From Candidatus Woesearchaeota archaeon (GTDB lineage: Archaea; Nanobdellota; Nanobdellia; Woesearchaeales; GW2011-AR9), in NCBI GenBank assembly GCA_016179955.1, contig JACPCD010000008.1, positions 1 to 43,499 on the forward strand: a stretch of 43,499 nucleotides of DNA, written 5' to 3'. The notes beneath the pieces were generated by a model that was given only the letters and a program-made list of their open reading frames with translations, had not been told where the DNA came from and did no database searches. Position numbers and translations under genes: made by a program. Positions 1 to 43,499 of the stretch are shown here, one piece after another; position 1 is the stretch's first letter, and the number at the start of each line of letters is the position of its first letter.

Positions 1-181
1 TATTTAAATACTTCAGAGTAGCAAATCTGCTGCCCCATTTAAATACTTTGCGGATGAAATTTCTGAATTCACGTCTAGAGGTAGTATTCAGCCCATTTAT
101 ATAGATAATGGACTTTGGAGATAGTATTTTCAAACACCCCGGTTGAAACAGAATTAGAACAGGAAACACCCACCTTCTTTT

Positions 182-206
182 CGGGCCCGGAAGGGCTCGG
201 TTTTTT
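182..206 (+). terminator. Hairpin plus T-tract, intrinsic-terminator-like, + strand
   Basis: CGGGCCC-GGAA-GGGCTCG (one G.U pair, GNRA-like loop) followed by GTTTTTT. Confidence 0.45.
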
Positions 207-214
207 CTCAGCTT

Positions 215-811
215 TTAATTATCTGCGCCTATTACTTTCTTGATATCATCGGTTAATGGATAAATCCTCTCCAGTGGAACTCTCAATTTATTGAGCTCTT
301 TATTATTAACATGAGTGAGTTGTTCTTTTACAAATACAGTTATATCACTTATTTCAGTTATCCATCTTTCTGAAAAAAAAGACAAAAATTCTCCACGCAA
401 GCCTAATTGAATAGCACGCCTCTGCTGCTTAACCCCATAGGGGTCGTGATCTGGATCCCATTGGAAGATAACCGGGGCAGTATAATTTGCCTTTTGGAGG
501 GAAGACCGTGAGTTTTTTAGGATTTCAGTGAAACCAGAATGTGAAAGTTTGATGGCAAGAATTCTCTCCTGACCTAACTTACAAGCCCAGCCTGACCGAT
601 ACATCATCCACAGAAAATTCGGTTTAATCCAACTCATGCGGTTAAAACTATATGTTGGCCCACCAAAATGTTGATTTTTTACTGCATAAGCTGCCGTCTG
701 AGATTTAAATGCTTGGTATACTATTACTCCATTTTTATCAAAATTTGCCAGTAAGTGTTTTCCAGTAACCGGCCAGTATTGCAGTTGCTGTGAATAAAGT
801 TCAAGTTTCAT
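215..811 (-). CDS. DUF4291 family protein
   Basis: ORF with the family-like run FGGPTYSFNRMSWIKPNFLWMMYRSGWACKLGQERILAIKL. Confidence 0.8.
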   Translation of the reverse strand: MKLELYSQQLQYWPVTGKHLLANFDKNGVIVYQAFKSQTAAYAVKNQHFGGPTYSFNRMSWIKPNFLWMMYRSGWACKLGQERILAIKLSHSGFTEILKNSRSSLQKANYTAPVIFQWDPDHDPYGVKQQRRAIQLGLRGEFLSFFSERWITEISDITVFVKEQLTHVNNKELNKLRVPLERIYPLTDDIKKVIGADN

Positions 812-829
812 AATTATGCATTTTAAAAC

Positions 830-2926
830 CTACTCCAGCGGCACCCCGCTCCACAGCGTCCATTCCTCACTGGGCGAATACCCGCCAAACACAAAGTACG
901 GCGGTTGATTCTGGCCAAAGAAGCCATAGCCCACCTGGCCCCAATTCCGCCCTTTGGGAGCTCCCCCGCCCGCCCCATAGACGGGACTGCCAAATAATCT
1001 CCACGTCTTCATCACGCTGTTAAAACCAGAGGTGTCTGTATAATAATCCGCGCCCGGCTCGACGATCATCGACCCTTTATACCCTTTCTCTTTCAATAAT
1101 TTGACCATCTCTTTAATAGGGGCATTGCCTTCCCCCGGCGCCAAGTGATCGTCTTGATAGCCATAATTATCATCTAAATGGACGTGACCTAGAATACCAG
1201 CATCCACCATCTTCCCAATTTTGTCCAGCATCCACTGGTTGAACTGGCCATCATTCTCCGCCATGCTTTTGTCGGGGTCACCCTTCCAATATTTCCGCCA
1301 CATATTGAGGTGGCCAGTGTCAAAAGTCGACGTGATATGCTGCTGCGCTTTCTTGCGTGCGTCCTCTTCCGCCATGCCCCGCTGCTTCAATAATTCCGCC
1401 AGGCGGGCCCGAGAGCCCTGGACTAACGCAATCATCTCATCCGGATGCGCCCCATACGTTTCCGGAAAGAGATTCTCCATAGCAATGGCCAAAGGCCGTT
1501 TCAACTTGCCCTCTTTGGCCAGCTTATCACTATCACTGATGGCTTTGATAGCCGCTTCCGCATAGGCATCGTACGCTTCTTTTAAGGCATAGGTCTCCGC
1601 GCTCTGTACGTGCCGGATCGTTTCCCGCGCTTCCGCTGCCTGCGCCCACTGCGACGCAGACGCTTCCTGGGCCTGTTTCATATGTCCTTCTTCACGAAGC
1701 AGCTGTTTCTTGATGATTTCCGTGGGCAGCTTGGCATCTTCTGGCACTAAACCTTGCAAGCCGGTCGGTATCTGCCGCTTTAATTTCCACTTTTCTTCTT
1801 CCGATGTAGCATCCTCAATTTTTTGGTAAAATTCAAGTGCTCTCCGCAATTTTTTCACGGATTCAACGGCCTCATCAAACCCGGCGCCATAATAATGGGC
1901 CCAGCCTCGGCTGTTCGCCGCATTGGTCTCTAAAGTAGAAATGATGTACGCCTCTTCGGGGCGGACCTCAATATCTTTTTCATTATTCACGTTCTTGAAC
2001 CGCACCCAATATGATTGTGAAAATTCTTTCTCATTTACTTTCCCTGATTTCCAGTCACGCCAGATCTCCCGGGCCCGCTCCGTCATCTCTTTAGATTCAT
2101 GCACTAAATCTTTCCATTCGAGTTCATTCACCACAAACTGCCCTTTTTCTTTATCGAATTTAGGAACACGCTCCTCCGGATGCAGGCGCTTGCCGAAATA
2201 ATCAACATACACGCTCAGTGGTTCCCCTTCCCGAGCCACTTTTTGAGTACCGTCAAAATCAACATATTCCTGTCCTGGCTGTGCCACGTTCCATTCCGGG
2301 CGGGACACTTTCCGGTTCTTCCGCGCTTCCTGGATGACCGCGCCGGTTCTCTCATCCACCACTTTATACACCGTCCGCCCTTCTTCATCTTCATACATCT
2401 TGAATTTCCCTTTCCATTGCTCATCGGTTTCATTCCATTCCGCATCCACCAGAGGACGATGAAATTCGCCGGTATGGACCACCACTGGACCACCTTTACC
2501 CACGTCCGCAGCGAATTCGATAGCTCTTTTAATTTCCTGCACGGACATATTCTTCTGTTCTTTCGAAAAGCCCTGCTGAGTTTGTCCCGCCAACCCATAC
2601 ACGCCAACCGTTGCATGCGTGGTAAAATCAACCTTGTTAGCCTGTCCTAATTCTACCAAGGCCTGCCGTTGCTTCAATCCATATTGCTCGGGTGTTTGTC
2701 CCTGCGCAGAACCTTTTCCGGCGCCGGTAAAGACGAATTCTAACTGCTTGGAGCCGGCCCGTAGCCGTGCGCCGACCGCCTGGACGTTAGGAACGGGACC
2801 TAAACCAAGGCTCATGCCTAAATCACCGAGAGCCACGCCCACGTCATTGGTGGCATGATCTCCTGCCGGAGAGGGTTCATAGTCCCGATCCATGGGCATC
2901 AGGTAGCCACTGCCAAATTCGACCAT
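830..2926 (-). CDS. Xylose-isomerase/AP-endonuclease-2-like TIM-barrel protein with a long central insertion
   Basis: C-terminal TFDTGHLNMWRKYW...GHVHLDDNYGYQDDHLAPGEGNAPIKEMVKLLKEKGYKGSMIVEPG and N-terminal VVVHTGE are typical of the family; a long charged stretch lies between. Confidence 0.7.
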   Translation of the reverse strand: MVEFGSGYLMPMDRDYEPSPAGDHATNDVGVALGDLGMSLGLGPVPNVQAVGARLRAGSKQLEFVFTGAGKGSAQGQTPEQYGLKQRQALVELGQANKVDFTTHATVGVYGLAGQTQQGFSKEQKNMSVQEIKRAIEFAADVGKGGPVVVHTGEFHRPLVDAEWNETDEQWKGKFKMYEDEEGRTVYKVVDERTGAVIQEARKNRKVSRPEWNVAQPGQEYVDFDGTQKVAREGEPLSVYVDYFGKRLHPEERVPKFDKEKGQFVVNELEWKDLVHESKEMTERAREIWRDWKSGKVNEKEFSQSYWVRFKNVNNEKDIEVRPEEAYIISTLETNAANSRGWAHYYGAGFDEAVESVKKLRRALEFYQKIEDATSEEEKWKLKRQIPTGLQGLVPEDAKLPTEIIKKQLLREEGHMKQAQEASASQWAQAAEARETIRHVQSAETYALKEAYDAYAEAAIKAISDSDKLAKEGKLKRPLAIAMENLFPETYGAHPDEMIALVQGSRARLAELLKQRGMAEEDARKKAQQHITSTFDTGHLNMWRKYWKGDPDKSMAENDGQFNQWMLDKIGKMVDAGILGHVHLDDNYGYQDDHLAPGEGNAPIKEMVKLLKEKGYKGSMIVEPGADYYTDTSGFNSVMKTWRLFGSPVYGAGGGAPKGRNWGQVGYGFFGQNQPPYFVFGGYSPSEEWTLWSGVPLE

Positions 2927-2977
2927 AAAGAGAAGAGTAATTCAAAGATATATAAACATTGCGAGAACAAAAAAGAT

Positions 2978-3373
2978 TTAAGATTTCACCACCTGTACCG
3001 CCACTGTCCTTTCCCTCGGCCCGTCAAAATCTACCAGCATCAAATTCTGCCACCGGCCCAACAGTAATTTTCCTTGGGAAATGATCACCGTCTGCGACGA
3101 CCCCACCACTGCCGACTTCAGATGAGCCGCGCCATTGCCATCCACCACATCATGTTTCCACTTGCCTGCCGGGATCAATAAAGATAATGCTGCCAGAAAA
3201 TCATCGTTGAGGTTGGGATCAAAGTTCTCGTTAATGATAATGACAGCAGTCGTATGCAGGGCCGAAACCACCACTATTCCTTCCGGCACTGCGCTCGCCG
3301 CAACAACCTCAGCTACTTGCTGCGTAATATCTAGTACCTCTTGTTTCTTGGTAGAACGAACTGTAAATGTCAC
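2978..3373 (-). CDS. YjbQ/UPF0047 family protein (ORF track starts at 3430; a GTG start at 3373 overlapping the upstream stop is more likely)
   Basis: HTTAVIIINENFDPNLNDDF, WKHDVVDGNGAAHLKSAVVGSSQTVIISQGKLLLGRWQNLMLVDFDGPRERTV; GTGA overlap with the preceding ORF stop. Confidence 0.85.
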   Translation of the reverse strand: MTFTVRSTKKQEVLDITQQVAEVVAASAVPEGIVVVSALHTTAVIIINENFDPNLNDDFLAALSLLIPAGKWKHDVVDGNGAAHLKSAVVGSSQTVIISQGKLLLGRWQNLMLVDFDGPRERTVAVQVVKS

Positions 3374-4089
3374 CGGTACCAATTTTTCTCCATGGGCATG
3401 CCCCGCTTGTAGGCATTCTGGATGCTCCATCCCACCATCTGCGTCAGGGAAGCTGCCCGAGCTGCCTCATCCGTAAAAGAATATTTCCCCGTTTCCGATG
3501 CTTCGATCCGCTCCTGCACGATGCCGGTTAAGTATTCAGCCCGGCGTTCATCATCCTTGCTGATGTAGCCTTTCTCCTGCACTGTTGTTTTCAAAGAAAC
3601 GGCTTCCTGATAAATTTCAGCCATGGGCTTCTGGCGCAACGGACCGTAGTCCATACCTCTTTCCGCAGCAGTTTTCATCCCGTATTCTATGTCCTTAGCG
3701 TCGGCCGCAAGAGGTACTGCCTCCTGTTCGACGGTTTCCTCTAAGCTTTGACTTTGAGCAGAACCACTCCGAGCTGATCGTTTGGACACGGGAGCAGCAG
3801 GAGCTTCGTCAGACTCTTTTTTCTCTTTCAGGCCTTTGTGCACTTTCAATAAGTCTTTGCCTTCCTCTCCCAACCCTTCCAGCTCTTCTTTAGCGACTTC
3901 CGGAATGGGGACTTTTTCTTTCCACTTCCGCTGTTCTACTAATTCATCTTCACTTTCCCGGATTTTCTCTTGCGCTTCTTCAATCTCCCTCTTTCGCTGT
4001 TTCTCAAGTTCCCGCAATTTCTTGATCCTCGCTTCCGGAGGAAGATTTTTCAGGTCGTCATCAGCCATGAAGCTCTCGAAAGCAGTCAA
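3370..4089 (-). CDS. Charged coiled-coil hypothetical protein
   Basis: ORF rich in E/K/R with heptad-like runs; co-directional with its neighbours. Confidence 0.6.
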   Translation of the reverse strand: MTAFESFMADDDLKNLPPEARIKKLRELEKQRKREIEEAQEKIRESEDELVEQRKWKEKVPIPEVAKEELEGLGEEGKDLLKVHKGLKEKKESDEAPAAPVSKRSARSGSAQSQSLEETVEQEAVPLAADAKDIEYGMKTAAERGMDYGPLRQKPMAEIYQEAVSLKTTVQEKGYISKDDERRAEYLTGIVQERIEASETGKYSFTDEAARAASLTQMVGWSIQNAYKRGMPMEKNWYR

Positions 4090-4100
4090 CTATAAAAGAT

Positions 4101-5549
4101 TTACCACATAACCATCCGGTGCGCTTTCTTGAAGTTCTTGTAGGTATTGAAACAGAAGAATTCCGCAGCGGTCGTCAGGCCTTTCAATTCTTCCGGCATT
4201 TGAGCCTCAAATTTCTTAGCATCTTTGACCGTGGGCCCTTTTGCCGCTTTCTGCTCTTGGGGAGTATAAAAATCCCCCATGAATTTTTCCGCAAAAGATT
4301 TTGCTGCCGGCTTTCCTGCTGATTTTTTCTCTTTTGCATCCTGCCCCTTGGCTTCCTCCAGATAGTATTCTAATTCTTTCCCTAACGATTCCATAGCTAC
4401 TTTAACCGACGCAGAAACATCCCCCATCAACTCAAATACTTCCTGCTTTTTCATTTCTTTATAATTTTCCACTTCCTTATGCGACCACCCATAGACCCGC
4501 AGGTTCATCTCAAACCTGCCCACGTGCACCGGACCTCGTTGATAGCCTTCCTGCACCACTTTCATCTCCGGCCGGGTGCGGTAATAAAACGTGGCTAAGA
4601 CACAGCCATTGGCCGCAATTTTATTTTTTGTGTCCTCTTTATCTTCATGAATAACTTTCTCTTTCCGGGCCAGAATTTCGACGTCCAGCATGCTGCCTTC
4701 AAACGCAGACACTAAGTCCGGGGAAAGCATATTTTTCTCTTTCATCGTCAATCGTGAGACGTTACGCAGGTACGGCTTGACCCAATTGATGTACATCTGA
4801 ATAATGTCAAAATGCTGCCGCAGATACGTTAGCTGAAACCGCCGCCTGTTTTTATGCTCGTCATGAGTGCGCTTGCGCCATTCCAGATATTGCCGTAAAT
4901 GACGCTGCAGCACCCGAATGACATTCTTATTGAAGTTTGCTTCCAAACTGCGCACGTGCTCATCCAGTTCTTCAGTATTCTTGAATGGGGGGGCATCAAA
5001 AAACAAGTCGGGCAAGGTAATAAACTCCAATTCCCGGGCCATCCCATAGACTGATGCCGGGCTTTTCCCGCCGCCTTGCACCAAGTCCACAAACAGCCCT
5101 TTCATGGTTATTTCCGCACTCTTGCTGCGCTGTTCCATCGGCTTTTGGCATTGTACTTCAATTTCATTGTAATATTCTAGCCGCTCATCAATGATGCGCA
5201 GTTCCCGCACCATCTGAAAAAGCTCTTTGATCATTTTTCCGGTCGTGGCTAAGAACTGGGATACCTTTTCCTGTTGCGCCCCGATTCGCTGCTGGGTCAC
5301 GCCAAAGAAGGCGGAGTTCTCCGCTGCCGCAAAGGAATCTTCAATCTTCTCCACCACTGGAAAACTATCTTTAAAATTGTCCAGAATCCAGAAATAAGGC
5401 TCTTCCAAGCTGAGGTCAAAGACTTCCCAGGAGAGCTTGTAGAACTTTACCGGTTGGGGAAAGCCAGTCTTATCAAAGTGTCCAATGATGACTTCCCGCT
5501 CTTCTTCTTTAAACCCAAATTTTGTGAGGAGTTCCGACGTAACCATCAT
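4101..5549 (-). CDS. Hypothetical protein with coiled-coil stretches
   Basis: Long uninterrupted ORF, 11 bp upstream of the next co-directional gene. Confidence 0.65.
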   Translation of the reverse strand: MMVTSELLTKFGFKEEEREVIIGHFDKTGFPQPVKFYKLSWEVFDLSLEEPYFWILDNFKDSFPVVEKIEDSFAAAENSAFFGVTQQRIGAQQEKVSQFLATTGKMIKELFQMVRELRIIDERLEYYNEIEVQCQKPMEQRSKSAEITMKGLFVDLVQGGGKSPASVYGMARELEFITLPDLFFDAPPFKNTEELDEHVRSLEANFNKNVIRVLQRHLRQYLEWRKRTHDEHKNRRRFQLTYLRQHFDIIQMYINWVKPYLRNVSRLTMKEKNMLSPDLVSAFEGSMLDVEILARKEKVIHEDKEDTKNKIAANGCVLATFYYRTRPEMKVVQEGYQRGPVHVGRFEMNLRVYGWSHKEVENYKEMKKQEVFELMGDVSASVKVAMESLGKELEYYLEEAKGQDAKEKKSAGKPAAKSFAEKFMGDFYTPQEQKAAKGPTVKDAKKFEAQMPEELKGLTTAAEFFCFNTYKNFKKAHRMVMW

Positions 5550-5595
5550 ACCACCTAGGACAGTGTATTCTGGGGGGATTTAATAAGTTTTCCCC

Positions 5596-5698
5596 ATAAG
5601 TGGCTTTGCCCCTTATCAACCCCAGCCCTGCGGGGAGAGAAAACACTAACGGGTTCCAGTGGTCTTCCCCCTTATCAACCCCAGCCCTGCGGGGAGAA
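5596..5698. repeat. Tandem intergenic repeat, about 59-bp period, two copies
   Basis: CCCCTTATCAACCCCAGCCCTGCGGGGAGA is identical in both copies (starts 5609 and 5668), each preceded by AGTGG(T)CTT; the first copy contains the hairpin ATAAG-T-GGC-TTT-GCC-C-CTTAT. Confidence 0.85.
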
Positions 5699-5730
5699 CT
5701 AGCCGAGCGAACGAGAGATAGGCGGACTCA

Positions 5731-6369
5731 CTACTTACCCATCTTCACACCAGTAAAGAACCATATCCCTTCTTTTTCATGAAACATCACGCGAAAGCCC
5801 TGCTCTTGGAGAATCTTGCTCCATGCTGGGGGAGAAAGTTTCGTCAATTCTTTCTGCTGGTGCCAGTCCTGCACCCCAACTGCGGAGAACACCAAGACTA
5901 ATCTTCCTTTATTCTTTAAGATTCGCTGCACTTCGGAAAGAAGTTGCCGATAGTTTTTGATGTAATTTAACAAAAATATCATCGTCACAGAATGAAAAGA
6001 TGTGTCCGGCACGGGAAGAGGCTGCTCCAAATCTGCAATGATTTTAGAGGTGCAATTTTCATTAAACTCTATCATCTTGGGAGAAATATCCAGCCCAGTG
6101 GAAGGAATATAACTATACGCCCCGCACCCCAGGTCAAGATTTTTCCCGTGGCAAAGTGCAGAAAGCTCCTGCTGGATCACGGCGCGCTTGCGTTGGTCAA
6201 TCTTATACGACCACATGAACGCTTCCGCATTCCAAAATGAAGTTTTGTTGCCCGGCCACCCTTTGGCCCAGCTTACTTTTTTAGCAATTTTAGCTAATTT
6301 TTTCTCTACCGGCTGACCATATTGCAATTCTATCAGTCCAGATAAAAACTGTGTTTCCAAGTCCATCAT
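5731..6369 (-). CDS. SAM-dependent methyltransferase (class I)
   Basis: LDLGCGAYSYIPSTGLDISPKMIEFN...LPVPDTSFHSVTMIFLLNYI...LSEVQRILKNKGRLVLVF. Confidence 0.8.
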   Translation of the reverse strand: MMDLETQFLSGLIELQYGQPVEKKLAKIAKKVSWAKGWPGNKTSFWNAEAFMWSYKIDQRKRAVIQQELSALCHGKNLDLGCGAYSYIPSTGLDISPKMIEFNENCTSKIIADLEQPLPVPDTSFHSVTMIFLLNYIKNYRQLLSEVQRILKNKGRLVLVFSAVGVQDWHQQKELTKLSPPAWSKILQEQGFRVMFHEKEGIWFFTGVKMGK

Positions 6370-6576
6370 CCTGAGCGTAGCGGAAAAGATACCCTAAACG
6401 TTGTTGCCCGTCCTGACATTGACCAAAGATGCAGTGGCCCCATGATCAAGGAAGAGTTAGTCTTAATTTATTTGTATATAAACGATGCAACCCCACCTTT
6501 TCATCAAGGTACAGCCGCCCTTTACTCAACAACCATCAGAAAGTTTATAAAAGAATATAAGCCTTTCCCTGCCAGT

Positions 6577-6733
6577 GGGCCTGTGGTCTAGTGGTTACTG
6601 TAAAGGCCGCAAATGACATCTCGTTGACGAACCAAAAATTCAAATTCGAGAGGATCCCCGGTTCGAATATAAGTGGCGTTGCCCCTTATCAACCCCATAT
6701 CCTGCAGGGAACATGAAAGTCCGGGCAGGCCCA
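6577..6733 (+). tRNA. tRNA-Val(GAC) with three predicted introns (6597-6612, 6630-6645, 6668-6719)
   Basis: Acceptor GGGCCTG/CAGGCCC, disc. A; anticodon stem TCTCG/CGAGA; anticodon GAC at 6626-6628; T-stem CCCGG/CCGGG. Removing 16+16+52 nt gives 73 nt. BHB central helices: GTGG/CCGC, TTGA/TCAA, TTCG/TGAA. Confidence 0.85.
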
Positions 6734-7546
6734 TTATTTTTTCACATTAATCGTTTCATCGGGAGAATCGCTTTTCAACTTAAATTTTGCGCCAATGTGC
6801 CCTTTGAATGGATAATTGCCAAAATGCGTCAAGGGCATATTTATATCTGAATATATTTTCCCCCCAGCAGCCCGCCATCGACGACAAAAAGTATAATCTT
6901 CTGACAAGTAGCGTCCGCTTTCCGGGTCTTTCATGCAGTCAAAGAAAAGGTAAGTATTATTAGATTCATATTTTTTGGAGTTTAGCCAGTGATCGGAAGT
7001 ATAGGCTAGTTCCGGATATGCTTCTTTCATTTTTGTAAAGACTTCTCTTTTTAAAAGCATAAATCCGGTTGCTCCATCAAGTGTTTCAACAAACCCATCA
7101 TTGACGGTGATGTGCGAATGGTCTACAAAATTGATATTGTACATCAATGATTCTGCCTGCAGCCGGGAAGAGGTCATCCCCTCCTGCCGAGACAAGCGCA
7201 GAACTTCTTCCCAATTAATGTCTTTCTTAGGATAGATTCCGCAACAAATATTTTCATCTTTCTCCAGCAGCCGGAATACATTCCTGGCCTTGAAGCCGAT
7301 GTCCGCATCGATAAAGAGCATATGGGTGAACTGTTCGGGACTATCCAAAAAAAAGCTGACTAAAATATTACGTGCCCTGGTAATCAACGACTCATTCCCC
7401 AAGGCCATAACTTCGAGGAATATCCCTTGAGCAAGGCACTCTTTCTGGAGCTGTAATATCCCCTGAAGATACTCCTTGCACAACATTCCGCCATAACAAG
7501 GGGTGGCTACAAAAAGCTTGATGGGTGAAACCATAAAACTATTCAA
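6734..7546 (-). CDS. GT-A fold glycosyltransferase-like protein
   Basis: VATPCYGG...ITRARNILVSFFL...HMLFIDADIGF...DGATGFMLLKREVF...SEDYTFCRRWRAAGGKIYSD. Confidence 0.65.
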   Translation of the reverse strand: MNSFMVSPIKLFVATPCYGGMLCKEYLQGILQLQKECLAQGIFLEVMALGNESLITRARNILVSFFLDSPEQFTHMLFIDADIGFKARNVFRLLEKDENICCGIYPKKDINWEEVLRLSRQEGMTSSRLQAESLMYNINFVDHSHITVNDGFVETLDGATGFMLLKREVFTKMKEAYPELAYTSDHWLNSKKYESNNTYLFFDCMKDPESGRYLSEDYTFCRRWRAAGGKIYSDINMPLTHFGNYPFKGHIGAKFKLKSDSPDETINVKK

Positions 7547-7647
7547 ATATAACTTATTTTAAATACTTTTGGATAATTTAGGCTCTGTCCTACTTGCTTA
7601 CGGCCCAAGCTAGCAGCTGCAAAGTCTTTAGTTTATGAAGAAATAAG

Positions 7648-8592
7648 TTACTTCTTCTCCGGCATATACAAATCAAAAATAAACAACGTCAAAGACAACA
7701 CCACCGGCCCAATCAAAATGCCGAAAGCCCCCACCAGGAGAACCCCCCCGACTATCCCCAGCAACATCACCAACGGGTGAATCTTCGCCCGATCGCCCAC
7801 GATTTTCGGCCGAAGAAAGTTATCGACTCCCCCAATGACCAGCAACCCATAGAGAAAAAGCCCCATCCCTTTCAGCATGATGGACGTGGAATCCTGAAAC
7901 ATCCCATCCAGAAACAGGAAAAGAGACGCCGGAACCCATACCATCCCGCTGCCCACGACAGGAATGAACGTCGCCAATGCCATCACTACTCCCCACAGCA
8001 AGGGCGATGAAATCCCAAAGAGGAAGAATCCCAAGGAACCGACGATGCCCACCAACAAGGCAATCAGCAAGTACCCATAAATGATCCCTTTCAGCACCTC
8101 ATCCAGCCGGGCGACCACCAAGGCATATTTCTTGGCTTGTGTATCAAAAAGCACCCCCAACCTATTCACAACATCTTTCCCATCCCGCAGGAAATAGAAC
8201 ATCGAAAGAAAGACCATGAGCAGGTTAAGTGCCATGCTGGGCAAGCTTACCAGAAATGTCGATCCCTGCCCAATAATCCACTTAGTAGCCGATTTACTGA
8301 TATCCTGAAGAGCAGAATTAATGGCAGGATTGTTTACAACCTGCTCTACCTTCTGACAAAAGGCATTGTGGCAGCCCTGAAACACCCCTCCTGCGAGATT
8401 CTGCTTCAGGACAATGAACTGGACGTATGCTTGTTGTATTAACACCTTAACCAAAAAGAATGCCGGGATTGTAATGAGAAGTATGACCAGCAGGCACACT
8501 AGGAATGCCCCTAGGCTTTTATACTTCACTTTGGGAGAGGTCCAAGCATAGAGAGGGTAGGTAATATACGCCAATACCGCACCCAGAAACAA
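7648..8592 (-). CDS. AI-2E family transporter-like membrane protein; N-terminal start uncertain
   Basis: Multiple TM segments, YGYLLIALLVGIVGSLGFFLFGISSPLLWGVVMALATFIPVVGSGMVWVPASL, LRPKIVGDRAKIHPLVMLLGIVGG. Confidence 0.85.
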   Translation of the reverse strand: MFLGAVLAYITYPLYAWTSPKVKYKSLGAFLVCLLVILLITIPAFFLVKVLIQQAYVQFIVLKQNLAGGVFQGCHNAFCQKVEQVVNNPAINSALQDISKSATKWIIGQGSTFLVSLPSMALNLLMVFLSMFYFLRDGKDVVNRLGVLFDTQAKKYALVVARLDEVLKGIIYGYLLIALLVGIVGSLGFFLFGISSPLLWGVVMALATFIPVVGSGMVWVPASLFLFLDGMFQDSTSIMLKGMGLFLYGLLVIGGVDNFLRPKIVGDRAKIHPLVMLLGIVGGVLLVGAFGILIGPVVLSLTLFIFDLYMPEKK

Positions 8593-8818
8593 GGCTAGAA
8601 AGAAGGGCTTGATCAGCAGGAGCGAAAAGACGAGAAGCAGGACAAAAAGAGCCAGTGGAAGATATTCCTTGTATTTGATGCCTCATCACCCTTTGGGTAA
8701 GAATAAGTTCTTAGTAATTTATAAAACTTCCTTTTGTAGAGGAAATAAGCGTGAAAAAAAGCAAACATTGAGAAACAAGAGAAAAAGAAAAAAAAAGAAA
8801 AAAATAAAGCCGTTAGGC

Positions 8819-11428
8819 TTATTCAGTCGCGGCTGGTTCTTCCGAAGCAGCTTCTACTGCGACAACTGCCGGCGCTCCAATGGTTGCATCCGTGTAGGTT
8901 GTACCAGACACTTCCACTTCACCACCAGACATTTCTTTGGCTCTATGCGCAATTACTTTACCTGCTAAGCGCGTATCCGCACCGCTGTATCCTGCCACTA
9001 ACATGGCCATATTGCCATTGGCATTCTCAAACAGTTTGACCCGTGCTTTGCCCGGTGTAAATCCTTGCGTACAGTCTGCCGGATTACCTAACAATTCTGC
9101 CGCCACGGTATTAACACATGGTCCACCCACCACGATTAAGTTTTGGGCGCTGGCAGATGCGATTTCGCTGTCCAGTTTGGTTGCGTCGATGACCTCAACT
9201 GCAACTAAGTCCCCGCCACTGGAGGTGGAAGAGCTAACTGCACCGCTGGTCACATAGACTTGTGGCAATCGCTGGTTTTCAGGATACTCATACTTAAACT
9301 CGTTCGGCGAGCCGCTGGGTGTGGTGTAAGTCCACTTGGCACCCATCGTTGTGTATCCATAGCCAATGTTTTCTTCGCCTTCGGGCGTCAGCGACGGATT
9401 GCTGGTACTATCCGTCTGGAACACACCAATCGTTACTTCATTGGTCGTTGTAGCTGACACATTGATGTAAATTATCGGCGGAGCTTGGTCGTCATAGCTA
9501 TTGGTGTCAGGATCGGTCCAGTTCATCTGGATCTGCTTTACAAAAGTGGCATTGCCTAATGGGTTATTTAATTGAACCCCATTTGTGTGCCGGTACAGGG
9601 TATTACCAAAGTCAATCTGCATACCGTAGTAATCGACAATGTCAACTTCAGCGCTTGTGACCGCATCATCGGCTAAGGTCCCGTCACCATTCAGGTCTAC
9701 ATTGATGACAAAGTCACTACTGTCTTTGCTCGAAGTAGTGATATTCTTCACTGCAAACGAGTACCCACCTAATTTAATGGTGGCAACGGTACTGCTAGTC
9801 CCTGAATCGACGGCGTACTCCAGCGTCTCTCCTGAACCAAGATTCTTAAACTTGATTTTTGGACTAGTGGCAGAGTTCTTATCGGCTCCTTTATACTGGA
9901 GGGCAAACGTTTTTGCTGTTCCCTGCGCCGCAGTCCCTGCAGAAACCACAAAATAGTCGTTCTTGGAGATGTTCAAGGCCTCATTTAAGATGACTTCTTT
10001 TTCCGTTGCCTCTTCAGACATTAACAATTCAGTACTGGTATTGGCATACACTAACGGCAAGTCAACTTGGTTGTTATCGCCATCCCAAAACCGTAACTTA
10101 AACCGCCGATCAGTGGACGCAATCAAACTAATGTCGTGAGTTTCCTCATCCGTCAACCCTAAGTATTCAAAGTCCCAGTTGTTGGTAAAGAGCAATTCTT
10201 TGTCATCACCTTGCTCAACAATGGACGCGCTTAACTTACCGCCAACAGGAACGTAATAATCATCCTGCGCAGTCATGTTGATGCGAATCTTACTTAAAGT
10301 AAAGGTGGTGTTGTCATCCGTACCTTCAATGTTGACATCGGCACCGCTGATGGTTTCGGAACCAACTTTCAACGTTGATGCTCCCGCTGCAGCCGAAGCC
10401 ACATCAGTATCCTTGAGTTCTATCTTACTGGCACCAAGGAAAAAGTCGGCACTATGGACCCCGCCAGCATAGCTTTGGTACAACCGCTCGGCCAGACCTA
10501 CCTCAATCCCATCCGATAATTTATAGGTGTCTCCTACCTGTAATTTATCGGTCTGCTCGCCATTGACCAAAAACTTGGCATAGGTTTCGTCGACGAAGGT
10601 AAGAGTTACTTCGTAGGACTTTCCGCCCGTTTCCAATGTGGTGCTATCCCCTTCTAAAAGACTGCCACGGACTGAACCACCCATCATGGTTAACTTGATG
10701 GTGTCTTCGGCATCGCCGCTGTTCGTACCGCCACCAGGTCTCCGAGCGAGGACAATATCATAAACTTTCCCCAGCATCGTTACTTGGGTGTTCTCAAAGT
10801 CGTCCAGGACTTCGCCGGCAGTATTTGCCGAACCCGCAGTATTCTGGATGGTACTTTCGGGCGCTGAAGAAAACTCCAATACATATTCTCCAATGTTCGT
10901 ACTACTCTTAACATAAAAGAAATCACCTGTTATGTCATTGTCGTTCTCGACAAATTTAACAATCTCGTTTTCAGCGTTATTCTTAACGTCAAAGTAAAGA
11001 TATTGGACATAACCCGAACTTGTTCCTGACGTGGAATACGTCCCATCAGCCAACGCGGCCAATTCTGCTTTTCCAATAAATTGCTCAATGTCATACACCT
11101 GCTCTCCCACTGCAGTAGAGTTAGTATTAGCCATTTCTAATTTCTTGGACACAGTACCAACCTGCCAATTGTCGCCTTCAACAGTTGTCATTGTTGTATC
11201 GGTTGGCTTATTATACTTCATCGCCGCCGCAATGTCCGTCATCGCTAAGTTGTCGACTGCCGCTGCATTCTCACCAACGACAAAGAAGCCATTAAACGTG
11301 CCGTCTTTGACGAACATGGTGGGATACGTGCCTAAATCAGCCGCCATCGCTCCCATCGCAGTTGCACCGAGCATCGTTACTCCTGCGCCTACTGCAAACA
11401 GGCGTTTTACCATTCTTTTTATTTTCAT
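8819..11428 (-). CDS. S-layer protein
   Basis: Signal peptide MKIKRMVKRLFAVGAGVTMLGATAMGAMAADLGTYPTMFV; long acidic Thr/Ser/Gly-rich ectodomain; start chosen at the signal-peptide Met (ORF track begins at 11458). Confidence 0.8.
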   Translation of the reverse strand: MKIKRMVKRLFAVGAGVTMLGATAMGAMAADLGTYPTMFVKDGTFNGFFVVGENAAAVDNLAMTDIAAAMKYNKPTDTTMTTVEGDNWQVGTVSKKLEMANTNSTAVGEQVYDIEQFIGKAELAALADGTYSTSGTSSGYVQYLYFDVKNNAENEIVKFVENDNDITGDFFYVKSSTNIGEYVLEFSSAPESTIQNTAGSANTAGEVLDDFENTQVTMLGKVYDIVLARRPGGGTNSGDAEDTIKLTMMGGSVRGSLLEGDSTTLETGGKSYEVTLTFVDETYAKFLVNGEQTDKLQVGDTYKLSDGIEVGLAERLYQSYAGGVHSADFFLGASKIELKDTDVASAAAGASTLKVGSETISGADVNIEGTDDNTTFTLSKIRINMTAQDDYYVPVGGKLSASIVEQGDDKELLFTNNWDFEYLGLTDEETHDISLIASTDRRFKLRFWDGDNNQVDLPLVYANTSTELLMSEEATEKEVILNEALNISKNDYFVVSAGTAAQGTAKTFALQYKGADKNSATSPKIKFKNLGSGETLEYAVDSGTSSTVATIKLGGYSFAVKNITTSSKDSSDFVINVDLNGDGTLADDAVTSAEVDIVDYYGMQIDFGNTLYRHTNGVQLNNPLGNATFVKQIQMNWTDPDTNSYDDQAPPIIYINVSATTTNEVTIGVFQTDSTSNPSLTPEGEENIGYGYTTMGAKWTYTTPSGSPNEFKYEYPENQRLPQVYVTSGAVSSSTSSGGDLVAVEVIDATKLDSEIASASAQNLIVVGGPCVNTVAAELLGNPADCTQGFTPGKARVKLFENANGNMAMLVAGYSGADTRLAGKVIAHRAKEMSGGEVEVSGTTYTDATIGAPAVVAVEAASEEPAATE

Positions 11429-11658
11429 CTCAAACACACCTCCGTGTTTAAATATCAAATCTTTTCCGTTTGCTTGTCCCTAAAAATTCCGAATAAGAAG
11501 CCTGAAACCCCGACCTCTTTTTTCGATTGTAGAGACAAAGCTCTGGTAAGACTTACGCCTACTCATTCTAACCGCTTTATAAGTCTTTCGCAAAAATTAC
11601 CCCCCACAATTTCAAGAGATTGTTTATACGGCCCATAAGTTAAAAATTTTGGCATTTT

Positions 11659-12462
11659 ATGACCTCATCATTTGCAAATGACAAAACACCTAGTTATGGA
11701 ACTTGGTTCTATATTTTGGGTTCCAGACGCCCATTTCTAGGGAAAGAAGGACTAAAAGCTTATAAAATTGAGGGTTTCAAAAAGGATATGGCTCCCACCA
11801 ACGCCTTGGCGTCCCTGCCACTTCCTTCCTACGTTAAAGAGTTCTACGCTCAATTCACCCATCTTACTCCCATCCAGCAGAAAGCAGTCTCGGCCGGGCT
11901 GCTTCAGGGAAGCTCGCTCCTGGTCTGCGCCCCTACCGCCTCTGGAAAGACGCTTATTGCCACTATGGCTATAGCAACTGCTTTAGCGCAGGGAGGAAAA
12001 GCATTGTACATCGTTCCCCTGAAAGCCTTAGCCAGTGAGAAGCATAAGGAATACCAGCAGCTCTTGGAGCATTCCCCGTATAAAGTGATCCTATCAACCG
12101 GCGAAGTAGATAGCGAATCTGACTATCTGGCCAAATATGACGTTCTTATCCTGACCACGGAGAAACTCGACTCTTTGCTCCGGCATCGGGTATCCTGGCT
12201 GGGAACCGTCAAAGTAGTGGTTATGGATGAGATTCATTTGCTCAATGATCCTGGCCGGGGGCCAACGGTAGAGATTATACTTACCTTGCTGAAGATGCTG
12301 CTTCAGCCCCAGCTGATTGCTCTTTCAGCCACAATAGGGAATCCCCAAGAACTGGCGTCCTGGTTAGAAGCAGCGTTAGTCCAAGACACCTGGCGGCCCA
12401 TCGAACTGAAGCAGGGCATCCGGGAAGGGGGAAAAGTCGAGTTTTATGGAAGCAGTAAATAA
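11659..12462 (+). pseudogene. Truncated Ski2/Hel308-like helicase, RecA1 domain only; real start probably the Met near 11788
   Basis: LTPIQQKAV, APTASGKT, PLKALASEK, TTEKLDSLLR, DEIHLL, SATIGN are all present, then stop after IELKQGIREGGKVEFYGSSK; no RecA2 or C-terminal domain follows. Confidence 0.6.
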
Positions 12463-12490
12463 GTAAGGTTTCGGGATGATGGAGATAAAG

Positions 12491-12522
12491 TTACTGGTTC
12501 TATATATTACTGGTTCTATATA
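12491..12522. repeat. Direct tandem repeat, 16 bp x 2
   Basis: TTACTGGTTCTATATA repeated exactly twice. Confidence 0.9.
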
Positions 12523-12545
12523 TTAATAGTATTTCTCAGAGAATT

Positions 12546-13655
12546 TCAGGGAAGAGCTGATTCCAGTTCCTTGGCCTTCTCCCACGCCAGCCGTGCTCTT
12601 GCTGCGTCACCCATCTCTTCATAACACCGGGCCATGTTCCGAAAAACATTCGGCTGCCGGGAGTTGAGATTCAGACTGGCGGTGAACATTTCAAGAGCCG
12701 CCGAAAACTGTTTCAACTTGATGTACACCACGCCTAAATTGCTGTAGATGGCAACCGCATTTGGATCCAGCTCTTTCGCTTTCAGCAGGCAGTCGCGAGC
12801 AGCCAGAAGATTATTCTGTAACAGATGAATGCTCCCCAGGTTAAACCACGAAACCCAGAATGAATTATTGAAAGCAATGGATTTCTCAAACATCTGCTTC
12901 GCCAGGTCTATCTTGCGGTTTTCCAGGTACTGCCGTCCCAATTCATAATAGGAATAGTAATCCTGCTCCTGCGCTGCTTTCTTTTCAGCCAGTTGCTCAT
13001 AGAGTTCCCACTTTTTCTTCCAGCTCTGGGGATTAAGCTTGCCAACATGATGAATGGGAATAGTAGTGGAAACAATCTTCCCGCCTAATGAATGAGAAAC
13101 ATCCTCATGAACCAAGCCACGAAACCGGGCTTTTCGGGTATTTCGAAACAACCGCACTATCGGAGTAGGAAACCAGCCAGCAGTCCCTTTACTTTCAGCA
13201 TAGACATCGTCATGAGGGGCGATAAACCCAGATTCGTGCTCCGTGGTCCCGGTGACTTTCATTCCCGAGGCAGTAACGTACTGCACGTCCCGTACATCTT
13301 TGATATAATTCCGCTGAATTAAGACATAGCCGTTAACAGGTGGTTGAGATTGTTGGAGAAGCAGTTCCCGTATGGTGGAGTGATCCTTGGTCGCTATGGT
13401 TTCATCCGCATCCAGCACTAAAATCCAGTCGCCGGTGGCGTGTTTCAAACTTTCATTGCGGGCAGCCGAAAAGTCATCCACCCAGGCAAAATCATAGACT
13501 TTATCCGTAAATCGCCGGGCAATCTCTTTGGTGAGGTCAGTACTGCCCGTATCAATAATGATGATCTCATGAACTAATCCCTGGACGGATTGCAAACAGC
13601 GCTCTAAGAACTCTTCTTCATTCTTCACGATCATGCACAAGGAAATAGTAGGCAT
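12546..13655 (-). CDS. Family 2 glycosyltransferase with C-terminal TPR repeats
   Basis: ISLCMIVKNEEEFLERCLQSV...IDTGSTDLT...NESLKHATGDWILVLDADE; TPR-like ALEMFTASLNLNSRQPNVFRNMARCYEEMGD. Confidence 0.85.
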   Translation of the reverse strand: MPTISLCMIVKNEEEFLERCLQSVQGLVHEIIIIDTGSTDLTKEIARRFTDKVYDFAWVDDFSAARNESLKHATGDWILVLDADETIATKDHSTIRELLLQQSQPPVNGYVLIQRNYIKDVRDVQYVTASGMKVTGTTEHESGFIAPHDDVYAESKGTAGWFPTPIVRLFRNTRKARFRGLVHEDVSHSLGGKIVSTTIPIHHVGKLNPQSWKKKWELYEQLAEKKAAQEQDYYSYYELGRQYLENRKIDLAKQMFEKSIAFNNSFWVSWFNLGSIHLLQNNLLAARDCLLKAKELDPNAVAIYSNLGVVYIKLKQFSAALEMFTASLNLNSRQPNVFRNMARCYEEMGDAARARLAWEKAKELESALP

Positions 13656-13658
13656 GCT

Positions 13659-14867
13659 TTATCCGGAAGAAAGCGATTTTATAATGATTTCGATGATTTC
13701 CTGATTATATTTTTGTTTATATTCTTTCGCCATGCTCCGGATCTCGGAAACCGAAAGGGAAAGACCCCGTTTTTGTAATGCGTCCTGTAGCCGGCACAAG
13801 AACTCCACAAACTGGGTAACGTTCTGCGGCTTCTCCGTCGTACGGCAGCGCTCAAAGTCAATCAGCACCGGTTGATTATGCTGCGTCATGATGATATGTT
13901 TCAACGGGTGATGCATTTCTTCTTTTGTTATGTGGAGCTGGTCTAACCGATGGCACTGTCGCAGAATCGCAACCACTGCCTTCCGTACCTCGGCGGGTGA
14001 ATGGTGTTCCAGCCACTCCACAAAGAATTCGCCCTCAATAAACTCTGAAACCATGAAATTATCTCCGGTAAATAGGAGCCTCGGCCCGATGCCCTGTTGA
14101 TTGACCAGCGCCAGCCACACTGCTTCCTGGCGGATAGCATCAACAGCTTTGCTTCCCTCCTGGGGAATTTTAATAGCTACCAGCAACGTTTCTTTCCGGG
14201 AAGGAAAATGAGTTTTTATCGGCGTGCTGCGGTCGAAAGACCCCTGAAAAACCAGGCCTCTTTTTCCCTGGGCAAGGTAATGAATCTGTCCAATGCCTTT
14301 TTTTTCCAGCTCCCGCAACACCACGCTTTTAGTGATGCGGTAAACATATAACGTTTCAAAAGCAACTTTTTCCCGGCCGACCTCTTCAAACTCGAGCAAG
14401 TGATGGGCGAGAATCTCTTCAATCTTCTTCTTATTGGTATGCGTAGAAAACAGAAACAGGATGATGCCATCGGGGAAGAGGAAATGGGATGCCTCCTGAA
14501 AAAACCGTTCCGATATCTCCCAGCCTTTCCGGCCGCCGTAAATAGAATTGTCATCAATCCCCTTATCTTGGGGCAAGTAGGGGGGATTAAAGATGATAGT
14601 ATTGAATTTTCCGTAGGCCTGCTCAAAGAGATCACTTTGCAGCACCTTCAGTTTACGGAGCTTTTCATGAGTTATTTTCTGCTGCAGTGCTTTGATTGCA
14701 TCAGGATTAATGTCGAGAGCGACGACTTCTTTTACCTCAGGAATACGAATAGCAGTAAATGCCTGGATGCCTGAACCCGTACCCAGGTCCAATACTCTGC
14801 CCGTAGCATAGTCACGGACTGCCTTCTGCAGCAAGTAGGAATCTTCCGCTGGTTCGTAGATGTCCAT
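13659..14867 (-). CDS. HemK/Mtq2-like methyltransferase fused to a protein-kinase-like domain
   Basis: N-term EPAEDSYLL, VLDLGTGSGIQ, FNPPYLPQ; C-term QGKRGLVFQGS...LLVAIKIP...RQEAVWL...NFMVSEFIEGE...PVLIDFERCR. Confidence 0.75.
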   Translation of the reverse strand: MDIYEPAEDSYLLQKAVRDYATGRVLDLGTGSGIQAFTAIRIPEVKEVVALDINPDAIKALQQKITHEKLRKLKVLQSDLFEQAYGKFNTIIFNPPYLPQDKGIDDNSIYGGRKGWEISERFFQEASHFLFPDGIILFLFSTHTNKKKIEEILAHHLLEFEEVGREKVAFETLYVYRITKSVVLRELEKKGIGQIHYLAQGKRGLVFQGSFDRSTPIKTHFPSRKETLLVAIKIPQEGSKAVDAIRQEAVWLALVNQQGIGPRLLFTGDNFMVSEFIEGEFFVEWLEHHSPAEVRKAVVAILRQCHRLDQLHITKEEMHHPLKHIIMTQHNQPVLIDFERCRTTEKPQNVTQFVEFLCRLQDALQKRGLSLSVSEIRSMAKEYKQKYNQEIIEIIIKSLSSG

Positions 14868-14982
14868 GTGAAATTAGGTATAGGGGCAGTTTAAGAATTT
14901 TTCCTGTTAAATTGAACTCCAAATCCATAAAGATTAAAAACTCATCACTACCCTAGAATACAGAGCGTATGAGGAAGATAAA

Positions 14983-15378
14983 ATGACAATGACCTTACTG
15001 GAGAGAATATTCGGAAGAACTAAATCCCCTATCCCGGGCAGCACACCAACAATTCCTACTCCGACGCCGGCCAGTGCACCAGCACCCACTATTGAACCTG
15101 TAGAATTAATTGATGATGAACTTGCCAGAACATTAAGGCCCATGTATGAACGGAATCACGCCTCGATGGAATATTTCTCTTTGTTTGTACGACAAATGGG
15201 AAAAGTTAAGGAATATCTCAAACAAAACCCTGCCGATCTGGAGAAACGAATGTATTTCGCTCATCTCTTCACCGAAGTTGGAGCTGGCCCTTTAGCAGTC
15301 GAACAGGCCGAAAAAGTATTTACGGGATATCATCTGGCAGGAGACGTTAATGCGGAGAAAGACTCTTTATTAGTCAAG
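14983..15378 (+). pseudogene. 5' part of a hypothetical gene interrupted by the IS200-like element
   Basis: ORF reads into the IS left end; a coding-like remnant resumes at 16116. Confidence 0.5.
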
Positions 15379-15446
15379 GCGAGCGACCACCACCGGTGGA
15401 ACTATACACCGGTGGCATGCTTCGCCTGCGGGCTCGGGTCGCTTGC

Positions 15447-15887
15447 CTAGGAGAAAGCAAATAAAGTCTTCTGGGCAGTTGGAGCATACTTCTGCTGGTC
15501 GAGGTAGCGGTCGTAAAAGTTCATATCTCCACTCCTCCCATCGGTGGCGGGGTTCCAGAACCCTCCGCCTCTGAAAAGCCAGCTTTTCAGCCACCAAAAT
15601 TCTTTCAGAATTTTTGGTGCAGTAAAGCCCTTAAGTTTCTTTGCAATCTCAGGCTTGCTGTAAATACCCATACACAGATTAATATGTACATGGTTACTAT
15701 CAAATGTTTTCTTTCTCCACATTATCTCGTAATGTGTCAGTGCTTCGGTCAGCACTGCATCCGTGTACTCACGGATGGAATGCTTGTCAAATACATTATG
15801 GCAGTACTTGGTTTTAAGTGTGACCATTATCCACACTTCGCCTACTGCAGAGCTATATCTAGTTGGATTTGTTTTCATAAGAATCAC
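15447..15887 (-). CDS. tnpA: IS200-like Y1 transposase TnpA
   Basis: KTKYCHNVF...HYEIMWRKKTFDSNHVHINLCMGI (HUH) ... DRYLDQQKY. Confidence 0.85.
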   Translation of the reverse strand: MILMKTNPTRYSSAVGEVWIMVTLKTKYCHNVFDKHSIREYTDAVLTEALTHYEIMWRKKTFDSNHVHINLCMGIYSKPEIAKKLKGFTAPKILKEFWWLKSWLFRGGGFWNPATDGRSGDMNFYDRYLDQQKYAPTAQKTLFAFS

Positions 15888-15973
15888 CTTTGTTTTAATT
15901 TTTGAGACTATAGCTAAAGCTATACAAAAGATTTAATTAGAAGTTAATCATAGCTATCCACGGGTTGTGTTTG

Positions 15974-16013
15974 ACCCTCAGCCCTGTACGAACAGGGCTC
16001 AGAGGGTATTTTT
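15974..16013. terminator. Strong hairpin in the IS leader upstream of tnpA
   Basis: ACCCTC-AGCCCTGT-ACGA-ACAGGGCT-CA-GAGGGT followed by ATTTTTT on the + strand. Confidence 0.65.
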
Positions 16014-16115
16014 TGCTTTAGGTTAACTTCTTGGAAAAGAAAGTAGAGCTAAAATATTAAACTACGCCACCGGTCACGCTCACTGCGGTTCGCTCAAGAC
16101 CGGTGGAAAACTTAA

Positions 16116-16310
16116 TTATATTCCATACGCAGAACATTTAAACGATGCGGAAGAGCAGATTTGATTGACCAATACTCTCTCCTTAATGATAGGCAGATTA
16201 TGGAACATGAAAAACCAGTCTATGGCTGCGATGGACATGGCCCAATGATTAGTGCCACTATGGGCAGCATAGAATTTCTGGCAGCCCAATTAGGAGAACA
16301 GAAGTGGTAA
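16116..16310 (+). pseudogene. 3' remnant of the IS-interrupted gene
   Basis: Open reading LYSIRRTFKRCGRADLIDQYSLLNDRQIMEHEKPVYGCDGHGPMISATMGSIEFLAAQLGEQKW* without a start. Confidence 0.5.
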
Positions 16311-16395
16311 AGGCAGAGAGCAGTCACGTAAAAAAGAATTAATTTCTTTTCCGGTATGAACATTTATAAAATATAGCCAATTTTACTTTTCGGGT

Positions 16396-16518
16396 GGGCC
16401 TGTGGTCTAGCGGCTATGACAACTCCCTTACAAGCAGACGCATCGCCGGGTTGTACCGGCAGCGCGAGCACACTGCGAAGTCCGGAGTAAATCCCCGGTT
16501 CGAATCCGGGCAGGCCCA
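16396..16518 (+). tRNA. tRNA-Val(UAC) with a 50-nt intron at 37/38 (16433-16482)
   Basis: GGGCCTG/CAGGCCC; ACTCC/GGAGT; anticodon TAC 16429-16431; BHB CTTA-CA^A-GCAG ... CTGC-GAAG-TC^C; mature 73 nt. Confidence 0.93.
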
Positions 16519-16654
16519 TTTTCATTTAATTGCTATACGTATTAAGGTCAGTCTAGTGCTTGGTTCAAAGGAAAGCCGAGAACTCCAAGAAGTTATTAGT
16601 ATTTGAGAGTAGTTAATAGAAAAGTTTATAAAGTTCCACTTATTTCTAGATATT

Positions 16655-17227
16655 ATGGTAAAAGCTTTTGTAACACCACCCTGGAAAGAGTTTCCTGGTT
16701 CACGGGCTGAATATTTTGATAGAAACCTTACAGAATTTGACGAGAAATCATGGGGTGGAACTGTAAGAGAGCAGTGGATAAGGACACGGGATTTTCTCTG
16801 TTATCTCAAGGAACATAGGGTTGGTGAACTTAATGAGACAGAAGCATACGAAATACTTGAACAAAATATTGATCGTCTTTTAGCTGGCCAGCCACTCGTT
16901 TGGGCCGTGGAAAAATTTGGTTATGACAGAGCGAGAGAATTAAAAGACAAACCATTTGCTCCAAATAGAGATCGCTTTTATGTTGCCGAGGATGGTTCAA
17001 GGATTCCAACTAGAGACCAACGAGGAAGGTTTATTGGTTATTTTGGCGGTGTAACTGATGGAACATATCTTACTTTAGGTCTTCATCTTGGTGCAATAAT
17101 TAATGCGACATTTGGAATTTCAGAACATGATATATGGATTGGTGGGAAACAATTAAGTATTGATGAGAAAGCAGAACTCTATTCTAGAGAGAAACTACCT
17201 TTTCAAATTGTAGAAAAAAGAATTTAA
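16655..17227 (+). CDS. Hypothetical protein
   Basis: 190-aa ORF following a TATA-like AAAGTTTATAAAG. Confidence 0.6.
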   Translation: MVKAFVTPPWKEFPGSRAEYFDRNLTEFDEKSWGGTVREQWIRTRDFLCYLKEHRVGELNETEAYEILEQNIDRLLAGQPLVWAVEKFGYDRARELKDKPFAPNRDRFYVAEDGSRIPTRDQRGRFIGYFGGVTDGTYLTLGLHLGAIINATFGISEHDIWIGGKQLSIDEKAELYSREKLPFQIVEKRI

Positions 17228-18612
17228 CCCTTAGCATCCTTCTTCCCTTCCTCTTCTTTCTTCTCTTCCGGAGGGGCATCGCTCGTCTCCACCACTTCCT
17301 TGATTACCTGCGTGCCCGGAGCAGGATGCGTGGAAGACGTAATCGTCCTCTTGACCATGATTTTCTGTTTCACGTTCTCCCCTACTTTTTTGGCATGATG
17401 CGTCAGTTTAATCATAATTCCGCTCAGCGTCCCAATCGCGGCAACAATGGCTGTAATCGCTAAAGCATTATCCTTGAGCCACATCATCAATGTTTGCTCC
17501 TGCTTCTTGGCTAATTGTAAATTTACTTTGGTCTCTTCCAGCGCAGTGCCCACCAAATCCAAAGAAACTTTCGCCTCGGCTAATTTGCCGGTCAATATTT
17601 TCTCTTCCGCGCTTCGCAACTGCTCTTTGATGGACTTGAAGCTGTCGTACACTTCCGTTACCCCGAACCCCTTGGCTTTCTTGTCCGCATAGATGGCTTC
17701 CTGCTCCTGCAGCTTGGCTTTCAGCTGATTTAATAATTGCTGTAATTCGTCCGGATTGTATTTCACGGTCTGAGCAACAGTAAACTCGACGGGATAATTC
17801 GTTCCGGCAATTTTGACCGTGCCGCGTAACGTTCCTTCCTGCAATATTTTTATCCGTACGGTAATGGAATCTTCGTCGCCGGATCCTAATTCCTCAATGG
17901 CCGTGGAACTGATATGCTGCAGTCCTGGCCCAATAACTTTAGCTTTAACGTCTTGCAATGCTTCTCGTCCCTGATTGCGGATCAGGAACGTAATGTCTTG
18001 TTCGCCTTGGGCTAAGGTGCGGGGGAAATACGAGGTAATGTTAATGCTCGGCTGGTCAGAAGCAACTTCAATATTCAATGCTTTGGTAACATTTCGGCCA
18101 TGTCCGTCGTCTGCAGTGAACACCACGGCATAATCCCCGGGATTATCAAATGTATGGCGGGGATTCTGGGCGATGCTGTCGACAGTACTGTCATTATTGA
18201 AATCCCAGGCATAGTTCAAGGGAACTTCACTGCTGGTATCGGCTGTAAACTGAACCGTTAACGGCGCTTTCCCGGAGAGCGGTTCAGCAGAAATGGTGAC
18301 GGCCAGTGATTCAACGATAATATTTTGGTGGAGCGTAACGGTACCATTGGTAAAAGTTACTTCAACGGTGGCGAGGTACGTTCCTGCGGTAGAATACGTA
18401 TGTGTCAGTTGGGCCTCGGTGCTATCAACAGTTCCATCAGTGTCAAAATCCCAGCTATAGGCAGCAGGGGTATCGGCTGAATCTATAGTAAAAGAAACCG
18501 TCAATGGTGCCAAGCCTTGCTCGGGATCGGCGAGGAGAGTTGCTCCCGTATCGGCCCACGCGATGCTCGCTGCCAGCACCAGTAAAATGAACATCACTAA
18601 TTTTTGAAGCAT
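17224..18612 (-). CDS. Secreted PKD-domain protein with C-terminal TM segment
   Basis: Signal peptide MLQKLVMFILLVLAASIAWA; two PKD-like repeats (APLTVSFTIDS...YSWDFDTDG, APLTVQFTADT...YAWDFNNDS); start placed at the signal peptide rather than 18729. Confidence 0.8.
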   Translation of the reverse strand: MLQKLVMFILLVLAASIAWADTGATLLADPEQGLAPLTVSFTIDSADTPAAYSWDFDTDGTVDSTEAQLTHTYSTAGTYLATVEVTFTNGTVTLHQNIIVESLAVTISAEPLSGKAPLTVQFTADTSSEVPLNYAWDFNNDSTVDSIAQNPRHTFDNPGDYAVVFTADDGHGRNVTKALNIEVASDQPSINITSYFPRTLAQGEQDITFLIRNQGREALQDVKAKVIGPGLQHISSTAIEELGSGDEDSITVRIKILQEGTLRGTVKIAGTNYPVEFTVAQTVKYNPDELQQLLNQLKAKLQEQEAIYADKKAKGFGVTEVYDSFKSIKEQLRSAEEKILTGKLAEAKVSLDLVGTALEETKVNLQLAKKQEQTLMMWLKDNALAITAIVAAIGTLSGIMIKLTHHAKKVGENVKQKIMVKRTITSSTHPAPGTQVIKEVVETSDAPPEEKKEEEGKKDAKG

Positions 18613-18717
18613 ATTATTCTTACTTAGATAACTTCTTTTTAAAGTTTTGTATTCCCCCCAACAATAAAGAGAAATGAAAAACAAAACTTTTAATAACTCC
18701 CCCTGTCTTACAAACCT

Positions 18718-19452
18718 ATGCAGCAGCAAATCTTTGACCTCCTGCTGGAGCAGGAAGACGTCACTTGGAAAACTATCTTGTACGACTTAGTGAACAGCGA
18801 ACAGATGGATCCCTGGGACATTGACATTACGCTGTTGTCCAAGAAATATATTCAAATCATCAAGGAGATGCAGGAGCACGATTTCCGCATCTCTGGAAAA
18901 ATACTGCTGGCAGCAGCTTTCCTGCTCAAAATAAAGTCCGCTTACCTGATTGAGCATGACATTTCCAATCTGGATGCGTTAATCAATTCCACCGAAGAGG
19001 CCATTGACGAGGAAGAGCTGTTCAATGGTGTAGATGACCGAAGGAATAAAGAGAAATTCCAGCTCATTCCCCGCAATCCTCAACCAAGAAGCAGAAAAGT
19101 GTCCATCCACGACCTTATCGAAGCGTTACAGAAAGCGATGGAAACGAAACGCAAGATTCTAGCGCGGCAGCGGCCGACGAAGTTTGTCCTGCCCGAGAAG
19201 AAAATAGACATTCTTGGAACCATCCGCGACCTATATCATAAAATTGTGTATTATTCCCAGCAGGAGAAGAACAGCCGGTTAACCTTTTCTACCTTGCTCC
19301 CGACGAATGCCGGCCGGCGGGAGAAAGTATACACCTTCATCCCCCTACTGCACCTGGAAAATCAGGGAAAAGTGGAGACGACACAGGAAAAGCATTTTGA
19401 TGAGATTTACGTAAAACTTTTAAACAAAAAAATGACCCCGGAAAAATCATAA
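18718..19452 (+). CDS. scpA: Segregation and condensation protein A (ScpA)
   Basis: MDPWDIDITLLSKKYIQIIKEMQEHDFRISGKILLAAAFLLKIKSAYLIEHD. Confidence 0.85.
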   Translation: MQQQIFDLLLEQEDVTWKTILYDLVNSEQMDPWDIDITLLSKKYIQIIKEMQEHDFRISGKILLAAAFLLKIKSAYLIEHDISNLDALINSTEEAIDEEELFNGVDDRRNKEKFQLIPRNPQPRSRKVSIHDLIEALQKAMETKRKILARQRPTKFVLPEKKIDILGTIRDLYHKIVYYSQQEKNSRLTFSTLLPTNAGRREKVYTFIPLLHLENQGKVETTQEKHFDEIYVKLLNKKMTPEKS

Positions 19453-19553
19453 CCGGAGCGGCCCTTACAACCTTTTCTTCCGCAACCTTTTTAAACTGCC
19501 GTCACTCAAACTGAAGACAAAAGGCGGGGTGTTCTTGAGCGGCTATTAAACGC

Positions 19554-21617
19554 ATGAAATCAACCAAAAGTATGAAATCAACTGAAAACATCAAAGTTCC
19601 AGAAACCATCGTAGACCAAGTCATCGGCCAGGATCATGCCGTCCGCATCATCAAAAAAGCAGCGTTACAGCGCCGGCACGTCCTGCTCATAGGAGAGCCC
19701 GGCACCGGAAAATCCATGCTGGGCATAGCTTTAGCGCAACTTCTTCCCAAATCCCAGCTGAAAGATATTGTGGCCCTGCCCAATCCCAATGACGAGAATA
19801 ATCCTTTAATTAAAGAATTGCCCGCAGGAGCGGGACGGGAAGAAGTCCGAAAATACACCATTGACACCCAGCAGGTGTTTAAGAACAATAACCTGCTGCT
19901 GTTCCTGGTCGCGATCTTTACTTTGGTAGCGCCCTGGTGGATCCGCTCAAAATATCATTCGGACTTGATGTTCACCGCCTTTTTCCTTGGCGGCATGCTG
20001 TTCTTGGCAGCGTTTGCCATCATGCTCAGCGTGGGGCCCCGCGTCTTTCGGGCCGGGAGCAATTTCATCCCCAAAGTGATCGTGGACAATTACGCGCAGA
20101 AGCAGGCACCGTTTTACGACGCTACTGGGGCGCATGCAGGGGCGCTGCTCGGCGACGTGCTGCATGATCCTTTTCAAACTTTTTTGAGTGGGCAGGATTT
20201 ACAAGTTATCCGGAAAAATAAAATTGAAAGTAAAAAAATTAATGAAGAAATAGATTCATTAATGAGCAGACATAAAGACAGGATTATCCACAAAAAAGAG
20301 AAGAGCTATGAAGCAATTTTTCTTCCCTCGAACGAACTGTATGTGTTAGGAGAAGCTCATGGTTCTGTTTCTCCAGTTGAAGTTTTATCATCCAACAGAT
20401 ATGATCATGATGGTGAAATGATAAAACTAACCACTTCCGAAAAGAAAGAACTTACCATTACTCCTGAACATCGAATAGCAATGTGGAAAAATGGAAAACT
20501 TGCTTATGTCGAAGCGAAGGATATCCAAGAAGGTGATGAAGTAGTTTCCCAGCAGGATGATGTTATTATCGATGTGCAGGACATAATTAATACGTATGAC
20601 CAGCATCAGCAAAAACAATGTGCGCTGTACTACCAGTTTCAGGACCTACAGAAACAACATCCCACTTGGGGATATAAAAGAATTGCCAAGGCTATGGATC
20701 AGCCTATCGGTAAAACCCGCTGGTGGCATGAACGTAAGCATATTCCTGTTCCAATTCAGACAGCTACTTTGCTGAACAAAAAAGGATTATTGCCATTGAA
20801 AGTAGACAATCCGCATCTGCCTCTTATTGCCAAAGTTCTCGGAGCAAGTTTTGGAGATGGCGGGATTTTCGCAAATCTTAATGGTATATTCCTTTCCAGT
20901 TCTGAGTTGGAAGCCACCGAAGAATTTGGAGAAGATCTCGCAAGAATATTTGGGGATGAAGTTGACAAAAATAAAAGGACCATTGAAGGTGGAATAGAGG
21001 GACATTCTTGGTGTTATCAAAATACCAATAGAAATGTTATTCGATTTTTTAAAGCCTTAGGCGCTCCAATTGGAAAGAAATCCGAAAAGGAATTGACAGT
21101 CCCTGGATGGATTAAACTTAAAAAATATTTTGAAGACGAGTTTTATGGCTCTTACTTAGGGGGAGAATTAGGGACTCCCATCATTCATAAGCAGGGTAAT
21201 TATCTCACCTGCCTTGAAGTAGGCATTACAAGCTGGCCGCACTTTAAAGAGAACAGAGTATATTTCTTACGGGAATTGGCGGACTATCTCAAAAGAAACC
21301 GTGTTGCCACTACTTCTATCTACGAAGGAAAATCCCCCACCGAAGGGTCGCTGGTTTTCAGGCTACTCATAGAAAAGAAAATAGATAATGTCCTTTTATT
21401 CCTCATGAACGTAAAAATTAATTATTGTAAATATAAAGTTGAGAGGATTTATAATGCTTTGGGACAATGGGCCGTGCTCAAGAAAAATAAATATTACGAG
21501 TTGCTGGAGCGCGGCTACGGCGCAGAGAGGGCGATGAAAGTATTGAATTTAACTCCTGAATCGCTGTACTTGCTGCTGAACCATTTTGGCCCAGAAAAAG
21601 GGGCGGCCTCATCATGA
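19554..21617 (+). CDS. lonB: LonB protease N-extein (aa 1-208) plus N-terminal split-intein part with a homing-endonuclease-like region (aa 209-687)
   Basis: GEPGTGKS Walker A, two TM segments, [17 protein letters not shown]^T; intein block-B-like [27 protein letters not shown] endonuclease-like motif; stop TGA overlaps the next ATG. Confidence 0.9.
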
Positions 21618-23038
21618 AATTAACCAAACAGACTGTCACAAAAGTGGAGCGATTTTCCTACACTGGTAAATTGTATAATGTTACCACAAGTTCTGGCAAT
21701 GTCATTGTAAATGGGATTCTTTGTAAAAACTCTGGAGGATTAGGAACGCCCGCTAACCAACGAGTAGTCGCGGGCATGATTCATAAAGCCAATGGTGGGG
21801 TACTGTTTATTGACGAGATAGCAACGTTACATCCCCGCACGCAGCAAGAAATGTTATCGGCATTGCAGGAAAAGAAATTTCCCATCACCGGCCAATCCGA
21901 ACGATCTGCCGGCGCGATGGTGAGAACCGAACCAGTGCCATCTGACTTTGTCCTGATTGCTGCCGGCAATGTGGAAACCATAAAGAATATGCACCCGGCC
22001 TTGCGCTCCCGCATTCGGGGCTATGGATACGAAGTCTACATGAATGAAACCATGTCCGACACCACAGAGAACCGCTTTAAGATTGCGCGCTTCATCGCCC
22101 AGGAAATCAAAAAGGAACAGGGAAAGATTCCGCATTTCAGTGTGGAAGCGACCAAGGTCATTATTGAAGAAGCCCGACGCCGGGCGAACCGGAAAGGACA
22201 TCTTACCCTGCATCTGCGGGGATTAGGCGGATTAGTGCGGGCAGCAGGTGATTTAGCCGGGGAAGAAAAACAAGCAGTTGTGCTTGCCCGGCACGTGAAA
22301 GAAGCTAAGTTATTGGCCCGCCCCCTGGAACAGCAGATTGCCGATGAATTTATTGGCAGGAAGAAGGAGTATGAAGTCATCATCACCACCGGCAAAAGAA
22401 TTGGCCGGGTGAATGGGTTAGCAGTTATCGGCAGCGGCTCGGCATATTCGGGCATCTTGCTGCCCATTGAATCTGAAGTTACCCCGGGAGGCAAGAAGTC
22501 AGAGATCATTGCCACCGGAAAATTAGGCGACATTGCCAAAGAAGCAATAAAAAATGTGTCAGCCATCATCATGAAATATTTTGGCGAGGATATTAAAGAA
22601 ACCAGAGATATTTTTGTGCAATTCCTGCAGACGTATGAAGGGGTGGAAGGAGATTCTGCCTCGATTGCCGTCGCCACCTCTATTATTTCAGCGCTGAAAG
22701 AGATTCCGGTCAAACAAGACGTGGCCATGACCGGCTCATTGTCCGTCCGTGGTGAAGTGCTGCCCGTGGGCGGCGTTTCGTCCAAGGTGGAAGCGGCCAT
22801 TGATGCCGGCATCAAGACCGTTATCGTACCCAAAGCGAACCTGCAGGACATCGTCGTGGATGCGGAGAAACTGAAACAAGTCAAGATCATTCCGGTGCAG
22901 ACCATTGGCGAAGTGCTGGAAGAAGCGTTAGATTGGAACGGCAAGCACCGGATTAAAGAAATGATCCGCAAAAAGAATGGCTATGCGCATCATACCCTGA
23001 AAGAGAAACCTTTAAAAAGCAATCGCCTCTCAACGTAA
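21614..23038 (+). CDS. lonB: C-terminal intein part (39 aa) plus LonB C-extein (435 aa)
   Basis: [39 protein letters not shown]^[30 protein letters not shown] (Walker B); Lon protease domain [19 protein letters not shown]. Confidence 0.9.
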
Positions 23039-23040
23039 AA

Positions 23041-23424
23041 ATGGCTCGCTCCCAGCATCGCTCGCAAAAGAAAGTGTCCGGCGGCCGGTATCGGCAATTT
23101 CGGACCAAACGAAAATATGAGTTAGCGGGCTTTCCCACCAATACGCAAGTACGTCCGGAAGCATTGGTGCGCACCAGCCGTACATTGGGCGGCAACCGCA
23201 AGAAACGGATTCTTTCCGGCAACCTCATCAATGTGACGGATCCAAAAGGTAAAAGTACCAAGACGGAAATTCTGAAGGTCATTGAAAACGCCGCTAATCC
23301 CAACCTGGTGCGGCGGAATATCATTACCGAAGGAGCCATCGTCGAAACGAAGCTGGGCAAGGTTCGGGTAACCTCGAGACCGGGGCAGGAAGGAAGCATT
23401 AATGGGATATTAGTAGGAAAATAA
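23041..23424 (+). CDS. rps8e: Ribosomal protein S8e
   Basis: SQHRSQKKVSGGRYRQFRTKRKYELAGFPTNTQV...RTLGGNRKKRIL...RNIITEGAIVETKLGKVRVTSRPGQEGSINGILV. Confidence 0.95.
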   Translation: MARSQHRSQKKVSGGRYRQFRTKRKYELAGFPTNTQVRPEALVRTSRTLGGNRKKRILSGNLINVTDPKGKSTKTEILKVIENAANPNLVRRNIITEGAIVETKLGKVRVTSRPGQEGSINGILVGK

Positions 23425-23426
23425 AA

Positions 23427-23651
23427 ATGCCAAAGCTTGAAAGTATTGTAACACAAATTAACCCCCGGGCGTTGTTCGTAGTATCAGGTGTATTGCTCAA
23501 TGGTCTGGCACTGTATAAGGCAGCAGACTATACGTATAGTGGAGAACCAGGAAAATCAGTTATTGCCGGTATTTGTTCAATTATTATGGCCTACACTGCG
23601 GGATATCATCTTGGAAAAATAAGCGATGAAGGGTTGGATCGACACCAATAA
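23427..23651 (+). CDS. Small membrane hypothetical protein
   Basis: 74-aa ORF, two hydrophobic segments, immediately after S8e. Confidence 0.55.
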   Translation: MPKLESIVTQINPRALFVVSGVLLNGLALYKAADYTYSGEPGKSVIAGICSIIMAYTAGYHLGKISDEGLDRHQ

Positions 23652-23655
23652 ATTC

Positions 23656-23997
23656 TCATCCAAATAGTTCTCTTTCGGTCTGATCAAGAATGCCTTTTAT
23701 TTTTTGTTGGTCCCATTCATACGCTACTTTATCCGTACCCTGAGATCCTTTTGACAAATCAATTAAAGAAGCATAAACATGATTAACGGCCCCACGTACT
23801 ATTTCAATCGAGACATTATATGAAGATAACTCTTTTTCCAATGATGATTGATAACGATGCAGCAGTCCAATATATTTTTCTCCCGTTAAATCAGAATCAC
23901 GACTCCACCTCAACATTTCAAGAGTAAGCCAACCACTACAGAGAAATTCTAATTTTTCCTTATCGCGTGGCTGAAACATAATGGAACTGCCATTCAT
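23656..23997 (-). CDS. Hypothetical protein
   Basis: 113-aa ORF. Confidence 0.5.
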   Translation of the reverse strand: MNGSSIMFQPRDKEKLEFLCSGWLTLEMLRWSRDSDLTGEKYIGLLHRYQSSLEKELSSYNVSIEIVRGAVNHVYASLIDLSKGSQGTDKVAYEWDQQKIKGILDQTERELFG

Positions 23998-24080
23998 TAA
24001 TTTATATTATTTGTGGAACACCTTGGGCGAGGAAATGGTGATGGTAGATGAAGACCCACTCCCCACCATTTAACTTCATT

Positions 24081-24162
24081 TTGTCCAGTGCTACATAGCT
24101 TAATTCTTTAAAATTTAAAGGTATTAGCCGGGGCTATATAAACCCACTCACCCACTGGACAA
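24081..24162. repeat. Inverted repeat enclosing an AT-rich promoter-like region
   Basis: TTGTCCAGTG (24081-24090) / CACTGGACAA (24153-24162); TATATAAA boxes inside and downstream. Confidence 0.7.
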
Positions 24163-24215
24163 CCTCGGGTAGGGTATATAAACAAGCTAAAGCAATAATG
24201 TAGTTAAGAGATGTG

Positions 24216-24336
24216 GGCAGCGTCGCATAATCTGGTGATTGCGAAGGTCTTAAATCCCCCTATCACCAAAATAGGGGGAGGTAAGACAACCTTTGTCTTG
24301 CCAAGAGACTTCTGGGTTCAAATCCCAGCGCTGCCG
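24216..24336 (+). tRNA. tRNA-Leu(UAA) with a 33-nt intron at 37/38 (24255-24287)
   Basis: GGCAGCG/CGCTGCC; AAGGT/ACCTT; anticodon TAA; long variable arm TGTCTTGCCAAGAGACTT; CTGGG/CCCAG; BHB CTTA-AA^T ... TAAG-AC^A; mature 88 nt; discriminator reads G. Confidence 0.88.
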
Positions 24337-24374
24337 CTATATAAACATTTCGGTAAAAAAAAGAGGTGAATACC

Positions 24375-24503
24375 ATGGTTGACCTTGCCGCCACGACTAT
24401 AAAGAATTTGTTTGAACAGCAAATTAGGGACTTGACTTTACGAACCGTCCTGCCCCGGGAAGAATCATTTGATTTTCAATTTAGTGGGAGGTGGATAGAA
24501 TGA
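24375..24503 (+). CDS. Small ORF, 42 aa
   Basis: MVDLAATTIKNLFEQQIRDLTLRTVLPREESFDFQFSGRWIE*; upstream SD-like AGAGGTGAATACC. Confidence 0.45.
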   Translation: MVDLAATTIKNLFEQQIRDLTLRTVLPREESFDFQFSGRWIE

Positions 24504-24607
24504 ATATTTCTGAGCGAATAATGTACTTACAGTACAAATACGAGCAGCCTGAATTCAAGCAGACGTATCTGGATGAATATGGACTAGAAGTCCCATCACA
24601 CCTGTAA
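24500..24607 (+). CDS. Small ORF, 35 aa, ATGA-overlapping the previous one
   Basis: MNISERIMYLQYKYEQPEFKQTYLDEYGLEVPSHL*; SD-like GGGAGGTGG upstream. Confidence 0.45.
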   Translation: MNISERIMYLQYKYEQPEFKQTYLDEYGLEVPSHL

Positions 24608-24633
24608 ACACCTCCGGGGCATAAATTATATAA

Positions 24634-25224
24634 ATGCCCCCCGGCGTTCTGCCGGCAATGGAAGTGCTAACGCAGATTGAATTGCGGCGACGGTATGATG
24701 AGATTACGGTGTCGATTGCGAAAGGCGCACTTTTCATCCATCCCTCTGATACGATTTATGGCATAGGGTGTAATGCAGTGAATCAAGCCAGCGTTCAGAA
24801 AGTGCGTGCGCTCAAGGGACAATTCCACCAGCCGTTATCCATCTGGGTGCCTTCCCTGAAATGGGTGCAGGAAAATTGTGAAGTTACATCGGAAGCAGCA
24901 CAGGCCTTGCAGAAACTGCCCGGGCCGTATACGATTATTCTGCAATTAAAAAATAAAAAAGCAGTTGCGCCAGACGTTATGCTTCATGGCAGCACGCTGG
25001 GAGTTCGGTTACCGGATCATTGGTTTAGTAAAGTCGTAGAAAAAATTGGCGTGCCGATCGTAACCACCTCTGCTAATAAGACCGGGCAGCAGTTCATGAC
25101 CACCTTGGAAACTCTGGATAAAGATATTGAAAAGGGCGTAGCGTTCATGATTTACGAAGGGGAGAAATCATCGCATCCCTCGAAGATTATTAATACCATG
25201 ACGGGGATAGTAAAGGAACGATAG
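24634..25224 (+). CDS. YrdC/Sua5-domain threonylcarbamoyl-AMP synthase-like protein
   Basis: GALFIHPSDTIYGIGCNAVNQASVQKVRALKGQFHQPLSIWV...PGPYTIIL...LGVRLPDHWF...PIVTTSANKTGQ. Confidence 0.85.
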   Translation: MPPGVLPAMEVLTQIELRRRYDEITVSIAKGALFIHPSDTIYGIGCNAVNQASVQKVRALKGQFHQPLSIWVPSLKWVQENCEVTSEAAQALQKLPGPYTIILQLKNKKAVAPDVMLHGSTLGVRLPDHWFSKVVEKIGVPIVTTSANKTGQQFMTTLETLDKDIEKGVAFMIYEGEKSSHPSKIINTMTGIVKER

Positions 25225-25242
25225 TACCATTAAATTCTGGTC

Positions 25243-25815
25243 TTATTTTATTCTCATCATTCCCCACTGCAATTGCCGCGCCAATGAAAAGACTGCTACA
25301 ATTCCTGCTGCTAAATAACCAATCGTCAGGATTTCTTGCTGGAAAGGAAATGAGGGATAGGCAACGACAATTAATATCAGCAAGGCAACAGTCCGCATAA
25401 AAATAATGGGGGCCTGAGTTCTTGACAAAAAGTAAATTGCCACCGCCAGGAAAAACAGACCGGCAATGATATAGGCATAGGTGTCCTGCAAATACCATCC
25501 TACTTTAAAGAGCACTAATATTGTCACTAAACTATCGCTTCCCTGATCAAAATATTTTCCGAAATGACTCGCTCCGGAAATTCGGGCCACCACCCCATCC
25601 AAACCATCAAACAGTACATGGAGCAACGCAAACAGCACAAAAAGAATGTGATTTGAGAACAGCCAGTAGACAGCAAGCAGCCCGGCAATAAGAGAGCACA
25701 GCGTAAGCATATTGGCAGAAATCCCGGCCCAACGTAAAATCCGAGCCGAGGAATCCAAGTGTTTGCTCCGATACTCTTGAAAACGGCGGATAAATCGGCG
25801 GTGAAAAGCGTCCAT
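25243..25815 (-). CDS. CDP-alcohol phosphatidyltransferase
   Basis: FDGLDGVVARISGASHFGKYFDQGSD motif; multiple TM segments; ORF track begins upstream at 25980 but MDAFHRRF is the likelier start. Confidence 0.8.
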   Translation of the reverse strand: MDAFHRRFIRRFQEYRSKHLDSSARILRWAGISANMLTLCSLIAGLLAVYWLFSNHILFVLFALLHVLFDGLDGVVARISGASHFGKYFDQGSDSLVTILVLFKVGWYLQDTYAYIIAGLFFLAVAIYFLSRTQAPIIFMRTVALLILIVVAYPSFPFQQEILTIGYLAAGIVAVFSLARQLQWGMMRIK

Positions 25816-25860
25816 AGCAAAGTATATAAATTGAGAGTATAAAAAGATTACGGGATAATC

Positions 25861-26130
25861 ATGCCACTGTACGACATTGAAATTGAAAAAGCCATCGCTA
25901 AAATCAAGGAAAAGAAAGCAGTAATGGTCTGCATCCAGCTGCCGGATGGCATGAAGCCGTATGCGCAGGAGATTGAGCAAAAAATAACCTCTGAAACGAA
26001 CGCCAGAGTCCTCATCTGGTTAGGCAGCAACTTTGGCGCCTGTGACATCCCTATCGGGCTGAACCGACTGGGCATTGACCTATTCATCGCCTGGGGGCAC
26101 AACTTTTTCCACAAGACGGAGGGTTGGTGA
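25861..26130 (+). CDS. dph2: Diphthamide biosynthesis Dph2, N-terminal fragment (domain 1)
   Basis: VMVCIQLPDGMKPYAQEIEQKI...NFGACDIP...IDLFIAWGHNFF then stop; contains the first Fe-S cysteine context (GACD). Confidence 0.75.
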   Translation: MPLYDIEIEKAIAKIKEKKAVMVCIQLPDGMKPYAQEIEQKITSETNARVLIWLGSNFGACDIPIGLNRLGIDLFIAWGHNFFHKTEGW

Positions 26131-26131
26131 G

Positions 26132-26830
26132 ATGAGCGCAACCACCTTTGGAAAAAAAGCATTTAACTTTTACGCTCAGTTGGAGCTTCCCAAAACATTG
26201 CCGCCGGGGATTACCGCCATGAATCCCTACCAAGATTCTAAGACCAGAGAATATTCTAAATTGTTCTTGGACAAATTCTTTTCCGATAATCATGCCCGAA
26301 TTTTTGTCTTTGGCATCAATCCCGGACGATTTGGGGCTGGGATAACTGGGGTTACGTTCACCGATCCGGTAGCCCTCAAAGAATTCTGCGGAATTCCCAA
26401 CGAGTTCACCCCGCGCCGGGAACTGTCCTCTGATTTTGTCTATAAATTCATTGAGGAATGGGGTGGAACAACGAAATTCTACCTAGATTTTTTCCTTACC
26501 GCCGTCTGCCCCTTGGGCTTTACGAAAGAAGGTAATAATTATAATTTTTATGATGATGCAGAATTACTGTCATGCCTTAAACCATTCCTGCTTCAAACCC
26601 TGACATCTCAAATTTCTTGGGGAGCACGCCCCGAAGCGGCAATTGTATTCGGTTCCGGCAAAAATTACAAAATATTCTGCGAACTGAATGAAGAAGGGGG
26701 ATTTTTTAAGAAGATTTATTCTTTGGACCATCCTCGGTTTATTATGCAATACCGGCGGAGAAGAATTGACGAATATCTCCATAAGTATAAAGAAGTATTT
26801 CAAAAAGCAGTTAAAACGGCAGAAGATTAA
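26132..26830 (+). CDS. SMUG1/uracil-DNA-glycosylase-like protein (DUF4918-like)
   Basis: ARIFVFGINPGRFGAGITGVTFTDPVAL; starts 1 nt after the Dph2-N stop (TGA-G-ATG). Confidence 0.7.
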   Translation: MSATTFGKKAFNFYAQLELPKTLPPGITAMNPYQDSKTREYSKLFLDKFFSDNHARIFVFGINPGRFGAGITGVTFTDPVALKEFCGIPNEFTPRRELSSDFVYKFIEEWGGTTKFYLDFFLTAVCPLGFTKEGNNYNFYDDAELLSCLKPFLLQTLTSQISWGARPEAAIVFGSGKNYKIFCELNEEGGFFKKIYSLDHPRFIMQYRRRRIDEYLHKYKEVFQKAVKTAED

Positions 26831-26856
26831 TAAAGAACACCGCGCTTTATGAACCC

Positions 26857-27078
26857 ATGAAACGAAGATTCCATGTGATTATTGAACAGGATGAAGATGG
26901 CGGTTACGTTGGCAGAGTTCCCGAATTGCGCGGCTGCCTTAGCCAGGGAGATAGTTTAGATGAACTGATGCAGAATATCAAAGAAGCCATCGAACTCTGC
27001 TTGGAAGTCCAAGCCGAAGAAAAAAGCATTGCCGAAGAGCAGATTACATTTGTGGGCATCCAAGAGATAACTGTCTAA
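26857..27078 (+). CDS. hicB: HicB-family antitoxin
   Basis: FHVIIEQDEDGGYVGRVPELRGCLSQGDSLDELMQNIKEAIELCLE. Confidence 0.85.
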   Translation: MKRRFHVIIEQDEDGGYVGRVPELRGCLSQGDSLDELMQNIKEAIELCLEVQAEEKSIAEEQITFVGIQEITV

Positions 27079-27301
27079 TGAAGCTGCCTTACTTTCTTCG
27101 AAAGAAGTATGCAAATTCCTCGAGAAAGAAGGTTTTGAGCTCATTCGACAGAAAGGCAGCCATAGATTCTACCGCCATCGCGATGGAAGAACAACCGTCG
27201 TACCAATACATTCAAACAAAGATATTAAGAGAGGTCTTTTGAAAGGAATACTCGATGAAATACAAATGAGCCGTGAGGAATTCTTCCAAAAATTCAAATA
27301 A
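27078..27301 (+). pseudogene. hicA: HicA-family toxin, frameshifted after the first four codons
   Basis: ATG overlaps hicB stop (TAATG); ATG frame begins MKLP, but the HicA body LLSSKEVCKFLEKEGFELIRQKGSHRFYRHRDGRTTVVPIHSNKDIKRGLLKGILDEIQMSREEFFQKFK* is in another frame with no start codon. Confidence 0.75.
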
Positions 27302-27466
27302 CGAAAATCGCACTAATCCTCCCGCTAAAACCAGAGGTATTTAATCGTGCGATTTTCGGGACAGGAAAATGCTATTTGCATTTTTCGTCCAGGAAATACT
27401 CGGCATTTCCTTGGATTGAAAATTGCACTCTGAAAAGTGGGGTTTTAAACCCGATGCAATTTCCAA
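27302..27466. repeat. Cluster of inverted repeats/hairpins
   Basis: CGAAAATCGCAC/GTGCGATTTTCG; AAAATGC/GCATTTT; GGAAAT/ATTTCC; TTGG..AAATTGCA/TGCAATTTCCAA. Confidence 0.8.
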
Positions 27467-27484
27467 TAAACATTTAAATAAAAT

Positions 27485-28288
27485 GTGGTTTTAGCTGATT
27501 ATATGGACGTCCTCTTCCTCGATGCACCGTACACTGGAAAAGTAGAGTTATGCCAAGAGACTCTCCGCTACCTGCAGAAAAAGAAATTTAAAAAGATAGC
27601 TTTGTATGCCTCGGTGCAGTTCTGTCATCAGCTGTCGGCCGTCAGGAAACAACTGGAACAGGCCAAAATAAGCGTCATCACCACCAAAACTGACCGTGCC
27701 CATATGCCGGGACAATTGTTGGGATGTGACAGCTATCACCAATCCCTGCATCTTGACCAAAACATTGATTGTTTTCTATATGTTGGCGACGGAAAATTTC
27801 ATCCTTTAGCGTTAGTGTATGCGCAAAAAGACGTACCGGTATTCAAAGAAGTAGTCTGTGACGATCCGCTGCGCCATGATCTGCAGGTACTCGGTCTGGA
27901 CGAGATTCAGGCAATCCTCTTAAAATACAAAGCGGCACTGATGAGATTTCTGTCCTCCAAAAACATTGGCATCATCATTACCATCAAGCCCGGCCAGGAA
28001 CAACTGAAGCCCAGTTTCGCAGTAGAGCAGAAATATGCCGATAAAAAATTTTATTATTTCATTGACAACACTATCTCCTTTGACCAGCTGGAAAATTTTA
28101 ATTTTATAGACGTATGGATAAATACAGCATGCCCGCGCATCGGCTTTGACGACCAGGAGAAATTCCGCCGGGGCGTGATTAATCTTACGGACGCGCTGCA
28201 GGCAGAAAAAATACTCGGCCAGCTGCCAGCGTTCACCATCAAACATAATCCTCCTGGCAATAATCGTCGGAAAAAAGGAAACATTTAA
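27485..28288 (+). CDS. dph2: Diphthamide biosynthesis Dph2, C-terminal fragment (domains 2-3)
   Basis: LLGCDSYHQ...FLYVGDGKFHPLAL...KYKAALMRFLSSKNIGIIITIKPGQ...DVWINTACPRIGFDD; lacks domain 1. Confidence 0.75.
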   Translation: MVLADYMDVLFLDAPYTGKVELCQETLRYLQKKKFKKIALYASVQFCHQLSAVRKQLEQAKISVITTKTDRAHMPGQLLGCDSYHQSLHLDQNIDCFLYVGDGKFHPLALVYAQKDVPVFKEVVCDDPLRHDLQVLGLDEIQAILLKYKAALMRFLSSKNIGIIITIKPGQEQLKPSFAVEQKYADKKFYYFIDNTISFDQLENFNFIDVWINTACPRIGFDDQEKFRRGVINLTDALQAEKILGQLPAFTIKHNPPGNNRRKKGNI

Positions 28289-28359
28289 ATATACCTAAAC
28301 TTTTTTCCTAGACGGAAAACATCAAGTTTTCTACTATACAAAAGAGGAGGGTAAACACT

Positions 28360-28608
28360 ATGGCTGAAGTGGTAGCAAAAGTAGGCGTGAGAAAAGCTGC
28401 GGGATACCTCTATTTCGTCGACAAGCGAGGAAATGTAGCCCGTGCCAAGATGAGCCGAGCCGGACGCAAGAAAGGCAAGGCAAAAATAGAAGTGGTCGCC
28501 AAGGCTGGCGTGAAGAAGCAGAAAGGATACCTGTACTTCATTGATGGCAAAGGCAATGTTGCCCGTGCCAAGATGGCCCGAGGCCGAAAAGGCAAGAAAC
28601 GACGATAA
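28360..28608 (+). CDS. Small basic protein made of two tandem ~40-aa repeats
   Basis: VVAKVGVRKAAGYLYFVDKRGNVARAKMSR / VVAKAGVKKQKGYLYFIDGKGNVARAKMAR; strong SD AGAGGAGGGT. Confidence 0.8.
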   Translation: MAEVVAKVGVRKAAGYLYFVDKRGNVARAKMSRAGRKKGKAKIEVVAKAGVKKQKGYLYFIDGKGNVARAKMARGRKGKKRR

Positions 28609-28711
28609 ATTCTTTGTTTTTTTTATTTTTTACATTTTCTTGTTGATAGTAGTCTTATAATGCTCTTTCTCCAGCTATAATTTTATATAATAAAGACCTT
28701 CTCCAGAACGA

Positions 28712-29491
28712 ATGGGCAATTCATCGAAAGAAAACCGGCTCAATGATCTTACTCCCGCCGAATGGCTGAAGTTCACCAAAACCTGGTTTATCCACCGCCC
28801 ACCGCCCCGGAAAAAGAATGAGATATTGCATCCCGCAAAATATCCGGAAGACCTCATTGAAGAATTCATCCGCTTTTTCACCAAGAAAGGGGAAGTCGTT
28901 CTGGATCCTTTCCTGGGAACCGGCAGCACGTTAGTTGCTTGTCAACAGAGCGGCCGTCAAGGCATCGGCATCGAGCTGCAGCCAAAATATGCCGAGATTG
29001 CCCGCACCAGAGTTCCGGCATCCCAACGGATCATTCAGGGGAATGCTGCTGATATATCCAGGTATGATCTACCGGAGATTGACTTTCTGATCACCTCACC
29101 TCCCTATGGGCCGATGCTCACCAAGAGCGGCTTAGTGTCCAAAGATCGTGCGAAGAAAGGACTAGACGTGCAGTATAGTGACGATCCCGAGGATTTGGGC
29201 AATGCGAAAAGCTATGAAGAATTCCTGCAACGATTAGTCAACATACTGGTGGCCATAAAACCAAAACTAAAATCAAAAAAATACGCCGTCGTAATCCTCC
29301 AGAATTACATGGACCAAGGGAATTATCGCACGCTAGCCTGGGATGTGGGCAAGGAATTAAGCAAACATTTTCAGTTTCGGGGAGAAAGGCTCTGGTGCCA
29401 GGACCATAAGACTCTTTACCCGTATGGTTATCGTTACAGCTTTGTGCCGAATGTTCATCACCATTATTGTTTGATTTTTAGGAAGGAATGA
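28712..29491 (+). CDS. DNA (N4-cytosine/N6-adenine)-type methyltransferase
   Basis: LHPAKYPEDLIEEFIRFFTKKGEVVLDPFLGTGSTLVACQQSGRQGIGIE ... DFLITSPPYG. Confidence 0.75.
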   Translation: MGNSSKENRLNDLTPAEWLKFTKTWFIHRPPPRKKNEILHPAKYPEDLIEEFIRFFTKKGEVVLDPFLGTGSTLVACQQSGRQGIGIELQPKYAEIARTRVPASQRIIQGNAADISRYDLPEIDFLITSPPYGPMLTKSGLVSKDRAKKGLDVQYSDDPEDLGNAKSYEEFLQRLVNILVAIKPKLKSKKYAVVILQNYMDQGNYRTLAWDVGKELSKHFQFRGERLWCQDHKTLYPYGYRYSFVPNVHHHYCLIFRKE

Positions 29492-29525
29492 AGAAAATTA
29501 TTTTGAGAGAATTGGAAAGTTATTT

Positions 29526-30173
29526 TTAAGGAATATCTATCTCTTTAAACCCAAACATTCCCCGCAGGGGCACAAAGACAAACTGGCCTAAGAACTCCAG
29601 CTCTAATCGCCCTTTTACCTTCGTCCCCTTCACCATGATCTGGCTTGCCATATCGCCTACTGGCGCTAAGACGATGCCCCCATCTTTCAGCTGGTCAAGT
29701 AATGGCTGCGGAATGGTAGGGCAAGCCGCAGTGATGATGATGCGGTCAAAGGGTGCCTGCGCTGGAAAACCTTCTCCCCCGTCTGCTTCCAGCACCGTAA
29801 CATGGTGCAGTCCCAATTCCAGCAGATTTTTCCTGCTAGCGTGCACTAGTTCGGGAATAACATCAACGGTAATCAATTTTCCGGTTGGTCCGATGATTTT
29901 GGAAATTAATGCGGCCTGATACCCCACGCCAGATCCTACTTCAAAGACCGACTGTCCCGGCGCCAGTTCTAAGGCTTTAAGCATAACCATGACGGTGGAC
30001 GGCTGTGAAAGGGATTGTTTCCTTGAGGTGGGCAACGGATGGTCATCATAGGCATGCGCGCGTAAGGTAGGGGGCACAAAGTGTTCCCGGGGGATGGCAT
30101 TAAACGCATCCAGCAATTGTGGTTCTACTTTCAGTGACTCCCAAAACTGCAGTAATTGCTGCTTCGTGCCCAT
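29526..30173 (-). CDS. pcm: Protein-L-isoaspartate O-methyltransferase
   Basis: AIPREHFVP...YDDHPLPTSRKQSLSQPSTVMVMLKALEL...VFEVGSGVGYQAALIS...IIITAACPTIPQPLLDQLKDGGIVLAPVG. Confidence 0.9.
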   Translation of the reverse strand: MGTKQQLLQFWESLKVEPQLLDAFNAIPREHFVPPTLRAHAYDDHPLPTSRKQSLSQPSTVMVMLKALELAPGQSVFEVGSGVGYQAALISKIIGPTGKLITVDVIPELVHASRKNLLELGLHHVTVLEADGGEGFPAQAPFDRIIITAACPTIPQPLLDQLKDGGIVLAPVGDMASQIMVKGTKVKGRLELEFLGQFVFVPLRGMFGFKEIDIP

Positions 30174-30222
30174 GGTGAAGATAGTTATTCCAGAGGTTAT
30201 ATACTTTTCGACGTGAAAAAGA

Positions 30223-31242
30223 TTACGCCTGAGATAAACCTCGTAATTTTTCCTTCAATTCCTTAACTGCCATAGGTTCATTATCAGAATTTATTTCAAA
30301 GACATATTGCATCTTTTGAAGCGTATGGCGATACAGTGGGTCGTAATAAAACTCCAGCAGCAGTTTCATCCCTTCAATATACTGTCCCTGCTCAAAACAG
30401 CGAACGATCTGCTGCCGATGCGTAGTGCTGACGACTTTTCGCAAACTCTTGGTGATAGAAATTATCCTTTGAATATTCTCCGGCGAGGTAAAATACTCTT
30501 TCACCGCTGCTGCTGCCCGCTGCTCCATACTTCTCTGCACCAGCACCTGCACGCCATTCTTCATTTTTTTATACAAAAAGAGTGGTATCTGGACATCCCC
30601 TATTTTCCGGCTTTCCCCTTCCACCAAGACGTATGGTAAATGGTTAAGCTGCAGTAGCTGCTGGAGCAGCAAATTCTCAAACTGCTTCTGCGACCGCGGG
30701 ATTAAGCCAATACCACCATACAAGCTCCCTCGATGCTGTGCCAGGCCTTCCAAATCTAAAGCATTGGGAAATTTCTGCAGCAAAGCGGTCTTTCCCGAAC
30801 AGGTCAATCCCCACAGAACTATTAACGTTGGTTTTAAGGTAAAGGCATCTAAAGTTTCCCGCACATAGCGGCGGTATTGTTTATATCCGCCCAGCAACTG
30901 AAATACCGTATAGCCTAAAGAATCCAACAGAGAAGCGACAGTTTTAGAGCGCATTCCTCCCCTCCAGCAGTAGACGATGATGGAATTATTTTTATAGGGC
31001 TGCACACGACGCATAAACTCCGGAAGTTTTGTGGAAAAGAATTCCAGCCCTTTCTCGATTGCTTTCTCCTGAGAGACCTGCTTGTAGAGCGTACCGACAA
31101 TAGCCCGTTCCTCATTGGAAAGAAGGGGGATGTTAATGGCATTCGGCAAATGATCTTCTTCAAATTCCTTGGGCGTTCGCGTATCGACAAAAACGGCGTT
31201 GGAAAGAGTAAGTGCCTGTTCAACGGGTATGGTGGCGACCAT
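30223..31242 (-). CDS. selU: tRNA 2-selenouridine synthase-like protein (rhodanese + P-loop)
   Basis: VDTRTPKEFEEDHLPNAINIPLL...YCWRGGMRSKTVASLLDSLGY...LIVLWGLTCSGKTALLQKF. Confidence 0.85.
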   Translation of the reverse strand: MVATIPVEQALTLSNAVFVDTRTPKEFEEDHLPNAINIPLLSNEERAIVGTLYKQVSQEKAIEKGLEFFSTKLPEFMRRVQPYKNNSIIVYCWRGGMRSKTVASLLDSLGYTVFQLLGGYKQYRRYVRETLDAFTLKPTLIVLWGLTCSGKTALLQKFPNALDLEGLAQHRGSLYGGIGLIPRSQKQFENLLLQQLLQLNHLPYVLVEGESRKIGDVQIPLFLYKKMKNGVQVLVQRSMEQRAAAAVKEYFTSPENIQRIISITKSLRKVVSTTHRQQIVRCFEQGQYIEGMKLLLEFYYDPLYRHTLQKMQYVFEINSDNEPMAVKELKEKLRGLSQA

Positions 31243-31301
31243 AGAGCTGTTAAAGTATGGTCTCTTTAAAAAATATTACACTCAGAAGGTCAGAGAAAAA
31301 A

Positions 31302-31712
31302 TCAGGCCTGCGCATACAATCGCCGCAGATGGGCATGGTAAGGATGCAAGTCCGGCTGATCGATATTATTCAATAGAGCAAAAGTGGATCCAACATATCC
31401 CAAGGTAAGGGGGACACGCGCCGAAGTAGTCCATCCATCGCCATCCACTGATATATACGGATAATCTTGGGGCAGTTCTTTCGGCTTGACATTGCCAAAC
31501 TCATCCACATGATAGCCTGATGTCTGGAGCTTCGCTACGAGTCCTTCTCGTTGAGCGGCCGTTATTCCCTTAAGTTCCGTTCGACAACTGTTTTCAATAG
31601 TCATAATAGAGGTTTGGGGGCAGGTACTATATAAATGTTTCGTTAGAAGCATATATTGAATATAGTGTATATGTTTATTTCCCGTGTACCTAACCTCTGT
31701 TAGTCGCTCCAT
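31302..31712 (-). CDS. Hypothetical protein (start may be internal, MTIENSC...)
   Basis: 136-aa ORF. Confidence 0.45.
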   Translation of the reverse strand: MERLTEVRYTGNKHIHYIQYMLLTKHLYSTCPQTSIMTIENSCRTELKGITAAQREGLVAKLQTSGYHVDEFGNVKPKELPQDYPYISVDGDGWTTSARVPLTLGYVGSTFALLNNIDQPDLHPYHAHLRRLYAQA

Positions 31713-31763
31713 TTTACGTATGTATTACCATAAATATTAAATAATGGTGCCACTTAAAAACAA

Positions 31764-32369
31764 TTGATGCTCTCCTTAATACAAAAAATGGCAGGCACGC
31801 TCGCCCAGCCCTATCTCAATTCGCCAACGCCGGAATCGCTAGAATTTATTTCCACGAAAAAAGAACGGGAAACCGTTACAGTTGAAAGTCAACTCTGTTT
31901 TGTGTACGAGTTGCTGACCTCATCGGGAGAACGCTATCAAAAGAGATCTACCTCCTCCTTTAGCGATGATGTGGGCATTCCAATATTACCAACTGCTGTT
32001 AGGAAAACAAAACCAACCTTAAAATGTAGACTACGGGAAACTCTTACAGGGGAGCGTCGACCTTCCTATGAAGGAATTGACCAGTTGTTGCAAAGTGCTT
32101 TGGAACAATCAACAATAGTCCAATGGACCGAGGGGCTCTATGGAATTTTTGGGTCGACGGAATCTGAAATACGGAGATTGTTATACGTCCCGGCAACAAC
32201 AGCAGAGGAAGCCGATACCAAGATAGAAGCATATCGGCAGGAAGTGACCTCAATTCTTCAACCGAAAAGGCTACAATGCAAACTTAAGATAAAGCCACTT
32301 TTAAAACCTGGCCATATTCTACATCCACCAACAACATTAAAGCACTCATACTTTGGTGGTGGCTGTTAA
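31764..32369 (+). CDS. Hypothetical protein
   Basis: 201-aa ORF. Confidence 0.5.
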   Translation: MMLSLIQKMAGTLAQPYLNSPTPESLEFISTKKERETVTVESQLCFVYELLTSSGERYQKRSTSSFSDDVGIPILPTAVRKTKPTLKCRLRETLTGERRPSYEGIDQLLQSALEQSTIVQWTEGLYGIFGSTESEIRRLLYVPATTAEEADTKIEAYRQEVTSILQPKRLQCKLKIKPLLKPGHILHPPTTLKHSYFGGGC

Positions 32370-32397
32370 AAAAAGAAAAATCTATGTTTAAAAAAAG

Positions 32398-32612
32398 TGC
32401 CCTGGCCGGGATTGTCATACCGTTACACTATTTTGCAGGTCGTGGGGTCGAATGAAATGAGCGCCCCACTTGAATACGACTTGCCTAGTGTAACTGGCGT
32501 TTGAACCCGGGTCCCAGCATTTCTCTCAACTCGTAAAAGTTGCCGAAAGTGCTGGATGATAGTTTGTCCCTCTGCGGCGTGTACTGCAGAGACCGGACTA
32601 CACCACCAGGGC
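32398..32612 (-). tRNA. tRNA-Glu(UUC) with three predicted introns (+ strand coordinates 32564-32592, 32521-32543, 32412-32499)
   Basis: Acceptor GCCCTGG/CCAGGGC, disc. A; anticodon stem CAGCA/TGCTG; anticodon TTC; T-stem CCGGG/CCCGG. Removing 29+23+88 nt gives 75 nt. BHBs: GTCC-GG^T...GGAC-AA^A; CTTT-CG^G...AGAG-AA^A; relaxed T-loop motif TTCA-AA^C...TGAC-AA^T. Confidence 0.85.
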
Positions 32613-32688
32613 ATACTGCTCACGAAGCAACAGGCGCTTTAAAAATGTTTCCAAAAACCTTATAAAACAAAAAACAAACCAAGGGGAT

Positions 32689-33048
32689 GTGATATCCAAG
32701 AAAACCATTCTGGGGCTAACGGAAAAAATCACTCTCATCGGAGCTTCCGGAGAGCGGATTAAAGTGCTAGCTCGTATTGATACCGGTGCGACCTCTTCTT
32801 CCATCGACACCCATCTGGCAGCAGAGCTGGAGCTTGGTCCCGTCACCAGATCCAAAATTATCAGATCCGCCTCCGGAGTCAAAAAAAGGCCCATCATCAA
32901 GGCCCGGGTCAAGATGGATGGAGAAGTGATTGATGCGGAGTTCAGCTTAGTTGACCGCGGCCATATGACATACCCTATGCTTATCGGGCAGAACATCCTG
33001 AAGCAAGGAAATTTTCTGATTGACCCCAACAAAGAGGCGCCGCGATGA
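32689..33048 (+). CDS. RimB-like retropepsin-type protease (PF05618-like)
   Basis: VLARIDTGATSSSIDTHLAAEL...DAEFSLVDRGHMTYPMLIGQNIL; adjacent to an ATP-grasp ligase. Confidence 0.8.
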   Translation: MISKKTILGLTEKITLIGASGERIKVLARIDTGATSSSIDTHLAAELELGPVTRSKIIRSASGVKKRPIIKARVKMDGEVIDAEFSLVDRGHMTYPMLIGQNILKQGNFLIDPNKEAPR

Positions 33049-34124
33049 AAGCAGCAATCATTTCTCTGGAAAGTACCAGCTCCAAGATGGTGGCGGAAGC
33101 CATGAAAAAGTATTTTGATCAAGTTGATATGCTCCACTTGAAAGGCATTGAAGTAGACTTGGGAAAAGAAGGTGGTGTATTCTATCATGGAAAAGAGCTG
33201 GAGAAATATGATTGTGTTTACCTGAAAGGCTCCTTTCGCTATGCTAACCTGTTACGTTCCATTGCCACCTTTCTGGAAGGGAAAGTTCCCTACATGCCCC
33301 TCCCGGCAAATGCGTTTACGACAGTTCACAATAAGCTGCTGACTCACTTAGCGTTACAGCAGCATCACCTACCAATGCCCAAAACGTACGTACTGCCGGA
33401 TGTCAACGGAGCAAAAGAATTACTCAAGAAGGTGCATTACCCTATCGTCATGAAGTTTCCGGAAGGAACCCAAGGAAAGGGCGTCATGTTTGCCGATTCG
33501 TTTAACTCCGCGTCCTCGCTGCTCGACGCGTTAGGGGTACTGAAGCAGCCTTTTATTATCCAGGAATATGTTGAGACTGACGGCACGGACATCCGGGCCT
33601 TAGTAGTGGGAGAAAAAGTGGTGGCGGCCATGAAACGGAAAGCCCAGACCGAAGAAAAGAGAGCCAACCTTCACGCCGGCGGTGTCGGTGAATCCGTACA
33701 GTTAAGCCGGGCTTCCATCAACGTGGCGTTAGATACTGCCAAGGCGTTAGGAGTAGATATCTGCGGGGTGGATATTTTGGAAGGCCCCACTGGTCCTTTG
33801 GTCATTGAAGCGAATATCTCTCCTGGACTGCAGGGGTTAAGTGCCGTGTCCACGATTGACATTGCCAATGAGATAGCCCGTTATCTCCACTACCACACGC
33901 AACGGGTGCTGGACGGAACGAAAAGAGAGGAAACCAAAACGGTGATGAAAGAGATCATGCCGGACGAGCAGATGACGCACCAAATTATTACGGCGCTGCA
34001 ATTCCGGGGGGAAAGGATTTTGCTGCCGGACATCGTAACCAAGTTCGCCAGATTCAGCGACCGGAAAGAATACCTGCTGACGCTGAAGAAAGGGAAAGTG
34101 GAGATTGAAGAGTCAAAACGGTGA
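33045..34124 (+). CDS. RimK-family ATP-grasp ligase
   Basis: NKLLTHLALQQHHLPMPKTYVLPDV...PIVMKFPEGTQGKGVMFADS...FIIQEYVETDGTDIRALVVGEKVVAAMKR...GVDILEGPTGPLVIEANISPGLQGL; ATGA overlap with the previous gene. Confidence 0.9.
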   Translation: MKAAIISLESTSSKMVAEAMKKYFDQVDMLHLKGIEVDLGKEGGVFYHGKELEKYDCVYLKGSFRYANLLRSIATFLEGKVPYMPLPANAFTTVHNKLLTHLALQQHHLPMPKTYVLPDVNGAKELLKKVHYPIVMKFPEGTQGKGVMFADSFNSASSLLDALGVLKQPFIIQEYVETDGTDIRALVVGEKVVAAMKRKAQTEEKRANLHAGGVGESVQLSRASINVALDTAKALGVDICGVDILEGPTGPLVIEANISPGLQGLSAVSTIDIANEIARYLHYHTQRVLDGTKREETKTVMKEIMPDEQMTHQIITALQFRGERILLPDIVTKFARFSDRKEYLLTLKKGKVEIEESKR

Positions 34125-34175
34125 GCATGAAATATTAATAAGAGAGCAAACTCAATTTGAAGCATAATATTTATA

Positions 34176-34865
34176 TTGTATCTTTATCCTGGGTTTTGTA
34201 TGAATGAGAATTTAGAACAACTTAATCAATGGATATCTTTTAAATACAGTGATTATTTATCCATGATTGCTGTAGGTTCAATAGCGGTTGGAGATACATG
34301 GATTGAAAGAAGAAGTGATCACGACATTCTTCTTGTTTTTGAAAGTTATCCCGAAAGACTTGCTTCAGAATTAAGAGAACATCTTCAAAATTATGATTTT
34401 GATGATAGTTATTTATTTACACCATTGCCAAAAGAAGAGTTCATTGGCCCATTGAATCATAGTTATGATTTTTCTCATAAGTTTAGAAGTAAAACGCTTT
34501 ATGGTGTTGATTTAATCTCGGAAGTTAAATTACCTTTAAAAGAAGTTACAAGAGCATTATACGAAAATGGATTGGAAAGAGTTACAAGAAGAATGGAACA
34601 TAGATTGGCAAATGCCTCATTTTGGTCTGATGCAAAAGTTCGGGATGTTTTTTGGAGATTGTTCAAACATTCTTTTATGAATCTTGCAATAAAAGCTTAT
34701 GCTAATTCCGGAAGTTACCCCCAAAGAAGAAAAGATGTTGTGGAATATTATGCTGCGGCAGAGTTACATGGAGCATTAGAAACTTTAAATACAATAAATA
34801 ACCTACCAAAAGAAGCGATTATTTCTGCGGCTGATAAGTTAATAGGTTATTTGCGTAAACATTGA
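34176..34865 (+). CDS. Nucleotidyltransferase-like protein
   Basis: SMIAVGSIAVGDTWIERRSDHDILLVF (GS...DxD-like). Confidence 0.6.
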   Translation: MYLYPGFCMNENLEQLNQWISFKYSDYLSMIAVGSIAVGDTWIERRSDHDILLVFESYPERLASELREHLQNYDFDDSYLFTPLPKEEFIGPLNHSYDFSHKFRSKTLYGVDLISEVKLPLKEVTRALYENGLERVTRRMEHRLANASFWSDAKVRDVFWRLFKHSFMNLAIKAYANSGSYPQRRKDVVEYYAAAELHGALETLNTINNLPKEAIISAADKLIGYLRKH

Positions 34866-34906
34866 GTTTACCCATTTACTTATTGCTCTGGATTTATTAA
34901 AGCGGA

Positions 34907-35197
34907 TTACTTTTTCCTGCTGCCCTTTTTCCGGGCCGGCTTGACCTCTACCACTGTTCCGCTCGAACGCTCCGCGGAGGGCTTGAACCAAATCAGGTAA
35001 ATGAGAGGCAATAAGCCCAAGGTATTAAAGAGCAGGATGGCAATAAACCACCCTTTCTGGTGATTCCGGGCAGCATACCATAACCCCAATCCTTCCCAGA
35101 GCACCGTCCACAGCAGGACGACGAAGAGGCCGAACAGAAACCATAGGGGCTGCTGATAAAAATCATAGGCGATCATTATGAAGAGGAGATAGTGCAC
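34907..35197 (-). CDS. DUF5652-like small membrane protein
   Basis: LWEGLGLWYAARNHQKGWFIAILLFNTLGLLPLIYLIWF. Confidence 0.65.
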   Translation of the reverse strand: MHYLLFIMIAYDFYQQPLWFLFGLFVVLLWTVLWEGLGLWYAARNHQKGWFIAILLFNTLGLLPLIYLIWFKPSAERSSGTVVEVKPARKKGSRKK

Positions 35198-35311
35198 TCC
35201 TATTTATGGTTTGTGATAGTGAAATATATCCTATCCCGGTAAAAAAAGATAGCAAAAAGTAATTTTCCCTCGCCGTAACATTTATATGGAACATTATATT
35301 TAATCTCCTCC

Positions 35312-37267
35312 ATGAGATATGCCCCCATAATCCTCTTTTTTTTCCTGGTCATGCCCAGCGTGATGGCGACCGAGAACATCTATTCGTACGACCGCCTGCA
35401 GCTCCAGTTAAACATCAACGGCGAATTCGCGTTAGTGCCCCAGGGAACCGATCCCCGGCTGCAGCACGTGACCGCGCGCCTCTTGCTGTATCCCCAGGAT
35501 GATTTCCGGCAGCAGATAACCGAAATGAACACTCTCGGGCAGATAAAAAATAACAGTATTGAATTTCTCTGGGATGACCGCAAACTGGGAAAAAAATCTT
35601 TTTCCTATTCTGCCATCATCCAAACCAATGATGCCCGTACCGCGGTCCGGGAAAAAGTGCCCTTCCCATTGCCCTCCATCCGAGGATACGAGGAATATCT
35701 CCAGCCGACGGTAACCATAGACTCCGACAACCCCACAGTGAGAGCCAAGGCAGCAGAACTCGCCGAAGGCGAAGATGACTTGTTTAAAGTTACCTTCAAG
35801 CTCGCTAATTGGGTCAGCGAGAATGTGGAGTATGATTTAACGACGTTAACCGCCGAAACATCGCAGAAAGCCAGCTGGGTGCTGGAACATAGGGAAGGCG
35901 TCTGTGACGAGATGACGTCGTTGTTTGTGGCCATGGCCCGCTCACTCGGTATTCCGGCCCGCTTCGTGTCCGGGATTAGTTATACCAATTCAAAATTATT
36001 TTCCTATCCCTGGCAGCCCCATGGCTGGGCGGAAGTGTATTTTCCCGGCACCGGCTGGGTCAGCTTTGACATTGCCTTTGGCGAATATGGGTATGTAGAC
36101 GTAACCCACATTAAATTACGGGACAGCTTTGATCCCCAAGAGCCGGGCACTAAATACGAATGGCTTGCCAATGATGTTAACTTGCTCGCCAAGAACTTAA
36201 ATCTCACCGTAAACGTCATGGGCCGGGGAAACTCGCAGCCGGAGCAGATTGAACTGGAACAAGAAATACTGGCTCCCCTGATGGACTTTGGCAGCTATAA
36301 TCGTGTCAAAGGGATCGTCAAGAATTCCGCGTCATTTTATGCGGCAACGACTTTACAGCTGGCGGTTCCGCCGGAAATATCCATTATCGGGCAGAATCAG
36401 CGGACAATCCTGATGACGCCCAAGCAGGTGAAGGAAACGTACTGGGTATTGAAAATTCCTGTTAATTTGGAGCAGGATTATGCCTATACCTTTCCCACCA
36501 TTATTTATTCTGAGAAGAATCATTCGGCGACGGATTCATTCACTGCCCAGCGCGGCGAAACAAGCTATTCGCTGGAGGAGATACAGCGAGTGACAGCAGA
36601 TCAGGATGATAAGACCTATTCCCGCAAGATTTCATTGCAGTGTACTACGCCCACGGACGTAAAAGTAAATACCGTGCAGAAATTGGAGTGCACGCTCAAG
36701 AATAACGGCAACACTAATCTTAAAGATATTAATTTCTGCCTGGGAAAGGTATGTGAAATGGTTGATCTGTCCATCAACCAGCAAAAAACAAGCTCGATCA
36801 CCTTGCCCAGCGATGATGCCGGAAGGAAAAGGATCATTGTGAGCGCAGAAAACGAGTTTATCGAGAGAAAAAATGTGGTGGAATATCAGGTATTAGATCC
36901 GCCGGCAATTAAGGCAGTGGTGGAATACCCGCCGAAAGTTAATTATGGGGAAACAATCCACCTTACGGTAGAAGTGCAAAAGAAGTCGTTTAGCATTCCC
37001 CGCAATGTGACCCTGATTATACGTGGAATGGGTACGGAGAGCATCTGGCAGGTCGAGGAGCTGCTGGGGAATGAGAGTGCAGGCTTTAACTTGGAGATGC
37101 CCCGGCTGGGCAAACTCAATGAACTAATCATAAAAACGAGCTGGCACGATGCAGAAGGGAGAGAATATTCTGAACCGCAGACCGTGGAAATTGCCGGAAA
37201 GGGAAAAACTCTCGGAGAAAAAATAAAGATGTTCTGGAATGGGATACTAAATGCTTTATCGGGGTAA
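35312..37267 (+). CDS. Secreted transglutaminase-like domain protein
   Basis: Signal peptide; REGVCDEMTSLFVAMARSLGIPARFVSGISY...PHGWAEVYFPGTGWVSFD; C-terminal Ig-like region. Confidence 0.85.
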   Translation: MRYAPIILFFFLVMPSVMATENIYSYDRLQLQLNINGEFALVPQGTDPRLQHVTARLLLYPQDDFRQQITEMNTLGQIKNNSIEFLWDDRKLGKKSFSYSAIIQTNDARTAVREKVPFPLPSIRGYEEYLQPTVTIDSDNPTVRAKAAELAEGEDDLFKVTFKLANWVSENVEYDLTTLTAETSQKASWVLEHREGVCDEMTSLFVAMARSLGIPARFVSGISYTNSKLFSYPWQPHGWAEVYFPGTGWVSFDIAFGEYGYVDVTHIKLRDSFDPQEPGTKYEWLANDVNLLAKNLNLTVNVMGRGNSQPEQIELEQEILAPLMDFGSYNRVKGIVKNSASFYAATTLQLAVPPEISIIGQNQRTILMTPKQVKETYWVLKIPVNLEQDYAYTFPTIIYSEKNHSATDSFTAQRGETSYSLEEIQRVTADQDDKTYSRKISLQCTTPTDVKVNTVQKLECTLKNNGNTNLKDINFCLGKVCEMVDLSINQQKTSSITLPSDDAGRKRIIVSAENEFIERKNVVEYQVLDPPAIKAVVEYPPKVNYGETIHLTVEVQKKSFSIPRNVTLIIRGMGTESIWQVEELLGNESAGFNLEMPRLGKLNELIIKTSWHDAEGREYSEPQTVEIAGKGKTLGEKIKMFWNGILNALSG

Positions 37268-38547
37268 TGAATACAGAACGTACCACCATTTCCCTCACAA
37301 GTTTTAAAAAGGAGCTTTATTTAACAGAGCTTATGGCCAAAGAAGAATCGACGAAAGAAGACTTTACCTATTCTCAAACCATCGACCCCGGCCCGGAAAT
37401 GGACGCTAAAGCCTTAACGCAGGCCGTCAACGAATTGGAAGACGAAAATCGGGCCATCCGCAGCACCTTAACCCGGCTGGAAGAAGAGAGCGGCATGCTC
37501 CGAGAACTGTTCAACAATGCCAATAAAGAACTAAGCAATATCAAAAAACCCGCCTTGCTCGTTGCAGATGTTGTCAACGTCCAGGGAGATAAAGCCATCA
37601 TCAAACTCCCTAACGGCAACAAGTTCTACTGCTACATTGCCAATGACGTAAAAGATCTGCACAGCGGCGACAGTGCCTTGGTTGACCAAAAATCACTGAA
37701 TATCGTCAGCAAGGCAAGCCTCAGCGATAGCCTGGAAGTTGAAAAATTCGTGATTATGCAAAAGCCTGCTGAAAACTGGAAGCATATCGGGGGCTTGAAA
37801 GACGAGATTCGGGAAATAAAAGAGATTATCGAACTGCCCTTACTAAAACCCCAGTTATTTGAAAAAGTGGGCATCACCCCGCCGAAAGGGTTATTATTAT
37901 TCGGACCTCCCGGCACGGGAAAAACGCTCTTAGCCAAAGCGGTTGCCAACAGCACCAACGCCACTTTTATTGAAGTCGTCGGTTCGGAATTGGTGCAGAA
38001 ATTCATCGGCGAAGGAGCCAAGTTGGTAAAAGATATCTTTGCCCTGGCCCGGAAACGAGCTCCTGCTATTGTCTTTATCGACGAAATTGATGCCTTAGCC
38101 GCGACGCGCATGGACACCGGAACCTCGGGAGAGCGGGAAGTCAACCGCACCTTTATGCAGCTCCTTGCCGAATTAGATGGATTTGAGCATCTGGGCAATG
38201 TGAAGGTTATTGGCGCTACAAACCGTATTGATATATTGGATCAAGCCATCATCCGTCCCGGCCGGCTGGACCGCCTGATTGAGGTAGGCTTGCCTGACGT
38301 GGAAGGCCGGCTGGAGATTATGAGAGTGCATACACAAAACATGAACCTGCAGAAAGTGCAGATGAAAGATCTGGTTCAATCCATGGAAAATTTCAGTGGC
38401 GCAGAAATCCGGGCAGCCTGCACTGAAGCCGGGTACTTTGCCATCCGTCAGGAGCGGGAATTTGTAACCAATGATGATTTCCTGCAGGCTATTGAGAAAG
38501 TGCGGATGGAAGACGAAGACAGCGAAGACGGAAAATTCTTTGGGTGA
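37267..38547 (+). CDS. pan: Proteasome-activating nucleotidase (PAN)
   Basis: Coiled coil + OB + AAA+: GGLKDEIREIKEIIELPLLKPQLFEKVGITPPKGLLLFGPPGTGKTLLAKAVAN...IVFIDEIDALA...RPGRLDR. Confidence 0.92.
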   Translation: MNTERTTISLTSFKKELYLTELMAKEESTKEDFTYSQTIDPGPEMDAKALTQAVNELEDENRAIRSTLTRLEEESGMLRELFNNANKELSNIKKPALLVADVVNVQGDKAIIKLPNGNKFYCYIANDVKDLHSGDSALVDQKSLNIVSKASLSDSLEVEKFVIMQKPAENWKHIGGLKDEIREIKEIIELPLLKPQLFEKVGITPPKGLLLFGPPGTGKTLLAKAVANSTNATFIEVVGSELVQKFIGEGAKLVKDIFALARKRAPAIVFIDEIDALAATRMDTGTSGEREVNRTFMQLLAELDGFEHLGNVKVIGATNRIDILDQAIIRPGRLDRLIEVGLPDVEGRLEIMRVHTQNMNLQKVQMKDLVQSMENFSGAEIRAACTEAGYFAIRQEREFVTNDDFLQAIEKVRMEDEDSEDGKFFG

Positions 38548-38573
38548 GTAAAAGTTTCAATCCTGCATTATAA

Positions 38574-38657
38574 CGGAGGACATAAATAATTATGCAAATA
38601 CATTAGGTCCTCCGAATATGGTAAGTGACTATTTGTATAAATATTTAGGTCACTTAC
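38574..38657. promoter_or_regulatory. Two consecutive inverted repeats around TATA-like sequence
   Basis: CGGAGGAC...GTCCTCCG (38574/38607) and GTAAGTGAC...GTCACTTAC (38621/38649); TATAAATA inside the second. Confidence 0.6.
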
Positions 38658-38687
38658 TATGGTTCAATTAAGGCGTGGCGGTGAAGT

Positions 38688-39458
38688 TCACGGGGTTTTT
38701 TCTTCTATCACTGCTAATACTTTTGCAAATTCCGGAACAGTCTGGCTATACCTTTTTAATTCAGATGTCCAAGATGCTCTCTTTTCTTTTACTTTCTCTA
38801 AAAATATTTTCCGGTCAAATTTTTCCTGATAATAGCCTAATTTTCTATTGACAAATTGCAAATTAAATTTAATTCCCTTCGCAAGCAAAAAGTGCAGGTC
38901 AAAAACGTCTCGGGGCTTATTTCTGCTTATGATTGCTCTGATTTTTTCTGCAAATATCTCTTCTTCTGCCATGACCAGTAAGGTATAAGGTTGAAGATCT
39001 GAATAAATTGGATTAACTTCTTTAAACGATGGCTCCTGGAGCAGGGATTCTCTTTGGCTGATCTCAATGCGCAGCCGAGCCTGACTTGCAGGACTTTCAG
39101 CATGAAGTGGGCCATTAATCTTAAAAATAAATGTTTTTCCAATTGTTTTAATTTCTTCAATCTCGGTGGGGTAGCCAAAATCACTTATTTCTTTACTTAT
39201 TCTTTCCATTATTTCTCTTAATTCGTCCGTTCCTTTCTGAGTAAAATCCAAATCAATGCTAAAGCGGTGCAGCCCGTATATTTTTTGAAGAGCCGTGCCA
39301 CCTTTAAAAATAAGATTAATAGAAGATTTTTTGGAAAGGAGCAATAAAAATAAATGTTGCAGATAATCGATTTCTACCTGTCCTAAATTAAACCCCATTA
39401 AGACGCAATATTTCTGTAGTTCGGTTCTTAACAGCATATTTTCACCCCAATTTTTCAT
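38688..39458 (-). CDS. abiEii: AbiEii-type nucleotidyltransferase toxin
   Basis: INLIFKGGTALQKIYGLHRFSIDLDFTQKG...EEIFAEKIRAIISRNKPRDVFDLHFLL. Confidence 0.85.
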   Translation of the reverse strand: MKNWGENMLLRTELQKYCVLMGFNLGQVEIDYLQHLFLLLLSKKSSINLIFKGGTALQKIYGLHRFSIDLDFTQKGTDELREIMERISKEISDFGYPTEIEEIKTIGKTFIFKINGPLHAESPASQARLRIEISQRESLLQEPSFKEVNPIYSDLQPYTLLVMAEEEIFAEKIRAIISRNKPRDVFDLHFLLAKGIKFNLQFVNRKLGYYQEKFDRKIFLEKVKEKRASWTSELKRYSQTVPEFAKVLAVIEEKTP

Positions 39459-40155
39459 TTATATTTAATTTCCATTTAGCGGAATTATCTTTTGAGCGTT
39501 TTAGCAAGGGATTTAATAAATCATAGCGAGCATTTAATTTGCTTTTAACTTTAGGATAAATATCCCTATCCTGCTTTTCGAGCAAATAGCCTAAGCGCTT
39601 TAAAATAACAATAGAATCCATTTGCAGGGCAAATTCAATTAATTTTAAAATATCTATCTCTTGGTCATGAAGTGCCTCAAAAGTTTCGCTAATTGGGCAT
39701 TGCTCCGGAAGATACAATGAATCAACGATGGCTTTCTCTTTGGTGGCGATAAAAAGACATTTCTCCCGGAATTTTTGCTTGGAATAGCCAAAAATTTTCT
39801 TGGGGGGAAATTTGATGAATTTTATTTTCATGTCCTGAAATGAAAGTGGTTTTCTGGATTTAAGAGTAACTACCTGAACTATTACTGGTATTTGCGTCGT
39901 TAAGCCATAAAAGTAGTAAGCACTGATAAAGGAAATGTAAGCCGGAAAAACCAGATTGGAGCCTACTTCTAAAGGGTCTTGGGAAAGAGTATATTTGTTT
40001 TTTTCTATTGCAGTAATATAGCCCCGTGATTTCAAACGATGAAGATAGGTGCGGGTGTAATTTACAGGCTTATGTATCAAGCGGGAAACATCTTCAACGG
40101 TGAAGAGAGTTTTTTGCAGGTTCTGTACTGTTTTAATAAAGTTAATGGCTTTCAT
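39442..40155 (-). CDS. abiEi: AbiEi-type antitoxin/regulator
   Basis: N-terminal wHTH (VEDVSRLIHKPVNYTRTYLHRLKSRGYI), ...CLFIATKEKAIVDSLYLPEQ; overlaps abiEii. Confidence 0.8.
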   Translation of the reverse strand: MKAINFIKTVQNLQKTLFTVEDVSRLIHKPVNYTRTYLHRLKSRGYITAIEKNKYTLSQDPLEVGSNLVFPAYISFISAYYFYGLTTQIPVIVQVVTLKSRKPLSFQDMKIKFIKFPPKKIFGYSKQKFREKCLFIATKEKAIVDSLYLPEQCPISETFEALHDQEIDILKLIEFALQMDSIVILKRLGYLLEKQDRDIYPKVKSKLNARYDLLNPLLKRSKDNSAKWKLNINEKLG

Positions 40156-40307
40156 ATCGTGATGATAATGGTGGCATTTATAAACTTTTTGATTATTTTA
40201 GATTATCTTTATTGATAATTATAAACATACAAAAAGATTAAATTGAACTATTTAATAGGTTAAAATTAGCAAATTTAATAATTAGAATCAATTAAAAAGA
40301 ATAATAT

Positions 40308-41063
40308 TTACTTAGCAATATTCCATAAACTGTTAAAAAATGACGTGAAGGATTGAGCAATTTCTGGATTTACTATGGAAAGTACGGATGGTTCTTTTCC
40401 GTGGGTTAGAATGAGTACTCTGTCCCCCATCACATCAACAGCTGCCGGGGTAACTCCCGTTAGTACTTTTATTTTAGTGTGGGACATTTTTAGAAAGTGT
40501 TTGTAATACTCTGATTTTTTATCAGAAAAGATCATCCTGCACTTGATTTTTCGTTTAATTCTTTGAATATGCCATTTTTCCCAGATTACATCATAGGAAA
40601 TTCCTTTTGTAGTAATTATGCCCATGCCCAAAATTTCATTCTCTTGACCTACTGCGTCCAATGCTTCAAAAATGGCCGTTTGGAATCCTCGTATTCCTCT
40701 AAATAATCTGGTTTCTTGTTTGACTTTTGCTTTTTGTAAATCTATGAGGGCCGGCAGTTCTTTCTTTAATTCTTCTTTTTTTTGCTTTAAGTCTTCTTCA
40801 CGTTCATGCACATAATCCACAATGCGATTAGGAGAAGCTGCGCTGAAGTATTTGGTTTTATCTTTGAGAATGTAACTGGCAAGACCTTTCTTAATGAGCT
40901 TCTCCAAAATCTCGTAAATCTTACCGCTGGAAATTTGGGCTTCTTCAACGATTTTGCCGGTGGTGGTTTCACCGATTTTTAAGAGGGTGGTATATACAAC
41001 AATTTCTCCTCTGGTTAGCCCAATTTCTTCAAGTAGTTTTTCATTCATAATTTGCTTTAACAT
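40308..41063 (-). CDS. TrmB family transcriptional regulator
   Basis: LTRGEIVVYTTLLKIGETTTGKIVEEAQISSGKIYEILEKLIKKGLASYILKDKTKYFSAASPNRI. Confidence 0.88.
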   Translation of the reverse strand: MLKQIMNEKLLEEIGLTRGEIVVYTTLLKIGETTTGKIVEEAQISSGKIYEILEKLIKKGLASYILKDKTKYFSAASPNRIVDYVHEREEDLKQKKEELKKELPALIDLQKAKVKQETRLFRGIRGFQTAIFEALDAVGQENEILGMGIITTKGISYDVIWEKWHIQRIKRKIKCRMIFSDKKSEYYKHFLKMSHTKIKVLTGVTPAAVDVMGDRVLILTHGKEPSVLSIVNPEIAQSFTSFFNSLWNIAK

Positions 41064-41140
41064 GGCCTATTGTTTTTAAACTTTTCTAATTACACCTCAC
41101 TAGGTGGGAGATAAATATTATATACTGCAGGCCATACTTC

Positions 41141-41977
41141 TTGAAAGTGATTAAAATGGAATGGGAAGCAGTTGTTTATGGGCCTGTAAAATCCAGAAGA
41201 TTAGGACGGTCGTTAGGTATTAACCTGACCCCATTAGAGCTAAAAGTATGCAATTTTAGCTGTGGATATTGCAGAGTCGGTGTTCCTTCCAAGGGAAACG
41301 TTACCGCGCAAGAGTTTGAAGAGTATGGCTGGACTCCAGAACAAGTTAAAGACTGTATCACCATGGGCTTGCAAAGCCATAATAGAGAAAATACCTCCAT
41401 TGATTATATCACCATCGCTGGAAATGGAGAGCCAACTTTATACCCTTGGCTTGAAAATATTGTTAATCATTTATTGTTAGAAAGAAACAGAATTTTAGCA
41501 GGGAAACCAACTGCTATATTCACAAATGCTACAACAGTTAATCAAGAAAATATGAGAAATGCAATTTACAAAGTAGATAGAAGATTCTTCAAACTCGATG
41601 CAGGGGATGAGAAAACTTTCAGGAGAATTAATGTTCCCATTGGGGCAACTTATAAAGAAGTGGTTGAAAATCTTTTAACTTTAGATAATTATGAATTGTC
41701 AGTGGCTGTAACTAGCGGTGATGTCTCTAATTATGATTCTTTTTTCAATGCAGAGTTTACTCAAAATCTTAGAAAAATGAGATTTACAAGACTCTTTATT
41801 TATGATATTGATATTCCTAAAACAGTTTCTCCAAGATTCAACAAGAAAACTGAAAAAGAAAGATTAGATGAATTGGCAGAGCATCTTAGAAGAGAAACAA
41901 ACAAAGAAGTGATCGTTCTCTGGGAACCAACACCACGAGAGAGTAATATCCCCCTCTATCCTCAACAAATAAATTAA
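41141..41977 (+). CDS. Radical SAM protein
   Basis: CNFSCGYC cluster motif, ITIAGNGEPTLYPWLENIV. Confidence 0.88.
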   Translation: MKVIKMEWEAVVYGPVKSRRLGRSLGINLTPLELKVCNFSCGYCRVGVPSKGNVTAQEFEEYGWTPEQVKDCITMGLQSHNRENTSIDYITIAGNGEPTLYPWLENIVNHLLLERNRILAGKPTAIFTNATTVNQENMRNAIYKVDRRFFKLDAGDEKTFRRINVPIGATYKEVVENLLTLDNYELSVAVTSGDVSNYDSFFNAEFTQNLRKMRFTRLFIYDIDIPKTVSPRFNKKTEKERLDELAEHLRRETNKEVIVLWEPTPRESNIPLYPQQIN

Positions 41978-41978
41978 A

Positions 41979-43172
41979 ATGGCTGCACCACAAATTAAAG
42001 AACAAGAAGAACTGCTTGCATTAGCAAAGAATCTTTATGGTGAGGAACGAATACGGGCTTATCAACTTGCTGGCCGGGATGATTTAGCGAGAGAGCATGC
42101 TAATGAACTATTGATTGGAGAAGGATTCCATTATGGAAGAGGGCCGCAGGCATTTGACCCTTTTAAGCACGATAATTGGGAAGTCTTTGGAACAAAGAGA
42201 AAGTTCGATGAAAACAGTATTTCTTACGATAAAGAGGCAGTGAGAAGGGGAGTTAAAAATACCTATTGCTCTACTCTATGTCCCCCCTATCAAGAAAAGA
42301 TAGAGGCCATTGATACTATTCTTCGCGAGTACGAGCTTGCTGAAAAAGAGAGGATTGACTTTTTTACCAAAATGCGGGAACGCACGAAACGCGACAGTTG
42401 GTTGGATGAAACCGGGGATTTTGTTTTCGGTCTGAAGGAAACAGAATATTCTGCGTTGGCTGCCCATACAGGGATCCCTCGTGGGGAAGTCGTTAGCCAT
42501 TACTTAAACAATATCTTTGGACTAAACAGACAAGAAAGGGATTGGGGAGAGAGAAGTCCTATTGACAATGCTCTCGGGCACTTGCTTTACATTGATGATT
42601 TGGAGACAAAACTACAGAGATTCATGGAGAAAGAGAATATCACTGCTCAAGAAATAGTCACTCGTGCGATGAGGATGGTGAATGAACTTAAACCCAATGA
42701 ATACACTACCCATAGGCCATACATGATAGTCAATTCACTGAGCAGAATTATTGGAATTGAATTTCCTAAAGATATTGTCATTAAAGTCTTGGAAGATTAT
42801 CTTGCAGATGAAAGGAATGTTTTAAATGAAATTTCTGAAGGGCGGCCGGTTATGATCTGCTTTACGGATATTCAGGATGATCCTCGCATTACTTATTTGC
42901 GAAGGAAGTCTATTTTGAAAGAGATAGAGCTGGGATATAGGTGCGTGATAAAGAGAGTAGAATATGCAGTCCGATATCTAGGACTAAGTCCTGCAAAAGG
43001 GAAGTTAAAGTCTGCATTAAATAGGTGGGTTGAGAGATATAGAAGCGAAACCTATCCCTCGGGATTGGAAGAATTGATAGGTGTTGGTAGGAGATATGAG
43101 TTGCTTTCTGAAGATGAGATTAGTTCTTTTGAAAGAAAACTGGAAATTGTAAAGAAGATTAAAAACAAATAA
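41979..43172 (+). CDS. Hypothetical protein
   Basis: 397-aa ORF starting 2 nt after the radical SAM gene. Confidence 0.65.
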   Translation: MAAPQIKEQEELLALAKNLYGEERIRAYQLAGRDDLAREHANELLIGEGFHYGRGPQAFDPFKHDNWEVFGTKRKFDENSISYDKEAVRRGVKNTYCSTLCPPYQEKIEAIDTILREYELAEKERIDFFTKMRERTKRDSWLDETGDFVFGLKETEYSALAAHTGIPRGEVVSHYLNNIFGLNRQERDWGERSPIDNALGHLLYIDDLETKLQRFMEKENITAQEIVTRAMRMVNELKPNEYTTHRPYMIVNSLSRIIGIEFPKDIVIKVLEDYLADERNVLNEISEGRPVMICFTDIQDDPRITYLRRKSILKEIELGYRCVIKRVEYAVRYLGLSPAKGKLKSALNRWVERYRSETYPSGLEELIGVGRRYELLSEDEISSFERKLEIVKKIKNK

Positions 43173-43262
43173 AAGAGAACAACCCCAAAGTAAACAATAG
43201 GTGATTATTAAACCGTACCTCCAATTGGACTTTTAAGCTGAATTCTAAGAGATGAGGGGAGA

Positions 43263-43331
43263 TCAGTGTGCGCTAGGAAGTTACTACCGCTCATCATCCT
43301 GGCGTCAGTGGGTGTTCACTACCGTCATCGC
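43263..43331 (-). ncRNA. Candidate C/D-box sRNA
   Basis: Minus strand: GCGATGA (C-like), CTGA (D'), ATGATGA (C'), CTGA (D); two internally related halves; upstream GGAAGAG-AAAA-CTCTTCC hairpin and TTTATAAG TATA-like box. Confidence 0.4.
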
Positions 43332-43499
43332 GCAATCCACTCCCGGAAGAGTTTTCTCTTCCCGCATTGAATATGAATGCAACTTATAAAATTAATGGGT
43401 AAAGTTTATAAAAGAGCCGGTCTTTTTCAGCAAAAACAAACACCGACCGTAAACTTAAAGCAAAGAGTGAGTCTCTTTCTTGGAGTTGTGTATGGTGGA

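Follow-up and report, generated by a model that had tools for sequence, protein, structure and literature searches.

The segment 6577–6733 of the window (the whole analyzed stretch of DNA, 43,499 nt) is very probably a working tRNA-Val(GAC) gene of a Woesearchaeales archaeon, with a transcript spliced at three relaxed BHB-like sites and a third intron that is a copy of a dispersed repeat. Excision of the three inserts (Table 1) leaves a 73-nt tRNA-Val(GAC) with a perfect cloverleaf: the acceptor, anticodon, and T stems are perfect, the D arm is regular, the anticodon is GAC, and the folding energy is −30.0 kcal/mol. Such restoration of a complete tRNA upon removal is a feature of archaeal BHB-type tRNA introns. 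The spliced sequence is 78–88% identical to the uninterrupted or less interrupted tRNA-Val sequences of the relatives. The original prediction was exact in its coordinates and insert lengths (16, 16, and 52 nt) as well as in the 73-nt cloverleaf, and the gene at 16396 used there for comparison is a real tRNA-Val(UAC) with an intron of its own. The TATA box found upstream of tRNA-Val(GAC) recurs at 16363–16370, at an equal distance before tRNA-Val(UAC).

Table 1. Features of the window related to tRNA-Val(GAC), other interrupted tRNA genes, and repeat family B.
Feature	Positions	Strand	Remarks
Family B intergenic copy	5596–5638	+	Core 5596–5622; 1 kb upstream of tRNA-Val(GAC)
Family B second, tandem copy	5658–5697	+	93% to the first copy over 40 nt
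Archaeal TATA box TTTATAAA	6544–6551	+	33–26 nt upstream of tRNA-Val(GAC); read directly
tRNA-Val(GAC) exon 1	6577–6596	+	nt 1–20
tRNA-Val(GAC) intron 1	6597–6612	+	16 nt; D-loop site 20/21; BHB helix GTGG/CCGC
tRNA-Val(GAC) exon 2	6613–6629	+	nt 21–37, with anticodon GAC
tRNA-Val(GAC) intron 2	6630–6645	+	16 nt; canonical site 37/38; helix TTGA/TCAA
tRNA-Val(GAC) exon 3	6646–6667	+	nt 38–59
tRNA-Val(GAC) intron 3	6668–6719	+	52 nt; T-loop site 59/60; helix TTCG/TGAA; repeat family B, core 6669–6695
tRNA-Val(GAC) exon 4	6720–6733	+	nt 60–73
T-run, likely terminator	6737–6742	+	Directly 3' of tRNA-Val(GAC); read directly
tRNA-Val(UAC)	16396–16518	+	One 50-nt intron in the anticodon loop
tRNA-Glu(UUC)	32398–32612	-	Second triple-intron tRNA of the window; introns of 29 nt (D-loop), 23 nt (37/38), and 88 nt (T-loop, repeat family A)

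At all three junctions of tRNA-Val(GAC), 3-nt bulges border a 4-bp central helix formed by exon and intron. The junction strands, correctly given in the original prediction, are GTGG TT^A/CCGC AA^A, TTGA CG^A/TCAA AT^T, and TTCG AA^T/TGAA AG^T for introns 1, 2, and 3, respectively, with four of four positions paired in each. Shuffled introns reach such pairing in only 5.7, 3.1, and 4.4% of cases (jointly ~8e-5), so the three junctions together are unlikely to have arisen by chance. The inner helix, which adjoins the 5' bulge within the intron, has 2, 1, and 0 bp, and the outer helix has 2 (plus a bulged nucleotide and the D stem), 5, and 5 bp. Because the inner helix is weak or absent, these motifs are relaxed rather than strict. 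Folding of the unspliced sequence by RNAfold favors a competing hairpin across intron 1, which counts against the explanation preferred here. The two 16-nt introns, previously described as near the minimum size, are indeed short, but a relative (L052) has a 14-nt intron at site 37/38. In the proposed scheme, a single pre-tRNA with introns at sites 20/21, 37/38, and 59/60 would be transcribed, the last exon bases would pair with the last intron bases at each junction in a relaxed, BHB-like manner, and a splicing endonuclease would cut both bulges and RtcB would join the exons, the process being repeated three times. Introns 1 and 2 occupy sites recurrently used in the family, and intron 3 is a copy of a dispersed palindromic repeat that would enter many tRNA genes at the same T-loop position (59/60).

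The mature tRNA-Val(GAC) was searched for in 40 genomes, including this one, and the loci found were then read (herein, G labels refer to genomes, G000 being this genome, and L labels refer to loci). In the relatives, tRNA-Val(GAC) genes have from zero to three introns, nearly always at 20/21, 37/38, or 59/60. Triple introns at 20/37/59 were found in two other genera (L154 and L176) and at 20/37/53 in one genus (L152); L150 is probably triple as well. Two introns are present in L039, L052, L157, and L164, one in L030, L041, L047, and L054, and none in L031, L032, and L034. The intron at site 20/21 is common to L041, L047, L055, L152, L154, and L176, and the one at site 37/38 to L039, L052, L054, L154, L157, L164, and L176. 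The interrupted tRNA-Val(GAC) is therefore a family trait and not a lone oddity.

The interiors of these introns diverge widely among the relatives, and their terminal bases track the exon. At site 20/21, exon GTGG goes with intron CCAC, CCAT, CTAT, or CCGC, and exon GCGG with intron CTGC; at site 37/38, the matching exon/intron strands are TTGA/TCAA, CTTA/TGAG, and TTTA/TAAA. The relatives form 44 of 44 (20/21), 46 of 48 (37/38), and 64 of 68 (59/60) pairs, with p-values of 0.018, 0.007, and 0.16, respectively, when the strands are re-dealt; the pair counts are biased upward and the p-values look better than they should, since junctions of the relatives were picked among shifts for maximal pairing, which does not apply to the window's own tRNA-Val(GAC) junctions. 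At 59/60, the exon strand is nearly invariant, which keeps the value from reaching significance and makes this site uninformative; covariation of exon and intron strands was found at the other two sites. In the relatives, the two strands change together, and the direction is clear despite the flattering values.

The best named matches of this genome's splicing endonuclease are all Woesearchaeota, Nanoarchaeota, or archaeon MAGs, which places the genome in or near Woesearchaeales. The original prediction held that a lineage outside Thermoproteales would have accumulated triple-intron tRNAs independently. A non-canonical triple-intron tRNA does occur there, but it is family-wide and its intron 3 is a dispersed-repeat copy.

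It is highly improbable that the tRNA-Val(GAC) locus is a decayed pseudogene, broken by three insertions and disused. Standard tRNA finders do overlook the gene, which was detected neither by ARAGORN nor by Rfam RF00005, and one of its inserts is a dispersed-repeat copy. On the other hand, every exon base and stem is intact, the promoter is present, and identical sites and pairing are retained in other genera. When the mature tRNA-Val(GAC) was searched against the assembly (954 kb in 42 contigs, 81% complete), no second GAC gene was found, the intact copy that had been named beforehand as the sign of decay. On these grounds the pseudogene reading was rejected, and the segment represents, with high likelihood, a real and functioning triple-intron tRNA, with splicing predicted from its sequence.

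Interrupted T-loops or anticodon loops were found by an intron-aware scan of the window and loci in many other tRNAs of this genome, including those for Arg, Leu, Gly, Asn, Met, Phe, Ala, and Thr. The scan yields false fits beyond approximately four introns, and fits with five or more were ignored; its score for tRNA-Val(GAC) is circular, as the model is the gene itself. Two of the three introns of tRNA-Glu(UUC) have strict BHB motifs, as judged from the sequence. Simple tRNA finders undercount tRNAs in such DPANN genomes, and tRNAs may be misread as missing.

Two families of repeats were found in the T-loops. Family A forms the T-loop intron of tRNA-Glu(UUC) and of an Arg tRNA in this genome. 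It was matched 13 times in G002, 8 times in G009, and 5 times in G012, often in the T-loops of different tRNAs, with some matches located beside displaced tRNA 3' ends or in intergenic regions; in G002, G012, and G051, it is present in many tRNAs. A longer family A composite occurs in G009 (L305–L310), with several copies outside tRNA genes, mostly after similar upstream sequence ending in GTCACGC.

Family B includes intron 3 of tRNA-Val(GAC), which matches the T-loop introns of tRNA-Gly(GCC) and tRNA-Asn(GUU) over 27–28 nt at 93%. Similar introns are thus found in different tRNA species, as in a transposed tRNA intron family; this membership applies to intron 3, the 16-nt introns 1 and 2 being too short for such a test. 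Family B is a dispersed palindromic repeat with the core pattern ATAAG.GGC...GCC.CTTATCAACCC, for which 15 copies were found in this genome (reversed pattern, 0). Eight of these interrupt the T-loops of different tRNAs (Val, Gly, Asn, Ala, Arg, and others) as introns, all in the sense direction and with the T stem intact around them. Three copies are reversed and follow tRNA-Pro and tRNA-Leu; each is joined to a duplicate of the 3' end of that tRNA. One of the two tandem intergenic copies in the window was counted by the core pattern, and the remaining three are a degenerate duplicate, another copy that is not in a T-loop, and a further, uninspected copy. Behind tRNA-Leu (L336, 1–246), there are three tandem 82-bp units, each a displaced 3' end with a reversed family B repeat; tandem units of ~66 bp with the same two parts lie directly behind a tRNA-Pro-like gene in G002 (L332). 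Elsewhere, G002 has nine copies of family B, four other genomes have a few, and none were found in 54 of the 60 genomes searched. An insertion of family B would be harmless, as base pairing of its 3' end (NGAA AR^T) with the universal T-loop sequence TTCR would allow the repeat to be spliced out.

Introns of different tRNAs share sequence, and the repeat has presumably moved. One possible account, regarded as less likely than not, is that the T-loop introns spread, rather than as a mobile element, via recombination or gene conversion among tRNA genes with near-identical T-arms, the outside copies being pieces of broken tRNAs. It is favored by the situation in G002, where the T-loop introns of Val(GAC) and Val(UAC), both 96 nt long, are 99% identical, by the displaced tRNA 3' ends that attend many outside copies, and by the resemblance of the tandem 82-bp units at tRNA-Leu to a local duplication. 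However, copies are also located in non-tRNA places, e.g., at 5596–5697, and the repeat at displaced 3' ends is opposite in orientation to the T-loop introns, which simple conversion would not yield. Somewhat short of an even chance can be given to the account in which small elements of the tRNA-3'-end type have integrated and form the repeats: a recombinase would join them at the T-loop, the element would bring a new 3' end and displace the old one, and the introns would be a variant without replacement. Displaced 3' ends beginning at approximately nt 60, i.e., about the 59/60 site, at tRNA-Pro (L015), tRNA-Leu (L336), and in G002 (L332) agree with this account. Against it, no recombinase could be tied to the repeats, and in G013, G046, and G051, the variable arm is the apparent starting point of some displaced pieces.

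The genomes with many repeats are not distinguished by genes for Y1 transposase or phage-type integrase. G002, G012, and G051, all rich in repeats, have no Y1_Tnp genes; the Y1 transposase was rejected as the mover since its presence does not track the repeat number, as it would for a miniature element of the IS200/IS605 type. Phage_integrase (Xer-like) genes, considered as another candidate, occur in nearly all genomes and are therefore uninformative. An ORF at 15447–15887 (- strand) of the window, near tRNA-Val(UAC), matches the Y1 transposase family (PF01797, E 6e-9).

One gene of the PF01974 family was found in each of the 30 genomes searched, including this one (the two PF01974 pieces in G018 are adjacent and apparently represent a single gene that is split). 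In this genome, the endonuclease consists of one short unit, with a 235-aa open frame and ~170 aa conserved. Catalytic Tyr and His are present in all 91 aligned sequences, and the third site is Lys or Arg in all 91. Among solved structures, EndA proteins from several archaea match it best, those of Nanoarchaeum (alpha subunit) and M. jannaschii among them. A single catalytic subunit of about 180 aa with the Tyr-His-Lys triad and no second gene corresponds to the alpha4 type. Alignment to 2cv8 and 4fz2 shows the protein to be shorter where Sulfolobus has the CSL and ARMAN-2 has the ASL: neither a CSL of 15–18 aa nor an 11-aa ASL with a Tyr-Lys or Lys-Pro/Val-Arg/Lys motif was found, the motif residues being absent in this alignment. 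The loop there has 8–10 residues and contains K or R in 86 of the 91 sequences; this residue may possibly be a stand-in for the missing CSL/ASL motif.

According to published work, only (alpha beta)2 and epsilon2 enzymes efficiently remove relaxed motifs (PMC6379350), a rule that speaks against splicing of tRNA-Val(GAC) by the one alpha4-like enzyme visible here. A check for an endonuclease type able to cleave relaxed BHBs had been advised in the original prediction; by sequence, its outcome is negative, as there is one alpha4-like gene with neither CSL nor ASL. Given the published rule, the lineage is either an exception or has an unseen partner. The second possibility, i.e., that the enzyme is not a homotetramer and that an undetected partner subunit gives broad specificity as in Nanoarchaeum, seems unlikely. 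The catalytic part does match the Nanoarchaeum alpha subunit (E 4e-37) as well as the M. jannaschii enzyme (8e-35), but each of the 30 genomes has one gene, no convincing second PF01974 gene was found at E ≤ 10 in 21 genomes, and the same query does detect the Nanoarchaeum beta subunit (1e-13). On this E ≤ 10 search, a second subunit was rejected. Abundant relaxed non-canonical introns next to an enzyme that appears only alpha4-like make this lineage a test of the accepted coupling of intron diversity to endonuclease type. A broader proposal, plausible but less likely than not, is that the T-loop introns of this archaeal family are gene-less mobile elements of 50–90 bp. They would insert at nt 59/60, would survive through the ability of their 3' end to form a splice site with any T-loop, and would be removed by a loop-less homotetrameric endonuclease against the relaxed-motif rule.

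Multi-intron tRNA genes are known from Thermoproteales, including tRNA-Pro(UGG) of Pyrobaculum islandicum with three introns (PMC4090602, PMC4033280). The two systems have in common up to three BHB-type introns per tRNA and similar introns in different tRNAs, and sites 20/21, 37/38, and 59/60 are already on the published intron-site list. In contrast to Thermoproteales, the genome analyzed here belongs to another phylum (Woesearchaeales, DPANN), has one alpha4-like endonuclease without CSL, and carries repeat copies also outside tRNA genes. Near-alike introns in different tRNA species have been published, with the mechanism called unknown; here, copies are additionally visible at displaced tRNA 3' ends and in intergenic DNA. 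A disruption model for Caldiarchaeum tRNA-Thr(GGU) explains intron gain by integration of a mobile element (PMC3293823). Intron gain is likewise accompanied there by a displaced tRNA fragment, but it concerns a single locus, with an insert of 1.8 kb that encodes a recombinase, whereas here many loci have inserts of ~50–90 bp without genes. Genomes with the ARMAN-2 epsilon2 or (alpha beta)2 enzymes with CSL (PMC12397907, PMC6379350) are similarly rich in non-canonical relaxed introns, but the woesearchaeal enzyme is a single short subunit without both loops. Thus, the kind of gene is known from Thermoproteales, and what is new is the lineage, the enzyme setting, and the tie of a T-loop intron to displaced tRNA ends and a dispersed repeat. 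The openly accessible literature searched contained no paper on tRNA introns of Woesearchaeota, and any claim of priority is limited to that extent. The genome bears on the way in which archaea gain tRNA introns: since one repeat is found here in introns, between genes, and at displaced tRNA 3' ends, its insertion can be traced by comparing close strains.

A gene for the RtcB ligase is present in this genome. The gene itself (G000:C23; L181, 445–500) holds a 30-nt BHB-like insert with in-frame stops, located within codons of the conserved MPDGH/WGYG region, so its expression would need splicing or read-through, a further point against the proposed splicing scheme. An insert at the same site, with a different sequence and the same BHB shape, was found in G011 and G013 (loci L182, L362, and L363 belong to the rtcB comparison); in G000 and G013, the strands are GGTC/GACC with bulges ATT and AGT. 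Another 30-nt insert lies ~9 nt further on in G071, and rtcB is uninterrupted in most other relatives. If the insert is spliced, the RtcB ligase would be needed for making its own mRNA. In G023 and G025, both more than 90% complete, no RtcB match was found at all, though the endonuclease is present. A further interrupted gene, for a Lon-like protease with an apparent intein, occupies 19554–23038 (+ strand) of the window; its frame changes between the overlapping ORFs 19554–21617 and 21614–23038, by a frameshift or an assembly error.
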